Positions 1 through 64,000 of a stretch of 64,000 nucleotides of DNA are shown here, one piece after another. The translations under genes and the position numbers were made by a program. The stretch is taken from positions 62,001 through 126,000 of the forward strand of contig CANMXP010000004.1 in assembly GCA_947501845.1 (NCBI GenBank). Direction: 5' to 3'. Origin of the DNA: an uncultured Flavobacteriaceae bacterium (lineage in GTDB: Bacteria; Bacteroidota; Bacteroidia; Flavobacteriales; Flavobacteriaceae). Each line of letters starts with the position of its first letter. Position 1 is the first letter of the stretch. The notes beneath the pieces are model-generated. The model searched no databases. It was not told where the DNA came from and was given only the letters and a program-made list of their open reading frames with translations.

Positions 1-3000
1 TCAAATTTTCCTTCACCGTGAGAAATCCAAACACCTAAAGTACTTCCTGCTAATGTTGAAAGCATTACCGAATTGTTTTCTTGAATTTTAACCGATGTAA
101 ATGAACTTTCGTGTTTGTGTGAATCATTATGGCGCATTTTACCATGTATTTCATGATCTGGATTTATCTCTTCAAGTTCCATAAACAATTGACAACCATT
201 ACAAATCCCAACCGATAAAGTATCTTCTCTATCAAAGAAATTTTGAATGGTTTTTTTTGCCTTTTCATTATATTTTATTGCACCTGCCCAACCTTTGGCA
301 GATCCTAATACATCAGAATTACTAAATCCACCAACGGCACCTAAAAACTGAATGTCTTCAAGGGTTTCCCGACCAGAAATTAAATCGGTCATATGTACAT
401 CTTTTACATCAAAACCAGCTAAATACATGGCATTTGCCATTTCGCGCTCCGAATTACTGCCCTTTTCACGAAGTATGGCTGCTTTTGGCCTTTTACCACT
501 AATTTCTGGTAATTTCCCAGTAAATTGTTTTGGGAATGTATATTGAAGTGGTTGATTTTTATAATTGTTGAATCTATCTTCTGCTAAATTATTTGCTGTT
601 TGTTTTTGGTCTAGTAAGAACGATGTTTTATACCAAACATCACGTAATCTAGAAACCGTCATTATGAAAACGTCTCTATCATTAATAACACTTAAGGTAT
701 CACTCTCTGTTACTTCTCCAATATTATGGAATTCAATATTAGCTTCTGTTAAAACAGATTCAATAGAAGCGTCTTTAGATTGAATGACAATCCCTGAATT
801 TTCAGCAAATAATATTTTGAACGAATCTTTTTCGTTTAAAGAAGATAAATCTAATTCAGCACCCGTATTCACATCAGCAAAACACATTTCTAAAAGTGTA
901 GTAATCAATCCACCAGAAGCGACATCGTGTCCAGCAACAATTTTCTCGTCTCTTATTAAGTTTTGAATGGTATTGAATACGTTTTTAACGTAAGTAGCAT
1001 CTTTTACAAGTGGTGTTTCATTACCAATTTTATTAACTATCTGTGCAAATGAACTTCCTCCTAATTTAAAATCATCCTGAGAGATATTGATATAATAAAT
1101 ATTACCACCATTTTTCTTGAAAACAGGCTCAACAATTTTATTTATATCGTTACAATTCGCACCTGCCGAAATAATAACCGTACCTGGAGAAATAACTTCT
1201 TCATTCGGATATTTTTGTTTCATTGAAAGCGAATCTTTCCCTGTAGGCACATTGATTCCTAAATCAATTGAAAATTCTGAAATTGCTTTTACTGCTTCAT
1301 ATAAACGGGCATCTTCACCGTCATTTTTACAAGGCCACATCCAGTTTGCTGATAATGAAACTGATTGTAATCCATCTTTTAAAGGCGCCCAGATGATGTT
1401 GGTAAGAGCTTCAGTAATAGAATTTCTACTTCCAGCAATAGGGTTAATCAATCCAGAAATAGGGGAGTGTCCAATAGAGGTTGCGATACCTTCTTTTCCC
1501 TTGTAATCTAATGCCATAACCCCTACATTATTTAAAGGCAATTGTAATGGGCCCGCACATTGTTGCTTAGCAACTTTTCCACCAACACATCTATCCACCT
1601 TATTTGTTAACCAGTCTTTACATGCTACGGCTTCTAATTGCAGTACTTGGTCTAAGTAATCGTAAAAATTATTAACATTATAACTTACATCACTATATAT
1701 CCTGTTAACCGTTTTATCGGTCATGATTGTTTTAGGAGAGCTTCCAAACATATCTTCCATGGCTAAATCCATGGGTTTGTTACCTTTGGTTTTAGATTGA
1801 AATGTAAATCGGTCATCTCCTGTAACATCTCCAACGGTGTACATTGGTGAGCGTTCGCGATCTGCAATTTTATGAAGTGTTTCTAAATGTTGTTCTCCAA
1901 TAACCAGTCCCATGCGTTCTTGAGATTCATTACCAATAATTTCTTTATCAGAAAGCGTAGGGTCTCCAACAGGTAGCGCATCTAAATCTATTTTTCCGCC
2001 TGTATCTTCAACGAGTTCAGATAAACAGTTTAAGTGACCTCCAGCACCATGATCGTGAATGGAAACAATAAAATTTTCGTCGCTTTCTACCATGCCTCGA
2101 ACAGCATTGGCAGCACGTTTTTGCATTTCTGGATTAGAACGTTGTACGGCATTTAATTCTATACCCGAAGTAAATTCACCAGTGTCGGCACTAGAAACAG
2201 CTGCACCTCCCATACCTATACGGTAATTTTCACCGCCAAGAATAACTATTTTGTCACCAGTTTTTGGTGTATCTTTTAAAGCTTGATCTAGTTTGCCGTA
2301 GCCAATACCACCAGCTTGCATGATTACTTTATCGAAACCAATCTTACGAAGAGAGCCTTCGACTGCATTTAGGGAGGTATCATTTTTTTCATCATGTTCA
2401 AAAGTTAGAACAGAACCACAAATAAGCGGTTGCCCAAATTTGTTACCAAAGTCTGAAGCCCCGTTAGATGCTTTAATCAAAATATCCATTGGTGTTTGGT
2501 ACAGCCAATCGCGTGCTTCAGTTGCTTTTTCCCAAGGTCTGTTTTCTTCCAAACGTGAGTAAGAGGTCATGTAAACCGCAGTTCCTGCTAAAGGAATAGA
2601 TCCTTTTCCGCCTGCTAGTCGGTCTCTAATTTCTCCTCCAGAACCTGTTGCGGCCCCATTAAAAGGCTCTACAGTGGTAGGAAAGTTATGTGTTTCCGCT
2701 TTAAGTGAAATTACAGATTCGAATTCTTGTGCGGTATAGTAATCTGGAACATCTGCACGTTTCGGAGCAAATTGTTCTACTTTAGGCCCTTTTATAAAGG
2801 CTACATTATCTTTGTAAGCAGAAACAATATCGTTAGGATTTGTTTCTGATGTTTGTCTAATCATTTTAAAAAGCGACAAGGGCTTCTCTTCTCCATCAAT
2901 AACAAATGTTCCATTAAATATTTTATGGCGACAGTGTTCTGAGTTTACTTGTGAAAAACCAAAAACTTCAGAATCGGTTAATGGTCGGCCTATTTTGTTA

Positions 3001-3434
3001 GAAACACCTTCTAAATATTCTACTTCTTCATCACTCAATGATAAACCTTCTTGCTGATTGTAAGCTGCGATATCATCAATATCAAGAATGTCTTCTGGTT
3101 GAATATCAATGGTAAAAGAATTTTGATTTAATCCATTGAATTTTTCCGAAATCATAGGGTCGAATGCTTCAAAATCTTTAGAAACAGCTTCGAACTCTTC
3201 AATTCTAATAATATCAGAAACTCCCATATTCTGAGTAATTTCTACAGCATTAGTACTCCAAGGTGTTATCATAGCAGCTCGTGGACCAACAAAAAAAGCA
3301 TCTAGAGATGCTTGTTCTATTTTAGGCTGGTTGCCAAATAACCACATTAATTTTGAAATGGTTTCCGTTGATAATTCTTTTGTTGTTTGAACAGCAAATA
3401 CTTTGCTGGTTACGTTTCCAAAGAAATGAATCAT
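1..3434 (-). CDS. purL: Phosphoribosylformylglycinamidine synthase (FGAM synthase), C-terminus cut by window
   Basis: Single-chain FGAM synthase of purine biosynthesis, which makes FGAM from FGAR, glutamine and ATP in the cytoplasm. The reading frame stays open from an ATG at 3434 to the window edge, about 1144 codons. The N-terminus begins MIHFFGNVTSKVFAVQTTKE. The C-terminal glutaminase domain is visible as GICNGCQLF (nucleophile Cys, near 180-212) and the catalytic HGEG stretch (near 9-20), so only about 75 residues are missing compared with the usual 1220-1300. A Bacteroidota -7 element, TAAATTTG (3475 to 3468), lies 34 bp before the start, but the nearest -33 TTG is slightly too far away (23 nt). 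No internal break is seen. Identity is close to certain. Confidence 0.97.
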   Translation of the reverse strand, partial: MIHFFGNVTSKVFAVQTTKELSTETISKLMWLFGNQPKIEQASLDAFFVGPRAAMITPWSTNAVEITQNMGVSDIIRIEEFEAVSKDFEAFDPMISEKFNGLNQNSFTIDIQPEDILDIDDIAAYNQQEGLSLSDEEVEYLEGVSNKIGRPLTDSEVFGFSQVNSEHCRHKIFNGTFVIDGEEKPLSLFKMIRQTSETNPNDIVSAYKDNVAFIKGPKVEQFAPKRADVPDYYTAQEFESVISLKAETHNFPTTVEPFNGAATGSGGEIRDRLAGGKGSIPLAGTAVYMTSYSRLEENRPWEKATEARDWLYQTPMDILIKASNGASDFGNKFGQPLICGSVLTFEHDEKNDTSLNAVEGSLRKIGFDKVIMQAGGIGYGKLDQALKDTPKTGDKIVILGGENYRIGMGGAAVSSADTGEFTSGIELNAVQRSNPEMQKRAANAVRGMVESDENFIVSIHDHGAGGHLNCLSELVEDTGGKIDLDALPVGDPTLSDKEIIGNESQERMGLVIGEQHLETLHKIADRERSPMYTVGDVTGDDRFTFQSKTKGNKPMDLAMEDMFGSSPKTIMTDKTVNRIYSDVSYNVNNFYDYLDQVLQLEAVACKDWLTNKVDRCVGGKVAKQQCAGPLQLPLNNVGVMALDYKGKEGIATSIGHSPISGLINPIAGSRNSITEALTNIIWAPLKDGLQSVSLSANWMWPCKNDGEDARLYEAVKAISEFSIDLGINVPTGKDSLSMKQKYPNEEVISPGTVIISAGANCNDINKIVEPVFKKNGGNIYYINISQDDFKLGGSSFAQIVNKIGNETPLVKDATYVKNVFNTIQNLIRDEKIVAGHDVASGGLITTLLEMCFADVNTGAELDLSSLNEKDSFKILFAENSGIVIQSKDASIESVLTEANIEFHNIGEVTESDTLSVINDRDVFIMTVSRLRDVWYKTSFLLDQKQTANNLAEDRFNNYKNQPLQYTFPKQFTGKLPEISGKRPKAAILREKGSNSEREMANAMYLAGFDVKDVHMTDLISGRETLEDIQFLGAVGGFSNSDVLGSAKGWAGAIKYNEKAKKTIQNFFDREDTLSVGICNGCQLFMELEEINPDHEIHGKMRHNDSHKHESSFTSVKIQENNSVMLSTLAGSTLGVWISHGEGKF

Positions 3435-3467
3435 TATGTCTTGATTTGTGTGTGTTTAAAGAAAGTG

Positions 3468-3475
3468 CAAATTTA
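3468..3475 (-). promoter_or_regulatory. Candidate purL promoter -7 element
   Basis: On the minus strand TAAATTTG matches the Bacteroidota -7 consensus TAnnTTTG, and the predicted transcription start would give a leader of about 25-30 nt. The only TTG upstream (3501 to 3499) is 23 nt away, longer than ideal, so this is a moderate call. Confidence 0.4.
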
Positions 3476-3572
3476 CTTCTTTTTAGTCGAATTTCTTGCA
3501 AAAATATGTAGAGGAAAATGGAGAGTTATTCACGAGGTTTTAAACATAGGTATAACATCTTATTTTACAAAT

Positions 3573-3597
3573 AAAAAAGCAAACCAGTTTGGTTTGC
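3573..3597 (-). terminator. Intrinsic terminator after the 56-residue gene
   Basis: Perfect 7-bp stem GCAAACC / GGTTTGC with a 5-nt loop. On the minus strand it is followed by six T. It lies 38 bp past the stop of the small minus-strand gene and before purL, so it ends the DUF6934 + small-gene transcript. Confidence 0.8.
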
Positions 3598-3634
3598 ACT
3601 TATCTTGTTATTTTGTGTATGTTGTACAGCTATT

Positions 3635-3805
3635 TTAAATAGGAAGTGATTTAATAGTGCTTAATGTTTTTTTTGCTAATTCTGTTTTTTCAGGAAATAA
3701 CTCTTTGCCTTTAATATCTTTAGCAATACTAGATATTCTCTCTTTTGTCGTTTTAGACATAGAAAGCACTTTTGTAGCTTTTAGTATTTGTTTTTTCCTT
3801 CCCAT
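3635..3805 (-). CDS. Small 56-residue basic protein, partner of the DUF6934 gene
   Basis: ATG at 3805 to TAA at 3635 gives 56 residues, starting MGRKKQILKATK and ending STIKSLPI. It is Lys-rich (13 Lys) with no signal or membrane segment and is predicted to be mostly helical. Its start is 27 bp after the stop of the 180-residue DUF6934 gene, and a clear terminator follows, so the two form a bicistron. I do not recognise the protein. A short basic helical protein next to a DUF6934 gene resembles the layout of toxin-antitoxin or protein-partner pairs, but that is inference from gene order only. Protein-coding reality is supported by clean spacing and the terminator. Confidence 0.65.
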   Translation of the reverse strand: MGRKKQILKATKVLSMSKTTKERISSIAKDIKGKELFPEKTELAKKTLSTIKSLPI

Positions 3806-3832
3806 TTTTTCTAAATGTTATACAAATTTACT

Positions 3833-4375
3833 TTATTTCTTCTTAAAAACCAAAATACCAACATATTCGTTTTCAGGTATATATTGTGTTAAAGTAGCTT
3901 TTTTTTCGTTTGTTAATCCAAAAAACACATACTCTTTGCTTAATTCAACGAAATTTTTATTGACATAATACCTGTAAGTTTTAATTCTTCTGTTAAAGTT
4001 TTTACAGATATCGTTACAGTTCTTTTTGCAATTAGTTTCACAAAGTTCTTTAAATTTATCGGCACTGTCACTGCCCTGTACCCAAATAGCAGCATCTTCA
4101 TTTTCTTTAAAGAATTCGGGAATGGTATTAAGAACGGTACTAAATACTTTTCTCATGTCACCATTATTGCTATTTGAATCATCAAAAATATTACCATTTT
4201 CTTCATTGTAGTCACCAAACCCTAAATTATAGATTACTTTTCCGTTTCTTTTAGCAACTGGGATATATTCTATAGCTTTAATTATTGATCTATGGCCTTT
4301 ACTTTCAAAGAGGTATTGGATTTTTCTGGTTTTAGATTTGAGTAATTCGGTTTTATAAGCAGGTATGTTGTTCAA
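3833..4375 (-). CDS. DUF6934-type conserved protein of unknown function
   Basis: 180 residues. The central YNLGFGDYNEENG, followed by SNNGDMRKVFSTVLNTI and AAIWVQGSDSADKF, matches my memory of the DUF6934 family common in Bacteroidota. No function is established. Four Cys lie close together near residues 112-127 (C-ETN-C-KKN-C-NDI-C), which could bind metal. Translation probably starts at TTG (4375), because an in-frame TAG lies two codons upstream and no ATG is near. A TACCTTTG -7-like element sits at 4402-4395. The gene is followed 27 bp later by a 56-residue gene and then a terminator. It is cytoplasmic, with no signal or membrane segment. Confidence 0.8.
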   Translation of the reverse strand: MNNIPAYKTELLKSKTRKIQYLFESKGHRSIIKAIEYIPVAKRNGKVIYNLGFGDYNEENGNIFDDSNSNNGDMRKVFSTVLNTIPEFFKENEDAAIWVQGSDSADKFKELCETNCKKNCNDICKNFNRRIKTYRYYVNKNFVELSKEYVFFGLTNEKKATLTQYIPENEYVGILVFKKK

Positions 4376-4438
4376 TATCTATAAATTTTATGCTCAAAGG
4401 TAATATTTTTTCTACATTTTATAAATCTGAGTATGTTT

Positions 4439-4456
4439 GTCATTCCTGCACAGGAA
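4439..4456. repeat. Short palindromic intergenic element, CATTCCTGC family
   Basis: GTCATTCCTGCACAGGAA lies between convergently read genes. TTCCTG / CAGGAA form a 6-bp dyad with a 2-nt loop. It resembles the dispersed palindromes (CATTCCTGC...GCAGGAATC) frequent between genes in flavobacterial genomes. A related degenerate copy is at 63899-63923. The family assignment is from memory. Confidence 0.45.
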
Positions 4457-4488
4457 AGCTTTTCGTTTCTCTTTCAGAATAAAATAAT

Positions 4489-5349
4489 CTAAAAGTACTT
4501 TTTTAAGAAAGAAACCACAGAACCATGGTAGGAACGTCCAAATAAATTTAAATGAACTAAAAGGTAATACAATTGATAGATTTCTATTCTTGCAGATGTG
4601 TTTTCGTCTCTTTTAAAATTGGACTCATATGCATTGTAAAAAGATATATCAAAACCACCAAACAGTTTAGACATAGCAATATCCACTTCACGATGTCCGT
4701 AGTAAACAGCTGGGTCAATTAAATACGGTGTACCATCTTTGGAGATGAGGTAATTACCGCTCCATAAATCACCATGTAATAAGACTGGTTTTATATCTGT
4801 AAATAATGATTTTAAGGAATCTTCAATTTTATGTATAGGCGGACATTCACCGTTAGTAAGTAAATGCTTTTGTTTGGCCAGTTCTAATTGTGGAGCCAAG
4901 CGTTCATGCATGTAGAAATCCAACCAAGTTTTGTGTTGAGTATTACTTTGAGCCAAATTCCCAATAAAATTATCTTGATGTAAGCCAAAATCTTTAGATG
5001 TACATTTGTGCAATTCTGCTAATTGAAGTCCTAAGTTTTTAAAATCTTTAGTTAGGGGAGGCTTACTTTCAATAAATTCCATCAGTAGAAAAGCAGTATC
5101 TTCAAAAGTATCACAAGCCAAAACTTTTGGCGTTTTTATCGTGTTTGTTTCATGAATCCATTGCAACCCGTAAGCTTCAGATTGAAACATTTTTTCGGCA
5201 TTTATTGTGCCGTTTAATTTTAAGAAATAAAAATTATTTGAAGTATCAATTCGGTATGCTTTTGAGATATCACCACCGTGAACGGAAGAGACCCCAACAA
5301 TGGATTCTTTAAGAATGGTTGATAAACATGATTTTAAACCATGGTTCAT
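4489..5349 (-). CDS. Fructosamine kinase family protein
   Basis: 286 residues, the usual length for FN3K / ketosamine-3-kinase-like proteins, which phosphorylate sugar adducts on amines (protein deglycation). The kinase-like fold shows HGDLWSGN at 192-199 (catalytic loop) and DPAVYYGHREVD at 212-223 (metal-binding Asp and the family signature). There is no signal peptide, so it is cytoplasmic. Its ATG shares one base with the TAA of the upstream reductase gene (TAATG), so the two are translationally coupled. Family assignment is strong; the real substrate in bacteria is generally uncertain. Confidence 0.93.
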   Translation of the reverse strand: MNHGLKSCLSTILKESIVGVSSVHGGDISKAYRIDTSNNFYFLKLNGTINAEKMFQSEAYGLQWIHETNTIKTPKVLACDTFEDTAFLLMEFIESKPPLTKDFKNLGLQLAELHKCTSKDFGLHQDNFIGNLAQSNTQHKTWLDFYMHERLAPQLELAKQKHLLTNGECPPIHKIEDSLKSLFTDIKPVLLHGDLWSGNYLISKDGTPYLIDPAVYYGHREVDIAMSKLFGGFDISFYNAYESNFKRDENTSARIEIYQLYYLLVHLNLFGRSYHGSVVSFLKKYF

Positions 5350-5888
5350 TATCTTTTTCTTTTGTAATGACTTTGAACGATTTGATCTAAAAACACTTCC
5401 GTTTTAACATGATCGAACACTAATGATTTTGGAAGTATACCAAATAACGGAATACCATCTCCTAATACAATTGGGATGGTTGAAATTCTAAGCTCGTCAA
5501 TTAAATCTGCTTTAAGGAAATTTTGAACCGTTTTTCCGCCATCAATATATAAATTGTGAAATCCTTTGTTGTGAATAGTGTTTAAAATATCTTTTTCATC
5601 ACCTTTTAATAAGGTTACTTGGTCTTTAAGTTTATTAGGAACTTTGTTTAGAGATTGGCTTAAGACAAATACATGTTTTTTATAGGGCCAATCAATACCA
5701 AAGTTAATGACCGTTTCGAATGTTGTTTTGCCCATGACTATGGCATCTATTTCGTCCATTAAATCGTAATAGCCCATGCCGTTTTGTTCTGGATTTGGAA
5801 TCATATCTAACCAATCCAGTTCTCCATTTTTACCAGCTATAAAACCATCTAAGCTTTTGCCAATAAATACAATATTTTTATGTTTCAT
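5349..5888 (-). CDS. Dihydrofolate reductase family protein (RibD C-terminal-like)
   Basis: 179 residues. It has the RibD_C/DHFR-like fold with SLDGFIA near residue 12, VMGKTTFE near 50, LYIDGGKTVQNFL near 113-125 and IVLGDGIPLF near 140. These resemble the YyaP/YwjB group of NAD(P)H-dependent reductases rather than a biosynthetic folA, and the substrate is unknown. ATG start at 5888. It overlaps the following kinase-family gene by one base, forming a two-gene unit. Confidence 0.88.
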   Translation of the reverse strand: MKHKNIVFIGKSLDGFIAGKNGELDWLDMIPNPEQNGMGYYDLMDEIDAIVMGKTTFETVINFGIDWPYKKHVFVLSQSLNKVPNKLKDQVTLLKGDEKDILNTIHNKGFHNLYIDGGKTVQNFLKADLIDELRISTIPIVLGDGIPLFGILPKSLVFDHVKTEVFLDQIVQSHYKRKR

Positions 5889-5958
5889 ATTTTTATTCAG
5901 AACAAGAATGTAAAAATAAAAGATTCAGCAACAAACTAGGGCTACGGGTAAAAAGTTA

Positions 5959-7173
5959 TTAACTTTTCCGTTCTAAAAGCGCCATATAAAATCCATCAAA
6001 TCCAGAAGTATGTGCCAACACTTTTTTATCTTTTATCAAAGAAAAATTTGCACCTGCTTCAGATTTTAAAAAGGTTTCTACTTGATTTTGGTTTTCTGAT
6101 GGTAGCACTGAACAGGTAGCATAAACCAGTTTGCCTTCTGGTTTTACCATTCTAGAATATAGTTGTAGTACCTCTTGTTGGGTCACTCTAATGCTATCTA
6201 AAAATTCAGGTTCCAATTTCCACTTGGCATCAGGATTTCTGCGTAGTACACCTAAACCAGAACAAGGTGCATCAATTAAAACACGGTCTGCTTTATTATA
6301 TAGTTTTTTAATTGGCTTAGTAGAATCAATAACTTTTAACTCCACATTATGAACACCATTACGTCTGGCTCTAATCTTTAATTTTTTAAGTTTACTTTCG
6401 TAAATATCCATAGCAACAATCTGACCTTTATTTTCCATCAATGAAGCAATGTGCAATGTTTTGCCACCAGCTCCAGCACATGTATCGACCACTTTCATGC
6501 CTGGTTTTACATCTAGAAAATCGGCAACCAATTGTGATGATGCATCTTGAACTTCAAAAAAACCATTTTTAAAGGCATCGCTCACAAAAACGTTAGCGCG
6601 TTCGGTTAATTTAAGCGCTGAGTTGTAGCCTTTAATAGGTTCGGTTTCAATACCTTGATCAAAAAGTGAATTTTGTAATTTTTCTTTGGTGGTTTTAAGT
6701 GTATTGGTTCTTAAAATAACATCTGCTTGTTCGTTTTGCATGGCTATTTCTTTAGTCCATTTAGCTTCACCTAATTCTTCTAAACCAACATTATCGATCC
6801 AATCTGGTATAGATTCTCTAAATTTTCTAATTTTTGATAACTCATCAAAGCGTCCTTTTATTTTTCGGGTAGGCGTCTTTTCAAAATATTTCCAATCTGG
6901 TAGTTTTATACCTTTCAGGGTAGCCCAAACAGCAAACATGCGCCATAGGTTGTCTCTGTCAAAAGGTTCTTTTACTTCAGCAATTTCAGCATATAAACGT
7001 TTCCAGCGTACAATGTCATAAGTAGTTTCGGCAACAAAAGCTCTATCTCTGGAGCCCCAGCGTTTATCTCTTTTTAACAGTTGTTGAATAACTTTATCGG
7101 CATATTTGCCTTCGTTAAAAATTAAGGTTAATCCGTCTATAACAGAAAAGCAAAGATTTCTATGTAATCGCAT
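5959..7173 (-). CDS. RsmB/NOP-family RNA (cytosine-C5) methyltransferase
   Basis: 404 residues. The SAM-binding motif DTCAGAGGKT is at 230-239, motif IV DAPCSGLG at 301-308 (Cys304, which releases the product) and motif VI ATCSVLPSENQ at 352-362 (Cys354, the catalytic nucleophile). Both Cys of the m5C two-cysteine mechanism are present. The N-terminal half (1-140) resembles an RsmB-type NusB-like extension, weakly conserved. It would methylate a cytosine in rRNA or tRNA using SAM. It is divergent from the sigma-factor gene that starts 138 bp away. Family is certain; the exact target base is not. Confidence 0.93.
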   Translation of the reverse strand: MRLHRNLCFSVIDGLTLIFNEGKYADKVIQQLLKRDKRWGSRDRAFVAETTYDIVRWKRLYAEIAEVKEPFDRDNLWRMFAVWATLKGIKLPDWKYFEKTPTRKIKGRFDELSKIRKFRESIPDWIDNVGLEELGEAKWTKEIAMQNEQADVILRTNTLKTTKEKLQNSLFDQGIETEPIKGYNSALKLTERANVFVSDAFKNGFFEVQDASSQLVADFLDVKPGMKVVDTCAGAGGKTLHIASLMENKGQIVAMDIYESKLKKLKIRARRNGVHNVELKVIDSTKPIKKLYNKADRVLIDAPCSGLGVLRRNPDAKWKLEPEFLDSIRVTQQEVLQLYSRMVKPEGKLVYATCSVLPSENQNQVETFLKSEAGANFSLIKDKKVLAHTSGFDGFYMALLERKS

Positions 7174-7311
7174 TGTCGTTTTCAGTGTTCATTAATTCAG
7201 TAAGCAATTGCAATAGCTAAACTAAAGTTGAACGATTTAAATTAATAAGGCTGCAAAGTTACGTTTAATTCAGCAATTAATTTCCTAATTTGCGTGCATT
7301 AAAACATACCC

Positions 7312-7890
7312 TTGACAGAGCAAAATTTTATTAATGATTTAAATGCAGGAAAACAATCTGCTTATAGTAAGCTGATTGCTGATTACCAGGACAAGGTGTT
7401 TGCTACTTGTATATCATTTGTACCAAATAAAGAAGATGCCGAAGATATTGCTCAGGATGTTTTTGTTGAGGTTTTTAATTCTATTCGTAAATTTAAAGGA
7501 AATTCTAAACTGTCAACCTGGATATATCGTATTGCGACTAATAAATGTTTAGAATTTATAAGAAAAAGAAATGCTAAAAAGCGTTTTGCTTTTTTACAAT
7601 CCATAATGGGTAATGATGTACCCTTGGATAAAACAAAATATTTTACAGAGATGAACCACCCAGGGATTATTTTAGAGAATAAAGAGAAAAGTGAAACATT
7701 ATTTCTTGCTATAAATCAACTGTCCGAAGATCAGAGAACTGTATTTACACTTAGTAAGATAGACGGCATGAGCAACAAAGAAATAGGAGAGATTATTAAT
7801 AAAAGTGTGTCTTCGGTAGAATCTTTAATGTTTAGGGCGAAGAAAAATTTACAGGGATTATTGGAGAATTTTTATAAAAATGAAAAATGA
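7312..7890 (+). CDS. ECF RNA polymerase sigma factor (first set)
   Basis: 192 residues. Region 2 is visible as NKEDAEDIAQDVFVEVFNSI then STWIYRIATNKCLEFIRKR (about 42-85). Region 4 is LSEDQRTVFTLSKIDGMSNK and SVSSVESLMFRAKKNL (about 137-183). The start is TTG at 7312: an in-frame TAA lies at 7300-7302 and no ATG lies between. It is followed by a one-TM anti-sigma-like protein and a periplasmic metal-sensor-like protein, the same set of roles as CnrH-CnrY-CnrX. It would direct transcription of this operon and probably of the YHYH/SCO genes downstream. The trigger is unknown. Confidence 0.95.
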   Translation: MTEQNFINDLNAGKQSAYSKLIADYQDKVFATCISFVPNKEDAEDIAQDVFVEVFNSIRKFKGNSKLSTWIYRIATNKCLEFIRKRNAKKRFAFLQSIMGNDVPLDKTKYFTEMNHPGIILENKEKSETLFLAINQLSEDQRTVFTLSKIDGMSNKEIGEIINKSVSSVESLMFRAKKNLQGLLENFYKNEK

Positions 7891-7892
7891 CA

Positions 7893-7919
7893 CAAGTTTT
7901 TAAAAGTTATTGCATCTAA
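7893..7919 (+). promoter_or_regulatory. Candidate ECF sigma promoter A (before anti-sigma gene)
   Basis: CAAGTTTTT at 7893-7901 and TGCATCTAA at 7911-7919. CAAG to TGCATCTAA has exactly the same 18-nt offset as a second copy at 8835-8861. It lies between the sigma stop (7890) and the anti-sigma ATG (7931), so it would allow anti-sigma and sensor to be transcribed separately from the sigma gene. Assignment to the ECF sigma is inference. Confidence 0.45.
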
Positions 7920-7930
7920 GTATATATAAT

Positions 7931-8242
7931 ATGGAAATAAATAAGAACATAGAGGATAGGATTGAGGATACTTTAAATGTGATGGATGCTATTGAAGAGG
8001 TAAAAGTATCACCTTTTTTTAAGGATAAAACCATGCAAAAGTTGTTTGCAGAGAAAGAAGAGGAACCGTTAATTGGAACTTGGTTTTCTCCTAGATTACA
8101 ACTGGCAACTTTAGTTTGTTTTATCGTTTTAAATGTATTGGCATTTACGCAACTAGACTCTAACAAACACGATCAAGATATAAGCGAGTTTGCTGAGACA
8201 TATGGTTTGTCTTCCAGTTCGGATGCATCATTGTTTAATTAA
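7931..8242 (+). CDS. Putative one-TM anti-sigma factor
   Basis: 103 residues from ATG at 7931; an upstream in-frame TTG at 7910 is less likely. The N-terminal cytoplasmic part (1-55) holds DAIEEVKVSPFFKDKTMQKL, a short acidic/amphipathic sigma-binding-like segment. One membrane span follows near 58-74 (LATLVCFIVLNVLAF), then a short periplasmic tail. Size, topology and position between an ECF sigma gene and a CnrX/Spy-like sensor gene point to a CnrY-type anti-sigma role. Sequence similarity to a named family is not obvious, so the role rests on context. Confidence 0.7.
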   Translation: MEINKNIEDRIEDTLNVMDAIEEVKVSPFFKDKTMQKLFAEKEEEPLIGTWFSPRLQLATLVCFIVLNVLAFTQLDSNKHDQDISEFAETYGLSSSSDASLFN

Positions 8243-8252
8243 ATAAGGCATT

Positions 8253-8765
8253 ATGAAAAAAAACTTACTCTTATACATATTGTTGGTATTTCTAATTGTG
8301 GTTAATGGTTTTTTTCTATTTAATTATATAGGAGGCTCTAATGCAACGGAAAGTAGTGACAGACCTGAGCATAGAGGTCCTGTTAATTTTATTATTAAAG
8401 AATTAAACTTTAATGAGGATCAGATGTTTCAATTAGAAGACCTTAATAGAGAGCATCACCATAGAATGCGAGGTATTGGGGGGGAGATTAAGCAATTAAA
8501 AGAAGCTTTGTTTAACCAAATATCCGATAAGTCATTAAATGAAAATATCATAGATTCTATAACATCTTTAATAGGTGAAAAAGTAAAAGAAAGAGATATC
8601 GAAATTTTTTATCATTTAAAAGGTATTGAAGTGTTGTGTAATGATCAACAAAAAGAAAAGTTTAAAAAAATCATTAATGAAGCACTCCATAAAGAAGGTA
8701 GAAAACAGCAAAGGCCACCTTTAGGAAGGGGTGATGGTGAACATAGACCACCGCCAAGGCATTGA
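8253..8765 (+). CDS. Periplasmic heavy-metal sensor / Spy-CpxP-like protein
   Basis: 170 residues. An N-terminal signal anchor (5-28, LLLYILLVFLIVVNGFFLF) is followed by an all-helical periplasmic domain with LNFNEDQMFQLEDLNREHHH, the hallmark of the CnrX/ZraP/Spy group. Potential metal ligands are numerous: His67-69, Met72 and the His/Pro/Arg-rich tail. It lies 10 bp after the anti-sigma-like gene. A perfect terminator 16 bp after its stop closes the three-gene unit. By analogy it would sense metal or envelope stress in the periplasm and release the sigma factor through its membrane partner. Which metal is not shown by sequence. Confidence 0.82.
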   Translation: MKKNLLLYILLVFLIVVNGFFLFNYIGGSNATESSDRPEHRGPVNFIIKELNFNEDQMFQLEDLNREHHHRMRGIGGEIKQLKEALFNQISDKSLNENIIDSITSLIGEKVKERDIEIFYHLKGIEVLCNDQQKEKFKKIINEALHKEGRKQQRPPLGRGDGEHRPPPRH

Positions 8766-8781
8766 TTTTATAAGATTTTAT

Positions 8782-8813
8782 AAGACTTTCAAACGATGAA
8801 AGTCTTTTTTTTT
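8782..8813 (+). terminator. Intrinsic terminator after the sensor gene
   Basis: Perfect 10-bp stem AAGACTTTCA / TGAAAGTCTT, 5-nt loop AACGA, followed by seven further T. It ends the sigma / anti-sigma / sensor transcript. Confidence 0.9.
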
Positions 8814-8834
8814 GAAAAAAAATGAAATTTCGCG

Positions 8835-8861
8835 CAAGGTTTTTTTGAGAACTGCATCTAA
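8835..8861 (+). promoter_or_regulatory. Candidate ECF sigma promoter B (before the YHYH operon)
   Basis: CAAGGTTTTT at 8835-8844 and TGCATCTAA at 8853-8861, with the same 18-nt offset as site A at 7893-7919. It lies directly after the terminator and 21 bp before the next ATG, so it is well placed to drive the 32-residue gene, YHYH, YwqK-like and SCO genes. No TAnnTTTG element is seen in this gap, which favours an alternative sigma factor. Confidence 0.5.
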
Positions 8862-8881
8862 AAAGACAAACCTCAAATAAA

Positions 8882-8980
8882 ATGATGAAAATAAAAAGAA
8901 CAGCCTTAGTGATTAGTATTTCATTTTTAGTGATTTCTATATTGATATTAAACCTTTTGGTGATTTTTTCATCATATTAA
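8882..8980 (+). CDS. Tiny single-TM protein (32 residues)
   Basis: ATG at 8882 (a second ATG follows at 8885) to TAA at 8980. After MMKIKRT there is one hydrophobic span, ALVISISFLVISILILNLLV. Three basic residues before the span and none after suggest an N-in orientation. It is 11 bp before the YHYH lipoprotein gene and just after candidate promoter B. It could be a membrane micropeptide or a leader; coding is not proven. Confidence 0.4.
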   Translation: MMKIKRTALVISISFLVISILILNLLVIFSSY

Positions 8981-8991
8981 AAAATAGATCT

Positions 8992-9771
8992 ATGAAAAAT
9001 TTAAAAAAAATATTAATTCTGCCGTTATTAATTACTATCATTTTTATAGCATGTTCTAGTGGGGACGATTCTACAACTATAGGAGAAGAAGATGAAAATG
9101 AACAACCTGCAGATACAAATTATGATATAAGTGCTATTCTTTCAAAATTTGAAGGTACTGGGGTGTCTTATGAGGTAAGCGGTAGCACGGTTACGTTTAC
9201 GACACAAGATTTACCAAATCATACAAGTCCGTATTGGCCAACAAATAACCTATTATATGAGGCTTATAATGGTACAAATTCTAACTGGAATATAAACCCA
9301 AATAGAATTAGTGAGCAAAATATAGTTTTTACAATGACATTGCATCCTGCAGAAGCTTCTAATAAGCAAGCAACGGGATTAGGCCCTATTGGTATTTCAA
9401 GAAATGGTGTTGTGTTTTTTAATCAGTATGCTGGTCCCGATCAGCCATTAACTAATGAAATTGATTCGTTCGACCAATGGTTGGGGCATCCACAACGTAC
9501 TGGACAATATCATTACCATATAGAACCGACCTATTTAACACAACAATTTGGAGAAGACGCTTTTCTTGGGCTTTTAGCTGATGGTTTTCCTGTTTATGGC
9601 CCTTTAGAAAATGGTGAAATTATAACCAATAATGATTTAGATGCTTATCATGGGCATACTTCTGTGACTGCAGATTTCCCTGAAGGGATTTATCATTATC
9701 ATATTACTAGTGAAGACCCTTACATTAATGGTAATGGTTATTTTGGAACACCTGGAAATATTACTAATTAA
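8992..9771 (+). CDS. YHYH-domain lipoprotein
   Basis: 259 residues. A lipoprotein signal ends at FIACS (Cys21), followed by an acidic linker and the YHYH domain. The two name-giving motifs are at 173-176 and 234-237, with DAYHGHTS near 217 between them. His-rich pairs suggest metal, possibly copper, binding. The domain is known but its function is not. The stop codon is directly followed by the GTG of the next gene, so it is co-translated with the YwqK-like and SCO proteins. Context (metal-sensor-like operon before, SCO after) suggests a role in envelope metal handling; this is inference. Confidence 0.88.
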   Translation: MKNLKKILILPLLITIIFIACSSGDDSTTIGEEDENEQPADTNYDISAILSKFEGTGVSYEVSGSTVTFTTQDLPNHTSPYWPTNNLLYEAYNGTNSNWNINPNRISEQNIVFTMTLHPAEASNKQATGLGPIGISRNGVVFFNQYAGPDQPLTNEIDSFDQWLGHPQRTGQYHYHIEPTYLTQQFGEDAFLGLLADGFPVYGPLENGEIITNNDLDAYHGHTSVTADFPEGIYHYHITSEDPYINGNGYFGTPGNITN

Positions 9772-10341
9772 GTGTTGTACAAATTAAAATATACCATCTT
9801 TTTTGCTGGTATCTTGTATGCCTGTAATTCCGTGAGCTCTATGAGGATTCTTGAGGCATCAGATTCTAATTTACAGCTTGATAACGGCGTTTTATTATAC
9901 AAAGGCATACCATTTACAGGGAATTTACATACATATTATGTTGGCAAAAATTTGAAATCTGATATTGAATATGATGCTGGAAGGAAACAAGGCTACGAGA
10001 AGCATTGGTTTGAGAACGGTTCAAAATCAATGGAACGTTATTATATAAAAGGAATTAAATCTGGAGTTCATAAAGCTTGGTGGAATGATACCATTCTTAA
10101 ATTTGAATATCATTTTAATGAAAAGGGCGAATACCATGGTATGGTTAGAGAATGGTATGAAACCAAGCAATTGTACAGAGATTTTAATTATGTAAAAGGA
10201 AAAGAAGTGGGAAGCCAGCGCCTATGGAAAGCAGATGGCACTATTAAAGCAAATTATGAAGTAGTTAGAGGCGAACGATTTGGTTTAATAGGTTTAAAAA
10301 AATGTTATACGGTAACAACAAATAGTAACGAAATTAAATGA
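9772..10341 (+). CDS. MORN/YwqK-like repeat lipoprotein
   Basis: 189 residues. GTG at 9772 immediately follows the previous TAA; TTG at 9775 is the alternative. A lipobox-like LYACNS places the acylated Cys at residue 18. After LLYKGIPFTG the chain carries repeats of the type GxKxGxxxxWxxNG (RKQGYEKHWFENGS, IKSGVHKAWW), as in the YwqK/MORN-variant family. The antitoxin label often given to this family is not supported by the context here. It overlaps the SCO gene by 4 bp (ATGA). Confidence 0.8.
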   Translation: MLYKLKYTIFFAGILYACNSVSSMRILEASDSNLQLDNGVLLYKGIPFTGNLHTYYVGKNLKSDIEYDAGRKQGYEKHWFENGSKSMERYYIKGIKSGVHKAWWNDTILKFEYHFNEKGEYHGMVREWYETKQLYRDFNYVKGKEVGSQRLWKADGTIKANYEVVRGERFGLIGLKKCYTVTTNSNEIK

Positions 10342-10967
10342 AGTATCCTATTTTAATAGCATTGGTTTTTATTATGGCGTCTTGTAAAAATAAACAAGTA
10401 AAAAGCGATGATATATTAAAGTTACCCTATTTTAATAGTGCCGATTTTACTCCGGAATGGCATAAAGCAACGCATAAAATTCCAAGTTTTTCTTTCATTA
10501 ACCAAAATGGTGAAACCGTAACTAATGAAACCTACAAGGGTAAGATTTATATTGCTGACTTCTTTTTTACCAGTTGCCCTGGTATTTGTCCGAAACTCAC
10601 TAAAAACATGGCAGGTATTCAGGAAGCATATAAAAATGATACAGATATTATGTTGCTTTCACATACAGTAATGCCCTGGAAAGACTCTATACCTGTTTTA
10701 AAAGACTATGCAGAAAGAAATCATGTGAATGATAAGAAGTGGCATTTAGTTACAGGAGATAAAGATGCATTGTATAAAATAGCAAGACAAGGTTATTTCG
10801 CTGATGAAGATTTTATAAAAACCCAAAATGAGAGTGATTTTATACACACCGAAAACTTTGTTTTAATAGATAAACAAGGTTATATACGAGGTGTTTATAA
10901 TGGAACCTTAGAAATTGACGTAGAACGATTAAAGAGACATATTACTATTTTAAAAGGAAAGGGATAA
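10338..10967 (+). CDS. SCO1/SenC-family copper-binding lipoprotein
   Basis: 209 residues. The lipobox MASC puts acylated Cys at 16. The thioredoxin-like fold has the copper motif CPGIC (Cys80, Cys84) and the conserved distal His170 in HTENFVLID, so all three Cu ligands are present. SCO proteins deliver copper to cytochrome c oxidase or act as thiol-disulfide reductases in the periplasm. Last gene of the YHYH / YwqK / SCO unit, with a terminator 24 bp past its stop. No oxidase genes are nearby. Confidence 0.94.
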   Translation: MKYPILIALVFIMASCKNKQVKSDDILKLPYFNSADFTPEWHKATHKIPSFSFINQNGETVTNETYKGKIYIADFFFTSCPGICPKLTKNMAGIQEAYKNDTDIMLLSHTVMPWKDSIPVLKDYAERNHVNDKKWHLVTGDKDALYKIARQGYFADEDFIKTQNESDFIHTENFVLIDKQGYIRGVYNGTLEIDVERLKRHITILKGKG

Positions 10968-10990
10968 ATTTTAATTAATAGTTTTATTGT

Positions 10991-11024
10991 AAAGCTTCGT
11001 GAATCTTCACGGAGCTTTTTCTAT
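10991..11024 (+). terminator. Intrinsic terminator after the SCO gene
   Basis: AAAGCT-CGTGAA paired with TTCACG-AGCTTT through one T/G mismatch, a short loop, then a T-rich tract. Confidence 0.8.
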
Positions 11025-11045
11025 TTTTATAGAAATTTGGGTTTT

Positions 11046-12116
11046 ATGAAAAAAATATTTTTAGCACTAATAGTGATGGCTGTTTTTTTGGGATTTAAAG
11101 CGAGCAATATATTTAAGTTTAGAAATATTAATAGTGTCGAAATTAGCACCATTATAAAAGATTCACTGTTGAATGTAAGAGCCTTAGAAATTATTGAAAA
11201 TACTAGCGTTTTTGTTTTTTTAACTTCTCATGGAAATATGGGGGTTGTGTCAATAGAAGCAAGTGGAGAATCCAATAAAAATATAACATATCCCATTAAG
11301 GTTGTTAGTGATTCAGTGATACCTAATTTCAGAGCCTTGGCAGGAAATAGTAGGCAAGGATATGGTTTAAGTATAGGATCGCCAGCTTTGCTGTTTAAGT
11401 TAGATATAGGAAAGGATACTGTTGTATATAAGGAAACCCACCCCAAGGCTTTTTACGATTCTATGGATTTCTGGAATGATGAAGAAGGTATCGCTATTGG
11501 AGATCCCACAGACGATTGTATGAGTATCATCATTACAAGGAATGGCGGGAAAACCTGGAATAAATTATCATGTGATTCTTTACCAAAGGTCAATGAAGGC
11601 GAAGCTGCTTTTGCAGCAAGTGATACCAATATTGCTATTGTTGGAGATCATACCTGGGTAGCTACAGGAGGAAAGTCAAGTAGAATTTTATATTCACCCA
11701 ATAAAGGAAAATCTTGGGAGGTTTATAATACACCAATAGTTCAAGGTTTAGAAACAACAGGGGTGTATTCTATTGATTTTTATGATGAGCTCAATGGATT
11801 TGCTATAGGTGGTGATTATACAAAACCAGATGATAATGCCGCGAATAAAATTAGGACAATTGATGGGGGGAAAACTTGGGAATTAGTTGGGGAAAATAAA
11901 AAACCAGGCTATAGAAGTTGTGTGCAATATATCCCAAATAGAGGCGGGAAGGAGTTAGTAGCTATTGGTTTTAAAGGGATTGATTATAGCAACGATTCAG
12001 GAAATTCATGGAAACATTTGAGTGACGAAGGCTTCTATACAATCCGATTTTTAAATGACTCTATTGCTTTTGCTGCTGGGGCAGGAAAAATATCAAAGTT
12101 AACTTTTAGAGAGTAA
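11046..12116 (+). CDS. Secreted BNR/YCF48-like beta-propeller protein
   Basis: 356 residues from ATG at 11046; an upstream in-frame TTG at 11037 is less likely. A signal peptide (MKKIFLALIVMAVFLGF) is followed by repeats of the BNR type, such as TRNGGKTWNKL, SPNKGKSWEVY, TIDGGKTWELV and SNDSGNSWKHL (SxDxGxxW). These form sialidase-like or photosystem-stability-factor-like propellers. Catalytic residues of glycosidases are not evident, so oxidoreductase or glycosidase labels would be unsafe. It probably acts as a binding scaffold in the envelope. It converges on the sensor gene at 12185. Confidence 0.85.
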   Translation: MKKIFLALIVMAVFLGFKASNIFKFRNINSVEISTIIKDSLLNVRALEIIENTSVFVFLTSHGNMGVVSIEASGESNKNITYPIKVVSDSVIPNFRALAGNSRQGYGLSIGSPALLFKLDIGKDTVVYKETHPKAFYDSMDFWNDEEGIAIGDPTDDCMSIIITRNGGKTWNKLSCDSLPKVNEGEAAFAASDTNIAIVGDHTWVATGGKSSRILYSPNKGKSWEVYNTPIVQGLETTGVYSIDFYDELNGFAIGGDYTKPDDNAANKIRTIDGGKTWELVGENKKPGYRSCVQYIPNRGGKELVAIGFKGIDYSNDSGNSWKHLSDEGFYTIRFLNDSIAFAAGAGKISKLTFRE

Positions 12117-12184
12117 AAAGGTTTAAGCTTAAAAAGTATTTGGACAATCATTTGGGGATATAGAAAGGCTATACTCAGCATAAC

Positions 12185-12634
12185 TTATTCTCTATTTCTT
12201 CCTTTGTATCCTCTATTTTTATAGTGCTGTAGCATTTTTCTTTTAAAATCATCCTCGGCTATTTTTAATAGAATTATTTTTCGAGGAGGCAAAATTTGCA
12301 ATAATTTAGTTGATAGCTCCATACGTTGTTTATGAAGAGCACTTTCAGCTTCATTTAGTTTGGTAATTAGATCTTTGGCTTTTTTATCTGTCAAGGTGCT
12401 TATGTTAGTTCTAATTTCTCGACGAATACTTCTAATATCTTCATGTCTTATTTTAGATGTCGCCTTATCATAATTATTGTAAACTGGCCAAAATTTCTGA
12501 GCTTCCTGTTCCGTTAAATCTAGTTTTTCAGTAATGAATGAAATTTTAAGGGCTTTTATTTTTCCTCTATCATGCTGTGCCAAAATATTTAGCGAAAGGA
12601 AAAATAGTAATATGGGTAGTATGATTTTTTTCAT
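12185..12634 (-). CDS. Periplasmic helical sensor-like protein of the second ECF set
   Basis: 149 residues. The signal peptide is MKKIILPILLFFLSLNILAQ. The mature helical domain carries LTEQEAQKFWPVYNNYDK, the flavobacterial version of the LTxxQ/Spy-like region, and a basic tail. Such proteins are commonly annotated as sensor of ECF-type sigma factor in Flavobacteriaceae. It begins 11 bp after the stop of the putative anti-sigma gene. It could monitor envelope stress or a ligand and act through that membrane partner. Confidence 0.78.
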   Translation of the reverse strand: MKKIILPILLFFLSLNILAQHDRGKIKALKISFITEKLDLTEQEAQKFWPVYNNYDKATSKIRHEDIRSIRREIRTNISTLTDKKAKDLITKLNEAESALHKQRMELSTKLLQILPPRKIILLKIAEDDFKRKMLQHYKNRGYKGRNRE

Positions 12635-12645
12635 GGGTTTACACT

Positions 12646-13143
12646 TTATTCAATAATAATATCTTCAACATCTAAATTGTCTAATATATAGGTTTTTACA
12701 GTTTCTTCTTCAACTTTATATTCTATAAAGTTTTCTTCCAACAAATCTTCTTCAGATAGTAATGTAGCAATTTCATAAGAACCAATATTTTCACTCATTA
12801 TATAGTTCTCTACGGTTTCAAAATCTAAAGAATCAAAAGATGGTTTGTTTTCAAAAATTGAAAGGTTGAATAAAAGTAATACAGCTGCTGCTGCACTAGA
12901 TATATATATGATAGTTCTTTTTCTAAACAGAGGAACTACTTTTGTTGGAGCTTTAGTTGAGACTTTGTCTATAATTTTATCTTCCAAAGTATCAAAATAA
13001 TTCTCAGGTAATTTAAAACCAGAATCACTTGATGTTTTTTTTAGTTTTATGTCACTTAAAATAGCATCTTCCAAAGTATTAAAATAATCCTCTGGAGCTT
13101 TAAATCCTGTTTTTTTTATGTTATGTAGTTTATTCTGTTTCAT
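12646..13143 (-). CDS. Putative anti-sigma protein with two GFKxPE-YF-TLED boxes
   Basis: 165 residues. The N-terminal cytoplasmic half holds two copies of a 14-residue box, GFKAPEDYFNTLED at 13-26 and GFKLPENYFDTLED at 42-55, 29 residues apart. One membrane span lies near 84-101 (IIYISSAAAAVLLLFNLS), then an acidic periplasmic tail. Position between an ECF sigma gene (36 bp upstream) and a sensor gene (11 bp downstream) makes it the likely anti-sigma factor, with the duplicated boxes as sigma-binding candidates. No named anti-sigma domain is recognised. Confidence 0.72.
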   Translation of the reverse strand: MKQNKLHNIKKTGFKAPEDYFNTLEDAILSDIKLKKTSSDSGFKLPENYFDTLEDKIIDKVSTKAPTKVVPLFRKRTIIYISSAAAAVLLLFNLSIFENKPSFDSLDFETVENYIMSENIGSYEIATLLSEEDLLEENFIEYKVEEETVKTYILDNLDVEDIIIE

Positions 13144-13179
13144 TATCTTATTATTAAGACTTATAGTTTTAATAAAGGT

Positions 13180-13722
13180 TTAATCTTTAGTTAAATAGGC
13201 TTCAATTTTTTTAACAGCGATGTGGTAGGATGCTTTTAAAGCTCCTTCACTCGTTTCAAGTATATCGGCCATGTCCTTATACTTTATGTCTTCAAAATAT
13301 TTCATATTAAAAACAAGTTGTTGCTTTTCTGGCAAAGTTGCAATAGCCTGTTGCAATTTTAGTTGAATAACATCACCTTCAAAATGGACGTCGGATGTTA
13401 AACTGTTTATCGCCAATTGCTGCACTTCTTCACTTGTAATTTGCAGGCGTTTGGCATTTTTATTGATCAATGTTATCGATTCGTTAGTAGCAATACGGTA
13501 TAACCATGAAAACAATTTACTGTCTCCTTTAAAATTATGAATGTTTTTATAAACTTTAATAAACGTATTTTGGAGGACATCATCAGTATCATCATGCGAT
13601 TTCACTATATTACGAATATGCCAATATAGGCGTTCTTTATAAAGTGTGATTAGCATCCTAAAAGCTTGATCCTTGTGGCTTTCTGACTTTAATTGTTCTA
13701 CTAGTTGTGTTTCGTTGGTCAC
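13180..13722 (-). CDS. ECF RNA polymerase sigma factor (second set)
   Basis: 180 residues. Region 2: DDTDDVLQNTFIKVYKNIHN and LFSWLYRIATNESITLINK (about 41-81). Region 4: LPEKQQLVFNMKYFEDIKYK and EGALKASYHIAVKKIEAYL (about 134-177). It starts at GTG (13722); an in-frame TAA lies four codons upstream and no ATG is available. It heads a sigma / membrane protein / sensor operon. AACTTTCC and GTCTAA upstream on the same strand may be an autoregulated ECF promoter. Confidence 0.95.
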   Translation of the reverse strand: MTNETQLVEQLKSESHKDQAFRMLITLYKERLYWHIRNIVKSHDDTDDVLQNTFIKVYKNIHNFKGDSKLFSWLYRIATNESITLINKNAKRLQITSEEVQQLAINSLTSDVHFEGDVIQLKLQQAIATLPEKQQLVFNMKYFEDIKYKDMADILETSEGALKASYHIAVKKIEAYLTKD

Positions 13723-13731
13723 AAAAATTAT

Positions 13732-13747
13732 TTAGTCTTTAGACTAA
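13732..13747. promoter_or_regulatory. Inverted repeat and ECF-like promoter before sigma gene
   Basis: TTAGTCT TT AGACTAA is a perfect 7-bp dyad ending 10 bp before the GTG start. On the minus strand GTCTAA within it follows AACTTTCC by 14 nt, similar to ECF -35/-10 elements. It could be an operator, a start-site hairpin or chance in A+T-rich DNA. Confidence 0.4.
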
Positions 13748-13948
13748 TAAATATACGGAAAGTTTAAATTTTATTCTTCGATAATTTGTAAACATCTGAT
13801 ATACAGTAAAATGAATTATTTTTTATCGATTAAGTGTGTTAAAATAACGATTAAATGCATTTTTTTTTGGTTCAAAAGGTTTTTTGTTTTATGTTTGTAA
13901 CAGAAACCTACTTATTGTTGTTAGTCGTCCCCAAGTCTATCAATGAAC

Positions 13949-13986
13949 AAAAAAGGATAGATGCCCAAATCTCTATCCTTTTTTAC
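13949..13986. terminator. Strong intrinsic terminator after the MsbA-like gene
   Basis: AAAAAGGATAGA and its complement TCTATCCTTTTT flank a 9-11 nt loop. A-run and T-run on both sides allow use on either strand. It lies 17 bp past the minus-strand stop at 14004. Confidence 0.88.
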
Positions 13987-14003
13987 TTTTTAGTAATTAA
14001 ATA

Positions 14004-15836
14004 TTATCCGAAACTTTGCATTTCTACAAGTTTGTAGTAAACGCCTTTTTTACTAATAAGGTCTTTGTGTTTGCCTTGTTCTACAATCTCTCCTTTATTA
14101 AGAACTATAATCTCATCGGCATTTTGAATGGTAGATAATCTATGTGCAATAACGATAGAGGTTCTGTTTTTCATCATATTTTCTAAAGCCACTTGTACCA
14201 AACGTTCACTTTCGGTATCCAAGGCCGAAGTTGCTTCATCTAAAACCATAATAGGAGGACTTTTAAGAACCGCACGGGCAATACTTAAACGTTGTTTTTG
14301 ACCACCAGAAAGCTTATTTCCAGAATCCCCAATATTTGTATTGATAGTTTTTGGTAAGTCTTTAACAAACTCCCATGCGTTGGCAATTTTTAAGGCTTCT
14401 ATTATTTGCTCATCTGTAGCATGGTCATTACCAAGTTGTAAATTGTTTTTAATACTTTCATTAAAAAGGATAGCATCTTGGGTTACAATGCCTAACTGCG
14501 CACGTAGCGAACTTATTGTTAAGTCACGAATATCTAACCCATCAATTAAAATCTTACCTTTGTTTACATCGTAAAAACGTGTAATTAAGTTAGCAATAGT
14601 AGATTTCCCACTACCAGATTGTCCAACCAATGCTACAGTTTTTCCTTTAGGAATAGATAATGAGAAGTTTTTTAATACATAGTCATCTTCATACTTAAAT
14701 GAAATATTATCAAATACAATGCTGGTATCAAACTCCTTTTTGTCAATAGCATCTTCCTTGTCTTTTAAAGGATTCTCTGTATCAATAATTTCCTGAATTC
14801 TTTCGGCTGCTGCTCCCCCTTTTTTTATGTTATAAAGTCCTCTAGAAATAGCTTTTGCAGGAGTTAATACATTATAAGACAGTCCCATATATACAATAAA
14901 CATACTACTATCTAGATTTGAAGAGGTTCCGCTCAATACCAGATTTCCTCCATACCATAAAATAACAGCGATAATACATATCCCTAAAAACTCACTGGTA
15001 GGAGACGCTAAATTTTGACGGTTTAATAGTTTATTGGAAAAATGATAAAAGCGTGATGTGGATTCCTGAAATTTATCATTGAACCGCTCTTCTGCGTTAA
15101 AACCTTTTATAATGCGTAAACCAGTTAAAGTTTCCTCTAAAGTCGATAAAAATAGGCCTTGTTCCTTTTGAACGCGGTCTGATTTTCGTTTTAAACTTTT
15201 CCCAATTTTGGAAATGACGAACCCCATTACAGGAATAAAAACAAACACAAATAAAGTAAGCTGTGGGCTAATATACAGCATAACAGCAATGGTGAAAATA
15301 ATGGTAAGAGGCTCTCTAACAATAAGTTCTAAAACAGATAAAAAAGAATACTGTAAATCTAAAACATCACTGGTTACCCTTGCCAGAATATCACCTTTTC
15401 TTTTTTCTGAAAAAAATGAAAGTGGTAATTCTACAGTTTTTCTATAAACTCTATTTCTAAGGTCCCTTATAACACCGTTGCGTAAAAACACTAGAAAATA
15501 ATTTGCAAAATAACCTGAAATGTTTTTCAGTAAGAATACCACCAAGATTAGGCAGACAACAAATACAAGTGCTTTAGAGTTGTCTCCATTAGTGAAATGG
15601 TTCATTTGAAATGCTAAGTATTTTTTTAAGAAATCACCTATTTCTAATAAACCAGACCATTCAGGTTTTACGGTTGGCACATTTGGGTTTTTATCAAAAA
15701 TAACATCTAACATGGGCTTTAAAGCCACAAATGATAAGGTGCCAAATAAAGCAAAAAAAATGTTACAAATTATATGCCCTACAGCAAATCTTTTATACGG
15801 TTTTGCATACCGTAAAATATTTACAAAGTGATTCAT
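14004..15836 (-). CDS. MsbA-like ABC exporter (fused permease and ATPase)
   Basis: 610 residues. An N-terminal six-span permease (about 1-340) precedes the ATPase with GQSGSGKST (Walker A, about 400), LSGGQKQRLSIARA (signature), IMVLDEATSALD (Walker B) and IVIAHRLSTI (H-loop His). It is a full half-transporter that works as a homodimer. Length and layout fit lipid A/lipid flippases or multidrug exporters; lipid A-core export is plausible but not proven. It is followed by a terminator. The phosphohexomutase gene upstream on the same strand is 65 bp away. Confidence 0.93.
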   Translation of the reverse strand: MNHFVNILRYAKPYKRFAVGHIICNIFFALFGTLSFVALKPMLDVIFDKNPNVPTVKPEWSGLLEIGDFLKKYLAFQMNHFTNGDNSKALVFVVCLILVVFLLKNISGYFANYFLVFLRNGVIRDLRNRVYRKTVELPLSFFSEKRKGDILARVTSDVLDLQYSFLSVLELIVREPLTIIFTIAVMLYISPQLTLFVFVFIPVMGFVISKIGKSLKRKSDRVQKEQGLFLSTLEETLTGLRIIKGFNAEERFNDKFQESTSRFYHFSNKLLNRQNLASPTSEFLGICIIAVILWYGGNLVLSGTSSNLDSSMFIVYMGLSYNVLTPAKAISRGLYNIKKGGAAAERIQEIIDTENPLKDKEDAIDKKEFDTSIVFDNISFKYEDDYVLKNFSLSIPKGKTVALVGQSGSGKSTIANLITRFYDVNKGKILIDGLDIRDLTISSLRAQLGIVTQDAILFNESIKNNLQLGNDHATDEQIIEALKIANAWEFVKDLPKTINTNIGDSGNKLSGGQKQRLSIARAVLKSPPIMVLDEATSALDTESERLVQVALENMMKNRTSIVIAHRLSTIQNADEIIVLNKGEIVEQGKHKDLISKKGVYYKLVEMQSFG

Positions 15837-15901
15837 CTAGTAATATTTGTTAAGTTTTAAAGCTATTCTAGAATGAATTAAATAAACTGTAAAGTGTTTC
15901 A

Positions 15902-17632
15902 TTAATTAAGTTTCATATCTTTTAAAATAGCATCTATTTTAGACTCTAACTTTGCTTCGGTGTTATGAAAAGCATCAACAGATTCTAAACTATCATTCAC
16001 GCTAACATAGAATTTTATTTTTGGTTCTGTTCCACTAGGCCTTAGTGCTATTTGGCTACCATCTTCTGTATAATAAATTAAAACATTGGATTTTGGAATG
16101 TCTATGGTGCTTTCTTCACCAGAAATCATGTTTTTACTAACAGATAGTTGATAATCTTCAACTTTAACGACTTTAGATCCATTAACTTCGGTTAGTGGGT
16201 TTTCGCGTGCATCAACCATCATTTGTTTAATTTCCTCGGCGCCTTCAATACCCTTTTTTGTGAGAGACACTAGGCGTTCTTTATAAAATCCGTGTTCTAC
16301 ATATAGTTTTATAAGTTCACTATAAAAAGAGCTACCTATAGCTTGACACTGTGCTGCTATTTCACATGCTAAAAGTGTTGAGGTAACAGCATCTTTATCC
16401 CTAACAAAATCACCAACCATAAAACCAAAACTTTCTTCACCACCGCCAACAAAATCAAGCTCTGGGAAATCTTTTATTAATTTTGCGATCCATTTAAAGC
16501 CTGTTAATACAATTTTGCTATCTACCTGATAAGCTTTAGCTAACTTGTTCAGCATAGGTGTAGATACTATGGTTGAAGCTATAAATTCTTTTCCTTTAAT
16601 TTTTCCTTCTGCTTTCCATTGTTTTAATAAGAAATCGGTCATCATAACCATAGTTTGATTCCCATTAAGCAATTGTAGTTTATTTTCAGAATTACGAACA
16701 GCAACCCCTAATCTGTCACAATCAGGATCGGTTCCTATAACAATATCGGCATTTACTTTGTCAGCCAATTCTAGGGCCATTTTTAATGCGGCAGGTTCTT
16801 CAGGGTTAGGTGATGCTACGGTTGGAAAATCACCATCTGGAACTTCTTGTTCCTTTACAATATGAACATTTTTGTATCCAGCACGTTTTAAGGTTTCTGG
16901 AACTGCTGTAATTGAAGTACCATGAAGAGAAGTGAAAACAATGTTTAAATTGTCTTTGGCTTCTTGAGAAGCACCACAACGACCATTTTCTACTGAAGCA
17001 TTGATAAATACATCATCAACATCTTTTCCAATATAATGAATAAGGCCATCATTTGCTTCAAATTTTATATTGGCATAATCAAGATTATTTATAAGTTGTA
17101 TCAAAGCATCGTCATGTGGAGGCACCAATTGGCCACCATCTTGCCAATACACTTTATATCCATTATATTCTGGTGGATTGTGTGAAGCTGTTAAAACGAT
17201 ACCACAATGACAGTTTAAATGCTTAACAGTAAAAGATAACTGTGGTGTAGCACGTAAATCCTCAAACAGATACACTTCTATATTATTTGCCGAAAAGACA
17301 TCAGCGACAACTTTGGCTAATGTTTTACTGTTGTGTCTGCAATCGTAAGCAATAACAGCTTTAGGGTTTTCATTTGGAAATGATTTGCGCAAATAGTCGC
17401 TTAATCCTTGAGTACTTTTTCCAAGTGTATATTTGTTTATGCGGTTGGTTCCAACTCCCATAACACCACGCATACCACCAGTTCCGAATTCTAAGTCTTT
17501 ATAAAAACTTTCTTGTATATCTTTTGGATTATTAGCAATGCTATCTTTAATGAATGTTTGTGTGTCCTCATCAAAGGTTGGCGTTAACCACGTATTAATT
17601 CTATCTAAAATTTTTGGTTCTATGTAAATCAT
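15902..17632 (-). CDS. Phosphoglucomutase / phosphomannomutase family enzyme
   Basis: 576 residues, typical of the phospho-sugar mutase subgroup. Active-site TASHNPP has the phosphorylated Ser150. The metal loop is DPDCDRLGV (about 305), the sugar-binding loop GGEESFGF and the phosphate-binding RPSGTEPK near the C-terminus, so all four are intact. It interconverts hexose-1- and hexose-6-phosphate for cell-envelope sugar nucleotides or glycogen. It sits between the MsbA-like exporter and a GT2 glycosyltransferase. TATTTTTG at 17658-17651 may be its -7 element. Confidence 0.95.
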
Positions 17633-17687
17633 ATGTCAGTTAAATAAATGCAAAAATAATCAATTAGTGAGATAATATCTTTGTTTT

Positions 17688-17716
17688 TTGCGTTGAACTA
17701 ATATTTAACAACGCAA
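17688..17716. repeat. Inverted repeat between GT2 and mutase genes
   Basis: TTGCGTTG (17688-17695) and CAACGCAA (17709-17716) pair perfectly over 8 bp with a 13-nt A+T-rich loop. There is no T-run on the minus strand, so it is not a standard terminator for the GT2 gene. It may be an operator or mRNA structure. Confidence 0.4.
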
Positions 17717-17776
17717 ACGTTTTAGTGTTTTTTATAAGGCATTAGTAAGTTATATTTTAAGAAAAAAGTAGCAGTC

Positions 17777-18727
17777 TTAATTAAAGTTTATCTCGTTTTT
17801 AATAGCGTAGCGTTTTTTGCCTTGTTTAGTACGTAAAACAATTTCGCCTAAAAAGCCAGCGACAAAAAATTGTGTACCAATAATCATGGTTGAAAGGGCT
17901 ATGTAAAATTGTGGACGTTGTGTAATAAGTCTGCCAGTAGGATTCAAAAATAATTTATCTATACCCAAATAGAATGAAAACCCAAAACCAATAGTAAACA
18001 TGATAAATCCTAAAGCGCCAAATAGGTGCATGGGGCGTTTACCAAAACGTGATAAGAACCAAATGGTTATTAAATCTAAAAAACCATGAACAAAACGATT
18101 CATTCCAAATTTCGTTTCGCCATATTTTCTGGCTTGGTGCTGTACTATTTTTTCACCAATTTTTGTAAACCCAGCATTTTTAGATAATACGGGGATATAA
18201 CGGTGCATTTCACCATTAACATCAATATTTTTAACAACATTTAAATTGTATGCTTTAAGTCCGCAATTAAAGTCGTTTAATTTAACACCAGAAGTTTTTC
18301 TTGCCGCCCAATTGAATAATTTTGAAGGTAAATTTTTAGCAATAACAGAATCATAACGCTTCTTTTTCCATCCAGACACTAAATCGAAACCGTCATTTGT
18401 AATCATGTCGTAGAGTTCTGGAATTTCATCAGGGTTGTCCTGCAAATCTGCATCCATAGTAATAACTACATCACCTTTTGCCTTTTCGAAACCAGCATGT
18501 AATGCTTGGGATTTACCAAAATTTCTTAAAAAACGAATGCCTTTTACATGATTGTTTTGTGATGCTAATTGTGAAATAATTTGCCAGGAATTATCTGTAC
18601 TGCCATCATCAATAAAAATGATTTCATATGAAAAATGATTGGATTGCATAACTTTTGCAATCCAATCATATAATTCTGTTAAAGAGTCTTGTTCGTTTAG
18701 TAGTGGTATAACTACAGATATATTCAT
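17777..18727 (-). CDS. GT2 glycosyltransferase, DPM1/GtrB-like with two C-terminal membrane spans
   Basis: 316 residues. The GT-A catalytic domain has VVIPLLNEQDSL at the N-terminus, IDDGSTDNSW (about 40-49) and MDADLQDNPDEIP (about 91-103, the metal-binding DxD). Two strong spans lie near 230-255 and 265-295, as in undecaprenyl-phosphate glycosyltransferases. It probably moves a sugar from a nucleotide donor to polyprenyl phosphate at the inner membrane. The start of a small operon with the mutase is possible, but 144 bp separate them. Confidence 0.93.
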   Translation of the reverse strand: MNISVVIPLLNEQDSLTELYDWIAKVMQSNHFSYEIIFIDDGSTDNSWQIISQLASQNNHVKGIRFLRNFGKSQALHAGFEKAKGDVVITMDADLQDNPDEIPELYDMITNDGFDLVSGWKKKRYDSVIAKNLPSKLFNWAARKTSGVKLNDFNCGLKAYNLNVVKNIDVNGEMHRYIPVLSKNAGFTKIGEKIVQHQARKYGETKFGMNRFVHGFLDLITIWFLSRFGKRPMHLFGALGFIMFTIGFGFSFYLGIDKLFLNPTGRLITQRPQFYIALSTMIIGTQFFVAGFLGEIVLRTKQGKKRYAIKNEINFN

Positions 18728-18766
18728 TTAAATATTTTCAAAATTCAATATTCAAAAATAACGAAT

Positions 18767-19297
18767 TTATTCTGTGTCTGGATTACTTTTTTTCATTGCA
18801 GCAGCAACTATCAACCCGATGATACTAAAAAGTACTAAATAACCAGCTAACCCTTTGATGATGTTTCCTAATGAATATTGATTTTGAGACTCAATTTGCT
18901 CAACAGATTCGGCTATCTTTTCACTAGGTACATTAAAACTTTCAAGTGTTTGAACGGTTTTTTCGATGGTTTTTTCTTTTAATACTTCAGCAGCACCTGT
19001 ATCAATAAAATTGAATAATAAATAAGAAACCAAAGTGCTTATTACTAAACCAATTAAAACGGTAAAAAAGTATGCGGTAAATGCTTCTTTAAAAGATGCA
19101 TATCCATTTTGAAGTTGTTTCGTTTTTGCAACTGAAATAATTCCTAAGACTATTATTGTGATTAAAATAAAAATTCCGTACCACATATTTGTTAGCAAAT
19201 CTAAGCTTACAGCATATGCTACAACTGTTAAAAGAGCCAGTATTGCACCTAAATACAACCCGTAATTTGAAGCAATAGACTTTAAAGATTTTTCCAT
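18767..19297 (-). CDS. DUF4199 integral membrane protein
   Basis: 176 residues with four membrane spans (about 12-30, 36-53, 71-95, 147-167). The loop before the last span is polar and helical (EKTIEKTVQTLESFNVPSEK). Layout and the YASFKEAF segment match the DUF4199 family of Bacteroidota, of unknown function. It lies 39 bp upstream of the GT2 gene on the same strand, an arrangement I recall as common in flavobacteria. Confidence 0.85.
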   Translation of the reverse strand: MEKSLKSIASNYGLYLGAILALLTVVAYAVSLDLLTNMWYGIFILITIIVLGIISVAKTKQLQNGYASFKEAFTAYFFTVLIGLVISTLVSYLLFNFIDTGAAEVLKEKTIEKTVQTLESFNVPSEKIAESVEQIESQNQYSLGNIIKGLAGYLVLFSIIGLIVAAAMKKSNPDTE

Positions 19298-19390
19298 AAT
19301 ATTTTGTTTAAAAATGTTAGTTGACCAGTTAGTATACTAATATAATAAAATGTTACACCAAAAGGTTAAAATAAAAAATAATAAAAAGTA

Positions 19391-19420
19391 TTGTGGATTT
19401 ATAAAAAATACTTAAATTTG
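19391..19420 (+). promoter_or_regulatory. rpmE2 promoter
   Basis: TTG at 19391-19393 and TAAATTTG at 19413-19420 with a 19-nt spacer fit the Bacteroidota housekeeping promoter. The ATG is 36 bp downstream. Confidence 0.75.
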
Positions 19421-19456
19421 CAGCTCGAAAATTGTAAAGAATAAAAGCATTTAGTG

Positions 19457-19708
19457 ATGAGAAAAGGTATACATCCAGAAAATTATAGATTAGTAGCATT
19501 CAAAGATATGTCTAACGATGACGTGTTTTTAACAAAATCTACTGCAGATACTAATGAAACTATTGAAGTTGATGGTGTTGAGTATCCACTTGTTAAAATG
19601 GAGATATCAAGAACTTCTCACCCTTATTACACTGGTAAATCTAAATTAGTAGATACCGCTGGTCGTATTGATAAATTCAAGACAAAATACGCTAAATTTA
19701 AAAAATAA
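19457..19708 (+). CDS. rpmE2: 50S ribosomal protein L31, type B
   Basis: 83 residues from ATG at 19457; GTG one codon upstream is the alternative. MRKGIHPENYRLVAFKDMS and RTSHPYYTGKSKLVDTAGR are characteristic of L31. The zinc-binding CxxC of type A is absent, so it is the zinc-free type B. It is a single gene with its own promoter and terminator. Confidence 0.97.
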   Translation: MRKGIHPENYRLVAFKDMSNDDVFLTKSTADTNETIEVDGVEYPLVKMEISRTSHPYYTGKSKLVDTAGRIDKFKTKYAKFKK

Positions 19709-19744
19709 TTTAGCGCAATTTATATTCATAATATAATATTTATT

Positions 19745-19775
19745 AAGCCTTTCATAAACTGAAAGGCTTTTTTAT
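19745..19775 (+). terminator. Intrinsic terminator after rpmE2
   Basis: Perfect 10-bp stem AAGCCTTTCA / TGAAAGGCTT, 5-nt loop, then a T-rich tract. Confidence 0.92.
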
Positions 19776-19868
19776 TTTATCTAATTGGGTTACTTTTGAA
19801 CGCGTAAATAATATGTTTGATATTAAAGCGTAAAAATTGTAGCTTCTAACTCATAATTTTAATTTTTT

Positions 19869-21044
19869 ATGAATTACATTCTTTTTGATGGATCTTCCCG
19901 TAACAATTTGTTGCCATTTACATTTACAAGGCCAGTAGCCGACATTAGGGTTGGAATTTTAACCATTCGTGAAAAGTGGGAGGCCTTTTTGAAAACAACG
20001 ACAACGACTATTACCGAAGACTATTTATCTGATAAATATCCTATGGTAGAACTGGAAGAAAATGTGATGATTAATGCATCATGCCTGCCAAATTTAGAAT
20101 TGGTGACCAGAATAAAAGGTTTAAAAGAGAATCAAGCCATTTTTAAGGGTGATACTATTATTGCTTTTTTTGCTAAAGAAGCACAAGACGATATTGATTT
20201 TGATCGTTTTGAAAAAATTGAGATTGAAAATGACATTGTAAAGATTGAAAATACTTGGGACATTTTTTCTAAAAATGGAGAAGCTATTAAAGAGGATTTT
20301 AACTTAGTTACAAAAGATAGGACGTCGCAACCCATACCACCGAGCAATAATGTGATTGCTCCAGAGAATATTTTTATAGAAGAAGGGGCAAAATTGGAAT
20401 TCGTAACACTTAATGCTAGCGGAGGACCTATTTATATTGGTAAGAATGCAGAAATAATGGAAGGAAGTATTATACGGGGAGCTTTTGCTTTATGCGAAAA
20501 TGCGATGGTGAAACTGGCTGCAAAAATTTATGGGCCAACAACAGTCGGGCCTAATAGTAAAGTGGGGGGAGAGATTAACAATGCCGTTATATTTGCTAAT
20601 TCTAATAAAGGACATGATGGCTTTTTAGGAAATTCTGTTTTAGGAGAATGGTGCAACCTTGGTGCAGATACTAATACGTCTAATTTAAAAAATAATTACG
20701 CAGAAGTACGCTTGTGGGATTATGAAACCGAAGGTTTTGCAAAAACGGGATTACAATTTTGTGGATTAATGATGGGCGATCATAGTAAATGTGGTATCAA
20801 TACCATGTTTAATACAGGAACCGTAGTGGGCGTAAGTGCCAATATTTTTGGTAGTGGATTTCCAAGAAATTTTGTGCCGAGTTTTAGCTGGGGAGGCAGT
20901 AGTGGTTTCACAACATATTTAACTAAAAAGGCCTTTGAAGTAGCTGGTGTTGTTATGGCTAGACGTAAGCAGGAGTTTACAGAACAAGATCAGGCTATTT
21001 TGGAACACATTTTTGAAGAAACCAAGAAACATAGAAGAGAATAA
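19869..21044 (+). CDS. GlmU-like sugar nucleotidyltransferase-fold protein with left-handed beta-helix
   Basis: 391 residues. The N-terminus, LFDGSSRNNLLPFTFTRPVA, resembles the nucleotidyltransferase half of GlmU, but the usual LAAGxGTRM pyrophosphorylase loop is absent. The C-terminal half (about 160-370) is a hexapeptide-repeat helix (ENIFIEEGAKLEFVTL, IYIGKNAEIMEGSIIRG). It belongs to the Bacteroidota GlmU-family/putative sugar nucleotidyl transferase group located next to rpmE2 in many flavobacteria. Function is not established; UDP-GlcNAc synthesis should not be assumed. Confidence 0.85.
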   Translation: MNYILFDGSSRNNLLPFTFTRPVADIRVGILTIREKWEAFLKTTTTTITEDYLSDKYPMVELEENVMINASCLPNLELVTRIKGLKENQAIFKGDTIIAFFAKEAQDDIDFDRFEKIEIENDIVKIENTWDIFSKNGEAIKEDFNLVTKDRTSQPIPPSNNVIAPENIFIEEGAKLEFVTLNASGGPIYIGKNAEIMEGSIIRGAFALCENAMVKLAAKIYGPTTVGPNSKVGGEINNAVIFANSNKGHDGFLGNSVLGEWCNLGADTNTSNLKNNYAEVRLWDYETEGFAKTGLQFCGLMMGDHSKCGINTMFNTGTVVGVSANIFGSGFPRNFVPSFSWGGSSGFTTYLTKKAFEVAGVVMARRKQEFTEQDQAILEHIFEETKKHRRE

Positions 21045-21259
21045 TTTTTTAGAAACATGAGGAAAAGGTGGGGCTTTTTGAAAATAAAAAATACCTTGCC
21101 AATAAATAATAAACAAGATGATTTTGGCTTAATTATTGTGTTTAAAATAAAGCGGACTAATCTTTGTTAAAGCTCCAACGAAAATGGAGATATGATATTT
21201 CTTTTAGTTAAAGAAAACCCCTAAATCAGATGATTTTTAAATCTCTCTAAACCTACATT

Positions 21260-21991
21260 ATGGTGGCTTTGTTTAAAAATGTTTATTTATTTTCGACCCT
21301 TTTTTTCTTAGTATTATTCACAGACATTTTAATGAAATTAAATTCAGAGATGCTAATTTATAGGTTTGTATCTAAGAGTTTAGTTACTATTCTATTATTG
21401 GGATATTATCTGGTTAATAATAAAGAACAGTTTAAAATAAAGCGAATTTTTATTATTTGCGCTTTGCTATTTTTTCTAGCAGGTGACGTCTTTTTAATTT
21501 TACACACTCAAACCGTTTGTTTTGTTATAGGAACTCTTTGTTTCATTTTTGGAAAAGTGTTTTATATTTTTCGCTTTTCTAATAAAAGAGATTTTAACTT
21601 GTATAAACTATTTCCCCTTTTGGCTTTTTGTTTTATCTATTTGGTTGGTTTTTTAATTTTAATCTATAAAAATTTAGATAGTTACTTTTTTCTCATTTTG
21701 CTGTATTTGTTTGCTGCCATGACCACCATTGCATTTGCTTATTTAAGAAAAGGAGACGTTAATTTAATTAGTTATAACTGGGTTTTAATTGGTGTTATTT
21801 TTTCTGTTTTATCAGACAATATTACGGGATTTAGGCTTTTTTATGATAATGATTTTGCTTATCATTCAATTACAATTATGCTGTTTTATGGTCTGTTTCA
21901 GTATTTTGTTGTACTTGGTATCGTTAAAGAAACTAATTTTTCGTTTGTTAAAAAGAAATTTTACACAAAATTTCAGATTGGGAGGAAATAG
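21260..21991 (+). CDS. YhhN-like (lysoplasmalogenase family) membrane protein, copy 1
   Basis: 243 residues with about eight membrane spans. FLAGDVFLIL near 73-82, FIFGKVFYIFRF near 97-108 and GVIFSVLSDNITGF near 179-192 resemble the GD and SD positions of YhhN/TMEM86 proteins, which hydrolyse lysoplasmalogen. Similarity is moderate. A paralogue of about the same size lies 1.6 kb downstream. The start ATG at 21260 gives a clean N-terminal span. Confidence 0.68.
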   Translation: MVALFKNVYLFSTLFFLVLFTDILMKLNSEMLIYRFVSKSLVTILLLGYYLVNNKEQFKIKRIFIICALLFFLAGDVFLILHTQTVCFVIGTLCFIFGKVFYIFRFSNKRDFNLYKLFPLLAFCFIYLVGFLILIYKNLDSYFFLILLYLFAAMTTIAFAYLRKGDVNLISYNWVLIGVIFSVLSDNITGFRLFYDNDFAYHSITIMLFYGLFQYFVVLGIVKETNFSFVKKKFYTKFQIGRK

Positions 21992-22089
21992 TGTTTTTGA
22001 AGAAATACAGATTATTTGATAGTTAGTAATAGGCGGCTGTAACCGATTTGAATTCAAATCATTATATTTGTTTACAGCACGCTACTTTT

Positions 22090-23004
22090 ATGCTTAAGTC
22101 ATTTCATTATATAATCTTTTTAATCGGACTAATAGGTCTTTCCCAAACTAAAGGATATAGTGTTAAGAATTTAGAAATCAACACAAAATATCCACATTTT
22201 GGTTTGATGAAAATTAGTGATTCAAGAATTATTTTTACTTCATATTTATTAGACAAAAAAGGGCGGGCAAAGCGATTTGAAGGCCATCCTATTTTAACCA
22301 TTTTTGAAGGCGATTTGTCGGAAAAAGGTCATATTACTAATGTAAGTCTTGTGCAGATAGATTCAAAACAACACATATCTCATATTACAAGTGCTACAAT
22401 ATCTTTAGATGGTAAACACATTTATTTAACAACCAATTATACCAGGAAAAATATGCCAAAAGGTAATTTTAATGAATCTAACTTTCATATTGAGGTTGGA
22501 GAATTTAAAGCAGATTTGGGCTGGACTAATTTTAAAGTTTTACCATTCTGTAAACCTAAATATTCTTATGCACATCCAGCCTTAAGCAAAGATGGGAAAA
22601 CCTTGTATTTTACAGCGAATATTAGAGGTGGAAGAGAGAATACAAGAGGTGGTTCAGATATTTTTAAGGTAGAGATTTTTGATGATGGAACTTATGGAGA
22701 ACCAAAAAACTTAGGAAGTAAGGTTAATTCTTATAGCAGAGAGATGTTTCCTTATATGAGTGCCGAAAATATCTTGTACTTTGCTTCAAATAGACCCAAT
22801 GGCTTTGGTGGATTCGATATTTATAAAAGTGTTATGAATGAAGACGGAACTTTTGAAAAGGCTGTAAAAATGCCAAAACCATTGAATAGTAAACAAGATG
22901 ATTTTTGCTTTATAACAGATGCTGAAAATAAAACAGGCTATTTTTCATCAAAACGGCCAGAAGGAAAAGGGGATGACGATATTTATTATTTTAAATTAAA
23001 CTAA
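22090..23004 (+). CDS. Secreted PD40/WD40-like beta-propeller protein
   Basis: 304 residues from ATG at 22090, chosen because it opens a signal peptide (MLKSFHYIIFLIGLIGLSQ). The extended frame to 22048 would place a polar leader before it. Repeats of the PD40/TolB type are visible: HPALSKDGKTLYFTANIRGG, YMSAENILYFASNRPNGFGG and FCFITDAENKTGYFSSKRPE (SxDGxxLYFxS). Such domains usually precede OmpA domains in Bacteroidota, but no OmpA domain follows here, so the protein is a stand-alone propeller. It lies between the two YhhN-like genes. Confidence 0.82.
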   Translation: MLKSFHYIIFLIGLIGLSQTKGYSVKNLEINTKYPHFGLMKISDSRIIFTSYLLDKKGRAKRFEGHPILTIFEGDLSEKGHITNVSLVQIDSKQHISHITSATISLDGKHIYLTTNYTRKNMPKGNFNESNFHIEVGEFKADLGWTNFKVLPFCKPKYSYAHPALSKDGKTLYFTANIRGGRENTRGGSDIFKVEIFDDGTYGEPKNLGSKVNSYSREMFPYMSAENILYFASNRPNGFGGFDIYKSVMNEDGTFEKAVKMPKPLNSKQDDFCFITDAENKTGYFSSKRPEGKGDDDIYYFKLN

Positions 23005-23013
23005 AAGTATTTT

Positions 23014-23346
23014 ATGTTAGGAATTTTACTTATTTATTTTATTGGAAAAAGATTTTATGATTTATCGGAAGAATACGAGCAAAATAAGTGGCTTTATGCC
23101 ATATTGAGTGTTATTGTTTATTATGCTGGAACTTTTTTGGCTGGAGTAGTTTTTGCGTTTTTGGTAGAGTTTGGAATCATGGATATAGACTTAGAGAATA
23201 GTTTAATGTTGACCATAATAGCCTTGCCATTTGGATTAGGAGCTGTATACTTATTTTACATTTTGCTAGAGAAAAAATGGAAAAAAACGGTAGTCGTTAT
23301 TAAAGATGAAATTAATGATATTGGTAGAAATATTGAAGAGAAATAA
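23014..23346 (+). CDS. Small membrane protein, two to three spans
   Basis: 110 residues. Hydrophobic segments are near 1-11, 28-52 (YAILSVIVYYAGTFLAGVVFAFL) and 64-86 (LMLTIIALPFGLGAVYLFYILL), with a charged C-terminal helix. It starts 9 bp after the propeller gene and is probably co-transcribed. No family recognised. Confidence 0.75.
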   Translation: MLGILLIYFIGKRFYDLSEEYEQNKWLYAILSVIVYYAGTFLAGVVFAFLVEFGIMDIDLENSLMLTIIALPFGLGAVYLFYILLEKKWKKTVVVIKDEINDIGRNIEEK

Positions 23347-23569
23347 GTAAGTCGTATGCCATATATATAATTTTGGAAATTAAATTTATTTGATTTGTAG
23401 GGCAACACTTGTTATATTGTCGTTTTTTAGATGAAAAACATCTTATCATAATAAATTAAGAAGTTATTGATGTTTTCTTAGTTATTAGATATTTTTTTAT
23501 ACTAACTAGTTTATATTTACAACGCTTATAAGTTATGTAGATTTTATCACGCCCCAAAAACGATAAACA

Positions 23570-24271
23570 GTGTTGCGCATTTTAAAAAATGAAAAAAAAT
23601 TCAGCATTCTTTTTTTTGTCATTTTAACTATAGATATTTTAGTTAAACTAAATCTTCAATCCTTTCCTTATCGTTACATTTCTAAACCCGCTATTACAAT
23701 ACTTTTATTTTTATATTATTATTTTAATACTACAGATAAGAGGAAGAAAAAAAAGCTGTGGGTAATTTTGGCTTTGTTAAGTTTTCTAATAGGAGATATT
23801 CTTATTATAGAACACACTAATATTATTCTTTTAAGTGCTAGTATACTTCTATTTTTTTTAGCAAAAATTTTTTTGAGTTTGAGGCTTTCTCATAGATCAG
23901 ATTTTGATATTATGAGGTTAATCCCTTTTTCTATAATCCTATTTGCCTATACCGTTTTTATAGTAAGTTTACTTTATAATAGTATAAAGAATTTTTTTGT
24001 ACCAGCATTGCTTAGTTTTTTTATATCTCTATTGCTTATTCAATTTGCCTTTTTGAGAAGAGGTGTCGTTAATCGAGTTAGTTATTTGTATGTATTCATC
24101 GGTGTAATTTTTTATATCCTTTGTGAGAGTATGATGGGAATAAAAACATTTAGAATGGATCTGCCGATGCAAGATATTTTGATTATGTTATTTTATGGGA
24201 TATCATTATACCTCATTATCTTTGGGATTGTAAAAGAGCATAGAACGGGTAATGATATTAATCCTTTTTAA
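23570..24271 (+). CDS. YhhN-like membrane protein, copy 2
   Basis: 233 residues, starting at GTG (23570) or TTG (23573); no ATG is available. About eight spans. FLIGDILIIEHTN, FFLAKIFLSLRL and GVIFYILCESMMGIKTF line up with FLAGDVFLILHTQ, FIFGKVFYIFRF and GVIFSVLSDNITGFRLF of copy 1, so the two are clear paralogues. In copy 2 the late Asp of the SD position is Glu (CES). Its 3' end overlaps the convergent oligopeptide-binding gene by 14 bp. Confidence 0.65.
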   Translation: MLRILKNEKKFSILFFVILTIDILVKLNLQSFPYRYISKPAITILLFLYYYFNTTDKRKKKKLWVILALLSFLIGDILIIEHTNIILLSASILLFFLAKIFLSLRLSHRSDFDIMRLIPFSIILFAYTVFIVSLLYNSIKNFFVPALLSFFISLLLIQFAFLRRGVVNRVSYLYVFIGVIFYILCESMMGIKTFRMDLPMQDILIMLFYGISLYLIIFGIVKEHRTGNDINPF

Positions 24272-25877
24272 CCCTTCTCAAATCTAATAGGTTGATAGGG
24301 TTAATTCCAAGTCCAGAAACATTTTTTCTGGAAAAACGAACGACTTCGTCATAGAACAACGGTACCATAATAGCGTTTTGCATGGCTATGGAATCCATAG
24401 TAGTATATAAATGTTTTCTTTCTTCGATATTAGTTATCGTAAAGGCTTTATTATACAAACTATCAAATAGCGTACTTTTAAAGTGAAAATAGTTTGAACC
24501 ATTAGGCGCGAAATTTTTGCTATAAAATATAGATAAATAGTTTTCGGCATCTAGATAATCTGCAACCCAAGAGCTTCGAAACATATCTACCTTTCCATTA
24601 GATCGGGCAGATCTTAAAGTTGCTTCTGGCATAACATCAACATTGATAATTAGTCCAGTTTTTTCAAGTTCTCGCTGTATAAATTCACAAAAATCCAGAT
24701 AATTACTTGTTGTAACTAATGTTATTTCTGGATTTGTAATGCCACTTTCTTTTTTGAATTGCTCTATGAGTTGTTTTGCTTTTTCTGGTTGATAAGAAAA
24801 GCCTATAGATTTATTGTAACCTGCCAACCCTATTGGAATAAACCCTCCATTGGCAGGATTGCCAATGCCGTTACGTAAATAAATCATCATTTTTTTTCTG
24901 TCAAACCCGTAGTTTACAGCTTTTCTTATTAAAACAGATTGAATCTCAGGAGCTTTAGAATCCAAATAAAAGCCTAAATACTCTGTGTTTAAATAAGGGC
25001 CACGAATCATATTAACGGTCTCAGCGTAGGAGTCACGTAAGTGTCCGTCTGCAGTTAGTAATTCGTCTTTATATGATGCATCTAAACCTTTTATGTAGTC
25101 TATATTACCTTGTGCAAATTGTAAAAACTCACTTTGTTTATCGGGCAAGAAAGTAAGTGCTACGGCTTCTAAGTAGGGTAATGATTTACCAGCTTCATCT
25201 TTTTCAAAATAATGTTGATTCCTTCTAAAAACCAGTTTGATGTTTTCTTCCCAGCGTTTAAATTTAAAAGGCCCTGTACCAATGGGGTGTGATCTAAATT
25301 CAATCCCATAATGTTCAACAACTTCTTTTGGAACAACCGAACAGTATTTCATGGTTAACAAACCTATAAAAGCTGGAAACGGTTGTTTTAAATGAATCTG
25401 AAAAATGGTATCATTAATGGCTTCAAAATCATCTACCTTATTTAAAACCCAACTTCCTGGTGCAGCAATTTTTTCATCTCTTAATCGGTTGAAACTATAT
25501 GTGAAATCTTCTGCGATGACCGTTCTCGTGGAATCCTTTCCAAATAATTTATGCTTGTGAAAATAGACATCATTTCTCAATATAAACGTGTAAGTTAACC
25601 CATCATCCGAAGTACTCCAGCTTTTGGCGATACAAGGAAGGATATTTAAATTATTATCCAATTGCATCAGGCCATTAAATAATTGGTTGCATACCGAATT
25701 GTCTTGTAAAGTTCTAGAAAATGCAGGGTCTAAAGTATTTATGTTTGCGTGTTCATTATATCTAAAAACTAAATGGTCTTTACTATTTAGAGTGTTATTT
25801 GTGCATGACCCTAGCAGTAAAGTCAGGCATATTATAAATAAAGATGTTAAGTATTTTGTAGTAGTCACTAGTTTCAT
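24258..25877 (-). CDS. Oligopeptide-type ABC substrate-binding lipoprotein (SBP_bac_5)
   Basis: 539 residues from ATG at 25877, chosen because it gives a proper lipoprotein signal (MKLVTTTKYLTSLFIICLTLLLGSC, read in two parts). The longer frame to 25928 adds 17 polar residues. Family features are NTLDPAFSRTLQDNSVCNQL near the N-terminus, LKQPFPAFIGLLT, HPIGTGPFKFKRWEENIKLV and the IRKAVNYGFDRKKM helix. It belongs to the DppA/OppA family that binds peptides. No Opp permease genes are nearby; the two genes upstream on this strand encode a different ABC ATPase and a membrane protein. Confidence 0.92.
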   Translation of the reverse strand: MKLVTTTKYLTSLFIICLTLLLGSCTNNTLNSKDHLVFRYNEHANINTLDPAFSRTLQDNSVCNQLFNGLMQLDNNLNILPCIAKSWSTSDDGLTYTFILRNDVYFHKHKLFGKDSTRTVIAEDFTYSFNRLRDEKIAAPGSWVLNKVDDFEAINDTIFQIHLKQPFPAFIGLLTMKYCSVVPKEVVEHYGIEFRSHPIGTGPFKFKRWEENIKLVFRRNQHYFEKDEAGKSLPYLEAVALTFLPDKQSEFLQFAQGNIDYIKGLDASYKDELLTADGHLRDSYAETVNMIRGPYLNTEYLGFYLDSKAPEIQSVLIRKAVNYGFDRKKMMIYLRNGIGNPANGGFIPIGLAGYNKSIGFSYQPEKAKQLIEQFKKESGITNPEITLVTTSNYLDFCEFIQRELEKTGLIINVDVMPEATLRSARSNGKVDMFRSSWVADYLDAENYLSIFYSKNFAPNGSNYFHFKSTLFDSLYNKAFTITNIEERKHLYTTMDSIAMQNAIMVPLFYDEVVRFSRKNVSGLGINPINLLDLRRVKKD

Positions 25878-25903
25878 TAAAAACAGACAATTTAAACAAT
25901 TTT

Positions 25904-27670
25904 CTATCCTTCGGGTAAAGCCTTCCATTTTTTTATGACACCAGAGTATACATACATAAAGAATAAATTAAGTATGAACAAAATATAACTCCAAGTTAAA
26001 CCTAAACTACCTAATAAATTAAAGCACTTTTCGTTGCTAAAATCAAAAGTATAATTTCCAATACAGGCATCAGATTGATGTAAAGATATTATCGTCATGA
26101 TTAGAAAAATATAGAGTATAAACCCAGCAATAGAAATATTTAAACAAATAGAAACGATGAGTTTTTTTATTTTTTCAGCATAAAAGATGGGAATAGATAA
26201 GATGATGGAACCTAATACAAAACTTAAATAGGATACAAAATAGCCGGCACTGTTATCATTAAACTTGGTTATATAAGCATAAAAAACAGTTAATAGAATA
26301 ACAAATATGGTTAGCACACCTATACTTATCAATGTGAAGAGTAATGACTTTAAACTAGTAACTCTAAACATAAAAATCAGGGCTGAAAAAAAGAAGGCAA
26401 ACCACATAAAAAAATGAATGCTTTGTAAAAAAGGATTGCTTTCTTTTATTTCTTCAATATTTTCAAAAACCTTGCGTAAAGAATCATTGTCTAAATAATA
26501 ATTTGTAATATGATTTTTGTAGAAAGTGTCTACAGCAGTTTGAGGTTCGGTGGGTACAAATTGAAAATCATTTTTAGGTTCGTTCCTTATTAGGTTTTTT
26601 AATTCAAAGTTGTCATCTGGGTGATAAACCATGTCAAACCAGTTATCGGCATTTAGATTATGCTTAATTTCATATTGATCACAAATTATTAAAAATTCAG
26701 ATAATACGTTTTTAATTTCATTAGGATCATTTCGTTTTAAAAGATCGTAATTTAACTTGTTTCTTAGTTGGTTACTTTTATTGAAACCCGACCGATAATT
26801 ATATTGGTCATAATCAAAATCATTATATTCGGAGTAATTATATTGAATGTCATCATGTTCAAATTTGTCTTTTTGAGACGGATAAAATATTTTTGAATGG
26901 TTAAAATAACTAGGTTTTACAGTTTGTACATGAGGTAAAATATCAAAAACGGTATCTTTAAAATAATAAGTTCTAATGGTGTCTTTTGTTTTGTAATACA
27001 CATAGCCTATATAAGTGCTATCCATTAACATTTGGTTTATAGAGCCTTCTTTTTCATAAAGTGTATAATACTTATAGTGGTAATCAAGGAATCTTAAGGA
27101 TAGGGTATCTTTGGTACGGGTTATTCCATTATAGATTTCGCAATATAAAGTGTCAAATGGGGGAGGGTAACAACGTTGGTTAATAGTATAGTCTAGTGTG
27201 TTTTTAGAAAAGAATAATGCAGCAGCATTAGAAGCAGTGATTTTTTTTTCTATACTCACATCATCATATTTAAATGAGATATAAGATTTAACACCGAGAT
27301 TATATGAAATGTAAAATGTAGTGGTTGAAAACGTGATTATTAAATAAATTAAAAAGTGTTTAAATATTTTTAGTCTAGACGTTGGATAAAAACTTTTAAA
27401 GGCATTATTTTTAAATAGGAAAATAAGCCAAATAACGAGTATTAAGATGGATAAGATAATGCTAATATAAACCATGCCATTATCAAAAAAGATATGCTTG
27501 GCACCATATTCATGTAGAATTTTTGGATTAGTAATAGCAACGTATCCAAATAGGAAAAACAAAACATGTAAAATTATAGCAGTTATTGAAACCCACAATA
27601 ATTTTGTATTCCAAATTATTGGATGATTTTCGAGTAAGTACTGATTTGTTTTATATATAAATTTTTTCAT
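25904..27670 (-). CDS. Large membrane protein paired with an ABC ATPase
   Basis: 588 residues from ATG at 27670; an upstream ATG at 27691 would overlap the ATPase gene by 11 bp. There are three N-terminal spans (about 25-125), a large soluble acidic/Tyr-rich region (about 140-425) and five or six spans in the last 160 residues. It starts 10 bp after the ABC ATPase stop and is the likely permease partner. No known permease family is recognised. The central region with FDYDQYNYRSGFNKSN has low complexity. The pair may export or extract lipids, peptides or metabolites; unknown. Confidence 0.7.
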   Translation of the reverse strand: MKKFIYKTNQYLLENHPIIWNTKLLWVSITAIILHVLFFLFGYVAITNPKILHEYGAKHIFFDNGMVYISIILSILILVIWLIFLFKNNAFKSFYPTSRLKIFKHFLIYLIITFSTTTFYISYNLGVKSYISFKYDDVSIEKKITASNAAALFFSKNTLDYTINQRCYPPPFDTLYCEIYNGITRTKDTLSLRFLDYHYKYYTLYEKEGSINQMLMDSTYIGYVYYKTKDTIRTYYFKDTVFDILPHVQTVKPSYFNHSKIFYPSQKDKFEHDDIQYNYSEYNDFDYDQYNYRSGFNKSNQLRNKLNYDLLKRNDPNEIKNVLSEFLIICDQYEIKHNLNADNWFDMVYHPDDNFELKNLIRNEPKNDFQFVPTEPQTAVDTFYKNHITNYYLDNDSLRKVFENIEEIKESNPFLQSIHFFMWFAFFFSALIFMFRVTSLKSLLFTLISIGVLTIFVILLTVFYAYITKFNDNSAGYFVSYLSFVLGSIILSIPIFYAEKIKKLIVSICLNISIAGFILYIFLIMTIISLHQSDACIGNYTFDFSNEKCFNLLGSLGLTWSYILFILNLFFMYVYSGVIKKWKALPEG

Positions 27671-27680
27671 TGATTTAGCT

Positions 27681-28838
27681 TTAAGAGACAAAGAAACGTC
27701 TTGTAGATTTTGTTATGTTACGAGTATAAATAACATCTATTTTATGCTTTCCAAGAGTTTCAAGAACTAAAGGAAAAGCCACTTCTATAGGAAAATAAGC
27801 GATGAAAATACCCCCGTTGAAGACGAGCTTTTCAAGGCTTAAATCGGTAAATATTTGTTTGAGTTTGTCTCTGTCACAATTACAATCAATTTCTACTATT
27901 AAATAATTTTTAGTGTTAGTAACAGTATTTTCGTCTTCTTGCTCTTTATAAATCCCATCTTTAAGATATATTACTTTATCGGATATTTTTTCTACTTCGT
28001 ACAATTGCTGGGAACTTAATATTAATGCAATTGGATTATTTATAGAGTTACAAATAGATTTTAAATCTTCTAGAATAACCTGTTGAGCCAATACATCCAG
28101 ATTAGCTAAAGGCTCGTCTAAAAGCAATAGTTCGGGTTGCCTTAATAATGTTCTTGCCAGCTCAAAACGCATCTTATAACCAGAAGACAACTCGTTCCAT
28201 TTTAAGTGTTTATAGTTCCATAAGCCAAAACGGGCAATCATCATTAATACTCTGGTTTCATTCTCCTCTTGGCTTATGTCATAGTTTGACAAAACAAATT
28301 TTAAATTGTCCTTGAGGCTACCGTACCATTTTTTTGTTCGTTGCGGGATATACACTAAATTAGAGCGTAAATCATAGTCTCCATTAAATTTTTTATCAAA
28401 ATTAAATTCTAAAGCGCCTTCATTATATTTTAATTCTTTAGCTAAAATCCGTAATAGTGTCGTTTTACCGTTACCATTTTCTCCAACTAATCCGTATACA
28501 TCACCTTTATGAATATTAACTGAAATAGGTCCCAATTTAAAACGATTAATACCATAACTTTTAATAATATTTGATCCCGAAATAACGGGCTTTTTTGTAT
28601 TATAATCTTCAATTGGGATCTTGAAAATTTTATCTAGAATCTGAAGGCTTCTTTTTATAAGCTCGTCTTCTTGGTTTGGGAATTTTTCTTTCCAATCTGT
28701 TAGGGCTATGACTTCTTTATAAATATCTAAGTTTTGTGTATCGATAACACAATCCATAAGTTTTCGATATCCTAAAAAAGTGTCTTTATTTTCAAAAAAA
28801 GTAACCACTTCTTTAATTCGTGCTTCAGCTCTTGTCAT
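27681..28838 (-). CDS. ABC transporter ATPase with unusual H-loop and extra N-terminal domain
   Basis: 385 residues. An N-terminal helical extension of about 85 residues has no family I recognise. The ATPase follows with GENGNGKT (119-126), LSSGY signature (217-221) and LLLLDEPLANLD (237-248). The H-loop reads SSQQLYEVE with Gln277 where SSH is normal, so the switch His is missing. A C-terminal ferredoxin-like tail of about 80 residues follows. It is adjacent to a large membrane protein, its probable partner. Confidence 0.88.
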   Translation of the reverse strand: MTRAEARIKEVVTFFENKDTFLGYRKLMDCVIDTQNLDIYKEVIALTDWKEKFPNQEDELIKRSLQILDKIFKIPIEDYNTKKPVISGSNIIKSYGINRFKLGPISVNIHKGDVYGLVGENGNGKTTLLRILAKELKYNEGALEFNFDKKFNGDYDLRSNLVYIPQRTKKWYGSLKDNLKFVLSNYDISQEENETRVLMMIARFGLWNYKHLKWNELSSGYKMRFELARTLLRQPELLLLDEPLANLDVLAQQVILEDLKSICNSINNPIALILSSQQLYEVEKISDKVIYLKDGIYKEQEDENTVTNTKNYLIVEIDCNCDRDKLKQIFTDLSLEKLVFNGGIFIAYFPIEVAFPLVLETLGKHKIDVIYTRNITKSTRRFFVS

Positions 28839-28878
28839 TTGATATTATCAGCTTTTAGTTTAAGTCTTCATACTTAGA

Positions 28879-28909
28879 TTGTATTACTTGAACCAATTAC
28901 GTAAATTTG
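28879..28909 (+). promoter_or_regulatory. mtaB promoter
   Basis: TTG at 28879-28881 and TAAATTTG at 28902-28909 with a 20-nt spacer. The ATG is 70 bp downstream. The leader contains a TTTCCTT / AAGGAAA hairpin (28948-28965, 4-nt loop). Confidence 0.65.
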
Positions 28910-28978
28910 CAGGCTTTTAAGTTAGAAAACAAGTAAATATAAATACATTTCCTTCGTAAAGGAAATGAAAAATGATAA

Positions 28979-30319
28979 ATGAAGAAAAAAGTCGCATTTT
29001 ATACTCTAGGTTGTAAACTGAATTTTTCAGAAACATCAACTATTGCCAGAAATTTTTCAGATGAAGGCTTTGACCGTGTGGACTTTTCTGAGAAGGCAGA
29101 TATTTACGTAATTAATACCTGTTCGGTTACTGAGAATGCAGACAAACGTTTTAAAACGATTGTAAAACAAGCTCAAAAAATCAATGCAGAGGCATTTGTT
29201 GCAGCAGTAGGATGTTATGCGCAATTAAAACCTCAAGAATTAGCAGATGTTAATGGCGTTGATTTGGTTTTGGGAGCTACCGAAAAATTTAACATTACTG
29301 CTTTTATTAATGACTTGCTTAGTCATCCCGAGCGCAATCGAGAGGCGGGACAAGTACATGCTTGTGAGATTGAAGAAGCCGATTTCTATGTAGGCAGTTA
29401 TTCTATTGGAGATAGAACACGCGCATTTTTAAAAGTTCAGGATGGTTGCGATTATAAGTGTACTTATTGTACCATACCATTGGCACGCGGTATTTCAAGA
29501 AGTGATACCATGGAGAACGTCTTGAATAACGCTAAAGAGATTTCTAAACAAAACATAAAGGAAATTGTGCTTACTGGTGTTAATATTGGTGATTATGGGA
29601 AAGGCGAGTTTGGTAACAAAAAGCATGAACATACTTTCTTAGATTTAGTAACCCAACTGGATCAAGTGGAAGGTATTGAACGTTTAAGGATTTCGTCTAT
29701 AGAACCTAACCTTTTAAAAAATGAAACGATAGATTTAGTTTCTAAATCGAGAGCTTTTGTACCTCATTTTCATATACCGTTGCAATCTGGTAGCAACGAG
29801 ATTCTTAAAAAAATGAAACGCCGTTATATGCGTGAGCTATATGTAGATCGTGTTTCGAAAATACGAGAGGTAATGCCTCATGCCTGTATAGGAGTGGATG
29901 TTATTGTTGGTTTTCCTGGAGAAACGGATGAACATTTTTTAGAAACGTATAATTTTTTGAACGATTTAGATATTTCATATTTACATGTGTTTACCTACTC
30001 GGAACGCGATAATACTGAGGCTGCCGAGATGAATGGGGTTGTGCCAAATAATATAAGAAGTAAGCGCAGTAAAATGCTACGAGGTTTATCGGTTAAAAAA
30101 CGTCGCGCTTTTTATGAAAGTCAAATAGGCACTACCAGAACAGTATTGTTTGAAAGCGAAAATAAGGAAGGCTATGTTCATGGGTTTACCGAGAACTATG
30201 TAAAAGTAAAAACACCGTGGAACCCAAAACTGATTAATACATTGCATCAAGTGGACCTTAAAAAAATTGATGTAGATGGTTTGGTTAGATTTGAGTTTGC
30301 AACTGTACTTTCAAATTAA
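28979..30319 (+). CDS. mtaB: tRNA t6A37 methylthiotransferase MtaB
   Basis: 446 residues. The N-terminal methylthiotransferase domain (1-130) has Cys12, Cys48 and Cys79 for the second Fe-S cluster. The radical SAM core has Cys157-x3-Cys161-x2-Cys164, followed by a TRAM-like C-terminus. It converts t6A to ms2t6A at position 37 of tRNA. Residues 114-124 (LSHPERNREAG) come from a G+C-rich DNA segment, described separately, that lengthens the linker between domains; the reading frame is kept. The gene is preceded by a good promoter. Confidence 0.96.
   Translation: MKKKVAFYTLGCKLNFSETSTIARNFSDEGFDRVDFSEKADIYVINTCSVTENADKRFKTIVKQAQKINAEAFVAAVGCYAQLKPQELADVNGVDLVLGATEKFNITAFINDLLSHPERNREAGQVHACEIEEADFYVGSYSIGDRTRAFLKVQDGCDYKCTYCTIPLARGISRSDTMENVLNNAKEISKQNIKEIVLTGVNIGDYGKGEFGNKKHEHTFLDLVTQLDQVEGIERLRISSIEPNLLKNETIDLVSKSRAFVPHFHIPLQSGSNEILKKMKRRYMRELYVDRVSKIREVMPHACIGVDVIVGFPGETDEHFLETYNFLNDLDISYLHVFTYSERDNTEAAEMNGVVPNNIRSKRSKMLRGLSVKKRRAFYESQIGTTRTVLFESENKEGYVHGFTENYVKVKTPWNPKLINTLHQVDLKKIDVDGLVRFEFATVLSN
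29322..29350 (+). repeat. Dispersed-repeat-like segment inside mtaB
   Basis: 29 bases, 19 of them G or C, beginning GTCATCCCGAGCGCAATCGA and ending CGGGA, in an otherwise A+T-rich gene. It matches the core of a palindromic repeat I know from intergenic regions of flavobacterial genomes. A relative sits at 31003-31032 in this window. It encodes SHPERNREAG in frame. Confidence 0.55.
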
Positions 30320-30469
30320 AAAAGAGAAATTGTCATTGTTTTTTTACGATAATTTTGACTAGAAAACGACATTGTCTACATATTACCTAAAGTTTTGTTC
30401 ACTTTGACTTATTTTTTGTGCAAATAAAACGACGCTCCATACTTTTATGCATGTAAATATGCCCCAAAT

Positions 30470-30970
30470 ATGAATAAGTTTCTTTTTATTTTATGCTTTG
30501 CATTGTTACTAGTTAGTTGTTCAGATGATGATAATGAAGATGTATCCATTGTAGGGACATGGAAATTAACTGCTTGGGAAGTAGCCGATGGACTTGATAT
30601 CAATAATGATGGCACAGCTAGTGTAAATATTTTAGACGAAATTGAATGTGCAAACAATGAAACTTTAATTTTTGAGTCTAATGGGGTTGTGGCTTCAAAT
30701 AAAACCTTTAATCCAGATATCGGTATAGCTTTAAAGCAGGGTACTACAAATAACTATACATTTAATATAACATGTGATGAGCAAGGCGTTATTGGTTTTG
30801 CAACGTCCTATTCTCAAAGTATGGATACAGTTATATTTAATAATAATGAATCTACTATAATTGGTAACCAATTGTTTCGCGTGATTAAAGAATCGATTAA
30901 AATATACAATGAAGATTTTACAGAGGTAGTTGCCACTAAGAGTCTAACATTGGTATACACCAAGCAATAA
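30470..30970 (+). CDS. Lipocalin-like lipoprotein
   Basis: 166 residues. The lipobox LLLVSC places Cys17, followed by an acidic linker and VGTWKLTAWEVADG, the GxW strand typical of lipocalin-like lipoproteins in Bacteroidota. It ends with SLTLVYTKQ. It has two further Cys (in DEIEC and NITC). Anchored in the membrane; ligand unknown. It stands alone, with mtaB upstream at 150 bp. Confidence 0.8.
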   Translation: MNKFLFILCFALLLVSCSDDDNEDVSIVGTWKLTAWEVADGLDINNDGTASVNILDEIECANNETLIFESNGVVASNKTFNPDIGIALKQGTTNNYTFNITCDEQGVIGFATSYSQSMDTVIFNNNESTIIGNQLFRVIKESIKIYNEDFTEVVATKSLTLVYTKQ

Positions 30971-31002
30971 GCCATTCATGTTTTATGGAAACCAAAAAGG
31001 TT

Positions 31003-31032
31003 GTCTCATTGAGTACAGTCGAGATGTCTTGA
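31003..31032 (+). repeat. Degenerate intergenic repeat, TCGAGA family
   Basis: GTCTCATTGAGTACAGTCGA followed by GATGTCTTGA. TCAT..GAG..CA.TCGAGA..G lines up with the segment inside mtaB at 29322. It lies in a 210-bp gap between convergent genes. Confidence 0.45.
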
Positions 31033-31121
31033 AAGTAGGGATGCTTAAAAGCCAAGCTCTCAACCTAGTTCGTAGTGCTCAAACGGATATAAAATTGTAT
31101 TTATACAACCTCTGAAAACAA

Positions 31122-31153
31122 AAAATCCGAAACTGTTAACAATTTCGGATTTT
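31122..31153. terminator. Intrinsic terminator between convergent genes
   Basis: Perfect 11-bp stem AAAATCCGAAA / TTTCGGATTTT with a 10-nt loop. A- and T-runs allow use from both sides. It probably serves the minus-strand GNAT gene and the plus-strand lipocalin gene. Confidence 0.85.
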
Positions 31154-31182
31154 CTTAGGGTTAGTATTTTTTGTTTTAAAAA

Positions 31183-31479
31183 TTAAATTCTTACTCCAAC
31201 AGGAAGCATACGCTTATATTTTCTATTGCTTCTCACAAATTTGGCAATTTCAGGACTTGTAGGCACAACACTCAAATTACGTTCTTCAATTTGTTCAAAT
31301 ACAGCAGCCAAAAATTCTTTGCTAAAATCCTGGTTTTTAATGCCTTCTGGTATAATAAGCTTTGTTAAAAAAATCTTCCTTTCTTGTAAGGAATATTCAA
31401 TTTTAGCTAAATGGTCATCAATTTTTAATTCAAATTGACGTAAAAAATCATTATCAATTAGTTCTGCAGCTTCAACCAT
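31183..31479 (-). CDS. Short GNAT-fold protein (YidJ/YjdJ-like)
   Basis: 98 residues from ATG at 31479. The frame extends upstream, but only with a Phe/Lys-rich stretch lacking a good start. LAKIEYSLQERKIFLTKLIIP and VVPTSPEIAKFVRSNRKY match the short (90-100 residue) GNAT-like group. The acetyl-CoA loop RGxG is replaced by KNQDFSKE and the usual CPF by SPE, so catalysis is doubtful. Single gene with its own terminator. Confidence 0.75.
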   Translation of the reverse strand: MVEAAELIDNDFLRQFELKIDDHLAKIEYSLQERKIFLTKLIIPEGIKNQDFSKEFLAAVFEQIEERNLSVVPTSPEIAKFVRSNRKYKRMLPVGVRI

Positions 31480-31673
31480 GGTAATTTTTGTTTTATTTCT
31501 TAGGAATCTTAAATAGTGAGTACTATTTATATAACTTTGTTTTGCAAAAGTACAAAAAAAAATTGTCATTTTAAAGATAAAATAAGGTTAATACCTTATA
31601 AAATAAACCATTAGAAAAATAGTTGTTTAAATTTGAAAGACAACCGTATTTATAAAACCAAACTAAAGTTTAA

Positions 31674-32339
31674 ATGAACAAGGAAATCGTACATGTTTAT
31701 TTAATGCCAGGAATGGCGGCAAACCCTATAATTTTTGAACACATAGAACTACCAGAAAACCAATTTGAGGTTCATTGGCTTGAATGGATTATGCCAATTG
31801 ATAATGAATCTATTGAAGATTATGCATTACGAATGACGCATAATATTAAACATGAAAATATTGTACTACTAGGGGTATCGTTTGGAGGGGTTTTGGTACA
31901 GGAAATAAGTAAGCATATAAATACTAGGAAACTCATTATAGTGTCAAGTGTTAAATCCATGCACGAATTACCTAAGCACATGGTGTTGGCAAAAAAAACA
32001 AAGGCCTATGCATTAGTACCTACTCAATTAGCTGGTAATATTGATTTACTTGCAAAATACGCTTTTGGTAGTCATATAAAAAAGCGTTTAGATTTGTATA
32101 AGAAATATTTATCGGTTAATGATAGTAAATATTTAAGTTGGGCAATTAAACAAATGGTTTGTTGGAGCCAAACGGAAAGCCCGACTGATATTATACATAT
32201 TCACGGAGATAATGACCTTGTGTTTCCTATTAAAAACATTACAGATTGTATCACTATAAAAAATGGTACGCATATTATGATTATCAATAAATATAAGTGG
32301 TTTAATGAGAATTTACCACGTATAATTTTAGAAAACTAA
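31674..32339 (+). CDS. Alpha/beta hydrolase
   Basis: 221 residues. The nucleophile elbow is GVSFGG (Ser about 65), the acid Asp in HGDNDLVFP (about 180) and the His in KNGTHIMI (about 199), giving a full catalytic triad. PGMAANPIIFEHI near the N-terminus is the oxyanion region. No signal peptide, so cytoplasmic. Substrate unknown. It lies 35 bp upstream of the lytic transglycosylase gene on the same strand. Confidence 0.88.
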   Translation: MNKEIVHVYLMPGMAANPIIFEHIELPENQFEVHWLEWIMPIDNESIEDYALRMTHNIKHENIVLLGVSFGGVLVQEISKHINTRKLIIVSSVKSMHELPKHMVLAKKTKAYALVPTQLAGNIDLLAKYAFGSHIKKRLDLYKKYLSVNDSKYLSWAIKQMVCWSQTESPTDIIHIHGDNDLVFPIKNITDCITIKNGTHIMIINKYKWFNENLPRIILEN

Positions 32340-32374
32340 ATAAAAATTTTACCTTTAAGCAAAACTTATTAAAG

Positions 32375-33301
32375 ATGAAGACAGCACAGAGATTATTAGC
32401 GTTTGTGGGATTATTAAGTTTGTCAGCCCTATTTATTTATGCCCTACAAGACGCCCCAACAGATGAGAATTTTGAAAAGAAATTAATTAATGACTATAAT
32501 GTTTATGCATTACAGGTTCCTGAAGATTTAAATTTTGCAGGAGAAGCTATGCCACTTAAAAATCCAGATATATTAGAGCGTATGGATAGGGAATTGCTAG
32601 TTAATACCTATTGGCAATCTAATGGTTTGTTAATGTTTAAACGTGCCAAGAAATATTTTCCAATTATCGAGCCTATTTTAAAGAAGCATGGTATTCCAGA
32701 TGATTTTAAATATTTAGCGGTTATAGAAAGTGGTTTGACCAATGCAGTATCTCCAGCTGGAGCCAGAGGCTTTTGGCAAATTATGAAAACCACAGGTAGA
32801 GAAAATGGTTTAGAGGTTAATGATAATGTTGACGAACGTTATCATTTAGAAAAAGCAACCGAAGTAGCATGCAAATATTTATTGAGGTCTAAAAAAAGAT
32901 TAGGCTCATGGACTTTAGCTGCTGCTGGCTATAATGCAGGTGTTGCAGGTGTTTCTAGGAAACTAAAAGAGCAAAAAGTTTCCAGTTACTACGATTTACT
33001 ACTTATTGAGGAAACGGGACGTTATATTTTTAGAATAGTCGCATTAAAAGAAATTTTGTCTAATCCAGCTAAGTATGGTTTTAATTTTAGAGAAAAAGAT
33101 TTGTATAACAATATCCCTACATATAAGGTTGAGATTGATTCAGCCGTAACCGATTTTTCAAAATTTGCACAAAATTTTGGTATCAATTACAAAATACTAA
33201 AACTTCATAACCCTTGGTTGCGCGAATCGCATTTAAATAATAAATCGAAAAAGCTATATACAATAGATATCCCTAAAAAAGGGTATTATGATGTACAATA
33301 G
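32375..33301 (+). CDS. Lytic transglycosylase (SLT/MltD-like)
   Basis: 308 residues. An N-terminal signal or anchor (about 7-24) is followed by the SLT domain at about 95-230. KYLAVIESGLTNAVSPAGAR holds the catalytic Glu. GFWQIMKTTGRENGL and AAAGYNAGVAGV are the remaining lysozyme-fold motifs. It cleaves peptidoglycan with formation of 1,6-anhydro-muramic ends, acting in the periplasm. The C-terminal 70 residues look like a LysM-like region (NYKILKLHNPWL), shorter than the repeats of full MltD. Confidence 0.92.
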   Translation: MKTAQRLLAFVGLLSLSALFIYALQDAPTDENFEKKLINDYNVYALQVPEDLNFAGEAMPLKNPDILERMDRELLVNTYWQSNGLLMFKRAKKYFPIIEPILKKHGIPDDFKYLAVIESGLTNAVSPAGARGFWQIMKTTGRENGLEVNDNVDERYHLEKATEVACKYLLRSKKRLGSWTLAAAGYNAGVAGVSRKLKEQKVSSYYDLLLIEETGRYIFRIVALKEILSNPAKYGFNFREKDLYNNIPTYKVEIDSAVTDFSKFAQNFGINYKILKLHNPWLRESHLNNKSKKLYTIDIPKKGYYDVQ

Positions 33302-33334
33302 AATGACTAAAATAAAGAGGTAATGTATAAATAA

Positions 33335-33910
33335 TTACCCTCTTCTTTTTTGAGCTCTTAAAGAACCTCCACTACCATAATGTTGATTAGGCATTTGAGA
33401 ACGTTTCATATTTTGCTTCATCATTTTTATCTGATCGGTTAACATGCCCTGTTTGTCTAGTTTTTGAGCTTCAGATAGTAGTTTTTGAGCTTCTTGTTTT
33501 CTGCGTTTAGAAAAAGCAATACCTGCTAGGTTTAATTTGGCCATGGCCAGATCATGATTCATAGATAATCCTAAAGAAATAGCCTTTTTAAAGTATTTTT
33601 CGGCTTCATTCATGTTGCTTTGAGAAACCATAATACCGTGCAGATAGTTATAGTATCCTTGTTGTTTCTTTACTAAAGCAGCCCCAGGATTTTTAATTTT
33701 GTTGAGCCATTTTTTGGCACCATCGAAGTCTTGTTTGCGTAATCTTAAAAAAGCTAATAAAATAAACTCATTTTTAAAATAAAGGAATACAAAAATTAAA
33801 GAGAGTAGAATAAGCATAATACCATTGCCTATATAACCTTCAGTAAATTGATAGACAGCATATGAAATAATCCCAGCAGCTATAATTAGTTTTATAATTT
33901 TATTGTACAT
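33335..33910 (-). CDS. Two-span membrane protein with tetratricopeptide-like helices
   Basis: 191 residues. Two spans at about 7-26 and 30-53 (DUF2892-like hairpin) are followed by TPR-like helices: DGAKKWLNKIKNP, NEAEKYFKKAISLGLS, HDLAMAKLNLAGIAFSKRRK and QEAQKLLSEAQK. It ends in a basic, Gly-rich tail. Function unknown; the TPR part would face the cytoplasm. It is convergent with the transglycosylase gene. Confidence 0.8.
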   Translation of the reverse strand: MYNKIIKLIIAAGIISYAVYQFTEGYIGNGIMLILLSLIFVFLYFKNEFILLAFLRLRKQDFDGAKKWLNKIKNPGAALVKKQQGYYNYLHGIMVSQSNMNEAEKYFKKAISLGLSMNHDLAMAKLNLAGIAFSKRRKQEAQKLLSEAQKLDKQGMLTDQIKMMKQNMKRSQMPNQHYGSGGSLRAQKRRG

Positions 33911-34112
33911 TTTAATAAGTTTATAATGTGAATAGGTGTTATTTTTTACTTACAAATAAGACCTCTTTTGTTTTAGACTGCAAAGAAACTAAATTTTTAT
34001 TAAAATTAACTCATAGATATTTAACAAAAAGTATTGATTAGCCTAAACATACAAGGGTTTGGTAAGAATTTTTGATTCAAAAAAATAATTAAAAATATTT
34101 TTTCAAAAATGG

Positions 34113-34143
34113 TTTGCAAAGTAATAAAGGCTTTGTATATTTG
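34113..34143 (+). promoter_or_regulatory. rpmH promoter
   Basis: TTTG at 34113-34116, 19 nt, then TATATTTG at 34136-34143: a near-perfect Bacteroidota housekeeping promoter. Transcription would start near 34150, giving a leader of about 60 nt. The 300-bp gap 33911-34210 otherwise shows only A+T-rich DNA. Confidence 0.8.
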
Positions 34144-34210
34144 CCCTCGGTTTTGGAGAAGGTCCAACCACATTAGAAAAATACAATTCAGACTTTAAAG
34201 ATACAAGATA

Positions 34211-34372
34211 ATGAGTAAAAGAACATTTCAGCCTTCTAAAAGAAAGAGAAGAAACAAACACGGTTTCAGAGAAAGAATGGCTTCTGCTAACGGTAGAAAG
34301 GTATTAGCACGTAGAAGAGCTAAAGGAAGAAAAAAATTATCTGTGTCATCTGAAACAAGACATAAGAAATAA
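34211..34372 (+). CDS. rpmH: 50S ribosomal protein L34
   Basis: 53 residues, ATG at 34211 to TAA at 34372. [40 protein letters not shown] and [13 protein letters not shown] are unmistakable L34. It has its own promoter and terminator. No rnpA or dnaA follows; carB is the next gene, so this is not the classical rpmH-rnpA origin neighbourhood. Confidence 0.98.
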
Positions 34373-34395
34373 TGATTAACAATTGTTGATATTTT

Positions 34396-34427
34396 AAAGG
34401 TGTTACTTAAGTGTAACGCCTTTTTTT
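34396..34427 (+). terminator. Intrinsic terminator after rpmH
   Basis: AAAGG-GTTAC / GTAAC-CCTTT stem with one T/G mismatch, then seven T. Confidence 0.85.
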
Positions 34428-34442
34428 ATATCTTCTAAATAG

Positions 34443-34450
34443 TATTTTTG
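34443..34450 (+). promoter_or_regulatory. Candidate carB -7 element
   Basis: TATTTTTG fits TAnnTTTG and lies 35 bp before the carB ATG. No clear -33 TTG lies at the expected distance, where the rpmH terminator T-run sits. Confidence 0.4.
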
Positions 34451-34484
34451 TAACAAATTATAATACAACATATAACCAGTAAAA

Positions 34485-37340
34485 ATGCCGAAGAATTCTA
34501 AACTAAAATCTATATTAATTATTGGCTCAGGCCCTATTGTTATTGGGCAAGCATGTGAGTTTGATTATTCAGGTTCTCAATCCTTAAGGTCTCTTAGAGA
34601 AGATGGAATTGAAACAATTCTTATTAACTCCAATCCTGCAACTATCATGACAGACCCTTCCATGGCAGATCATGTTTACTTGCTTCCTCTCAACACAAAA
34701 TCCATTATCAAAATTCTAAAAGAGCATCCACAAATTGATGCAGTATTACCTACTATGGGTGGACAAACTGCTTTAAATTTATGTATCGAGGCTGATGAAA
34801 AGGGTATTTGGAAAGATTTTGAAGTAGAATTAATAGGTGTGGATATTAATGCCATAAATATTACAGAAGATAGAGAGCAGTTTAGAGAACTAATGGAAAA
34901 GATAGGTGTTGAAATGGCTCCACAGGCTACAGCTACATCTTTCTTAAAGGGAAAAGAAATTGCTCAAGAGTTTGGTTTTCCATTGTGTATTCGTTCTTCA
35001 TTTACTTTAGGAGGTGCTGGTGCAGCCATTGTTTATGAAGAAGAGGATTTTGATAAATTATTGCGTAGGGGGCTAGAGATTTCTCCAATCCATGAAGTGA
35101 TGATTGATAAAGCAATGATGGGGTGGAAAGAGTATGAATTAGAATTGCTTCGTGATAAAAACGACAATGTAGTTATTATTTGTTCTATTGAAAATATGGA
35201 TCCTATGGGAATTCATACAGGAGATTCTATTACAGTAGCTCCAGCAATGACTTTGAGCGATAGAACCTATCAAAAGATGCGTGACATGGCCATTAAAATG
35301 ATGCGTAGTATAGGTGATTTTGAAGGCGGATGTAACGTGCAATTTGCTGTAAGTCCTGATGAAAAGGAAGACATTATAGCTATAGAAATAAATCCTCGTG
35401 TATCACGTTCTTCAGCATTAGCAAGTAAAGCGACTGGTTACCCGATTGCTAAAATAGCAACAAAACTAGCTATTGGTTATACTTTAGATGAGCTAGATAA
35501 TCAGATAACAAAATCTACTTCGGCTTTATTTGAACCTACTTTAGATTATGTTATTGTAAAAATACCAAGATGGAATTTTGATAAATTCGAGGGTTCTGAT
35601 AGAACTTTAGGTTTACAAATGAAAGCTGTTGGAGAAGTTATGGGGATTGGACGTTCTTTTCAAGAAGCTTTGCATAAAGCGACCCAATCTTTAGAAATTA
35701 AAAGGAATGGTTTAGGAGCAGATGGAAAAGGATATAGCAATTATAACCAAATTATTGATAAACTTACCAACGCTTCTTGGGATCGTGTATTTGTTATTTA
35801 CGATGCGATTGCGATGGGAATTCCGTTAAGCCAGATTTATGATATCACAAAAATTGATATGTGGTATTTAAAACAATATGAAGAATTATTTCAATTAGAA
35901 AAAGAAATATCTACATATACTATCGATACACTTGACAAAGATTTATTGTTAGAAGCCAAGCAAAAAGGATATGGCGATCGTCAAATTGCACATATGTTAG
36001 GATGCTTAGAAAGTCAAGTATATAATAAGAGGGATGAATTTAATATACAACGTGTATTTAAGTTAGTTGATACCTGTGCTGCAGAGTTTACGGCCAAAAC
36101 ACCATATTACTATTCTACATTTGAAAATGAGGTTGAGTCTGCTTCTGGAGAAATATATACGCATAATGAAAGTATAGTAAGTGATAAAAAGAAAATTGTT
36201 GTACTAGGATCTGGACCTAACAGAATAGGACAGGGTATCGAGTTTGATTACTGTTGTGTTCACGGTGTATTAGCAGCCGCAGAATGTGGTTATGAAACCA
36301 TCATGATTAACTGTAATCCAGAAACAGTTTCTACAGATTTTGATACTGCCGATAAATTATATTTCGAACCTGTTTTCTGGGAACATATCTATGATATTAT
36401 TCGTCATGAAAAACCAGAAGGTGTTATTGTTCAATTAGGCGGACAAACCGCATTAAAATTAGCGGAAAAGTTAACCAAATACGGTATTAAAATTATTGGA
36501 ACTAGTTTTGAATCTTTAGACTTGGCGGAAGATAGAGGAAGTTTTTCTAGTTTATTAAAGGAGAACAATATTCCTTATCCTGACTTTGGAATTGCAGAAA
36601 ATGCTGATGAGGCTTTAGCTTTAGCTGATAAGTTAGATTTTCCAATTTTGGTTAGACCATCTTATGTTTTAGGTGGTCAGGGGATGAAAATTGTCATTAA
36701 TAAAGAAGATTTGATTGAACATGTGGTTGATTTATTAAGGAGAATGCCTAATAATAAGCTGTTATTAGACCATTATTTAGATGGTGCTATTGAAGCAGAA
36801 GCAGATGCTATTTGTGATGCTGACGGAAATGTTTATATTATAGGAATCATGGAGCATATAGAGCCATGTGGTGTACACTCTGGAGACTCCAATGCTACCT
36901 TGCCAGCATTTAATTTAGGAGATCTGGTTATGCAACAAATCATCGATCATACACATACCATTGCAAGAGCATTAAATACTGTAGGGCTGATTAATATTCA
37001 GTTTGCGATCAAAGATGATATTGTGTATATCATTGAAGCGAACCCTAGGGCTTCTAGAACAGTTCCTTTTATAGCTAAAGCATATAAAGAGCCTTATGTA
37101 AATTATGCGACAAAAGTGATGTTAGGTGCGAATAAGGTAACCGATTTTACTTTTAAACCTCAATTAGATGGTTATGCTATTAAGCAACCGGTATTCTCTT
37201 TTAATAAGTTCCCTAATGTCGATAAGAGATTAGGACCAGAAATGAAGAGTACAGGCGAAAGCATATTATTCATTGATAGTTTGAAAGATGATGATTTTTA
37301 CGATCTGTATTCCAGACGGAAAATGTACTTAAGTAAATAA
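34485..37340 (+). CDS. carB: Carbamoyl-phosphate synthase large chain
   Basis: 951 residues. Two homologous synthetase halves each carry an ATP-grasp domain: GSGPIVIGQACEFDYSGSQ then IRSSFTLGGAGAAI; and GSGPNRIGQGIEFDYCCVH then VRPSYVLGGQGM. It makes carbamoyl phosphate for pyrimidines and arginine with the CarA subunit, which is not in the window. The chain stops shortly after GPEMKSTGESI and so lacks the C-terminal MGS-type allosteric domain of the about 1073-residue E. coli enzyme. It is flanked by terminators. Confidence 0.96.
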   Translation: MPKNSKLKSILIIGSGPIVIGQACEFDYSGSQSLRSLREDGIETILINSNPATIMTDPSMADHVYLLPLNTKSIIKILKEHPQIDAVLPTMGGQTALNLCIEADEKGIWKDFEVELIGVDINAINITEDREQFRELMEKIGVEMAPQATATSFLKGKEIAQEFGFPLCIRSSFTLGGAGAAIVYEEEDFDKLLRRGLEISPIHEVMIDKAMMGWKEYELELLRDKNDNVVIICSIENMDPMGIHTGDSITVAPAMTLSDRTYQKMRDMAIKMMRSIGDFEGGCNVQFAVSPDEKEDIIAIEINPRVSRSSALASKATGYPIAKIATKLAIGYTLDELDNQITKSTSALFEPTLDYVIVKIPRWNFDKFEGSDRTLGLQMKAVGEVMGIGRSFQEALHKATQSLEIKRNGLGADGKGYSNYNQIIDKLTNASWDRVFVIYDAIAMGIPLSQIYDITKIDMWYLKQYEELFQLEKEISTYTIDTLDKDLLLEAKQKGYGDRQIAHMLGCLESQVYNKRDEFNIQRVFKLVDTCAAEFTAKTPYYYSTFENEVESASGEIYTHNESIVSDKKKIVVLGSGPNRIGQGIEFDYCCVHGVLAAAECGYETIMINCNPETVSTDFDTADKLYFEPVFWEHIYDIIRHEKPEGVIVQLGGQTALKLAEKLTKYGIKIIGTSFESLDLAEDRGSFSSLLKENNIPYPDFGIAENADEALALADKLDFPILVRPSYVLGGQGMKIVINKEDLIEHVVDLLRRMPNNKLLLDHYLDGAIEAEADAICDADGNVYIIGIMEHIEPCGVHSGDSNATLPAFNLGDLVMQQIIDHTHTIARALNTVGLINIQFAIKDDIVYIIEANPRASRTVPFIAKAYKEPYVNYATKVMLGANKVTDFTFKPQLDGYAIKQPVFSFNKFPNVDKRLGPEMKSTGESILFIDSLKDDDFYDLYSRRKMYLSK

Positions 37341-37341
37341 T

Positions 37342-37374
37342 AAAAAATGCCGCTTTAAGCGGCATTTTTTATTG
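37342..37374. terminator. Bidirectional terminator between carB and cytochrome gene
   Basis: AAAAAATGCCGC / GCGGCATTTTTT, perfect 12-bp stem with loop TTTAA. Both sides have A/T runs, so it serves both convergent genes. Confidence 0.93.
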
Positions 37375-37392
37375 AATTATATTCGTGTAAAA

Positions 37393-37740
37393 TTAGTTTT
37401 CTAAAAGACCATCGTCTTTCCATTTTTGAATAATATCCCTGTTGCTGAAAGGCATCTGTCCAGTAGGGGGCATAGGGCTCGAAGAACTATTAATTCGGGT
37501 TAATATGATATCTACTCTATCTTTAACCTGAGTATAAGTCGTTAAAGAAAATGGTGCGCCATTAGCTGTTGGGTTACCATGGCATTGTAAACAATTGCCT
37601 CCAATAATATTCTTTACATTGGCATCGTAAGTAATTTTTGTATTTGGGTCAGGGTCTGGTTGGGATACATCATCAGTACCACCAGAACAACTAAATATTA
37701 ATATAATAGCGAATAAATATATAAAGTTCTTAAAATTCAT
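37393..37740 (-). CDS. Small c-type cytochrome-like lipoprotein, copy 1
   Basis: 115 residues. The lipobox LIFSC (Cys18) is followed by a Pro/Asp linker and then a single heme-binding CLQCH. MPFSNRD near the C-terminus offers an axial Met. NGAPFSLTTYTQVKDR and the end IQKWKDDGLLEN match the paralogue at 50386. Predicted outer- or inner-membrane-anchored monoheme protein. Upstream TATATTTG (37787-37780) may be its -7 element. Confidence 0.82.
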   Translation of the reverse strand: MNFKNFIYLFAIILIFSCSGGTDDVSQPDPDPNTKITYDANVKNIIGGNCLQCHGNPTANGAPFSLTTYTQVKDRVDIILTRINSSSSPMPPTGQMPFSNRDIIQKWKDDGLLEN

Positions 37741-38133
37741 AGCATTTAAGAGTTTAAAATTTGATGGTACATTTTTTTACAAATATACGATTTGTGATAA
37801 TTGTTTTGGTTTAAGCTTAACTTTGACATTTCAATTATTGATTTTTGTAAGGCAAAGTTTTATTGATAATTGCACATTATAGATTAACAAGCTAAATACA
37901 AGAGCATCACTCGAAGTTATTTTTAGTATTTCGTCATATTGTTCTATATTTCGCACTATTTATTAAATGTATCATAATAACACATGTTAAAATTTAAAGA
38001 TGTAGATATAATATCTATAACGACTAATAAATGGTTGGGAAGTTTTTTCAGATAAATTCATTTATATTTACTCTATTTTATAAAAATAACGAAGCAGCTT
38101 CGAAATTTTTGTTTTAAATTTTATAAAGTATGT
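37741..38133. other. 393-bp intergenic region, no confident gene
   Basis: A+T-rich DNA between divergent genes. It holds a TAGATAT / ATATCTA dyad near 38000 and a CGAAG / CTTCG hairpin (38090-38102) followed by a T-rich tract just before the glycosyltransferase start. A 23-codon frame from 37984 is too weak to call. It may carry the leader of the 38134 gene. Confidence 0.5.
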
Positions 38134-39237
38134 ATGAAAAAGACAATTATTGACATATCTTATTATACATTTTCCTCAAAGTCGTCTGATCAAGTTTTAA
38201 GTTCATGTTATAGTACTTTGGGATATCTTTATAAGATAACTTCGCAATTTAGAACATTCTTTGTTACTAGAACTACTGAGAGCATGGAGAATAGAAAAAT
38301 CGAGAATGTTTCAATTTTTCTTTACAAGGGTTTAAAATTAAAAAAGTGGCAAATACCTTTTAAATTTAATAATTATATAAAATCATTTAATCCAGATTAT
38401 ATTTTAGTACATGGTTTTGGGTTTATTCATTATTTGGTTTTTTTAAAATTAATACTTCCAAAATCAAAAATTGTTCTACAATGTAATGGTTATGCCTTTA
38501 AACCTAAAGGATTTAAAAGACTCGTTTATAAATTATCAGATAAATTTATTGATGGCTATTTATTTACAGGTATCGAAAATGCGAAACATTGGTATGATTC
38601 AAATATTTTAAAAAAAGAAAAGGTTTTTGAAGTTATGGAAGGATCAACTTATTTTAACTATAATCCTGAAGTAAAAAGAAAACCTAATTCTTTTGTATGG
38701 GTTGGAGGATTAAACAATAATAAAGACCCACTGACAGTTTTAAAGGCATTTCTAAACTTTTTGAAAATACAACCATTAGCAAAATTAATAATGGTTTTTC
38801 ATCAAAATGACTTATTAGCAGATTTAGAAATGTTTATTAATAAAAACCCGAAATTAAATAAAGCTGTTAATTTAAAAGGATACGTTAAACCCGATTTTAT
38901 TGAAGAAATTTATAATCAGACCCAATTTTTTATTTTAGGATCTCATTATGAAGGTAGTGGTTATGCACTTTTGGAATCGATGGCATGCGGCTGTGTGCCG
39001 ATTGTTACAAATATTCCATCATTTAAGTTTATGACTAATAATGGTGATTGTGCTTTTTTATTTTCATCCGGGAATAGTGATGAGTTATTTAAACAACTTA
39101 AAGCAACTCAAAATTGTGATTATGAATTGTTACAAGACAAAGTTTTAAAACAATTTAAAAATAAGCTATCATCTGAAGCAATTGCAAAAGAAATTTATAA
39201 CGTTTTTGATTCTTTGGAATCGAAGAAGCAAGAGTAA
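38134..39237 (+). CDS. GT4 glycosyltransferase (first)
   Basis: 367 residues, GT-B fold. VWVGGLNNNKDPLTVLKAF begins the C-terminal nucleotide-binding half. HYEGSGYALLESMACGCVPI contains the Ex7E-type motif. No membrane span; cytoplasmic or peripheral. It is the only plus-strand gene of the glycan cluster, and its last 43 bp overlap the convergent GT4 gene. It presumably adds one sugar to a lipid-linked glycan. Confidence 0.88.
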   Translation: MKKTIIDISYYTFSSKSSDQVLSSCYSTLGYLYKITSQFRTFFVTRTTESMENRKIENVSIFLYKGLKLKKWQIPFKFNNYIKSFNPDYILVHGFGFIHYLVFLKLILPKSKIVLQCNGYAFKPKGFKRLVYKLSDKFIDGYLFTGIENAKHWYDSNILKKEKVFEVMEGSTYFNYNPEVKRKPNSFVWVGGLNNNKDPLTVLKAFLNFLKIQPLAKLIMVFHQNDLLADLEMFINKNPKLNKAVNLKGYVKPDFIEEIYNQTQFFILGSHYEGSGYALLESMACGCVPIVTNIPSFKFMTNNGDCAFLFSSGNSDELFKQLKATQNCDYELLQDKVLKQFKNKLSSEAIAKEIYNVFDSLESKKQE

Positions 39238-40265
39238 ATAGTTTCAGCAGTATCTTCTATTTTAAAATGGCGAACTCTTTCGGTTTGAATAGCCTCTTGG
39301 CTAATTATAAGATTGAGTTTTTGAACGATTAAATTTTTATCTTTTTCAAAGAAAAAATTTAATATATTTTCTTGTAATGCTATAGTACTCATAACTTTGC
39401 ACCCAGAATATAATGCTTCTTGTATAGCCATCGAATTGCCTTCAAATTTTGAAGTGTGTAATAAAATTTTACTATCATTCATAAGCTCTCTGGTTTTTTT
39501 ATTGGACACATATCCTAGAAGTTTAATATTCTCAGTCAGTCCCAAAGCTTCGATTTTATTTGATAACATTTCCCTCTCTTCTCCATCACCACAAATAATA
39601 GCATGAATGTTTTTGAATGTCTTTTTTAATTCTGCGATAATTTCAATAAAAAATGAATAATTTTTAAGAGCGCCAAGATTTCCTACACCAATAATATCTA
39701 TATTTCTTTTTCCAATATTTAGTTGAGGGAAGTTTTTAGGATTTACAGCAACGTTAGCAATAGTCTTTGCCTTAAAGCCCTGATACTGCATCAAAAGTTT
39801 ATTTTGATTTTTACCAACAACTATTAATTTGTCTTTTTCAGGTTTAAAAATTTTTAAATATTTATTATCAGATTTTACATCTTGACCCTGCATCCAGGTA
39901 TAATGAGGTATTTTGAATATTCTTTTTAAAATTTTCCCTACAATTGCTGCATCCGAGTACCAAAATGATAAAAAACCATCATAACGATTGTTTTTAAATA
40001 GAGCAATACCTTTAAGAACGGATTTACAGATTATAAAAAGACTATTCCATTTATTTTTAAAGCCACCTCCAATTGGGTAAATGTTCAAAGAATTAAGTGT
40101 GTACTTCTCTTTTTTTATAGGATACCGAAGTGTAATAATATCTATTTCTAAATCATTAAAATTGTCATTAAGGTAAAGACAAAATTGAAAAATAAATGGA
40201 ACGATAGTATCGTCTTCTATTCTATTTGGGAAAATCGGAACTATAAACAATAATCTTTTCTTCAT
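39195..40265 (-). CDS. GT4 glycosyltransferase (second)
   Basis: 356 residues, GT-B fold. IGVGNLGALKNYSFFIEII, ICGDGEEREML and FEGNSMAIQEALYSGCKVM are typical GT4 donor-domain motifs. It shares one base with the flippase stop (TAATG), so it is the last gene of the nine-gene minus-strand operon. Donor and acceptor unknown. Confidence 0.9.
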   Translation of the reverse strand: MKKRLLFIVPIFPNRIEDDTIVPFIFQFCLYLNDNFNDLEIDIITLRYPIKKEKYTLNSLNIYPIGGGFKNKWNSLFIICKSVLKGIALFKNNRYDGFLSFWYSDAAIVGKILKRIFKIPHYTWMQGQDVKSDNKYLKIFKPEKDKLIVVGKNQNKLLMQYQGFKAKTIANVAVNPKNFPQLNIGKRNIDIIGVGNLGALKNYSFFIEIIAELKKTFKNIHAIICGDGEEREMLSNKIEALGLTENIKLLGYVSNKKTRELMNDSKILLHTSKFEGNSMAIQEALYSGCKVMSTIALQENILNFFFEKDKNLIVQKLNLIISQEAIQTERVRHFKIEDTAETIYSCFFDSKESKTL

Positions 40266-41944
40266 TACTGAGATAGTTTGTGGTCTTTAAAGGTAAAGTA
40301 TTTAGTTGCATAATCTAATAAATCACTATTGTGAAAAACGGAAATTATAGTAAGCTCTTTATTGATTACTTTCTTTTTTAGAAAATTCATAATTTTTCTT
40401 TCCAAAGCTTCATTTAGTTGATTGGTAGCTTCATCTAAGAGTAATATTTTTGGTTTGGTATATAAAGCTCTTGCTAATGCAATTCTTTGTTTTTGCCCAC
40501 CTGAAATGCTTCTACTATCTAAAACTAAATTGGTGCGTAGTCCATTAGGTAGACTATTTAACCATTTTCTTAAATCAAGAGCATCAATGAGCTCATTAAT
40601 ATATTTAAGGTCTATATTTTCTGTTTTAGTCATTATTATATTATCTAGTAAGGTTCCCTGAAAAATAAAAGACTGTTGAGAAACCAAATAAACGAAAGGT
40701 AAGAAGCTATTTTTTTGTTTTATTTTACCATCAATCAAAATATTACCAGAGGTTGGAGGCAATAACCCTGAAATAATATATAAAAGCGTAGTCTTTCCAC
40801 ATCCTGACTTCCCCGTAATAGCTATAAAATCTCCTTTTTTTATTTCTAGATTAATGTTATTGATGATTATTTCTTTATCAGGATAATTAAAATACAACTC
40901 CTTTAAACTTATTAGGTCTTTAAATGGAATTATACTTTTTGAGATACTATTTTTAAACTGATACAATGTTAAGATATCTACCGCATGCTTATTGCTTCTG
41001 ATATCTACATATGCATTAATAATCTTATTAAAAGAAGGGATTATCTTTATAATTGCGCTGCCATAAAATGATAACAAAACCATATCTTTAAATGACCATG
41101 AGTTTAATAAAATAAACACAATTGAAAAAGCAATGAAGCAGATAGTCAAAACCTCTAAATATCTAATATTATTTTGCTTAAAGGTGGTTAATTCTGCCAT
41201 TGTATCGTTATATTCTTTATTAGAATGACTAAATTTTTCTATAAATTTATTTTCAGATTCTGAGCTTTTAATTTCAATAAATCCATTTAAAATATTCATC
41301 AAATTATTTAGTGTTATTCTATAGGATGAAGAGATAGTTTCGTTAAAATGCTTTGTTTTATTTTTTCTTAAAAAGAATAAAATTGACGAACAACTCAAAA
41401 CAAAAATTATTGAGAAAAAGGTAACATATGCATTTAAATAGGTTCCAACGATAACGATCATTAGTAGAATAATTGTTTCTGAAAGAAGGTTGTAAAGAGG
41501 CAATAAAACATTTGTAATAAAAATCATAGGTAGTTTATGGAGATCTTGTATCAATTTTCCTTTATCATATAAATAAAAGTTTTCATAACTACCGTTAATA
41601 AAAGTATTCGCTAATTTTTTTGATAGGATGGATCCAATTGAATATAAGTACTTGGATTGAACAAAAATAATTCTTGTTTGTAGCAAATTTTTTGATAAGT
41701 AAAAAACAATAAGAATTATTAAGGCTGCTATGATATGTTGTCGTTCATATGTAATACTAAAATTTGTAACTAAAAAAGTATCTATTTTTTCTTTATTAAT
41801 GACGAGTAGGATAAACGGTGTTAATAAGGCAATAGAAATAAAATCTAAAAAAGAATTAATTATGGAGATAAAGAAAAAAAAAGGAAGTTTTTTTCTTTTT
41901 ACTGATGGAATTAAATGACCAATATCTATGATTAACTTTTTCAA
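40265..41944 (-). CDS. PglK-like ABC flippase (fused permease and ATPase)
   Basis: 559 residues. Six spans in the first about 320 residues, then the ATPase: GKSGCGKTTLL, ISGGQKQRIALARAL, ILLLDEATNQLN and ISVFHN (H-loop His present). Similar in size and layout to PglK, which flips undecaprenyl-diphosphate oligosaccharides. Its presence without a Wzx/Wzy pair suggests a short, fully assembled lipid-linked glycan. It overlaps the upstream GT2 by 4 bp and the downstream GT4 by 1 bp. Confidence 0.88.
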   Translation of the reverse strand: MKKLIIDIGHLIPSVKRKKLPFFFFISIINSFLDFISIALLTPFILLVINKEKIDTFLVTNFSITYERQHIIAALIILIVFYLSKNLLQTRIIFVQSKYLYSIGSILSKKLANTFINGSYENFYLYDKGKLIQDLHKLPMIFITNVLLPLYNLLSETIILLMIVIVGTYLNAYVTFFSIIFVLSCSSILFFLRKNKTKHFNETISSSYRITLNNLMNILNGFIEIKSSESENKFIEKFSHSNKEYNDTMAELTTFKQNNIRYLEVLTICFIAFSIVFILLNSWSFKDMVLLSFYGSAIIKIIPSFNKIINAYVDIRSNKHAVDILTLYQFKNSISKSIIPFKDLISLKELYFNYPDKEIIINNINLEIKKGDFIAITGKSGCGKTTLLYIISGLLPPTSGNILIDGKIKQKNSFLPFVYLVSQQSFIFQGTLLDNIIMTKTENIDLKYINELIDALDLRKWLNSLPNGLRTNLVLDSRSISGGQKQRIALARALYTKPKILLLDEATNQLNEALERKIMNFLKKKVINKELTIISVFHNSDLLDYATKYFTFKDHKLSQ

Positions 41945-42906
41945 GATTTAAACAGGTTTATTATGGAAATAAAAATAATTTTTTGGTTAAGTTTAAAATG
42001 ATAAATATTCCCTTTTACTAAGAAACGAAAACTGTTTCCTATTAAAGACCATATAAAATATAATCGGTTTTTAAGATTAAAACAAGGTAACTTTTTTAAA
42101 AATGAATGTAGGCCGATACATCTTTTAAAATAGCTTATATGATCTAGATATCTATTTGTAGTATCTTTAAAGTGTTTATAAGTTACATCTCTGAGTACAT
42201 GTATTTTATCTGATAATCCATTTATCTTTAAGGCTACTTCATAATTGTCCCCAATACCATTAGGGTCCAATTCTTCATTATATAGATTTTTTAAAAGGAT
42301 TTCTCGTTTAATCATAGAGCACCCTAAGCCATATATTGTAGTTTCCATAATAGGATAGTCAAAATGTGTTAACAAAGGCCATCCACTTTTGCTTATGCCA
42401 TTCTTATTTTTATCATAGTGCTTAATAATACGTCTTAAAATAAAATTATTAGAATTTTTATAAGGTATTAAATTGGTACAAATACTTAAACCAAAAATAT
42501 AATTATAAATTAAGCTTGAACCTGTGATTTTCGTTTGAATTTCTTTCCATTTTTTATCCGTATTTTGCTGGAGTTCTGTACCTGTAACTATTTTTACATC
42601 CTTGTTGTCTTCAATATAAGTTAATAAGGATTCAATGTAATTGTTTGGTAATTCAATATCATCATCGCAAAGTAAAATATATTTTGAGTTGGCATTATGA
42701 ATTCCAATATTTCGCTGTTTACATACTGATGGCGAAGAGCTAATTATTTTAATTTGATTATTTAGTTTTTGAACATTTTCTAGCTGTTCTTCACCCGCTT
42801 TTACAATTATAATTTCTTTTGGTGGATAGCTTTGATTATTTATGCTTTGAATTAACCTTATCAAACTTTCTTTTCTATTATATGTTGGAATTACAACTGA
42901 AACCAT
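41941..42906 (-). CDS. GT2 glycosyltransferase with family-A fold
   Basis: 321 residues. MVSVVIPTYNRKESLIRLIQ at the N-terminus, CKQRNIGIHNANSKYILLCD (nucleotide-binding region) and DDDIELPNNYIESL (metal-binding Asp). The C-terminal region has basic amphipathic segments and may bind membranes. It overlaps the flippase gene by 4 bp (ATGA). Confidence 0.88.
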   Translation of the reverse strand: MVSVVIPTYNRKESLIRLIQSINNQSYPPKEIIIVKAGEEQLENVQKLNNQIKIISSSPSVCKQRNIGIHNANSKYILLCDDDIELPNNYIESLLTYIEDNKDVKIVTGTELQQNTDKKWKEIQTKITGSSLIYNYIFGLSICTNLIPYKNSNNFILRRIIKHYDKNKNGISKSGWPLLTHFDYPIMETTIYGLGCSMIKREILLKNLYNEELDPNGIGDNYEVALKINGLSDKIHVLRDVTYKHFKDTTNRYLDHISYFKRCIGLHSFLKKLPCFNLKNRLYFIWSLIGNSFRFLVKGNIYHFKLNQKIIFISIINLFKS

Positions 42907-42925
42907 ATTTTATAAGGTAATTTAA

Positions 42926-43669
42926 TTATAAGCCCTTAAATAATTTGAATTTAAAACCTAACCTTTGGAGAAAGTATTTGCAAGAAACAAGTAATACCCC
43001 TAATCCATATTTTACGCTTTTAGAAAAGTTTATAGAAGAGGAATCCTTTTCATATTTGGTAGGACAAGAAATTTCTCCGATCGTAACTTTTTTATAACAT
43101 ATTTGAGCAAGCAACTGATTATCAAAAACAAAATCGTCAGAATTATCGCAAAAAGGAATTTCTTTAAGTAATTGAGCTTGAAAACATCTAAACCCTGTAT
43201 GATATTCGGATAGCTTTTGACCCATTAATATGTTTTGAACACCTGTTAGAAATCTATTCGAAATATATTTATATACAGGCATTCCTCCTTTTAGGGCACC
43301 TTTCCCTAGAATTCTCGATCCAAGCACAACTCTATATACGCCATTAGCAATTAATGAACACATAGCGATAATTAATCTTGGGTCATATTGATAATCAGGG
43401 TGTAACATAATTACAATATCGGCTTTCAATTCACAAGCTTTTATATAGCATGATTTTTGGTTAGCTCCATATCCTAAATTTTTATGGTGTTCTATAATAT
43501 GTTTTATTCCTAATTTTTTTGCAATATTTACTGTTTGATCACTACTATAATCATCTGTTAAAACAACTTCGTCTACAATATCATAGGGGATTTCCTTGAA
43601 TGTTTTTTCAAGTGTTTTTTCAGCATTATAAGCAGGCAAAATGACTATTATTTTTTTAGAATTGAGCAT
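42926..43669 (-). CDS. GT2 glycosyltransferase, polyprenyl-phosphate type
   Basis: 247 residues. KIIVILPAYNAEKTLEKTF, VLTDDYSSDQTV and MLHPDYQYDP resemble DPM1/UDP-glucose-dolichyl-phosphate glucosyltransferases without added membrane spans. It may supply a lipid-linked monosaccharide to the GT-C-like protein encoded just upstream. Spacing to the neighbours is 19 and 28 bp. Confidence 0.87.
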   Translation of the reverse strand: MLNSKKIIVILPAYNAEKTLEKTFKEIPYDIVDEVVLTDDYSSDQTVNIAKKLGIKHIIEHHKNLGYGANQKSCYIKACELKADIVIMLHPDYQYDPRLIIAMCSLIANGVYRVVLGSRILGKGALKGGMPVYKYISNRFLTGVQNILMGQKLSEYHTGFRCFQAQLLKEIPFCDNSDDFVFDNQLLAQICYKKVTIGEISCPTKYEKDSSSINFSKSVKYGLGVLLVSCKYFLQRLGFKFKLFKGL

Positions 43670-43697
43670 TGTTTATAACGATAAAAGAATCAGTAAA

Positions 43698-45242
43698 TTA
43701 TATTTTGGATACTTCATATATATAATAATTTCTATTAAAAATACTTTCTTCAAATTTTTGCAAAAGCTTATATTTTATTTCTTTATTGATTGTTAACCAA
43801 TTGTTTGTATTCTTAGCCTTAAAAAACGGTTCATTTAAAATCAAAACAATGGACTCTTTTTTCTCTTTAATTAAATTTTCTAGCGATTTGATTATTGATT
43901 CCTTTAGATTATTACGGTTAGGAGGAGGGTTGCGTGATATAAAATAGCTTTGATATTGGTTGGAATATGCAAAATAAATTGGTCTTTGAAGATAACAACT
44001 CAATTCAGTTCCATCTGATGTTTTGCTAACTATAATTTTATTAGTGATGCCCGTTTTTTTTAAAAAGGTTATAGTTTGTTTTGCGTTGGTAAAAGGATTT
44101 GTAATATCTATACAATAAGCAAAAATTCCAGAAATTAATTGAATTCCTAAAATACTATATACAATAGCCTTTTTTGTTTTTTTTAAAAAGGATAAAGAAA
44201 TTAATGAGTTTAATTTATTCTTTTCAAAAGCATAATAGCTATTAATCCATAAACCAGAAATTATAATTAGGTAATTTATACCTAAATATCTTGTATCCGA
44301 CAGTTGAGTAATAAAAAAGAAAAGAATAATGCCCAAGAAACTCAAATACACATAAAGTAAAACAATTTTATTTTTAAAAAAGAGAAAGCAAGGTATAAGA
44401 AGACTAGTAATGCATAGAATAACGGCAATAGGCTTGCTTAAATTTATAATTAGGTTTGTATTCCAAAAATGTATTGTTCTTACATCAGGAATTGTAAAAA
44501 GACCTTTAAAAAAAACTACAAAAGCTTTAGGTATCCTTTGGTAGATTTTTAATTCATTCGTATTCTCAAAAAAAAGAGTATCAGAAGGAGGAATTATTTG
44601 AATAATGGCCAATATGGTGCCGATAACAAAAATAGATAAGCCAATACTCATTTTTATTGGCATTCTTAAACCATTCTTCTGGATATGATCTATGAATACA
44701 ATAAGCATTATACAGCAGCTTATAACTACAAAAATAGCATGTGTATTACTGGTTAGGGCAAGAAGGCTAGCGAAAAGGACAAATTTTTCCTTTCGATATT
44801 TGTAAGTACTACATACTAAAAATAGAAATAACATACCTAATGCATAATTTCTACTAATCAAATTATATTCAAAAAAAGTAAAATACCCGAAAATGAATAC
44901 TATTTTAAAAATTCTTGAAAATGGTGCATTTTTAAAGAAGATAAATATTGCGGATGTAGATATAATAATATGCAATAATTGCATCCAAAATGGATTCAGG
45001 GAAAATCTACTTATAAAAAAAAGGAGAATATTCCATAGTATAGGATGCCCTTCATATTGGGTATTGGTAATTAAATTGGGGATAGATTTGCTATCTCGCG
45101 CCAAAAGCCAATGTTGTGCTTCATCCAACCAAATCTCGTGATGAAGAACACCTATAAAGCTTAAGACGAAAAATATAACCGTAAAAATAAAATAATCTTT
45201 TGTTACTAGGTTTAAGTATTTTGTTATACTGAATTCACTCAT
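43698..45242 (-). CDS. Polytopic membrane protein, probable GT-C glycosyltransferase
   Basis: 514 residues with about eleven spans. The first periplasmic loop holds HHEIWLDEAQHWLLARDS with adjacent Asp40-Glu41, the acidic pair of GT-C (ArnT/PMT-like) enzymes, followed by YEGHPILWN. The C-terminal 110 residues are soluble. It would use a polyprenyl-phosphate sugar at the outer face of the inner membrane; the DPM1-like gene next to it fits this. Sequence similarity is limited to the loop. Confidence 0.72.
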   Translation of the reverse strand: MSEFSITKYLNLVTKDYFIFTVIFFVLSFIGVLHHEIWLDEAQHWLLARDSKSIPNLITNTQYEGHPILWNILLFFISRFSLNPFWMQLLHIIISTSAIFIFFKNAPFSRIFKIVFIFGYFTFFEYNLISRNYALGMLFLFLVCSTYKYRKEKFVLFASLLALTSNTHAIFVVISCCIMLIVFIDHIQKNGLRMPIKMSIGLSIFVIGTILAIIQIIPPSDTLFFENTNELKIYQRIPKAFVVFFKGLFTIPDVRTIHFWNTNLIINLSKPIAVILCITSLLIPCFLFFKNKIVLLYVYLSFLGIILFFFITQLSDTRYLGINYLIIISGLWINSYYAFEKNKLNSLISLSFLKKTKKAIVYSILGIQLISGIFAYCIDITNPFTNAKQTITFLKKTGITNKIIVSKTSDGTELSCYLQRPIYFAYSNQYQSYFISRNPPPNRNNLKESIIKSLENLIKEKKESIVLILNEPFFKAKNTNNWLTINKEIKYKLLQKFEESIFNRNYYIYEVSKI

Positions 45243-45246
45243 AAAA

Positions 45247-46620
45247 CTATCTTAAATTATAATACTTCATTAATAAAAGAGCAGCTATAGATTTAAGCTT
45301 TAATTTATATTTTCTTATAAAGCTGTGTTGGTTTTTAAAATAATTCACCTCATTCACAATACGTTTCACAGCAAAATCATAAAATTTTCTAGAATAAGTT
45401 CGTTTAAAATCAATGTCCCTATCTGTTGATGTTTCCCAATGTGGTTGTACCGTTATTTTATCTTCAATTTCATTATATAATGAAGTGCCCTTAATAGGGT
45501 AGGCCACGGTAATTGTAAAATGTGTTGGATTGGCTGCTTTTAAATAGTTAATGGTTTTGTTAATATCGGTTTCATCCTCACCAGGGTAACCAACCATAAT
45601 AAATGTACCAGTTTCTATGTCTAGAGCATTTGTTTTTTGAATAGCTTCTTTTACCACATTAACATCTACACGCCTATCCATGGCATCAATGATTTTTTGA
45701 GAGCCACTTTCAGCACCAATCCAAATTCTAAAACAACCAGCTTCTTTTAATAATTGTAACACCTCGTCGTTTAAACGCTCTGCTCTGGTAATACATTCAA
45801 ACGGAATGATAGCATCTTGTTTAATGACTTCTTCATGAAAGCTTTTTATCCATTTATGGCTTACTGTAAACACATCATCTACAAACCAAATTGCATCTGG
45901 GGCATAGTCTTTTTTTAGCATTTTCATTTCATTTACTACTTGGTTTACTGGTCTTCTTCTATAACTTTGTCCATAAACAGCAGTACTACACCATTTACAT
46001 GTATATGGACAACCACGTTGTGTACTTATGGTCATAGAACTTTTTCCATGAAAAGTTTTCCAAGTATCTAAATATTTATCTATAGATATAGCTGCTCTAT
46101 TAGGTAGAGGCAACCTGTCTAATTCTCTAAATTTTGTTCTTGGGGGTGTTTTGATAATGATACCATTTTCAAGAAAAGCAATGCCATTTACTTTATGAAA
46201 ATCTCCGTTTACCTGTATCATTTTATATAACTCATGAGTGGTTTCTTCACCTTCACCAATGACTAAGAAATCGGCTCCAGTTTTCAAATAGTTTTCAATA
46301 TTGTATGTAAGGTCTGGACCACCAAGAATAATTGTTGGAAAACCATATCGTTCTGACTTTAAAATTTTAATCAACTTAACGACTTCAATTTTAGTCATTA
46401 AATTGGTGTAGATGCAAATAACTTTAGGTTGTTTCTCTAAAATGAATTGCAACTGCGCTTTTTTCGAATAAAAGGTACTATCAAAAACATCATTTGGAAT
46501 ATCTTTACTTAATAAATAAGCAGAAACATATAATAAACCCAGTGGGGGGTATGGTTTCATTATCTTTTGCTCTTTCACATCTTCAGATAAATAATATGCA
46601 TGTGTTAAAATAATACTCAT
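45247..46620 (-). CDS. B12-binding-type radical SAM enzyme (RS2)
   Basis: 457 residues. An N-terminal Rossmann-like cobalamin-binding-type domain (1-140) with PPLGLLYVSAYLL and ILGGPDLTYN (Asp where GGPH is usual), then the radical SAM core with Cys204-x3-Cys208-x2-Cys211. The tail after about 400 is basic. Members of this class methylate or rearrange unactivated carbons. It is a paralogue of the enzyme at 47392. It overlaps the methyltransferase gene by 4 bp. The substrate may be a glycan, lipid or precursor of this cluster; not determined. Confidence 0.88.
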   Translation of the reverse strand: MSIILTHAYYLSEDVKEQKIMKPYPPLGLLYVSAYLLSKDIPNDVFDSTFYSKKAQLQFILEKQPKVICIYTNLMTKIEVVKLIKILKSERYGFPTIILGGPDLTYNIENYLKTGADFLVIGEGEETTHELYKMIQVNGDFHKVNGIAFLENGIIIKTPPRTKFRELDRLPLPNRAAISIDKYLDTWKTFHGKSSMTISTQRGCPYTCKWCSTAVYGQSYRRRPVNQVVNEMKMLKKDYAPDAIWFVDDVFTVSHKWIKSFHEEVIKQDAIIPFECITRAERLNDEVLQLLKEAGCFRIWIGAESGSQKIIDAMDRRVDVNVVKEAIQKTNALDIETGTFIMVGYPGEDETDINKTINYLKAANPTHFTITVAYPIKGTSLYNEIEDKITVQPHWETSTDRDIDFKRTYSRKFYDFAVKRIVNEVNYFKNQHSFIRKYKLKLKSIAALLLMKYYNLR

Positions 46621-47399
46621 TTTTTTGTTAATTCAATTAAAAAATGATCCGCATATTTAGCCCAATACGAACCAGTTAGAATACTATCTATTCCTTTTAA
46701 AATATTCAAAGTTGGTTTTTTTGCCAAAAATGAATTTTCAAGATAGGAAGGAGGAATACTTATTCCTATTGGTTTTATACTATTTAGTTGATATAATGAC
46801 TTAGTTAAAAATACAATATCTTTAGGATTATAGTACCATGTAGGCACTGAAACCCCATCAACATTTGCTAATATGCTTTTGTTTGTATTTCTTCGCTTGG
46901 CTTTTTTTAAGTCACCTTTTAAAGAAAAGTAAAATTGTTCCCAAAGACACTGTTTTGGCATGAGTACTATAACTAATTTCCCGTTCGGCTTTTGTAAGCT
47001 AATAGCTTTCTTTAAAAAAGCATCTAATTGCGGTTTTGATAAACAATTTACGCCTCCAAAATTCGAAAAAATAAAGTCGAATTTTCTATCGAATAATTGT
47101 TCAGTAATGGTATTAATATCTTGAGTTTTGAATATTACATTTTTAGGATGTTTTTTTGATTTTGCAATATTAATCATACCTTCAGATATATCTGTAGCAA
47201 TTACTTGATGACCCAACTTTGCAAAATGAATAGCATCTTCTCCTGTTCCGCAGTTTATTTCTAATATCGATAGCTTTTCACCAGTAGATATAATAGGATT
47301 TATATATTTAAAAACACGACTACGTTGCGCTTTTCCAATGTTTGAAAAAGTAAAAGTGTTATCATATTGATTAGATGCTATATCAAAACCATTAAGCAT
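46617..47399 (-). CDS. Class I SAM-dependent methyltransferase
   Basis: 260 residues from ATG at 47399, which overlaps the preceding stop by 8 bp (ATGCTTAA). An upstream ATG at 47420 is possible. Motif I is ILEINCGTGEDAIHFAKLG, motif II VIATDISEGMI, and FIFSNFGGVNCL follows. The C-terminal part is a variable substrate region. It is translationally coupled between two radical SAM genes, so it probably acts on the same molecule. Confidence 0.88.
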   Translation of the reverse strand: MLNGFDIASNQYDNTFTFSNIGKAQRSRVFKYINPIISTGEKLSILEINCGTGEDAIHFAKLGHQVIATDISEGMINIAKSKKHPKNVIFKTQDINTITEQLFDRKFDFIFSNFGGVNCLSKPQLDAFLKKAISLQKPNGKLVIVLMPKQCLWEQFYFSLKGDLKKAKRRNTNKSILANVDGVSVPTWYYNPKDIVFLTKSLYQLNSIKPIGISIPPSYLENSFLAKKPTLNILKGIDSILTGSYWAKYADHFLIELTKK

Positions 47400-48855
47400 T
47401 GGTGTGTTCCATATTATCAAGTTGTATTTTGCTAAAAAAGGCTGTAATTAAATAATAACCAAAAAACATCATAAGTCGTAATTGATATTTAGTAATTAAA
47501 AAGGGGGTTTTAAATACTTTTTTAAAAATAGCAATGCCCTTACTTTTTTGGTATTCTTTGTGAGTATATTGGTATAACTTTTTATAATATTTAGAATTAA
47601 AAGTTCCTTTAAACATCATCGATAAGTCATCAGAATCTGTCCAATTGGCTTTTAGCTTTAAATCATCTTTTACTTTTTCATAAAATTTAGTACCAGGTAA
47701 TGGATAAGATACAGAAATACCTAAGTTTTCTGGAAGTAATTCTTTAATCATTTTTATGGTGTCAAAAATATCTTTTTTGGTTTCGCCTAAATACCCAAAT
47801 TGAATAAAGAATGCGACTCTAATTTTTTTTTCCTTAAGTAAACGAGTAGCTTCATAAATTTGGTCTACTGTTGTTCCTTTATCCATTGCATCTAGGATTT
47901 TTTGAGAGCCACTTTCTGCACCAACCCAAACTTCCTCTAAACCACTTTCATATAAAGCATCTATAGTGTTTTCTACTAATAGTAAATCAACTCTACTTTG
48001 AATATAATAGGAAATTTTAAGTTTTTCCTTTTTTAGTTCTTGATTAAATTGGTTTACCCAATTTGGTTTCAATCCAAAAATATCATCACACATCCAAAAG
48101 CGAGAAACGTTATAAGTTTCTTTTAAATGTTTAATGTGTTGCATAATATATTTTGGCGAATGCGAGTTATAGCGATTACCGTAAATGGGTTTAGCGCACC
48201 AATTACATTTATAAGGGCAACCGCGAGTTGTTGCGATATTTAAAGTGAATTCATTACCATGAGATTCCCATAGGATTCGATATGCTTCAATATCAATTAA
48301 ATCCCAAGCGGGTAATGGTAGCTCATCTAAATCTCGTAAAACTGCTCTTTTTGGGGTTTTGATGATTTCTTCCCCTTTTTTAAAAACGATTCCTTGAATT
48401 TTAGAAAAATCATTCTTAATTTTGATACTGTCTACCAATTCTTTTAGTGTAATCTCACCCTCACCTTGTATAATAATATTTGCACCAATATTTAGATATT
48501 TTTCGTAATGATCAGTTGAATCTGAACTGCATACAATTACGAAACATTTTAATCTTTTGGCTATTTTAATCATTTCAAATATAGCCTCACGCATTTTAGT
48601 AAGGCACATTTTTGTCAAATAATTAAACCCATCGTCATATAGAACAAATATCTTAGGTTGCTGAGTTTCTAAATAAGTCTTTATTTTTAAAGGATTGTCT
48701 AGTAGGTTTGTGTCAAATAGCTTTATTTTATAACCGCTTTCCCTCAAAAAGGATGCAGCATAAATTGTTCCCAATGGTGGATAAGGTGTTTTATTTTTCC
48801 ATTGTTTAGGATCTAGCTTATAGAAATAAGTATTAGAAATAACAATATCAGTCAT
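47392..48855 (-). CDS. B12-binding-type radical SAM enzyme (RS1)
   Basis: 487 residues. Same architecture as RS2: PPLGTIYAASFLRESGY at the N-terminus, a cobalamin-type domain in which the GGPH loop is replaced by CSSDSTDH, then Cys213-x3-Cys217-x2-Cys220 and GAESGSQKILDAMDKG. The tail has a hydrophobic stretch (LMMFFGYYLITAFF) that could touch the membrane. It overlaps the NTase-like gene by 8 bp and the methyltransferase by 8 bp. Confidence 0.88.
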   Translation of the reverse strand: MTDIVISNTYFYKLDPKQWKNKTPYPPLGTIYAASFLRESGYKIKLFDTNLLDNPLKIKTYLETQQPKIFVLYDDGFNYLTKMCLTKMREAIFEMIKIAKRLKCFVIVCSSDSTDHYEKYLNIGANIIIQGEGEITLKELVDSIKIKNDFSKIQGIVFKKGEEIIKTPKRAVLRDLDELPLPAWDLIDIEAYRILWESHGNEFTLNIATTRGCPYKCNWCAKPIYGNRYNSHSPKYIMQHIKHLKETYNVSRFWMCDDIFGLKPNWVNQFNQELKKEKLKISYYIQSRVDLLLVENTIDALYESGLEEVWVGAESGSQKILDAMDKGTTVDQIYEATRLLKEKKIRVAFFIQFGYLGETKKDIFDTIKMIKELLPENLGISVSYPLPGTKFYEKVKDDLKLKANWTDSDDLSMMFKGTFNSKYYKKLYQYTHKEYQKSKGIAIFKKVFKTPFLITKYQLRLMMFFGYYLITAFFSKIQLDNMEHTNA

Positions 48856-49747
48856 AAAAATAATTTTTTACTTTTAAATTATCATTTTTTGAAAAACTTT
48901 TTTTATTATTTTCAAATAATGTAAGAATCCTTTTTTCATAATTTAAATTATGACCTTTAAATATTCCTTTAGTTATTTGTAACTCTTTTGTTTTTAGTGA
49001 CTCACAATGAATTTCTTTTCCTTCTCCTAATTTTTTTAAATAAAATCGCTGCATTGAATCTCCAATTTTTAAGAAGATTTTTGTAGATAATAGTTTTTCA
49101 ATATTTTTTTTTATGAAAGGATCTTTTACTGAAAAAGTATTATTTTTTTTAAAAATAACATTTGGTAATAAATTTAAAACCCATTTTTTATTTGTTAAAA
49201 TGAATTTCTCAAAAAGACCAGAATCTACAACGGGAATTAAAGTCGCTATTTCTATTGCAGAATATATATTTTGTTTTTCTATATATAAATTATCCCAATC
49301 CAGAAGAAAATTAACACATAAACTTTTACGAGCAAACAATCTTCTAAAGGAACCAATTAAAAACTTAGAAACAACTATATTTCCTGGTTTAGTGATAACA
49401 AAAAAATCAATATCCGTAGTTTCGTCCATATAGTTTTTTGAAAGTGTACCAGAAATCATTACAGATTGAATAAATGGAAACAAATTTAAAATTTTGGCCA
49501 TTTTTTTTGCTTTCTTCATTTTAATTAAAGCATTTTTATTTCCATTTCTTCTTCGTTTAACCCAATCTGGCTGGTTAACTGGGAGGTAAAATTCATCAAT
49601 TTTAAATATTTTTTCTTTCCCTAAAAGTTGAGATAGTTCTGTTTCCAAAGAAGTTTCATTTTCTAAATTAGAAAACATATAGATCTCATCCTTTCTCAAA
49701 GGATATTTAAAAATAGCGAAATAAAGCAGTGTTTTTAGTGTGTCCAA
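48848..49747 (-). CDS. Nucleotidyltransferase-fold protein with N-terminal winged-helix-like part
   Basis: 299 residues; start TTG at 49747 (in-frame TAA five codons upstream, no ATG). The N-terminal 55 residues look like a small winged helix (LKTLLYFAIFKYPLRKDEIY). Then MISGTLSKNYMDETTDIDFF (97-116) gives the NTase signature GT/S with Asp112-x-Asp114. A helical C-terminal half follows. It heads the nine-gene glycan operon. Transfer of a nucleotide to a small molecule or protein is possible; the target is unknown. Confidence 0.78.
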   Translation of the reverse strand: MDTLKTLLYFAIFKYPLRKDEIYMFSNLENETSLETELSQLLGKEKIFKIDEFYLPVNQPDWVKRRRNGNKNALIKMKKAKKMAKILNLFPFIQSVMISGTLSKNYMDETTDIDFFVITKPGNIVVSKFLIGSFRRLFARKSLCVNFLLDWDNLYIEKQNIYSAIEIATLIPVVDSGLFEKFILTNKKWVLNLLPNVIFKKNNTFSVKDPFIKKNIEKLLSTKIFLKIGDSMQRFYLKKLGEGKEIHCESLKTKELQITKGIFKGHNLNYEKRILTLFENNKKSFSKNDNLKVKNYFYD

Positions 49748-49790
49748 AGTTTTGTTGTTTTATTAATAGAAGGGGCTTTAACTAAAACAG

Positions 49791-50339
49791 CTACTTCTTT
49801 TTAAGACTAAAATCGAAAGTTACTTCTATATCATTAGCGATTTTATTTTTAACAACCTTAGGGATCTTAATGTCAAAATCTGAGGCATTAGCCAAAAAAG
49901 AACCAGACACTATAATACCCTCTTCATTTAGAGTTATATCTACATTAATATTATCAAGTTGTTTGGTTTTTCCATGAAAAGTTAATTGACCATTAATTAA
50001 AAATGATTGCTTTTCTGCATTTAATTTATCCAGTGAAAAATCTAATATTTTTCCCTTAAAAGTTGCTTTAGGATATGTGTCGGACTCTGCATAGTTTTCA
50101 TTAAAATGTTCTTCCATCAAGGCATTTTTAAAACGAAAACCTTTTACCAAAACTAAGGATGCAAACTCACCATTTCCAGAATTCATTATAGTAGTTACAG
50201 AATTATGGGATGCTTTCACTTCTTCAAAAGAAGGAACAGAAGCTTCAAATGCAACGGTGCCTTTTTTTGTTAGATATTTACTTTGTGCCGATAGACCGAG
50301 TCCAATAAAAAGAGCTATTAAAAAAAATGTTTTTTTCAT
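49791..50339 (-). CDS. YceI-family periplasmic lipid-binding protein
   Basis: 182 residues with signal peptide MKKTFFLIALFIGLGLSAQ. The single lipocalin-like barrel shows GTVAFEASVPSFEEVKASHN, GFRFKNALMEEHFNENY and YPKATFKGKI, all YceI hallmarks. These bind polyisoprenoids or similar lipids. First of a row of four small envelope genes read on the same strand. Confidence 0.93.
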   Translation of the reverse strand: MKKTFFLIALFIGLGLSAQSKYLTKKGTVAFEASVPSFEEVKASHNSVTTIMNSGNGEFASLVLVKGFRFKNALMEEHFNENYAESDTYPKATFKGKILDFSLDKLNAEKQSFLINGQLTFHGKTKQLDNINVDITLNEEGIIVSGSFLANASDFDIKIPKVVKNKIANDIEVTFDFSLKKK

Positions 50340-50385
50340 ATTTTAATTTTTTAAATTAATATACAGCTGTAGGTGAAACAATATG

Positions 50386-50751
50386 TCATTCTTCTAGTAA
50401 CCCATCATCTTCCCATTTTTTTATTGTGTCAATTAAACTTTGGGGTAATCGTGGTCCGCCAAAGGGCATAGCTCCAGTTTCTCCAGCTTGACGCGAAATC
50501 CTATCAGTTAAATTACTGTTCATTACGGCATTTTTTACGTCATTAAAAGTAGTTAATGATATTGGTGCACCATTAACAGGCGGGTTAGAATGACAAACAA
50601 CACAATTGTTATCAATAATTGTTTTAACATCATCATTATAAGTCGTTAAAACTGGTTGTGGTGTTTCATTTATTAAATCCTCTTCGCTCACATTTGTACA
50701 ACTAGAAATGGCAGCAAGATTAAATATTAGTAGTAGAAGTATTCTTTTCAT
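50386..50751 (-). CDS. Small c-type cytochrome-like lipoprotein, copy 2
   Basis: 121 residues. Lipobox AAISSC (Cys18). One heme motif, CVVCH, then NPPVNGAPISLTTFNDVK and AMPFGGPRLPQ, which provides the axial Met, and ends KKWEDDGLLEE. It is clearly paralogous to the gene at 37393. It lies 12 bp after the DUF5777 gene, so they are co-transcribed. Confidence 0.85.
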   Translation of the reverse strand: MKRILLLLIFNLAAISSCTNVSEEDLINETPQPVLTTYNDDVKTIIDNNCVVCHSNPPVNGAPISLTTFNDVKNAVMNSNLTDRISRQAGETGAMPFGGPRLPQSLIDTIKKWEDDGLLEE

Positions 50752-50763
50752 TACATTAGGGTA

Positions 50764-51615
50764 TTAAAAAACTCTGCTTAAGTTAAATCCAAAATAAATA
50801 TTTCCATCAGACCAATCTCCTGTTCCTTGACCTAAAAAAGTATTGGTATTCATGCCTTGGGTATTGGTAAAATGCAGTTGAAAGACATGACCTCCAGTTT
50901 CCAAATCAAAACCAACAGATAGAGGGTTTTTAAACGGCGAATTATCGGCTCTGTTTAAATGCCAGCCATAATCTACATTAATAGACCAGCGTTTAGACAA
51001 TTTATGTCGACCACCTAAGCCAAGTGCAAACTGGGAGTTGTCTTGTCCATCAATTTGAACATAATTATCATGAAAGAACGTAGGAGCCAATTCTAGAGAT
51101 AAATTAGTATTTATTTTTCTCGATATAAGCAATTGAGCTGTATAACTAAGTCGATGTTTGAATTCAATAAGAGGTAAGTTGTCTTCATCTAACCCAGTAT
51201 TGATTAAAAAGGAATTAAAACCAACAATAGAGAAAGGAAATCCATTTTTTTCTTGTCTTAAAAGTCTATATTTTGCCGACATTTCATAAATTTTTTGAAA
51301 AGAACTTCTTGAGAATCCAATATTGAACCCATCGGAAACACCATAAACAAAATTTAGACGTGTAACGGCATCATCTAATCCAAAAAAAGTATCGATGCCA
51401 TTTTCAAGGCTACCAAATCGATGTGATACAATAAATGTAAGTTCATTTTTGGCAACGAGTTTAGTGGATTCAAAGTTTACTATTTTTAATCCCTTAAAAG
51501 CAGCGGTTACATAGTCTGCCCCTATTACTGGATCAGAATCGATTTCATCAAGTAAATCATCCTGAGAATAAATTAATAAGGGAAAGCAAAAAATAATGAT
51601 TAGTAAGTGTTTCAT
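50764..51615 (-). CDS. DUF5777-type outer-membrane beta-barrel protein
   Basis: 283 residues. Signal peptide MKHLLIIIFCFPLLIYSQ, then alternating amphipathic strands (ELTFIVSHRFGSLENGI, GFNIGFSRSSFQKIYEMSAK) and a terminal aromatic-ended strand, NIYFGFNLSRVF, typical of barrels. The family is often encoded beside a cytochrome-like lipoprotein and YceI in flavobacteria, as here. Function unknown. Confidence 0.85.
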   Translation of the reverse strand: MKHLLIIIFCFPLLIYSQDDLLDEIDSDPVIGADYVTAAFKGLKIVNFESTKLVAKNELTFIVSHRFGSLENGIDTFFGLDDAVTRLNFVYGVSDGFNIGFSRSSFQKIYEMSAKYRLLRQEKNGFPFSIVGFNSFLINTGLDEDNLPLIEFKHRLSYTAQLLISRKINTNLSLELAPTFFHDNYVQIDGQDNSQFALGLGGRHKLSKRWSINVDYGWHLNRADNSPFKNPLSVGFDLETGGHVFQLHFTNTQGMNTNTFLGQGTGDWSDGNIYFGFNLSRVF

Positions 51616-51690
51616 ATAAAAAAAATTAAACGAGGTATTTTATTGTTTTTTAGTTATATACGAGTAAAAGTGTGTTTTAAGTTTTGAATT

Positions 51691-52089
51691 TTAATTTACG
51701 ATAGTACATTGGTCTAGTTTAACTTGTTCTAGTAAATCGTCGTAACCAATGCATCTTCCTTTTATTTTTATTTCGGAATCAATGCTGTGAGATATGTTAA
51801 GTGATGTATTAAAACCACAATATACATTATCATTTAAGGTAAGGTCTATATCATTTAATTCTGTAATATGCCCATAAACTTCAACTGTTTTATTTAAATA
51901 TTTTTTTTCCGATTCTTCGGGGTTTTTTGAAAATTCGTCACTAATTTCATCAGCGGATAGAGAGAATGCTGCCTGTTCGGTTTCAATGTTACGATGATCT
52001 TGATAAACGTAATTATACCCTAAAATAAGAATAAGGGCAAAAGCTGCCAAGATTATAATGCTAACTCTAAATTTTTTGTTTTTAGTCAT
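51691..52089 (-). CDS. OB-fold (tRNA_anti-like) membrane-anchored protein
   Basis: 132 residues. One N-terminal span (about 8-26) and then an OB-fold-like domain with KKYLNKTVEVYGHITELN and IKGRCIGYDDLLEQVKLDQC. Two Cys may pair. These short OB proteins are frequent in Bacteroidota; ligand unknown. It lies upstream of the DUF5777 gene with a 75-bp gap. Confidence 0.82.
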   Translation of the reverse strand: MTKNKKFRVSIIILAAFALILILGYNYVYQDHRNIETEQAAFSLSADEISDEFSKNPEESEKKYLNKTVEVYGHITELNDIDLTLNDNVYCGFNTSLNISHSIDSEIKIKGRCIGYDDLLEQVKLDQCTIVN

Positions 52090-52147
52090 TTTTTGGCATA
52101 TTTTAATAGTTAAAAGATTTCTTTTAAATTCACAACGAATATTTTAC

Positions 52148-53224
52148 TTAATTACAACCATTGTCGTACCGTAGCCTATCATCGCCACCAACCCTTAAAT
52201 CTATTTTAGTTTGGGTATATTCCGATATTTCATGTAATATCCAGTCATTATTGCAATATGGTAAGCTCGGGACATTTATTGTAACTGTTATACTATTTGC
52301 TATTCCATTTGCTATCCAAGTGCCAAATACAGTTGTGTTACCCCAAGAAACAGATAACGTACCGTCTGTAAAGAAGTTAAATGTATAGCCATTATATATA
52401 TTATCTAGACTGTTACTGTCTCGCTTTAGTTTGTCTACTGTCCAGTCTGTACAGGTTGTTAGAACATTGGTTAATTGAACGGTGTCACAATCATCACAAT
52501 CATCATCGTTATAGTCGTAATCATCATCTTCATCACAATCATTACTGTGTGTATTAATAACAGTTTTTAATTCTATTAAATTATTAACACTTAATTCAGT
52601 TCCGTCAAGAAGGATGACAGTTATAGGGAAATTGATTGTTACATAATCGTTAGAATTTAAATTTTCAACAAGCTCAAATAACATGCTATCAGAATTTGCG
52701 GTCATTACATCTAAAAGCTCATTATTGGTATTAAAAATTGATGCCGTTATAGGATATTTAAAATCTAGACATTCAATGTCCTCATCCTGTTCATTTTCAC
52801 CTTTACAGTTTTTGGAGTAACTTGATAGTTCGGTGGCATTATTTATGGTCACTTTAGAATGATCTTTAAGACTTATTGTTATGGGATAGGTAATGTCTAG
52901 AGCATCAATATCGTCATCGTCTTCATCAAAAATATATTCAATAACTTTATAATCCTCTTTAGAGTTAATACTAATTTCTTGACTATTTGCAGTTACAGCC
53001 AATGGAAAATTGATGTTAAAGCAGTTAGATTTGTCAATAATGTTATCCTCAGACCCATCATTACTTACTGTTTTTAATATTAAACCAGCAATTTCTGAGT
53101 TGGAAACCAAAACTTCGTCTTCGGGAGCCTCTATCAATTCTCTTTCTTCAGTCCTACAGGCAGTTAGTAGTATTATTACTGCAGTAGAAACCATAAAAAG
53201 TATCTTAAATATTTTGTTTATCAA
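52148..53224 (-). CDS. Asp-rich lipoprotein with four internal repeats
   Basis: 358 residues. Start TTG at 53224 (no ATG nearer than codon 11). Lipobox LLTAC gives Cys23. Four repeats of about 22 residues share a YPIT/FPIT core: INFPLAVTANSQEISINS (71), ITYPITISLKDHSKVTINNA (111), FKYPITASIFNTNNELL (155) and INFPITVILLDGTELSVNN (197). Between them are acidic, possibly calcium-binding runs (DEDDDDIDALD, DCDEDDDYDYNDDD). The last 100 residues look lipocalin-like (NFFTDGTLSVSWGNTTVFG). Divergent from the FecI-like gene. Function unknown. Confidence 0.75.
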   Translation of the reverse strand: MINKIFKILFMVSTAVIILLTACRTEERELIEAPEDEVLVSNSEIAGLILKTVSNDGSEDNIIDKSNCFNINFPLAVTANSQEISINSKEDYKVIEYIFDEDDDDIDALDITYPITISLKDHSKVTINNATELSSYSKNCKGENEQDEDIECLDFKYPITASIFNTNNELLDVMTANSDSMLFELVENLNSNDYVTINFPITVILLDGTELSVNNLIELKTVINTHSNDCDEDDDYDYNDDDCDDCDTVQLTNVLTTCTDWTVDKLKRDSNSLDNIYNGYTFNFFTDGTLSVSWGNTTVFGTWIANGIANSITVTINVPSLPYCNNDWILHEISEYTQTKIDLRVGGDDRLRYDNGCN

Positions 53225-53306
53225 TGCTTTTTCTATCTTTAAGTTATATCTATAACAACTAAGGTTTGCAAAATCCTGAAATTTTTAAATTTATTTTTAC
53301 ATAACT

Positions 53307-53852
53307 TTGGATACTCAAAAATATATTTTGGAAAAAGACCTAAATAACTCCATTTGTAAAGAAGCCATTTTTGAGCATATTTATAATAAATACTCTAAAG
53401 ATTTATATAATTATTTATATTATAAATATGGCGAACAATTTAATCCTAATGATAAAGCTCAAGATGCCTTTGAGAAATTGTGGAGTAATTGTAAAAAAGT
53501 AACATTAAATAAAGCTAAATCTTTTTTATACACAATAGCTAATAATATGATGTTAAATGATATTAAACATCAAAAGGTTATTTTAAAACATCAACATAAG
53601 CATGTGAAGCAATATACCTATGAAACGCCCGAGTTTCTTTTAGAAAAAGAACAGTTTTTAGAACGTTACAATAAGGTATTAACAAGTTTAAATGAGGAGC
53701 AACGTGTTGCTTTTCTATTAAATAAAACAGAAGGGAAAAAACATAGTGAAATAGCAGAAATGTTAGGAGTTACTAAGAAGGTTGTGGAATATAGAATTTA
53801 TAGTGCTTTCAATATTTTAAAAAAAGAATTACAAGGGTTTAAAATAAAATAA
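53307..53852 (+). CDS. FecI-like ECF sigma factor
   Basis: 181 residues, start TTG at 53307 (in-frame TAA at 53286, no ATG). Region 2: NPNDKAQDAFEKLWSNCKKV and KSFLYTIANNMMLNDIKHQK. Region 4: LNEEQRVAFLLNKTEGKKHS and VTKKVVEYRIYSAFNILKK. It is followed 29 bp later by FecR and then a TonB-dependent receptor with an STN domain, the full cell-surface signalling layout. It would turn on the receptor operon when the receptor binds its ligand. Confidence 0.95.
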   Translation: MDTQKYILEKDLNNSICKEAIFEHIYNKYSKDLYNYLYYKYGEQFNPNDKAQDAFEKLWSNCKKVTLNKAKSFLYTIANNMMLNDIKHQKVILKHQHKHVKQYTYETPEFLLEKEQFLERYNKVLTSLNEEQRVAFLLNKTEGKKHSEIAEMLGVTKKVVEYRIYSAFNILKKELQGFKIK

Positions 53853-53881
53853 GGAGAAATAGTAGTAAGGTTGTTATATAT

Positions 53882-54796
53882 ATGATGGATAAGGATTATT
53901 TACTTGAGAAATGGTTGAAAAATGACTTGACTGATGCTGAAAAAAAGGCATTCGATGAGTTAGATGAAACCCCATTTAATCAATATATTATAGATGCCAC
54001 ACAGTATTTTAAAGCGTCTCAATTCTATGAAGCATCTAGTTTTGATGTGTTTAGGGAAAGACATAGTTCACATAAAAAAACTATTAGAAGATTACGAGGG
54101 TTAAATCCTTTATTAAAATTAGCCAGTGCTATTGTAATAGGTCTCGGGGTTTATTTAGTCTTTTTTTTCAATAAGCTCACACATATTGAAACTGTGGCAA
54201 GTGAAAAGACTACAATAGAACTTCCAGATCATTCAAAAGTTGAATTAAATGCTTTAACAACAATTCGGTTTGATGCTGAAAATTGGTATAAAAAAAGAGC
54301 CCTTGAGCTTAATGGAGAAGCATTTTTTAAAGTGGAAAAGGGAAGTGTTTTTGATGTTATAACGAAAGATGGTAAGATAACCGTAGTTGGAACACAATTT
54401 AATGTAAAACAGCGCGATCGTTATTTTGAGGTTAAATGTTTTGAAGGTGTTGTTAAAGTAGTATCAGATACCATTATAAGGGAATTACATGCAGGAAATG
54501 TTTTTCAGATTTTACATGGAAAGTTTTTTGAAACAAAAACTAAAGTTTTATCTCCAAAATGGATTCATAATATAAGTAATTTTGAGGCTGTTCCGTTCAA
54601 AGAGGTTTTAGCAGAATTTGAGCGCCAATTTAACATTGAGATCGACTATAATAATATTGATGTAAACCGATTATTTACTGGAGGCTTTATGCATGGAAAT
54701 CTTGAAAATGCATTGATTTCTGTTACGCAACCAATGAATATGACTTTTGAAATACGTTCTTCAAACCTGATAATAATTCATGGAAAGGAGGATTAA
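53882..54796 (+). CDS. FecR-family anti-sigma / signal transducer
   Basis: 304 residues, ATG at 53882 or 53885. The N-terminal cytoplasmic domain (YLLEKWLKNDLTDAEKKAFD) is followed by one span near 78-98. The FecR domain starts at TTIELPDHSKVELNALTTIR and ends near 205. A DUF4974-type C-terminus (NISNFEAVPFKEVLAEFERQ) contacts the receptor STN domain. Its last 17 bp overlap the receptor gene. Confidence 0.95.
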   Translation: MMDKDYLLEKWLKNDLTDAEKKAFDELDETPFNQYIIDATQYFKASQFYEASSFDVFRERHSSHKKTIRRLRGLNPLLKLASAIVIGLGVYLVFFFNKLTHIETVASEKTTIELPDHSKVELNALTTIRFDAENWYKKRALELNGEAFFKVEKGSVFDVITKDGKITVVGTQFNVKQRDRYFEVKCFEGVVKVVSDTIIRELHAGNVFQILHGKFFETKTKVLSPKWIHNISNFEAVPFKEVLAEFERQFNIEIDYNNIDVNRLFTGGFMHGNLENALISVTQPMNMTFEIRSSNLIIIHGKED

Positions 54797-57296
54797 AAAG
54801 ATAATTATTTTTTTTAGTCTCTTGTTTTTTACTGTCAATAGTATGTATGCTCAGGACAAAACAGGTTCGATAACTTTATTTCAAATAATCACAACAATTC
54901 AGGAGGCCTATAATGTTCAGTTTAACTATGCAGAAGATACCATTAAAGGCATATCGTTAAAACCTCCAGCTAAAAATTTATCGCTTTCAGAAGTTTTAAT
55001 ACATCTGGAAACCAATACAGGTTTATCGTTTACTGTAACGGGAGATGGGTTTATTCTTATTCAACCAAGAACAAATATTATATTTTGCGGATACCTTAAG
55101 AGTAAAGATAATTTAGAAGTCTTACCTTTTGCATCTATTCGAACTCCAAATAGTTTTGCGACGAGTGATGAAAATGGTTTTTTTCAAATCAAAGTTGAAA
55201 ATTCAACAACATTAATTACAATTCGTCATTTGGGGTATAAGATGATTAATGAAACATATAATAAATTAAAAATGTCTGATTGTGCAAATGTGTATTTGCA
55301 ATCCGATTTTCAACCACTATCTCAAGTTATTATTTCAAACTATATCACTAGTGGCATTAGTAAAATTAATAATGGGTCTTTTCAGATTGATTTTTCTAAT
55401 TTAGAGATTCTTCCAGGGTTAATCGATCATGATGTTTTACAATCTGTTCAAGCCTTTCCAGGGATTCAAAGTGTAAACGAAACGGTTTCAAATATAAATA
55501 TAAGGGGCGGAACTCATGATCAAAATCTCATTCTTTGGGATGATATAAAGATGTATCAATCTGGACATTTTTTTGGTTTAATCTCTATGTACAACCCTCA
55601 TATTACCCAAAAAGTGTCTTTAAGAAAAAGTGGTGGTGATGTTAGTTATACAGATGGTGTTTCTGGTACTATAGCTATGCAGACTGAGCATGAGGTAAAT
55701 AAAGTATTTAAAGGAGCTATTGGTGTAAACTTAACTGATGCTAATGGATTTGCAGATATTCCTGTTAGTGAGTCGTCTTCATTACAAATAGCGGCAAGGA
55801 AATCGACTAGCAATTTTTTTGAAACACCAACATATACAGCTTTTTTTGACAGAATCTCACAAAATACAGAAGTAGCTTCTAATACAGCAACTATTATGAA
55901 TAGTAATAAGTCATTTGACTTTTATGATACCTCGCTTAGATGGATTTATAATATTAGTGATCGTGATGAAGTACGAGTCAATTTTATTAATGTACATAAT
56001 CAACTTCAGTTTAATGAAAAAGCTACAATTAATCAAAAAGAAGAATCTCGTGATAGCAAACTAACTCAAAACAGTATTGCAGCAGCTATACATTACAATA
56101 GGATATGGAACGATAGATTAAAAACTGATTTTGAAATTTATGAAACTGATTATAAGTTAAGGGCCGTAAATGCTAATATACTTGATTCACAACGTTTTTT
56201 ACAAAAAAACGTCGTGTCTGAAACCAGTACAAAGCTTAAGGTGAATTATAAATTAAATAACAGGTTGCAGTTTTTAAATGGTTATCATTTTGTAGAGACT
56301 GAGGTAACTAATTTGGATGATGTAGATAGTCCTTTGTTTAGATCTTTGATCTCTGAGGTTGTTAGAACGCATGGCATTTTTTCACAAGTAGGCTATAAAA
56401 CATTAAATAATAAAACCAGCTTAAACCTTGGGGTTAGATATAATTATATAGGCAAATTTAAGAAGTCTATATGGGAACCACGGCTAAGTTTTAACCATCA
56501 ATTTCTTAACCATTTTTCACTTGAGGTTCTTGGAGAATATAAACATCAAAATACCTCACAAGTCATTAATTTTCAAAATGATTTTTTGGGGATAGAGAAA
56601 CGCAGGTGGCAATTGTCGGATGACAAAGAAATTCCAGTGATTACCAGTAAACAAATCTCATTAGGATTAAACTATAATCACAATAGCTTGTTGATTGGTG
56701 TTGATGTTTTTTATAAAACTGTTGATGGTATTACGGCCCAGAGCCAAGGGTTTCAGAACCAATACGAATTTGTTAAGAGTAGTGGGCGTTATGATGTAAA
56801 CGGGGTAGATATATTATTTAGAAAGCATATTGAAAGGTTTAGTACGTGGTTGAGTTATTCCTATATGAATAACCGGTATCTTTTTAAAGACCTAGAATCT
56901 GATTACTTTCCAAGTAATTATAATATTTCACACACAACTACTTTGGGAATGACTTATGCGTTAAATAACTTAAAATTTTCTGCAGGTCTCAATTGGCATT
57001 CTGGAAAACCTACAACACAAGCGGTTTTTGGAAATGAAATTGTTAATGGACAAGTAAATTATCAAGCAACTAATGCTTCAAATTTAAATACTTATTTGCG
57101 TTTAGATATTTCCGCCATTTATAACTTTAAATTGGGTAAACAGTCCAGAGGTAATTTTGGAATTTCATTTTGGAACATTTTGGATAGAGAAAATGAGATT
57201 GGTAATTTTTACCGTGTAAAAGATGAAAGTATCGTGGAAACCGTACAGACTTCTTTAGGACTTACGCCCAATGCTGTTTTTAGAGTGCATTTTTGA
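54780..57296 (+). CDS. TonB-dependent receptor with STN and carboxypeptidase-like domains
   Basis: 838 residues. Signal peptide (about 1-24), STN signalling domain (about 30-95), carboxypeptidase-regulatory-like domain (ASIRTPNSFATSDENGFFQI, about 115-135), plug with SVQAFPGIQSVNETVSNINI and RGGTHDQNLILWDD, then a barrel ending in NAVFRVHF with terminal Phe. It is an outer-membrane importer controlled by the sigma/FecR pair. No SusD, glycosidase or siderophore gene lies next to it, so the ligand is open. Confidence 0.94.
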   Translation: MERRIKKIIIFFSLLFFTVNSMYAQDKTGSITLFQIITTIQEAYNVQFNYAEDTIKGISLKPPAKNLSLSEVLIHLETNTGLSFTVTGDGFILIQPRTNIIFCGYLKSKDNLEVLPFASIRTPNSFATSDENGFFQIKVENSTTLITIRHLGYKMINETYNKLKMSDCANVYLQSDFQPLSQVIISNYITSGISKINNGSFQIDFSNLEILPGLIDHDVLQSVQAFPGIQSVNETVSNINIRGGTHDQNLILWDDIKMYQSGHFFGLISMYNPHITQKVSLRKSGGDVSYTDGVSGTIAMQTEHEVNKVFKGAIGVNLTDANGFADIPVSESSSLQIAARKSTSNFFETPTYTAFFDRISQNTEVASNTATIMNSNKSFDFYDTSLRWIYNISDRDEVRVNFINVHNQLQFNEKATINQKEESRDSKLTQNSIAAAIHYNRIWNDRLKTDFEIYETDYKLRAVNANILDSQRFLQKNVVSETSTKLKVNYKLNNRLQFLNGYHFVETEVTNLDDVDSPLFRSLISEVVRTHGIFSQVGYKTLNNKTSLNLGVRYNYIGKFKKSIWEPRLSFNHQFLNHFSLEVLGEYKHQNTSQVINFQNDFLGIEKRRWQLSDDKEIPVITSKQISLGLNYNHNSLLIGVDVFYKTVDGITAQSQGFQNQYEFVKSSGRYDVNGVDILFRKHIERFSTWLSYSYMNNRYLFKDLESDYFPSNYNISHTTTLGMTYALNNLKFSAGLNWHSGKPTTQAVFGNEIVNGQVNYQATNASNLNTYLRLDISAIYNFKLGKQSRGNFGISFWNILDRENEIGNFYRVKDESIVETVQTSLGLTPNAVFRVHF

Positions 57297-57828
57297 GTTC
57301 AACTTTGGTATTATGCCCTTCTAAAAGTTCTATATAATCATCCATTTTAAATTCGGAAGCTTTAAAGCTATTAGATCTTTTTTTGGACTGTTCTTGTCTG
57401 GTAATACTTCTTGAAAAACGACGAATACTTTGTTCAGAATCCAAAATAATACCAGGAACTGGTACGTTTTTCCCATTTTCATCTTTGGCAACCATAGTGA
57501 AATAAGAAGAGTTGCAATGTTTTGTTTCTCCTGTTTGAATATTTTCCGACTCCACACGAACCCCAATAACCATAGAAGTCCTACCTGTATAATTAACAGA
57601 TGCTTTTAAAGTTACCAGCTCACCAACATCAATAGGGTTTAAAAAATCTACTTTGTTTACAGATGCGGTTACGCAATAGTGTCTGGAATGTTTTGATGCA
57701 CAAGCAAACGCTATTTGATCCATTAAATTTAAAATATAACCACCATGAATTTTTCCACTAAAATTTGAATGCGATGGTAGCATTAATTCCGAGATGGTAA
57801 TTTGAGATTCTTTTATACTTTTAAACAT
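57280..57828 (-). CDS. Acyl-CoA thioesterase, hotdog fold
   Basis: 182 residues. SNFSGKIHGGYILNLMDQIA is the hotdog active-site helix region. VDFLNPIDVGELVTLKASVN and YTGRTSMVIGVRVESENI are typical of YciA/BFIT-type enzymes, which hydrolyse acyl-CoA. The C-terminal helical tail is extended. Convergent with the receptor gene, overlap 17 bp. It lies next to the DUF3307 gene (4 bp gap), so it may be the last gene of the SatD operon. Confidence 0.92.
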   Translation of the reverse strand: MFKSIKESQITISELMLPSHSNFSGKIHGGYILNLMDQIAFACASKHSRHYCVTASVNKVDFLNPIDVGELVTLKASVNYTGRTSMVIGVRVESENIQTGETKHCNSSYFTMVAKDENGKNVPVPGIILDSEQSIRRFSRSITRQEQSKKRSNSFKASEFKMDDYIELLEGHNTKVELKNAL

Positions 57829-57832
57829 GTAT

Positions 57833-58534
57833 TTAAGTTAACACAGTATATATAATACCTGTGGTGATTGCTATTCCAAAACTAATTAAAGTGCCTATTA
57901 AAATATACTCTGTAAGTTGTCTGTCTTTAGACTCTTTTAAATCTCCAAACCTGAAAACTGATTTTGCCGTAATTAAAAAACCAACAGCTTCCCAGTGGTT
58001 TAAAATTATAAATATAAACACTAAAACACGCTCTAAAATACCAATATATTTACCTGCATCCTTAAGGGATTCGTTATTTTTAGTAAGTTCTGAAATATTC
58101 CACTTTAAAAAAATGGTTTTCATAATTATAGACACTGGAATTGTTAAAAATGCTAGGCAAGTTAGTAGTAAAAGATTGTTTTCGGTTATGAGGGCCCCAA
58201 AATAAAATGCATCATTTGAATAGAAAAAGTAACATCCAAAGATTACTAAGACATGAAGTAATTGATCTATAAAAAATAATAATCGTTTTGTTTTTTTCTT
58301 TTGAAAAACAAGTTTTGCACCGTCAATTAGTAGATGCGTAATACCTATTGTTACTACGTAAGGCCATAGTGATATATCCCAAAGAAATACTATTAACAGC
58401 ACAATATGAATTAATATGTGTATATATAGTTTAGGTGATTTTAATTTTTTCTTTTCTTTTTCTTGAACCCATTTTTGAGGCTGTAGAAAAAAATCACCGA
58501 TTAAGTGAGCTAGTAAAAGTTTTAGTAATATCAT
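57833..58534 (-). CDS. DUF3307 integral membrane protein
   Basis: 233 residues, about seven spans. LLLAHLIGDFFLQPQKWVQE at the N-terminus and THLLIDGAKL (Asp) are DUF3307 signatures. Frequently paired with SatD-like genes, as here with a 4-bp ATGA overlap. Function unknown; the conserved Asp/His in spans 1 and 3 suggest ion or lipid handling. Confidence 0.88.
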   Translation of the reverse strand: MILLKLLLAHLIGDFFLQPQKWVQEKEKKKLKSPKLYIHILIHIVLLIVFLWDISLWPYVVTIGITHLLIDGAKLVFQKKKTKRLLFFIDQLLHVLVIFGCYFFYSNDAFYFGALITENNLLLLTCLAFLTIPVSIIMKTIFLKWNISELTKNNESLKDAGKYIGILERVLVFIFIILNHWEAVGFLITAKSVFRFGDLKESKDRQLTEYILIGTLISFGIAITTGIIYTVLT

Positions 58535-59160
58535 ATTAAAGCATTTATTTTTTTTCTGTACATAAGATCTAACTCCTTAATCTCGTCTAGGTGTGCTCTT
58601 TTTTGTCTGGTACTCACAGCATTTTGATTAATGCCCACGAACTTTCCCAGTTCGCTTTGCAATGCATCAGGTTTTTCTATGCTTAGTTTAACAATCTCTG
58701 CCAGATTTACGGTCCAGCTATCCATAGATATAAGTGCTAACTTAAAATATAAATTTAATGCTTCGTCAATTTCGAAACTGTTCGTCTTTATACGTAGGTT
58801 TTGTTTTTCTTTTTTCAAAGTTTCTAGTGTTTCTCCAGAAAATATAAACGCTTCGCCATTAGATTCTGTTACATTTTCTCCTTCGTAGGTTTTATTGCCA
58901 ATACCAATAGCTAAACGTACATCTAAACCATGAATGGCCTTTATACAAGCTTTTATATATATCGCAGCTATAAAGCTAGAATGAACATCTTTAATTTCTA
59001 TTTGAAAGCTATCTCCACGATATATCTCCCAATAAGTCTTGTCTGGACTTAAATAGGATAATGCACCTTTTAATGCTTTTATCCATATTTCTGGGTTTAC
59101 CTGACTTCTGGATTTGATAATATCACCTGTGATGACGCTTGTTATTATGTTTGGTATCAT
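58531..59160 (-). CDS. SatD-family protein with C-terminal helix-turn-helix
   Basis: 209 residues. The N-terminal domain (1-125) has ITGDIIKSRSQ, YWEIYRGDSFQIEI and VRLAIGIGNKTYEGENV, with a cyclase-like fold by pattern. The C-terminus, ALQSELGKFVGINQNAVSTR (166-185), is a clear HTH. Known family, named from the Streptococcus sat locus, function unknown. It begins 3 bp from an array of four dyads and is a natural candidate for their binder. Co-translated with DUF3307. Confidence 0.88.
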   Translation of the reverse strand: MIPNIITSVITGDIIKSRSQVNPEIWIKALKGALSYLSPDKTYWEIYRGDSFQIEIKDVHSSFIAAIYIKACIKAIHGLDVRLAIGIGNKTYEGENVTESNGEAFIFSGETLETLKKEKQNLRIKTNSFEIDEALNLYFKLALISMDSWTVNLAEIVKLSIEKPDALQSELGKFVGINQNAVSTRQKRAHLDEIKELDLMYRKKINALI

Positions 59161-59162
59161 TA

Positions 59163-59266
59163 TATCACGTTTTTATGCGATAAACAAATATATCACGTTT
59201 TTATGTGATAAACAAATATATCACGTTTTTATGTGATAATTTTAAATATCACACTATTGTGTGATA
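59163..59266 (-). promoter_or_regulatory. Four-dyad operator array with embedded promoter before satD
   Basis: Four 20-bp dyads TATCAC-N8-GTGATA at 59163-59182 (one mismatch, GCGATA), 59191-59210, 59219-59238 and 59247-59266, at an exact 28-bp period. On the minus strand the spacers give TATATTTG (59192-59185 and 59220-59213). TTTG of one unit lies 20 nt before TATATTTG of the next, a full Bacteroidota promoter, with a dyad filling the -33/-7 spacer. Confidence 0.85.
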
Positions 59267-59276
59267 AGTAAGCTAA

Positions 59277-60596
59277 TTAATTATCTTCTTCTGCACGTTT
59301 TATAATGGCCTCAGGCAATGCCTTTTTAGCTTTAGCTCCCATCTTTTTAATTTTTTCAACACTTGTAACTAAGTTGCCTTTACCTTCAACCAATTTGTTC
59401 ATGGCAGCCGAATAATCTGTTTTTGCAGCATCAATTTTTTTGCCAACACCTGTTAAATCTTTTACTAAACCTTCAAACTTATCGTATAAGGCACCTGCTT
59501 GTCTGGCTATTTCAATAGCATTTCGCTGTTGTTTTTCATTGTTCCACATAGTATCAATCGTACGAAGTGTAGCTAGTAGGGTAGATGGTGTTACAATAAC
59601 AATATTTTTCTCGAAAGCTTTATTGTATATAGAATTATCTTCGTTTACAACAATAGCAAAAGCGGGTTCTATAGGGATAAACATGAGCACAAAATCAGGT
59701 GATTCTATATCGTATAAATCTTGATAATTTTTTTCAGAAAGTTGATCAACATGTTTTTTAATAGAGTTAACATGTGCTTTTAAAAAAGGCATCTTTTCAT
59801 CATCTTCTGCATTGACTAAGCGTTCGTAATCAGTTAATGATACTTTGGAGTCGATAATCATTTTTTTACTATCTGGAAGATGTAAAACAACATCGGGTAA
59901 GACTCTGGAGCCATCCTCAAGGGTAAAACTTTGTTGAACAAAATATTCTCTGTCTTTTTCTAATCCAGATTTTTCAAGGACACGTTCTAAAACCAATTCC
60001 CCCCAATTTCCTTGCATTTTGCTATCGCCTTTTAAAGCTTTGGTTAGGTTGGTAGCCTCTTTAGTCATTTGCTGATTAAGATCTTTTAAGCCTAGCAATT
60101 GTTCCTTTAAAGCAGAATGCATACTAATGCTTTCTTTTTGGGATGCTTCTACTTTTTTCTCAAAACCTTGTATTTTTTCTTGTAACGGATTTAAAATATT
60201 TTTAATATTCTCTTTGTTTTGAAGTGTGAATTTCTCAGACTTTTCATCTAATATTTTAGTAGCTAACAACTCAAAGTCTTTGCGTAATTGTTCCTGACGC
60301 TCTTCTAACTCTTTATCTCGTTTTAAATTTAATTGCTGAAGATTTTCGAATTCAGTATTTTTTCTGGCTAACTCAGAATTTAAAAACTCTTTTTCTCTTC
60401 TTATATCTTCACGTTCATGCTCAATTTTACTAAGATTTTGCTTTAACTCATCAATGGTTAAACTCATTTGATTCTGGCGCTCTTCCAATGTACTTTTTTC
60501 ACTTTTACTTTTTAACTTAGTGAATAAGATGCCCAAATAACCACCAATTGCAGCGGAAATGACTATAGAGATTATAAGAATAAGATTGTCGTTCAT
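59277..60596 (-). CDS. rmuC: DNA recombination protein RmuC
   Basis: 439 residues. One N-terminal span (about 4-26), then a long coiled coil (about 32-185) and the RmuC domain with MQGNWGELVLERVLEKSGLE (about 197), HLPDSKKMIIDSKVSLTDYE and FIPIEPAFAIVVNED. RmuC limits DNA rearrangements at inverted repeats and belongs to the PD-(D/E)xK nuclease group. It stands 117 bp upstream of satD on the same strand. The array lies in that gap. Confidence 0.95.
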   Translation of the reverse strand: MNDNLILIISIVISAAIGGYLGILFTKLKSKSEKSTLEERQNQMSLTIDELKQNLSKIEHEREDIRREKEFLNSELARKNTEFENLQQLNLKRDKELEERQEQLRKDFELLATKILDEKSEKFTLQNKENIKNILNPLQEKIQGFEKKVEASQKESISMHSALKEQLLGLKDLNQQMTKEATNLTKALKGDSKMQGNWGELVLERVLEKSGLEKDREYFVQQSFTLEDGSRVLPDVVLHLPDSKKMIIDSKVSLTDYERLVNAEDDEKMPFLKAHVNSIKKHVDQLSEKNYQDLYDIESPDFVLMFIPIEPAFAIVVNEDNSIYNKAFEKNIVIVTPSTLLATLRTIDTMWNNEKQQRNAIEIARQAGALYDKFEGLVKDLTGVGKKIDAAKTDYSAAMNKLVEGKGNLVTSVEKIKKMGAKAKKALPEAIIKRAEEDN

Positions 60597-60696
60597 TTAT
60601 TTGAAAAAATATATATAATCAAAGATAATTTTTTTGAATGGAAGACAGAAGATGGTTACTAAATATTTTGAAATTTAGAATGCGTTTTTGGGAATA

Positions 60697-61491
60697 TTAT
60701 TTCTTAACCCTAAAACTACCCGTTTTGTTGTCAAAAACTATTAAATCTTGGGGAAATAAATCGTTGAAAGTCCCTTTGTCTATTAAATTGCTTGGTTGCC
60801 CCGTAATAACAGTGTCTTTGGTCATAACAATCAATGTATCACATAATTGAATAGCCAAATCTATTTCATGAGAAGAAAATAAAATGGTTTTGTTTGTTTC
60901 CTTGGCTAAGTTCTGAAGCAGTTTTAAGATATAGGCTTTGTGATACATATCTAGATGCGTGGTAGGTTCATCTAGAATAATCAAATCGGTATCTTGCGCC
61001 AGGGCACGTGCTATCATAACTTTTTGCAATTGACCATCACTCAACTCATAGCATTTTTTGTGTTTTAAATCGTCAATATTGGTTTGAAATAAGGATTGGT
61101 TTATAACTTGAAGATCCTTACTTGTTAGACTTCCAACCCAATTGGTATACGGCTGACGTCCTAGTGCTACCAATTCAAAAACAGTAAGATTTTTTGAACC
61201 TAAAGATTCTGTAAGTACCAAACTTAATACTTTAGCTAAATTGATATTTGAATAATTCTCTAAAGAGGTATTATTAATGGTAATATTCCCATCAAGTTTA
61301 CGTTGCACACTAGTGAGTGTTCGTAGCAAGGTAGACTTTCCAATACCATTAGCTCCAATGAGTCCGACAAGCTCTCCTTTATGTAACTTAATATTTATGT
61401 TAGAGGCTATAACCGTTTTTTCTTTCTTACTAGTATAACCAATGGCTAAATCTTGAGTTTTTAGAACGATATGTGACTTGTTTTTTGTCAT
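60697..61491 (-). CDS. ABC transporter ATPase, FecE/BtuD type
   Basis: 264 residues. GANGIGKSTLLRTL (Walker A), LSDGQLQKVMIARALAQ (signature), LIILDEPTTHLD (Walker B), ILFSSHEI (H-loop His). Third gene of an importer for a metal chelate (siderophore, heme or cobalamin) with the permease at 61573 and the binding protein at 62605. The 81-bp gap to the permease gene shows no terminator. Confidence 0.94.
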   Translation of the reverse strand: MTKNKSHIVLKTQDLAIGYTSKKEKTVIASNINIKLHKGELVGLIGANGIGKSTLLRTLTSVQRKLDGNITINNTSLENYSNINLAKVLSLVLTESLGSKNLTVFELVALGRQPYTNWVGSLTSKDLQVINQSLFQTNIDDLKHKKCYELSDGQLQKVMIARALAQDTDLIILDEPTTHLDMYHKAYILKLLQNLAKETNKTILFSSHEIDLAIQLCDTLIVMTKDTVITGQPSNLIDKGTFNDLFPQDLIVFDNKTGSFRVKK

Positions 61492-61572
61492 AAATTACAA
61501 TAGAAGAACTCCACTTTCTAAATATTTACAGTATTAATTTTTTTGTATAATAGTTTTTATCTTTTGTCTATT

Positions 61573-62604
61573 TTAAAATATCATTTTACGTTTTCTAACT
61601 AATAACCAAATAATAACAGGTGCTCCAATTAAAGATGTTATGGCATTAATTGGTAGGGTAAGGTCGCTTGATGGTAATTGGGCAATGGTATCACAAACAA
61701 GCATAATAATGGCACCAAATAAAAAAACTGCTGGTAATAATATTTTATGGTTCGATGTGTTAAAAACTTGTCGAGTCATATGCGGAATAGCCAAGCCAAT
61801 AAAAACAATAGGCCCAGCAAAAGCTGTGATGGTTCCTGCTAATAAACTGGTGGCTATGATTATTAATAACCGACTCATTTTTACGTTCAATCCTAAACTT
61901 TTAGCATAGTTTTCTCCCAATAATAATGTATTTAATGTTTTAATAGAGGCTAAACTTAATATAATGCCTAGGATATAAATTATAAAAAATATAAATAACT
62001 CATGCCACGTAAGGTTACCAATACTACCAAAGCCCCAAAATATATATTGTTGTAATTCTTCAGCAGAACTAAAAAAAGAAAGTACACTAACTGTTGCCGT
62101 TGTAATACTACCAAACATTAAACCTATAATTAATATAGCCATGGTATCTCTAACTTTATTGGACATTATTAAAACAATAAGTAGCACTATAAAACTACCT
62201 AGGCTGGCAGCAATTACAATGCTCCACTTGGAAACAAGTACGCCAGCTAAAGCACCGCCAAAAAAGGAAGCGCCCATAATAACTAATGCGACTCCTAAAC
62301 TAGAACCAGATGTGATTCCTAAAACAAAAGGGCCGGCTAAGGGGTTTCTAAATAGTGTTTGCATGAGTAACCCAGAGATTCCCAAACCAGAACCAACAAT
62401 AATGGCTGTGAAAGCCTTTGGTAATCTGTATTCATGAATGATATGCTGCCAGGCTACATTTTCTGTTGGATGTCCAATTAGGCCATTAAAAACATCCTTA
62501 AAAGGGATAAGTACAGATCCTAAGCTTATGTTTGTACAGAAACATAGCAGTAGTACTAAAATTAGTATTATAAAAGGGAGTTTATATGTTTTGGTATCTG
62601 GCAA
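61573..62604 (-). CDS. FecCD/BtuC-type ABC permease
   Basis: 343 residues, about nine to ten spans. PLAGPFVLGITSGSSLGVAL, GLAIPHMTRQVF (coupling-helix region) and LPINAITSLIGAPVIIWLL are family signatures. Start TTG at 62604 directly abuts the TAG of the binding-protein gene, so translation is coupled. It moves a metal chelate or cobalamin across the inner membrane. Confidence 0.94.
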   Translation of the reverse strand: MPDTKTYKLPFIILILVLLLCFCTNISLGSVLIPFKDVFNGLIGHPTENVAWQHIIHEYRLPKAFTAIIVGSGLGISGLLMQTLFRNPLAGPFVLGITSGSSLGVALVIMGASFFGGALAGVLVSKWSIVIAASLGSFIVLLIVLIMSNKVRDTMAILIIGLMFGSITTATVSVLSFFSSAEELQQYIFWGFGSIGNLTWHELFIFFIIYILGIILSLASIKTLNTLLLGENYAKSLGLNVKMSRLLIIIATSLLAGTITAFAGPIVFIGLAIPHMTRQVFNTSNHKILLPAVFLFGAIIMLVCDTIAQLPSSDLTLPINAITSLIGAPVIIWLLVRKRKMIF

Positions 62605-63747
62605 CTATTCTAAGCGTTTAAAAAAGAAAGTTTCGTAATCATTTAATAAATCTGGATGGGCAATTTTTATCATGTCTTTTAAAATTAAGTCGGGTCTTAA
62701 AGAGCCTAATTCGTAATATAGCAATCCGCCTTTGGTACCTTTTCTTTTTGTGTAAGTATACACAGTGTTATTTTTATAGGCATTAAAAAGAGCGTAGCCC
62801 TTATGATTGTCTTGTATTTCCTTTTTTGTGTCAAAACTTCCAGCACCTATCCAAAATTCTGCATTTTGAGCCTTTTCCAATACATTTTCAAAGTTTAACT
62901 GTAAACTTCCAGTGCTATTATTATCTTTCCAAAGATAATCGGTATTTGCATCTTCTAAATATTTTGCAATAAAACTTTTCCCACCAGGAACATGCCATAC
63001 ATCCTTAAATGTAGAGCCAGACATGACCTTTGGCTTTCTGGTTGTTATTTTTGCCGCTTCTTTGGCTTTTAAGTAATCGGTTTCTATGGTTTTAAAAATA
63101 GAATCGGCTTCTTTTTCCTTATTATAAAAAGCAGCAATAAATTTTATCCATTCTGCCCTTCCTAAAGGATGTTGTTCAGTCCATGCCCCATCAATAACAA
63201 CTGGAATGCCTAATTTTTCTATTTGATCTAACTTTATGTTGACACCATTAACAGAAAAGCCAATGACCAGCTCTGGATTTAGTTCTAAAAGGGATTCAAT
63301 ATTGATCTCTAAATCGTTGCCTAAATCCTTAATGGCTCCATTATCCACCCTTGCTCTGGTTTTTTCTGAACAAATATATTTTGTATTAGGAAAACCGATT
63401 AAGCTATGGTCTACTTCTAAATATTCTAAAGCAGGGATGTTAGTCGTAGAAACAGCTACGAGGGTTTTAATAGGAATTTCTATTATTTTAGCATTAGTGT
63501 CAAGGTTTGGTAGTTTTCCATCTTTTTGTACTAAAAAATAGGTAAACGTTTTATTGCTATTTGGCCATGGGGAACTAACAATAACTTTTTTATAGCCTTT
63601 GTAATTCGTTATAGAAAAGCCTTTGGCATAACGGATGCTTTCTTCTATACCTTTTGATTCGTTTACAGAAGTGACTACGTGTTGCTTTTCTTCTTTACAA
63701 GATATAAGAAGTGTAGCGCATATTGCTAAAAGTATAAGAAATCGCAT
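62605..63747 (-). CDS. BtuF/FecB-type periplasmic-binding lipoprotein
   Basis: 380 residues. Lipobox LLISC (Cys17). IIEIPIKTLVAVSTTNIPAL, NPELVIGFSVNGV and LGIPVVIDGAWTEQHPLGRA are typical of the helical-backbone binding proteins for siderophores, heme and B12. First gene of the importer; no cobalamin riboswitch or other leader motif is recognised in the 190 bp upstream. The substrate cannot be decided from sequence. Confidence 0.92.
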   Translation of the reverse strand: MRFLILLAICATLLISCKEEKQHVVTSVNESKGIEESIRYAKGFSITNYKGYKKVIVSSPWPNSNKTFTYFLVQKDGKLPNLDTNAKIIEIPIKTLVAVSTTNIPALEYLEVDHSLIGFPNTKYICSEKTRARVDNGAIKDLGNDLEINIESLLELNPELVIGFSVNGVNIKLDQIEKLGIPVVIDGAWTEQHPLGRAEWIKFIAAFYNKEKEADSIFKTIETDYLKAKEAAKITTRKPKVMSGSTFKDVWHVPGGKSFIAKYLEDANTDYLWKDNNSTGSLQLNFENVLEKAQNAEFWIGAGSFDTKKEIQDNHKGYALFNAYKNNTVYTYTKRKGTKGGLLYYELGSLRPDLILKDMIKIAHPDLLNDYETFFFKRLE

Positions 63748-63898
63748 GGGAAAATAATTAAGGTCTAAAGGTCTTTATTTTTTTTGTAAAATTATAAGCT
63801 AATTGTAATTAAACCTATTTTTCATCTTGGCAGGCTTAAATGTAGTGATCTATTTAGTTTATAATTTCTAATAAAGTAGTGTTTTATTAAATAGGAAA

Positions 63899-63923
63899 AT
63901 CTCTGCTTTAGCAGGAATGATAA
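63899..63923. repeat. Degenerate intergenic palindrome, CATTCCTGC family
   Basis: ATCTCTGCTTTAGCAGGAAT followed by GATAA. CTGC TTTA GCAG forms the core stem. On the minus strand TCATTCCTGC matches the element at 4439. Confidence 0.45.
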
Positions 63924-63940
63924 AGTAGCCTAAACTGAGT

Positions 63941-64000
63941 TTATGTTAGCTTAACTTCAGAAATGAGATGCCATGAATCTCCTTCTTTTTTAAGATGAAA
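63941..64000 (-). CDS. C-terminal fragment of a gene cut by the window edge
   Basis: The minus-strand frame is open from the edge to TAA at 63943-63941 and encodes FHLKKEGDSWHLISEVKLT. The GDSWHLIS ending resembles SnoaL/NTF2-like or DUF4440-type C-termini (strand with Trp), but 19 residues are too few for a family call. Confidence 0.5.
   Translation of the reverse strand, partial: FHLKKEGDSWHLISEVKLT

What the first reader, a model, noticed from the sequence alone, without database searches (positions are those of the whole stretch)
59161..59268. Four phased dyads fused with promoter elements in front of SatD
Seen: TATCAC-N8-GTGATA four times with starts at 59163, 59191, 59219 and 59247, exactly 28 bp apart, ending 3 bp before the satD ATG. 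On the minus strand each spacer forms or nearly forms TATATTTG, and because the unit is 28 bp the TTTG of one unit falls 20 nt before the TATATTTG of the next, so one repeat supplies both -33 and -7. One dyad fills the space between the promoter boxes and another covers the predicted start. SatD carries a C-terminal HTH. Inference: SatD (or another regulator) represses its own satD-DUF3307 operon cooperatively, and copy-number change in the repeat could tune expression.
Basis: partly seen in the sequence, partly recalled or inferred. Interest (0 to 1): 0.8.

Follow-up and report, generated by a model that had tools for sequence, protein, structure and literature searches.

The report
SatD reads its own promoter array
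A little-studied bacterial protein, SatD, most likely switches its own gene pair by binding a row of short mirror-image DNA words fused with the promoter, and across many species the words and the reading helix of the protein have changed together.

Summary
The four dyads are real, 28 bp apart, and fused with one Bacteroidota-type promoter in front of satD-DUF3307. They are one case of a conserved arrangement. In 103 SatD upstream regions the dyad score peaks at loop 8, period 28; 75 of 103 score at least 14 of 18, against about 1.3 expected. The half-site differs by lineage (TATCAC, TATTCC, TATCG, TATCTG, TAT(T/A)AG, TATTAC, TATATG) and co-varies with SatD's recognition helix: residues 184, 181 and 180 rank first to third for mutual information and first to third of 153 columns in disjoint tree pairs. 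The code predicted 24 held-out half-sites (similarity 0.79 against 0.33). So SatD itself almost certainly binds the array. Autorepression is the likeliest effect but is inferred; cooperativity and copy-number tuning are untested. Also new here: SatD's N-domain models as a GGDEF/class III cyclase palm keeping both metal-type aspartates in 249 and 250 of 252 homologues, and DUF3307 follows satD in 259 of 264 loci. Six literature searches listed no functional study of SatD in Bacteroidota.

The parts
59163..59182 (.). Dyad 1 (TATCAC-N8-GCGATA on +), covers the predicted transcription start, 2 bp from the satD ATG
59191..59210 (.). Dyad 2 (TATCAC-N8-GTGATA), fills the -33/-7 spacer
59219..59238 (.). 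Dyad 3 (TATCAC-N8-GTGATA), just upstream of the -33 box
59247..59266 (.). Dyad 4 (TATCAC-N8-GTGATA), most upstream copy
59213..59216 (-). -33 box TTTG, in the linker between dyads 3 and 2
   Evidence: read directly
59185..59192 (-). -7 box TATATTTG, beginning with the last two bases of dyad 2
   Evidence: read directly; register conserved
58531..59160 (-). satD, 209 aa: cyclase/GGDEF-like palm domain followed by a C-terminal helix-turn-helix
   Evidence: PF16264 matched by 82 of 101 homologues at E 0.1 or better, not by the window protein
58597..58626 (-). Codons 179-188, predicted recognition helix; residues 180, 181 and 184 co-vary with the half-site
59122..59124 (-). Codon of Asp13, first conserved metal-type aspartate (249 of 252 homologues)
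59011..59013 (-). Codon of Asp50 in the RGDSF turn, second conserved aspartate (250 of 252 homologues)
57833..58534 (-). DUF3307 membrane protein (PF11750, E 1.5e-28), overlaps satD by 4 bp

Best explanation
satD-DUF3307 is a two-gene operon whose first product, SatD, is a DNA-binding autoregulator specific to its own promoter. A SatD dimer reads each palindrome with the helix spanning residues 179-188, one helix per half-site; the outer TAT anchors the site and bases 4-6 are chosen by residues 180, 181 and 184. The array and the Bacteroidota -33/-7 boxes form one 28-bp unit, so bound SatD covers the spacer and the start and most likely represses the operon. The N-terminal cyclase-like palm, with both metal-type aspartates kept, probably senses or converts a nucleotide and so sets DNA binding. 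Shown by computation: the array, its conservation, the register, the co-variation, the predicted fold and the gene pair. Inferred: binding, repression, the dimer, nucleotide sensing.
For: Array conservation: peak at loop 8, period 28; score of at least 14 in 75 of 103 loci against about 1.3 expected from base shuffles. Co-variation over 166 loci: entropy-corrected mutual information z 6.8 for residue 184, 2.8 for 181 and 180 (next column, 152, 2.7). With N-domain identity controlled, 184 r 0.48 and 181 0.25 are first and second of 189 columns, 180 (0.20) fourth after 198 (0.21); columns below the first three average 0.015, sd 0.067. In disjoint tree pairs 184, 181 and 180 are first to third of 153 columns; 19 pairs differing at 184 have site similarity 0.39, 54 pairs sharing it 0.73. 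Distant SatDs converge: pairs at 40-50% N-domain identity have site similarity 0.73 when all three residues agree (n 30), 0.55 when 184 agrees (n 566), 0.29 when 184 differs (n 5484). Held-out test: 24 loci, 0.79 against 0.33, median rank 2 of 35 residue sets. Exact dyads are nearly confined to satD: 3 of 3 in the own genome, 5 of 6 in five relatives, 11 of 14 in six genomes. Promoter: 88 of 166 loci carry a perfect -7 with a good -33 against 4.1% of shuffles, and 88 of 105 such -7 boxes share one register. Gene pair: 259 of 264 loci, 4-bp overlap in 63 of 74 named loci. Model pLDDT 96.
Against: No binding or expression data. The array's place relative to the promoter differs by clade, so the sign of regulation may differ. 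10 of 176 loci and 34 of 76 held-out proteins had no array by my score. 14 of the 24 held-out proteins are at least 55% identical to a training protein; of the 10 below that, 8 share one residue set (S/S/E) whose expectation rests on two training loci. L012, L124 and L125 have K184 yet keep TATCAC dyads next to the gene. With well-supported branches only, the tree test had 1 to 6 pairs per trait and could not reach significance. The shared register is partly built in, because the site finder favours outer TAT/ATA, which supplies the TA of the -7 box. 28 bp is not a whole number of helical turns, against simple side-by-side cooperativity.
Confidence: 0.75

Rival explanations
1. SatD binds the array but as an activator, or as activator in some clades and repressor in others.
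For: In 12 of the 15 loci with residues G180/N181/Q184 the array ends just before -33 and leaves the core promoter clear (-7 starts 25 to 27 bases after the array end in L043, L045, L053, L056, L061, L062, L065, L067-L069, L071, L075; not so in L046, L059, L083). L039, L049, L066 and L095 show the same offset with other residues.
Against: In the window and its nearest relatives dyads cover the spacer and the start; in many other loci the best promoter lies at the upstream edge and several dyads lie at and downstream of the start, where activation is hard to picture.
Confidence: 0.18
2. Another regulator binds the dyads and SatD is only the regulated gene.
For: No direct binding data for SatD.
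Against: The half-site tracks SatD's recognition-helix residue 184 better than any other SatD column and is predicted by the helix in held-out genomes; an unlinked regulator would not give that.
Confidence: 0.04
3. The dyads act as RNA hairpins in the leader.
For: The arms are complementary and one dyad is likely transcribed in the window.
Against: Dyads 2-4 lie upstream of the predicted start. In two large classes the arms are usually mismatched at position 4: paired in 43% of 87 dyads (D180/A181/K184) and 37% of 70 (S180/A181/Q184).
Confidence: 0.02
4. SatD-DUF3307 is a toxin-antitoxin-like pair: SatD keeps a harmful membrane protein low and the array is its autoregulatory operator (compatible with the best explanation).
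For: Near-strict pairing and overlap; patchy presence, 108 of 199 family genomes; satD reported as accessory (178 of 249 genomes) yet essential in the strains tested in Streptococcus pyogenes (PMC11323703, two passages seen).
Against: No match in the phage collection and three weak plasmid hits at 25-29% identity; DUF3307 has 39 invariant columns in 75 sequences, many of them H and D, more like an enzyme; no toxicity data; the Streptococcus partner gene was not checked.
Confidence: 0.15

Closest known systems
PucR/CdaR-type regulators (e.g. MabR, Rv2242; PDB 9f80, 3onq)
   Same: GGDEF-like domain followed by a C-terminal HTH; 9f80 and 3onq are weak Foldseek hits of the SatD model (ranks 45 and 46, E about 0.1).
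   Different: MabR's GGDEF-like domain has lost the catalytic motif (HGTWL; PMC11617747, passages seen), whereas SatD keeps D13 and D50 in nearly all homologues. The window protein matches no Pfam model; 54 of 101 homologues match sigma70 region 4.
GGDEF diguanylate cyclases, class III adenylyl cyclases, GTP cyclohydrolase III
   Different: SatD has RGDSF or RGDEF instead of GGDEF, is fused to an HTH, and no activity is known to me.
SatD of Streptococcus (secretion and acid tolerance D, PF16264)
   Same: 82 of 101 homologues used here match PF16264 at E 0.1 or better, best 3.3e-13.
   Different: The window protein itself does not reach it; the Streptococcus genes and their upstream DNA were not examined.
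Local autorepressors with operators inside their own promoter (lambda CI, many antitoxins; recalled)
   Same: Tandem palindromes overlapping the promoter of the regulator's own operon; few or no exact sites elsewhere in the genome.
   Different: Here the operator unit and the -33/-7 promoter unit have the same 28-bp length and a fixed register through many specificity changes.

Membership tests
SatD family (PF16264) | Match to the Pfam model | tested here: inconclusive
   Window protein: no match at E 1, none in own genome, though that search rang in none of its 14 controls either; 82 of 101 aligned homologues match at E 0.1 or better.
SatD family (PF16264) | DUF3307 gene downstream (association seen here, not part of the Pfam definition) | tested here: met
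   259 of 264 loci, same strand, by a profile built here from the window's DUF3307 protein.
GGDEF / class III nucleotidyl cyclase | Palm fold | tested here: met
GGDEF / class III nucleotidyl cyclase | Two metal-binding carboxylates | tested here: met
   D13 in 249 and D50 in 250 of 252; their equivalence to the cyclase metal ligands is by motif position and recall, not by superposition of ligands.
GGDEF / class III nucleotidyl cyclase | Literal GG(D/E)EF motif | tested here: not met
   RGDSF in the window; residue 51 is S in 174 and E in 66 of 252.
GGDEF / class III nucleotidyl cyclase | Nucleotide cyclase activity | not testable with these tools
   Needs an enzyme assay.
PucR/CdaR regulators | Match to PF17853 and PF13556 | tested here: inconclusive
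   No Pfam family for the window protein at E 1; not among the 25 families shown (76 in all), but the SatD model also fails on this protein.
Bacteroidota primary sigma promoter | TTTG - about 19-20 nt - TAnnTTTG (consensus recalled) | tested here: met
   Perfect match in the window; 88 of 166 loci against 4.1% of shuffles.
Autorepressor with tandem operators | Regulator and operator specificity co-vary | tested here: met
   the strict tree test was underpowered.
Autorepressor with tandem operators | Binding lowers transcription | not testable with these tools
   Position only.
Toxin-antitoxin pair | Partner protein is harmful alone | not testable with these tools
   No data; see rival explanation.

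The most novel reading that the evidence does not exclude
SatD is a self-contained one-protein circuit: a nucleotidyl-cyclase-type palm that still binds, and perhaps converts, a nucleotide is joined to a helix that reads only its own promoter, and it controls a membrane metalloenzyme-like DUF3307 partner. Because there is one target per genome, operator and helix have been free to change together dozens of times, leaving a natural, readable amino-acid-to-base code and half-changed arrays as fossils of the switches.
Probability: 0.35. Interest if true: 0.85.

Novelty: new variant of a known kind. Interest (0 to 1): 0.7.

Why it matters
It gives a first concrete role, DNA-binding autoregulator, to a widespread uncharacterised gene pair, links it to nucleotide signalling through its fold, and offers a natural series of operator/recognition-helix pairs: three residues, three bases, many changes, and in the genomes checked almost no other exact sites. 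That makes the long-standing question of how a regulator and its site change together without loss of control directly testable, and could supply orthogonal regulators for Bacteroidota.

Tried and rejected
RNA hairpin reading: rejected because arms are usually mismatched at position 4 in two large classes and three of the four window dyads are upstream of the predicted start.

Unlinked regulator: rejected by co-variation with SatD's own helix.

Searching only for TATCAC-N8-GTGATA in relatives: would have given a false negative, since most homologues use other half-sites.

Tree sign test on well-supported branches: 1 to 6 pairs per trait; where the site differed it mostly went the same way, the N181 test was uninformative, and no trait reached significance. 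I then counted disjoint pairs on all branches of the same quick tree, supported or not.

Profile search of A1 against PDB sequences: weak hits, best E 0.016 (HipB), nearly all to the HTH part. NCBIfam: two hits far below cut-off, HipB and GntR.

Mobile-element reading: no phage match, three plasmid hits at 25-29% identity.

Literature: listings of SatD with HTH/Bacteroidetes (20 of 186 shown, none with the word SatD), DUF3307 (1 paper, a phage), SatD family (1), SatD with Streptococcus mutans (6), SatD with cyclase (9 of 10 shown), SatD with acid tolerance/ffh (10 of 62 shown) named no functional study of SatD in Bacteroidota and nothing on its DNA binding. Passages were seen of PMC11323703, PMC10326533 and PMC11617747; other papers were seen only as listings with the start of the abstract. 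Only the open library held here was searched. A five-term search on operator/helix co-evolution returned 0 papers and says little; the cyclase/HTH search (12 of 13 shown) led to MabR.

Rows dropped or capped: one search gave 108 genomes with a match, one locus each was fetched; one search used 103 (L044, L103, L104, L108, L111 had no clear start; L014 was in with a wrong start and L112 with a broken frame). Searches left L014 and L112 out of A1 (101 rows); L014's start was corrected. One search kept the best 80 of 583 relatives; 182 proteins, 6 identical ones removed, 176 left (L112 out). Searches used 166 of 176 (fewer than 2 dyads or score under 20 dropped). One search had 112 genomes with a match: 30 loci came with it and 58 further places were fetched; other matches were not fetched; of these 88, 12 with proteins already in training were dropped, 76 tested, 34 had no scored array, 18 of the remaining 42 had a residue set not seen in training. 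One search counts 264 loci, 12 of which repeat a SatD protein already counted; the five without DUF3307 are L093, L097, L233, L251, L279. From then on the site finder gives a bonus for outer TAT, so TAT conservation and part of the promoter register are built in; bases 4-6 are not favoured, and one search used no such bonus. Shuffles keep base content only.

Numbering: SatD residues are counted with Met1 = 1. The tool alignments A1 and A2 and the SatD model start at residue 2, so their numbers are one lower.

Full report
What is there. Four copies of TATCAC-N8-GTGATA (one with a single mismatch) start at 59163, 59191, 59219 and 59247, 28 bp apart, two bases from the satD ATG on the minus strand. 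No other exact copy exists in the 5.37-Mb genome. Read on the minus strand, the linkers give one complete Bacteroidota-type promoter: TTTG 59216-59213, 20 nt, TATATTTG 59192-59185. Dyad 2 fills the spacer and dyad 1 covers the likely start.

How general it is. SatD homologues occur in 108 of 199 genomes of the family and in 112 of 395 drawn from the phylum. I fetched one locus for each family hit, the best 80 named loci and 88 loci of the phylum search. Scanning 103 upstream regions for three evenly spaced palindromes, with no assumption on sequence, the best setting of 126 is loop 8, period 28 (mean 14.5 of 18 against 11.4 over all settings; 75 of 103 at 14 or more against about 1.3 expected). 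Of 176 distinct homologues 160 are best at period 28 and 16 at 29.

The half-site is not constant. Read from the outside in it is TAT plus three or four bases that differ by lineage: CAC in the window's relatives, TCC or GCC, CG, CTG, (T/A)AG, TAC, ATG. Copies within an array mostly agree. One search lists 11 loci that hold both TATCAC-like and TATTCC-type dyads. In 8 of them the copies next to the gene belong to the class of the present helix and distal ones to the other; in 3 (L012, L124, L125) it is the other way round. I read them as arrays caught in transition.

Who reads it. Three tests point to SatD's own recognition helix. First, mutual information between each SatD column and the half-site bases, over 166 loci with down-weighting of close relatives and correction for column entropy: residue 184 stands at z 6.8, followed by 181 and 180 at 2.8, with residue 152 close behind at 2.7. 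Second, with overall relatedness of the N-domain regressed out, 184 has r 0.48 and 181 0.25, first and second of 189 columns; 180 is fourth with 0.20, after 198 with 0.21. Third, on a quick tree of the N-domain alone, taking pairs on disjoint paths that differ at a column, the three columns with the least similar sites are 184, 181 and 180 of 153 tested; 19 pairs differing at 184 have mean site similarity 0.39 (mean distance 0.51), 54 pairs sharing 184 have 0.73 (mean distance 0.42). A stricter version with only well-supported branches had too few pairs to decide. The AlphaFold model (pLDDT 96) puts these residues on one helix, 179-188.

The code. K184 with A181 goes with TATTCC or TATGCC (but with P180, in two loci, with TATAA), K184 with N181 with TATTAC, E184 with T181 with TATCG, E184 with N181 with TATCTG or TATCTT, Q184 with TAT(T/A)AG or TATTA(G/T), R184 mostly with TATTAC, T/M/N/S/G184 with N180/A181 with TATCA or close to it, and T184 with N181 with TATATG. 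It recurs in SatDs that are otherwise distant. Applied to 24 held-out phylum loci whose residue set was known, the predicted half-site had similarity 0.79 against 0.33 for the mean of all 35 sets, median rank 2; for the 10 with under 55% identity to any training protein 0.76 against 0.30, median rank 1. Limits of that test: several of the 24 are near relatives of training proteins, and 8 of the 10 distant ones share one residue set (S/S/E) known from two training loci. Also against it: 34 of 76 held-out proteins had no scored array.

Promoter and array are one unit. In 88 of 166 loci there is a perfect -7 with a good -33, against 4.1% of shuffled upstreams, and 88 of 105 such -7 boxes start at the same place relative to a dyad, its last two bases; part of that register follows from the TAT preference of my site finder. 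The 28-bp period equals the distance from the -33 TTTG to the TTTG of the -7 box, so each repeat can renew both. The array's place relative to the best-scoring promoter differs: over spacer and start (window type), spacer only, mostly downstream of the promoter, or ending just before -33. For the window the layout favours repression; for the last layout, 12 of 15 loci with G180/N181/Q184, activation is possible. This sign is the weakest step of my explanation.

The gene pair. A DUF3307 gene lies downstream of satD on the same strand in 259 of 264 loci and overlaps it by 4 bp in 63 of 74 named loci. DUF3307 is a helical membrane protein with invariant H10, D14, H39, H43, H67, D71, D90 and H94 in 75 sequences; its model (pLDDT 88) has no convincing PDB match. 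In Streptococcus pyogenes satD is reported as accessory, 178 of 249 genomes, yet essential in the strains tested (PMC11323703, two passages seen). That is what one expects of a regulator that restrains something harmful, but other readings are open, and I did not check that the partner is present there.

Few other targets. Exact dyads of the right class are nearly confined to the satD array: 3 of 3 in the own genome, 5 of 6 in five relatives (one of the five had none; backward control 1 place) and 11 of 14 in six genomes (one of the six, G016, had no SatD match and gave one of the three outside places; backward controls 3, 2 and 1 forward places in G016, G157 and G069). Weaker sites elsewhere are not excluded. 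A regulator with one main target can change its specificity without harming other genes, which may explain why helix and half-site have turned over so often (at least 37 changes of residue 184 and 59 of the base triplet on the N-domain tree).

Verdict. Observation confirmed. SatD binds its own array: about 0.9. It represses the operon: about 0.7. Nucleotide control: about 0.45. Overall a new variant of a known kind, the local autoregulator, with an unusually readable record of co-evolution.

Noticed in passing
L099, L102, L106, L235 (upstream of satD): Divergent SatDs use TATAAG(T/C) half-sites with period 29 instead of 28; L235 has 7 copies.
   Followed up: partly
L008, L009, L012, L121, L124, L125, L129, L136, L152, L163, L164: Mixed arrays holding both TATCAC-like and TATTCC-type dyads; in 8 of the 11 the gene-proximal copies fit the present helix and distal ones look like relics, in L012, L124 and L125 the order is reversed.
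   Followed up: partly
L043, L045, L053, L056, L061, L062, L065, L067-L069, L071, L075: In 12 of 15 loci with G180/N181/Q184 the array ends just before -33 and the core promoter is free of dyads, which could mean activation.
   Followed up: partly
L259, L260, L262, L273-L275 (family f18): SatD homologues with residue set Q/A/D at 180/181/184 and no recognisable array upstream.
   Followed up: no
window 59121-59134: TATCACCTGTGATG inside satD codons for the conserved ITGD motif resembles a dyad with a 2-base loop; probably a by-product of the coding sequence.
   Followed up: no
window 57833-58534 and alignment A3: DUF3307 has many invariant His and Asp residues (H10, D14, H39, H43, H67, D71, D90, H94), which look like metal ligands of a membrane enzyme; no convincing PDB fold match.
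   Followed up: partly
D180/A181/K184 and S180/A181/Q184 classes: Position 4 of the half-site is asymmetric between arms (left T, right G in 39 of 87 dyads against the reverse in 10; left T, right A in 31 of 70 against the reverse in 7); a directional preference with no explanation.
   Followed up: no
window 60697-63747: Genes next to rmuC look like a metal-complex or vitamin ABC importer (ATPase, permease, binding protein); judged by eye, not searched.
   Followed up: no
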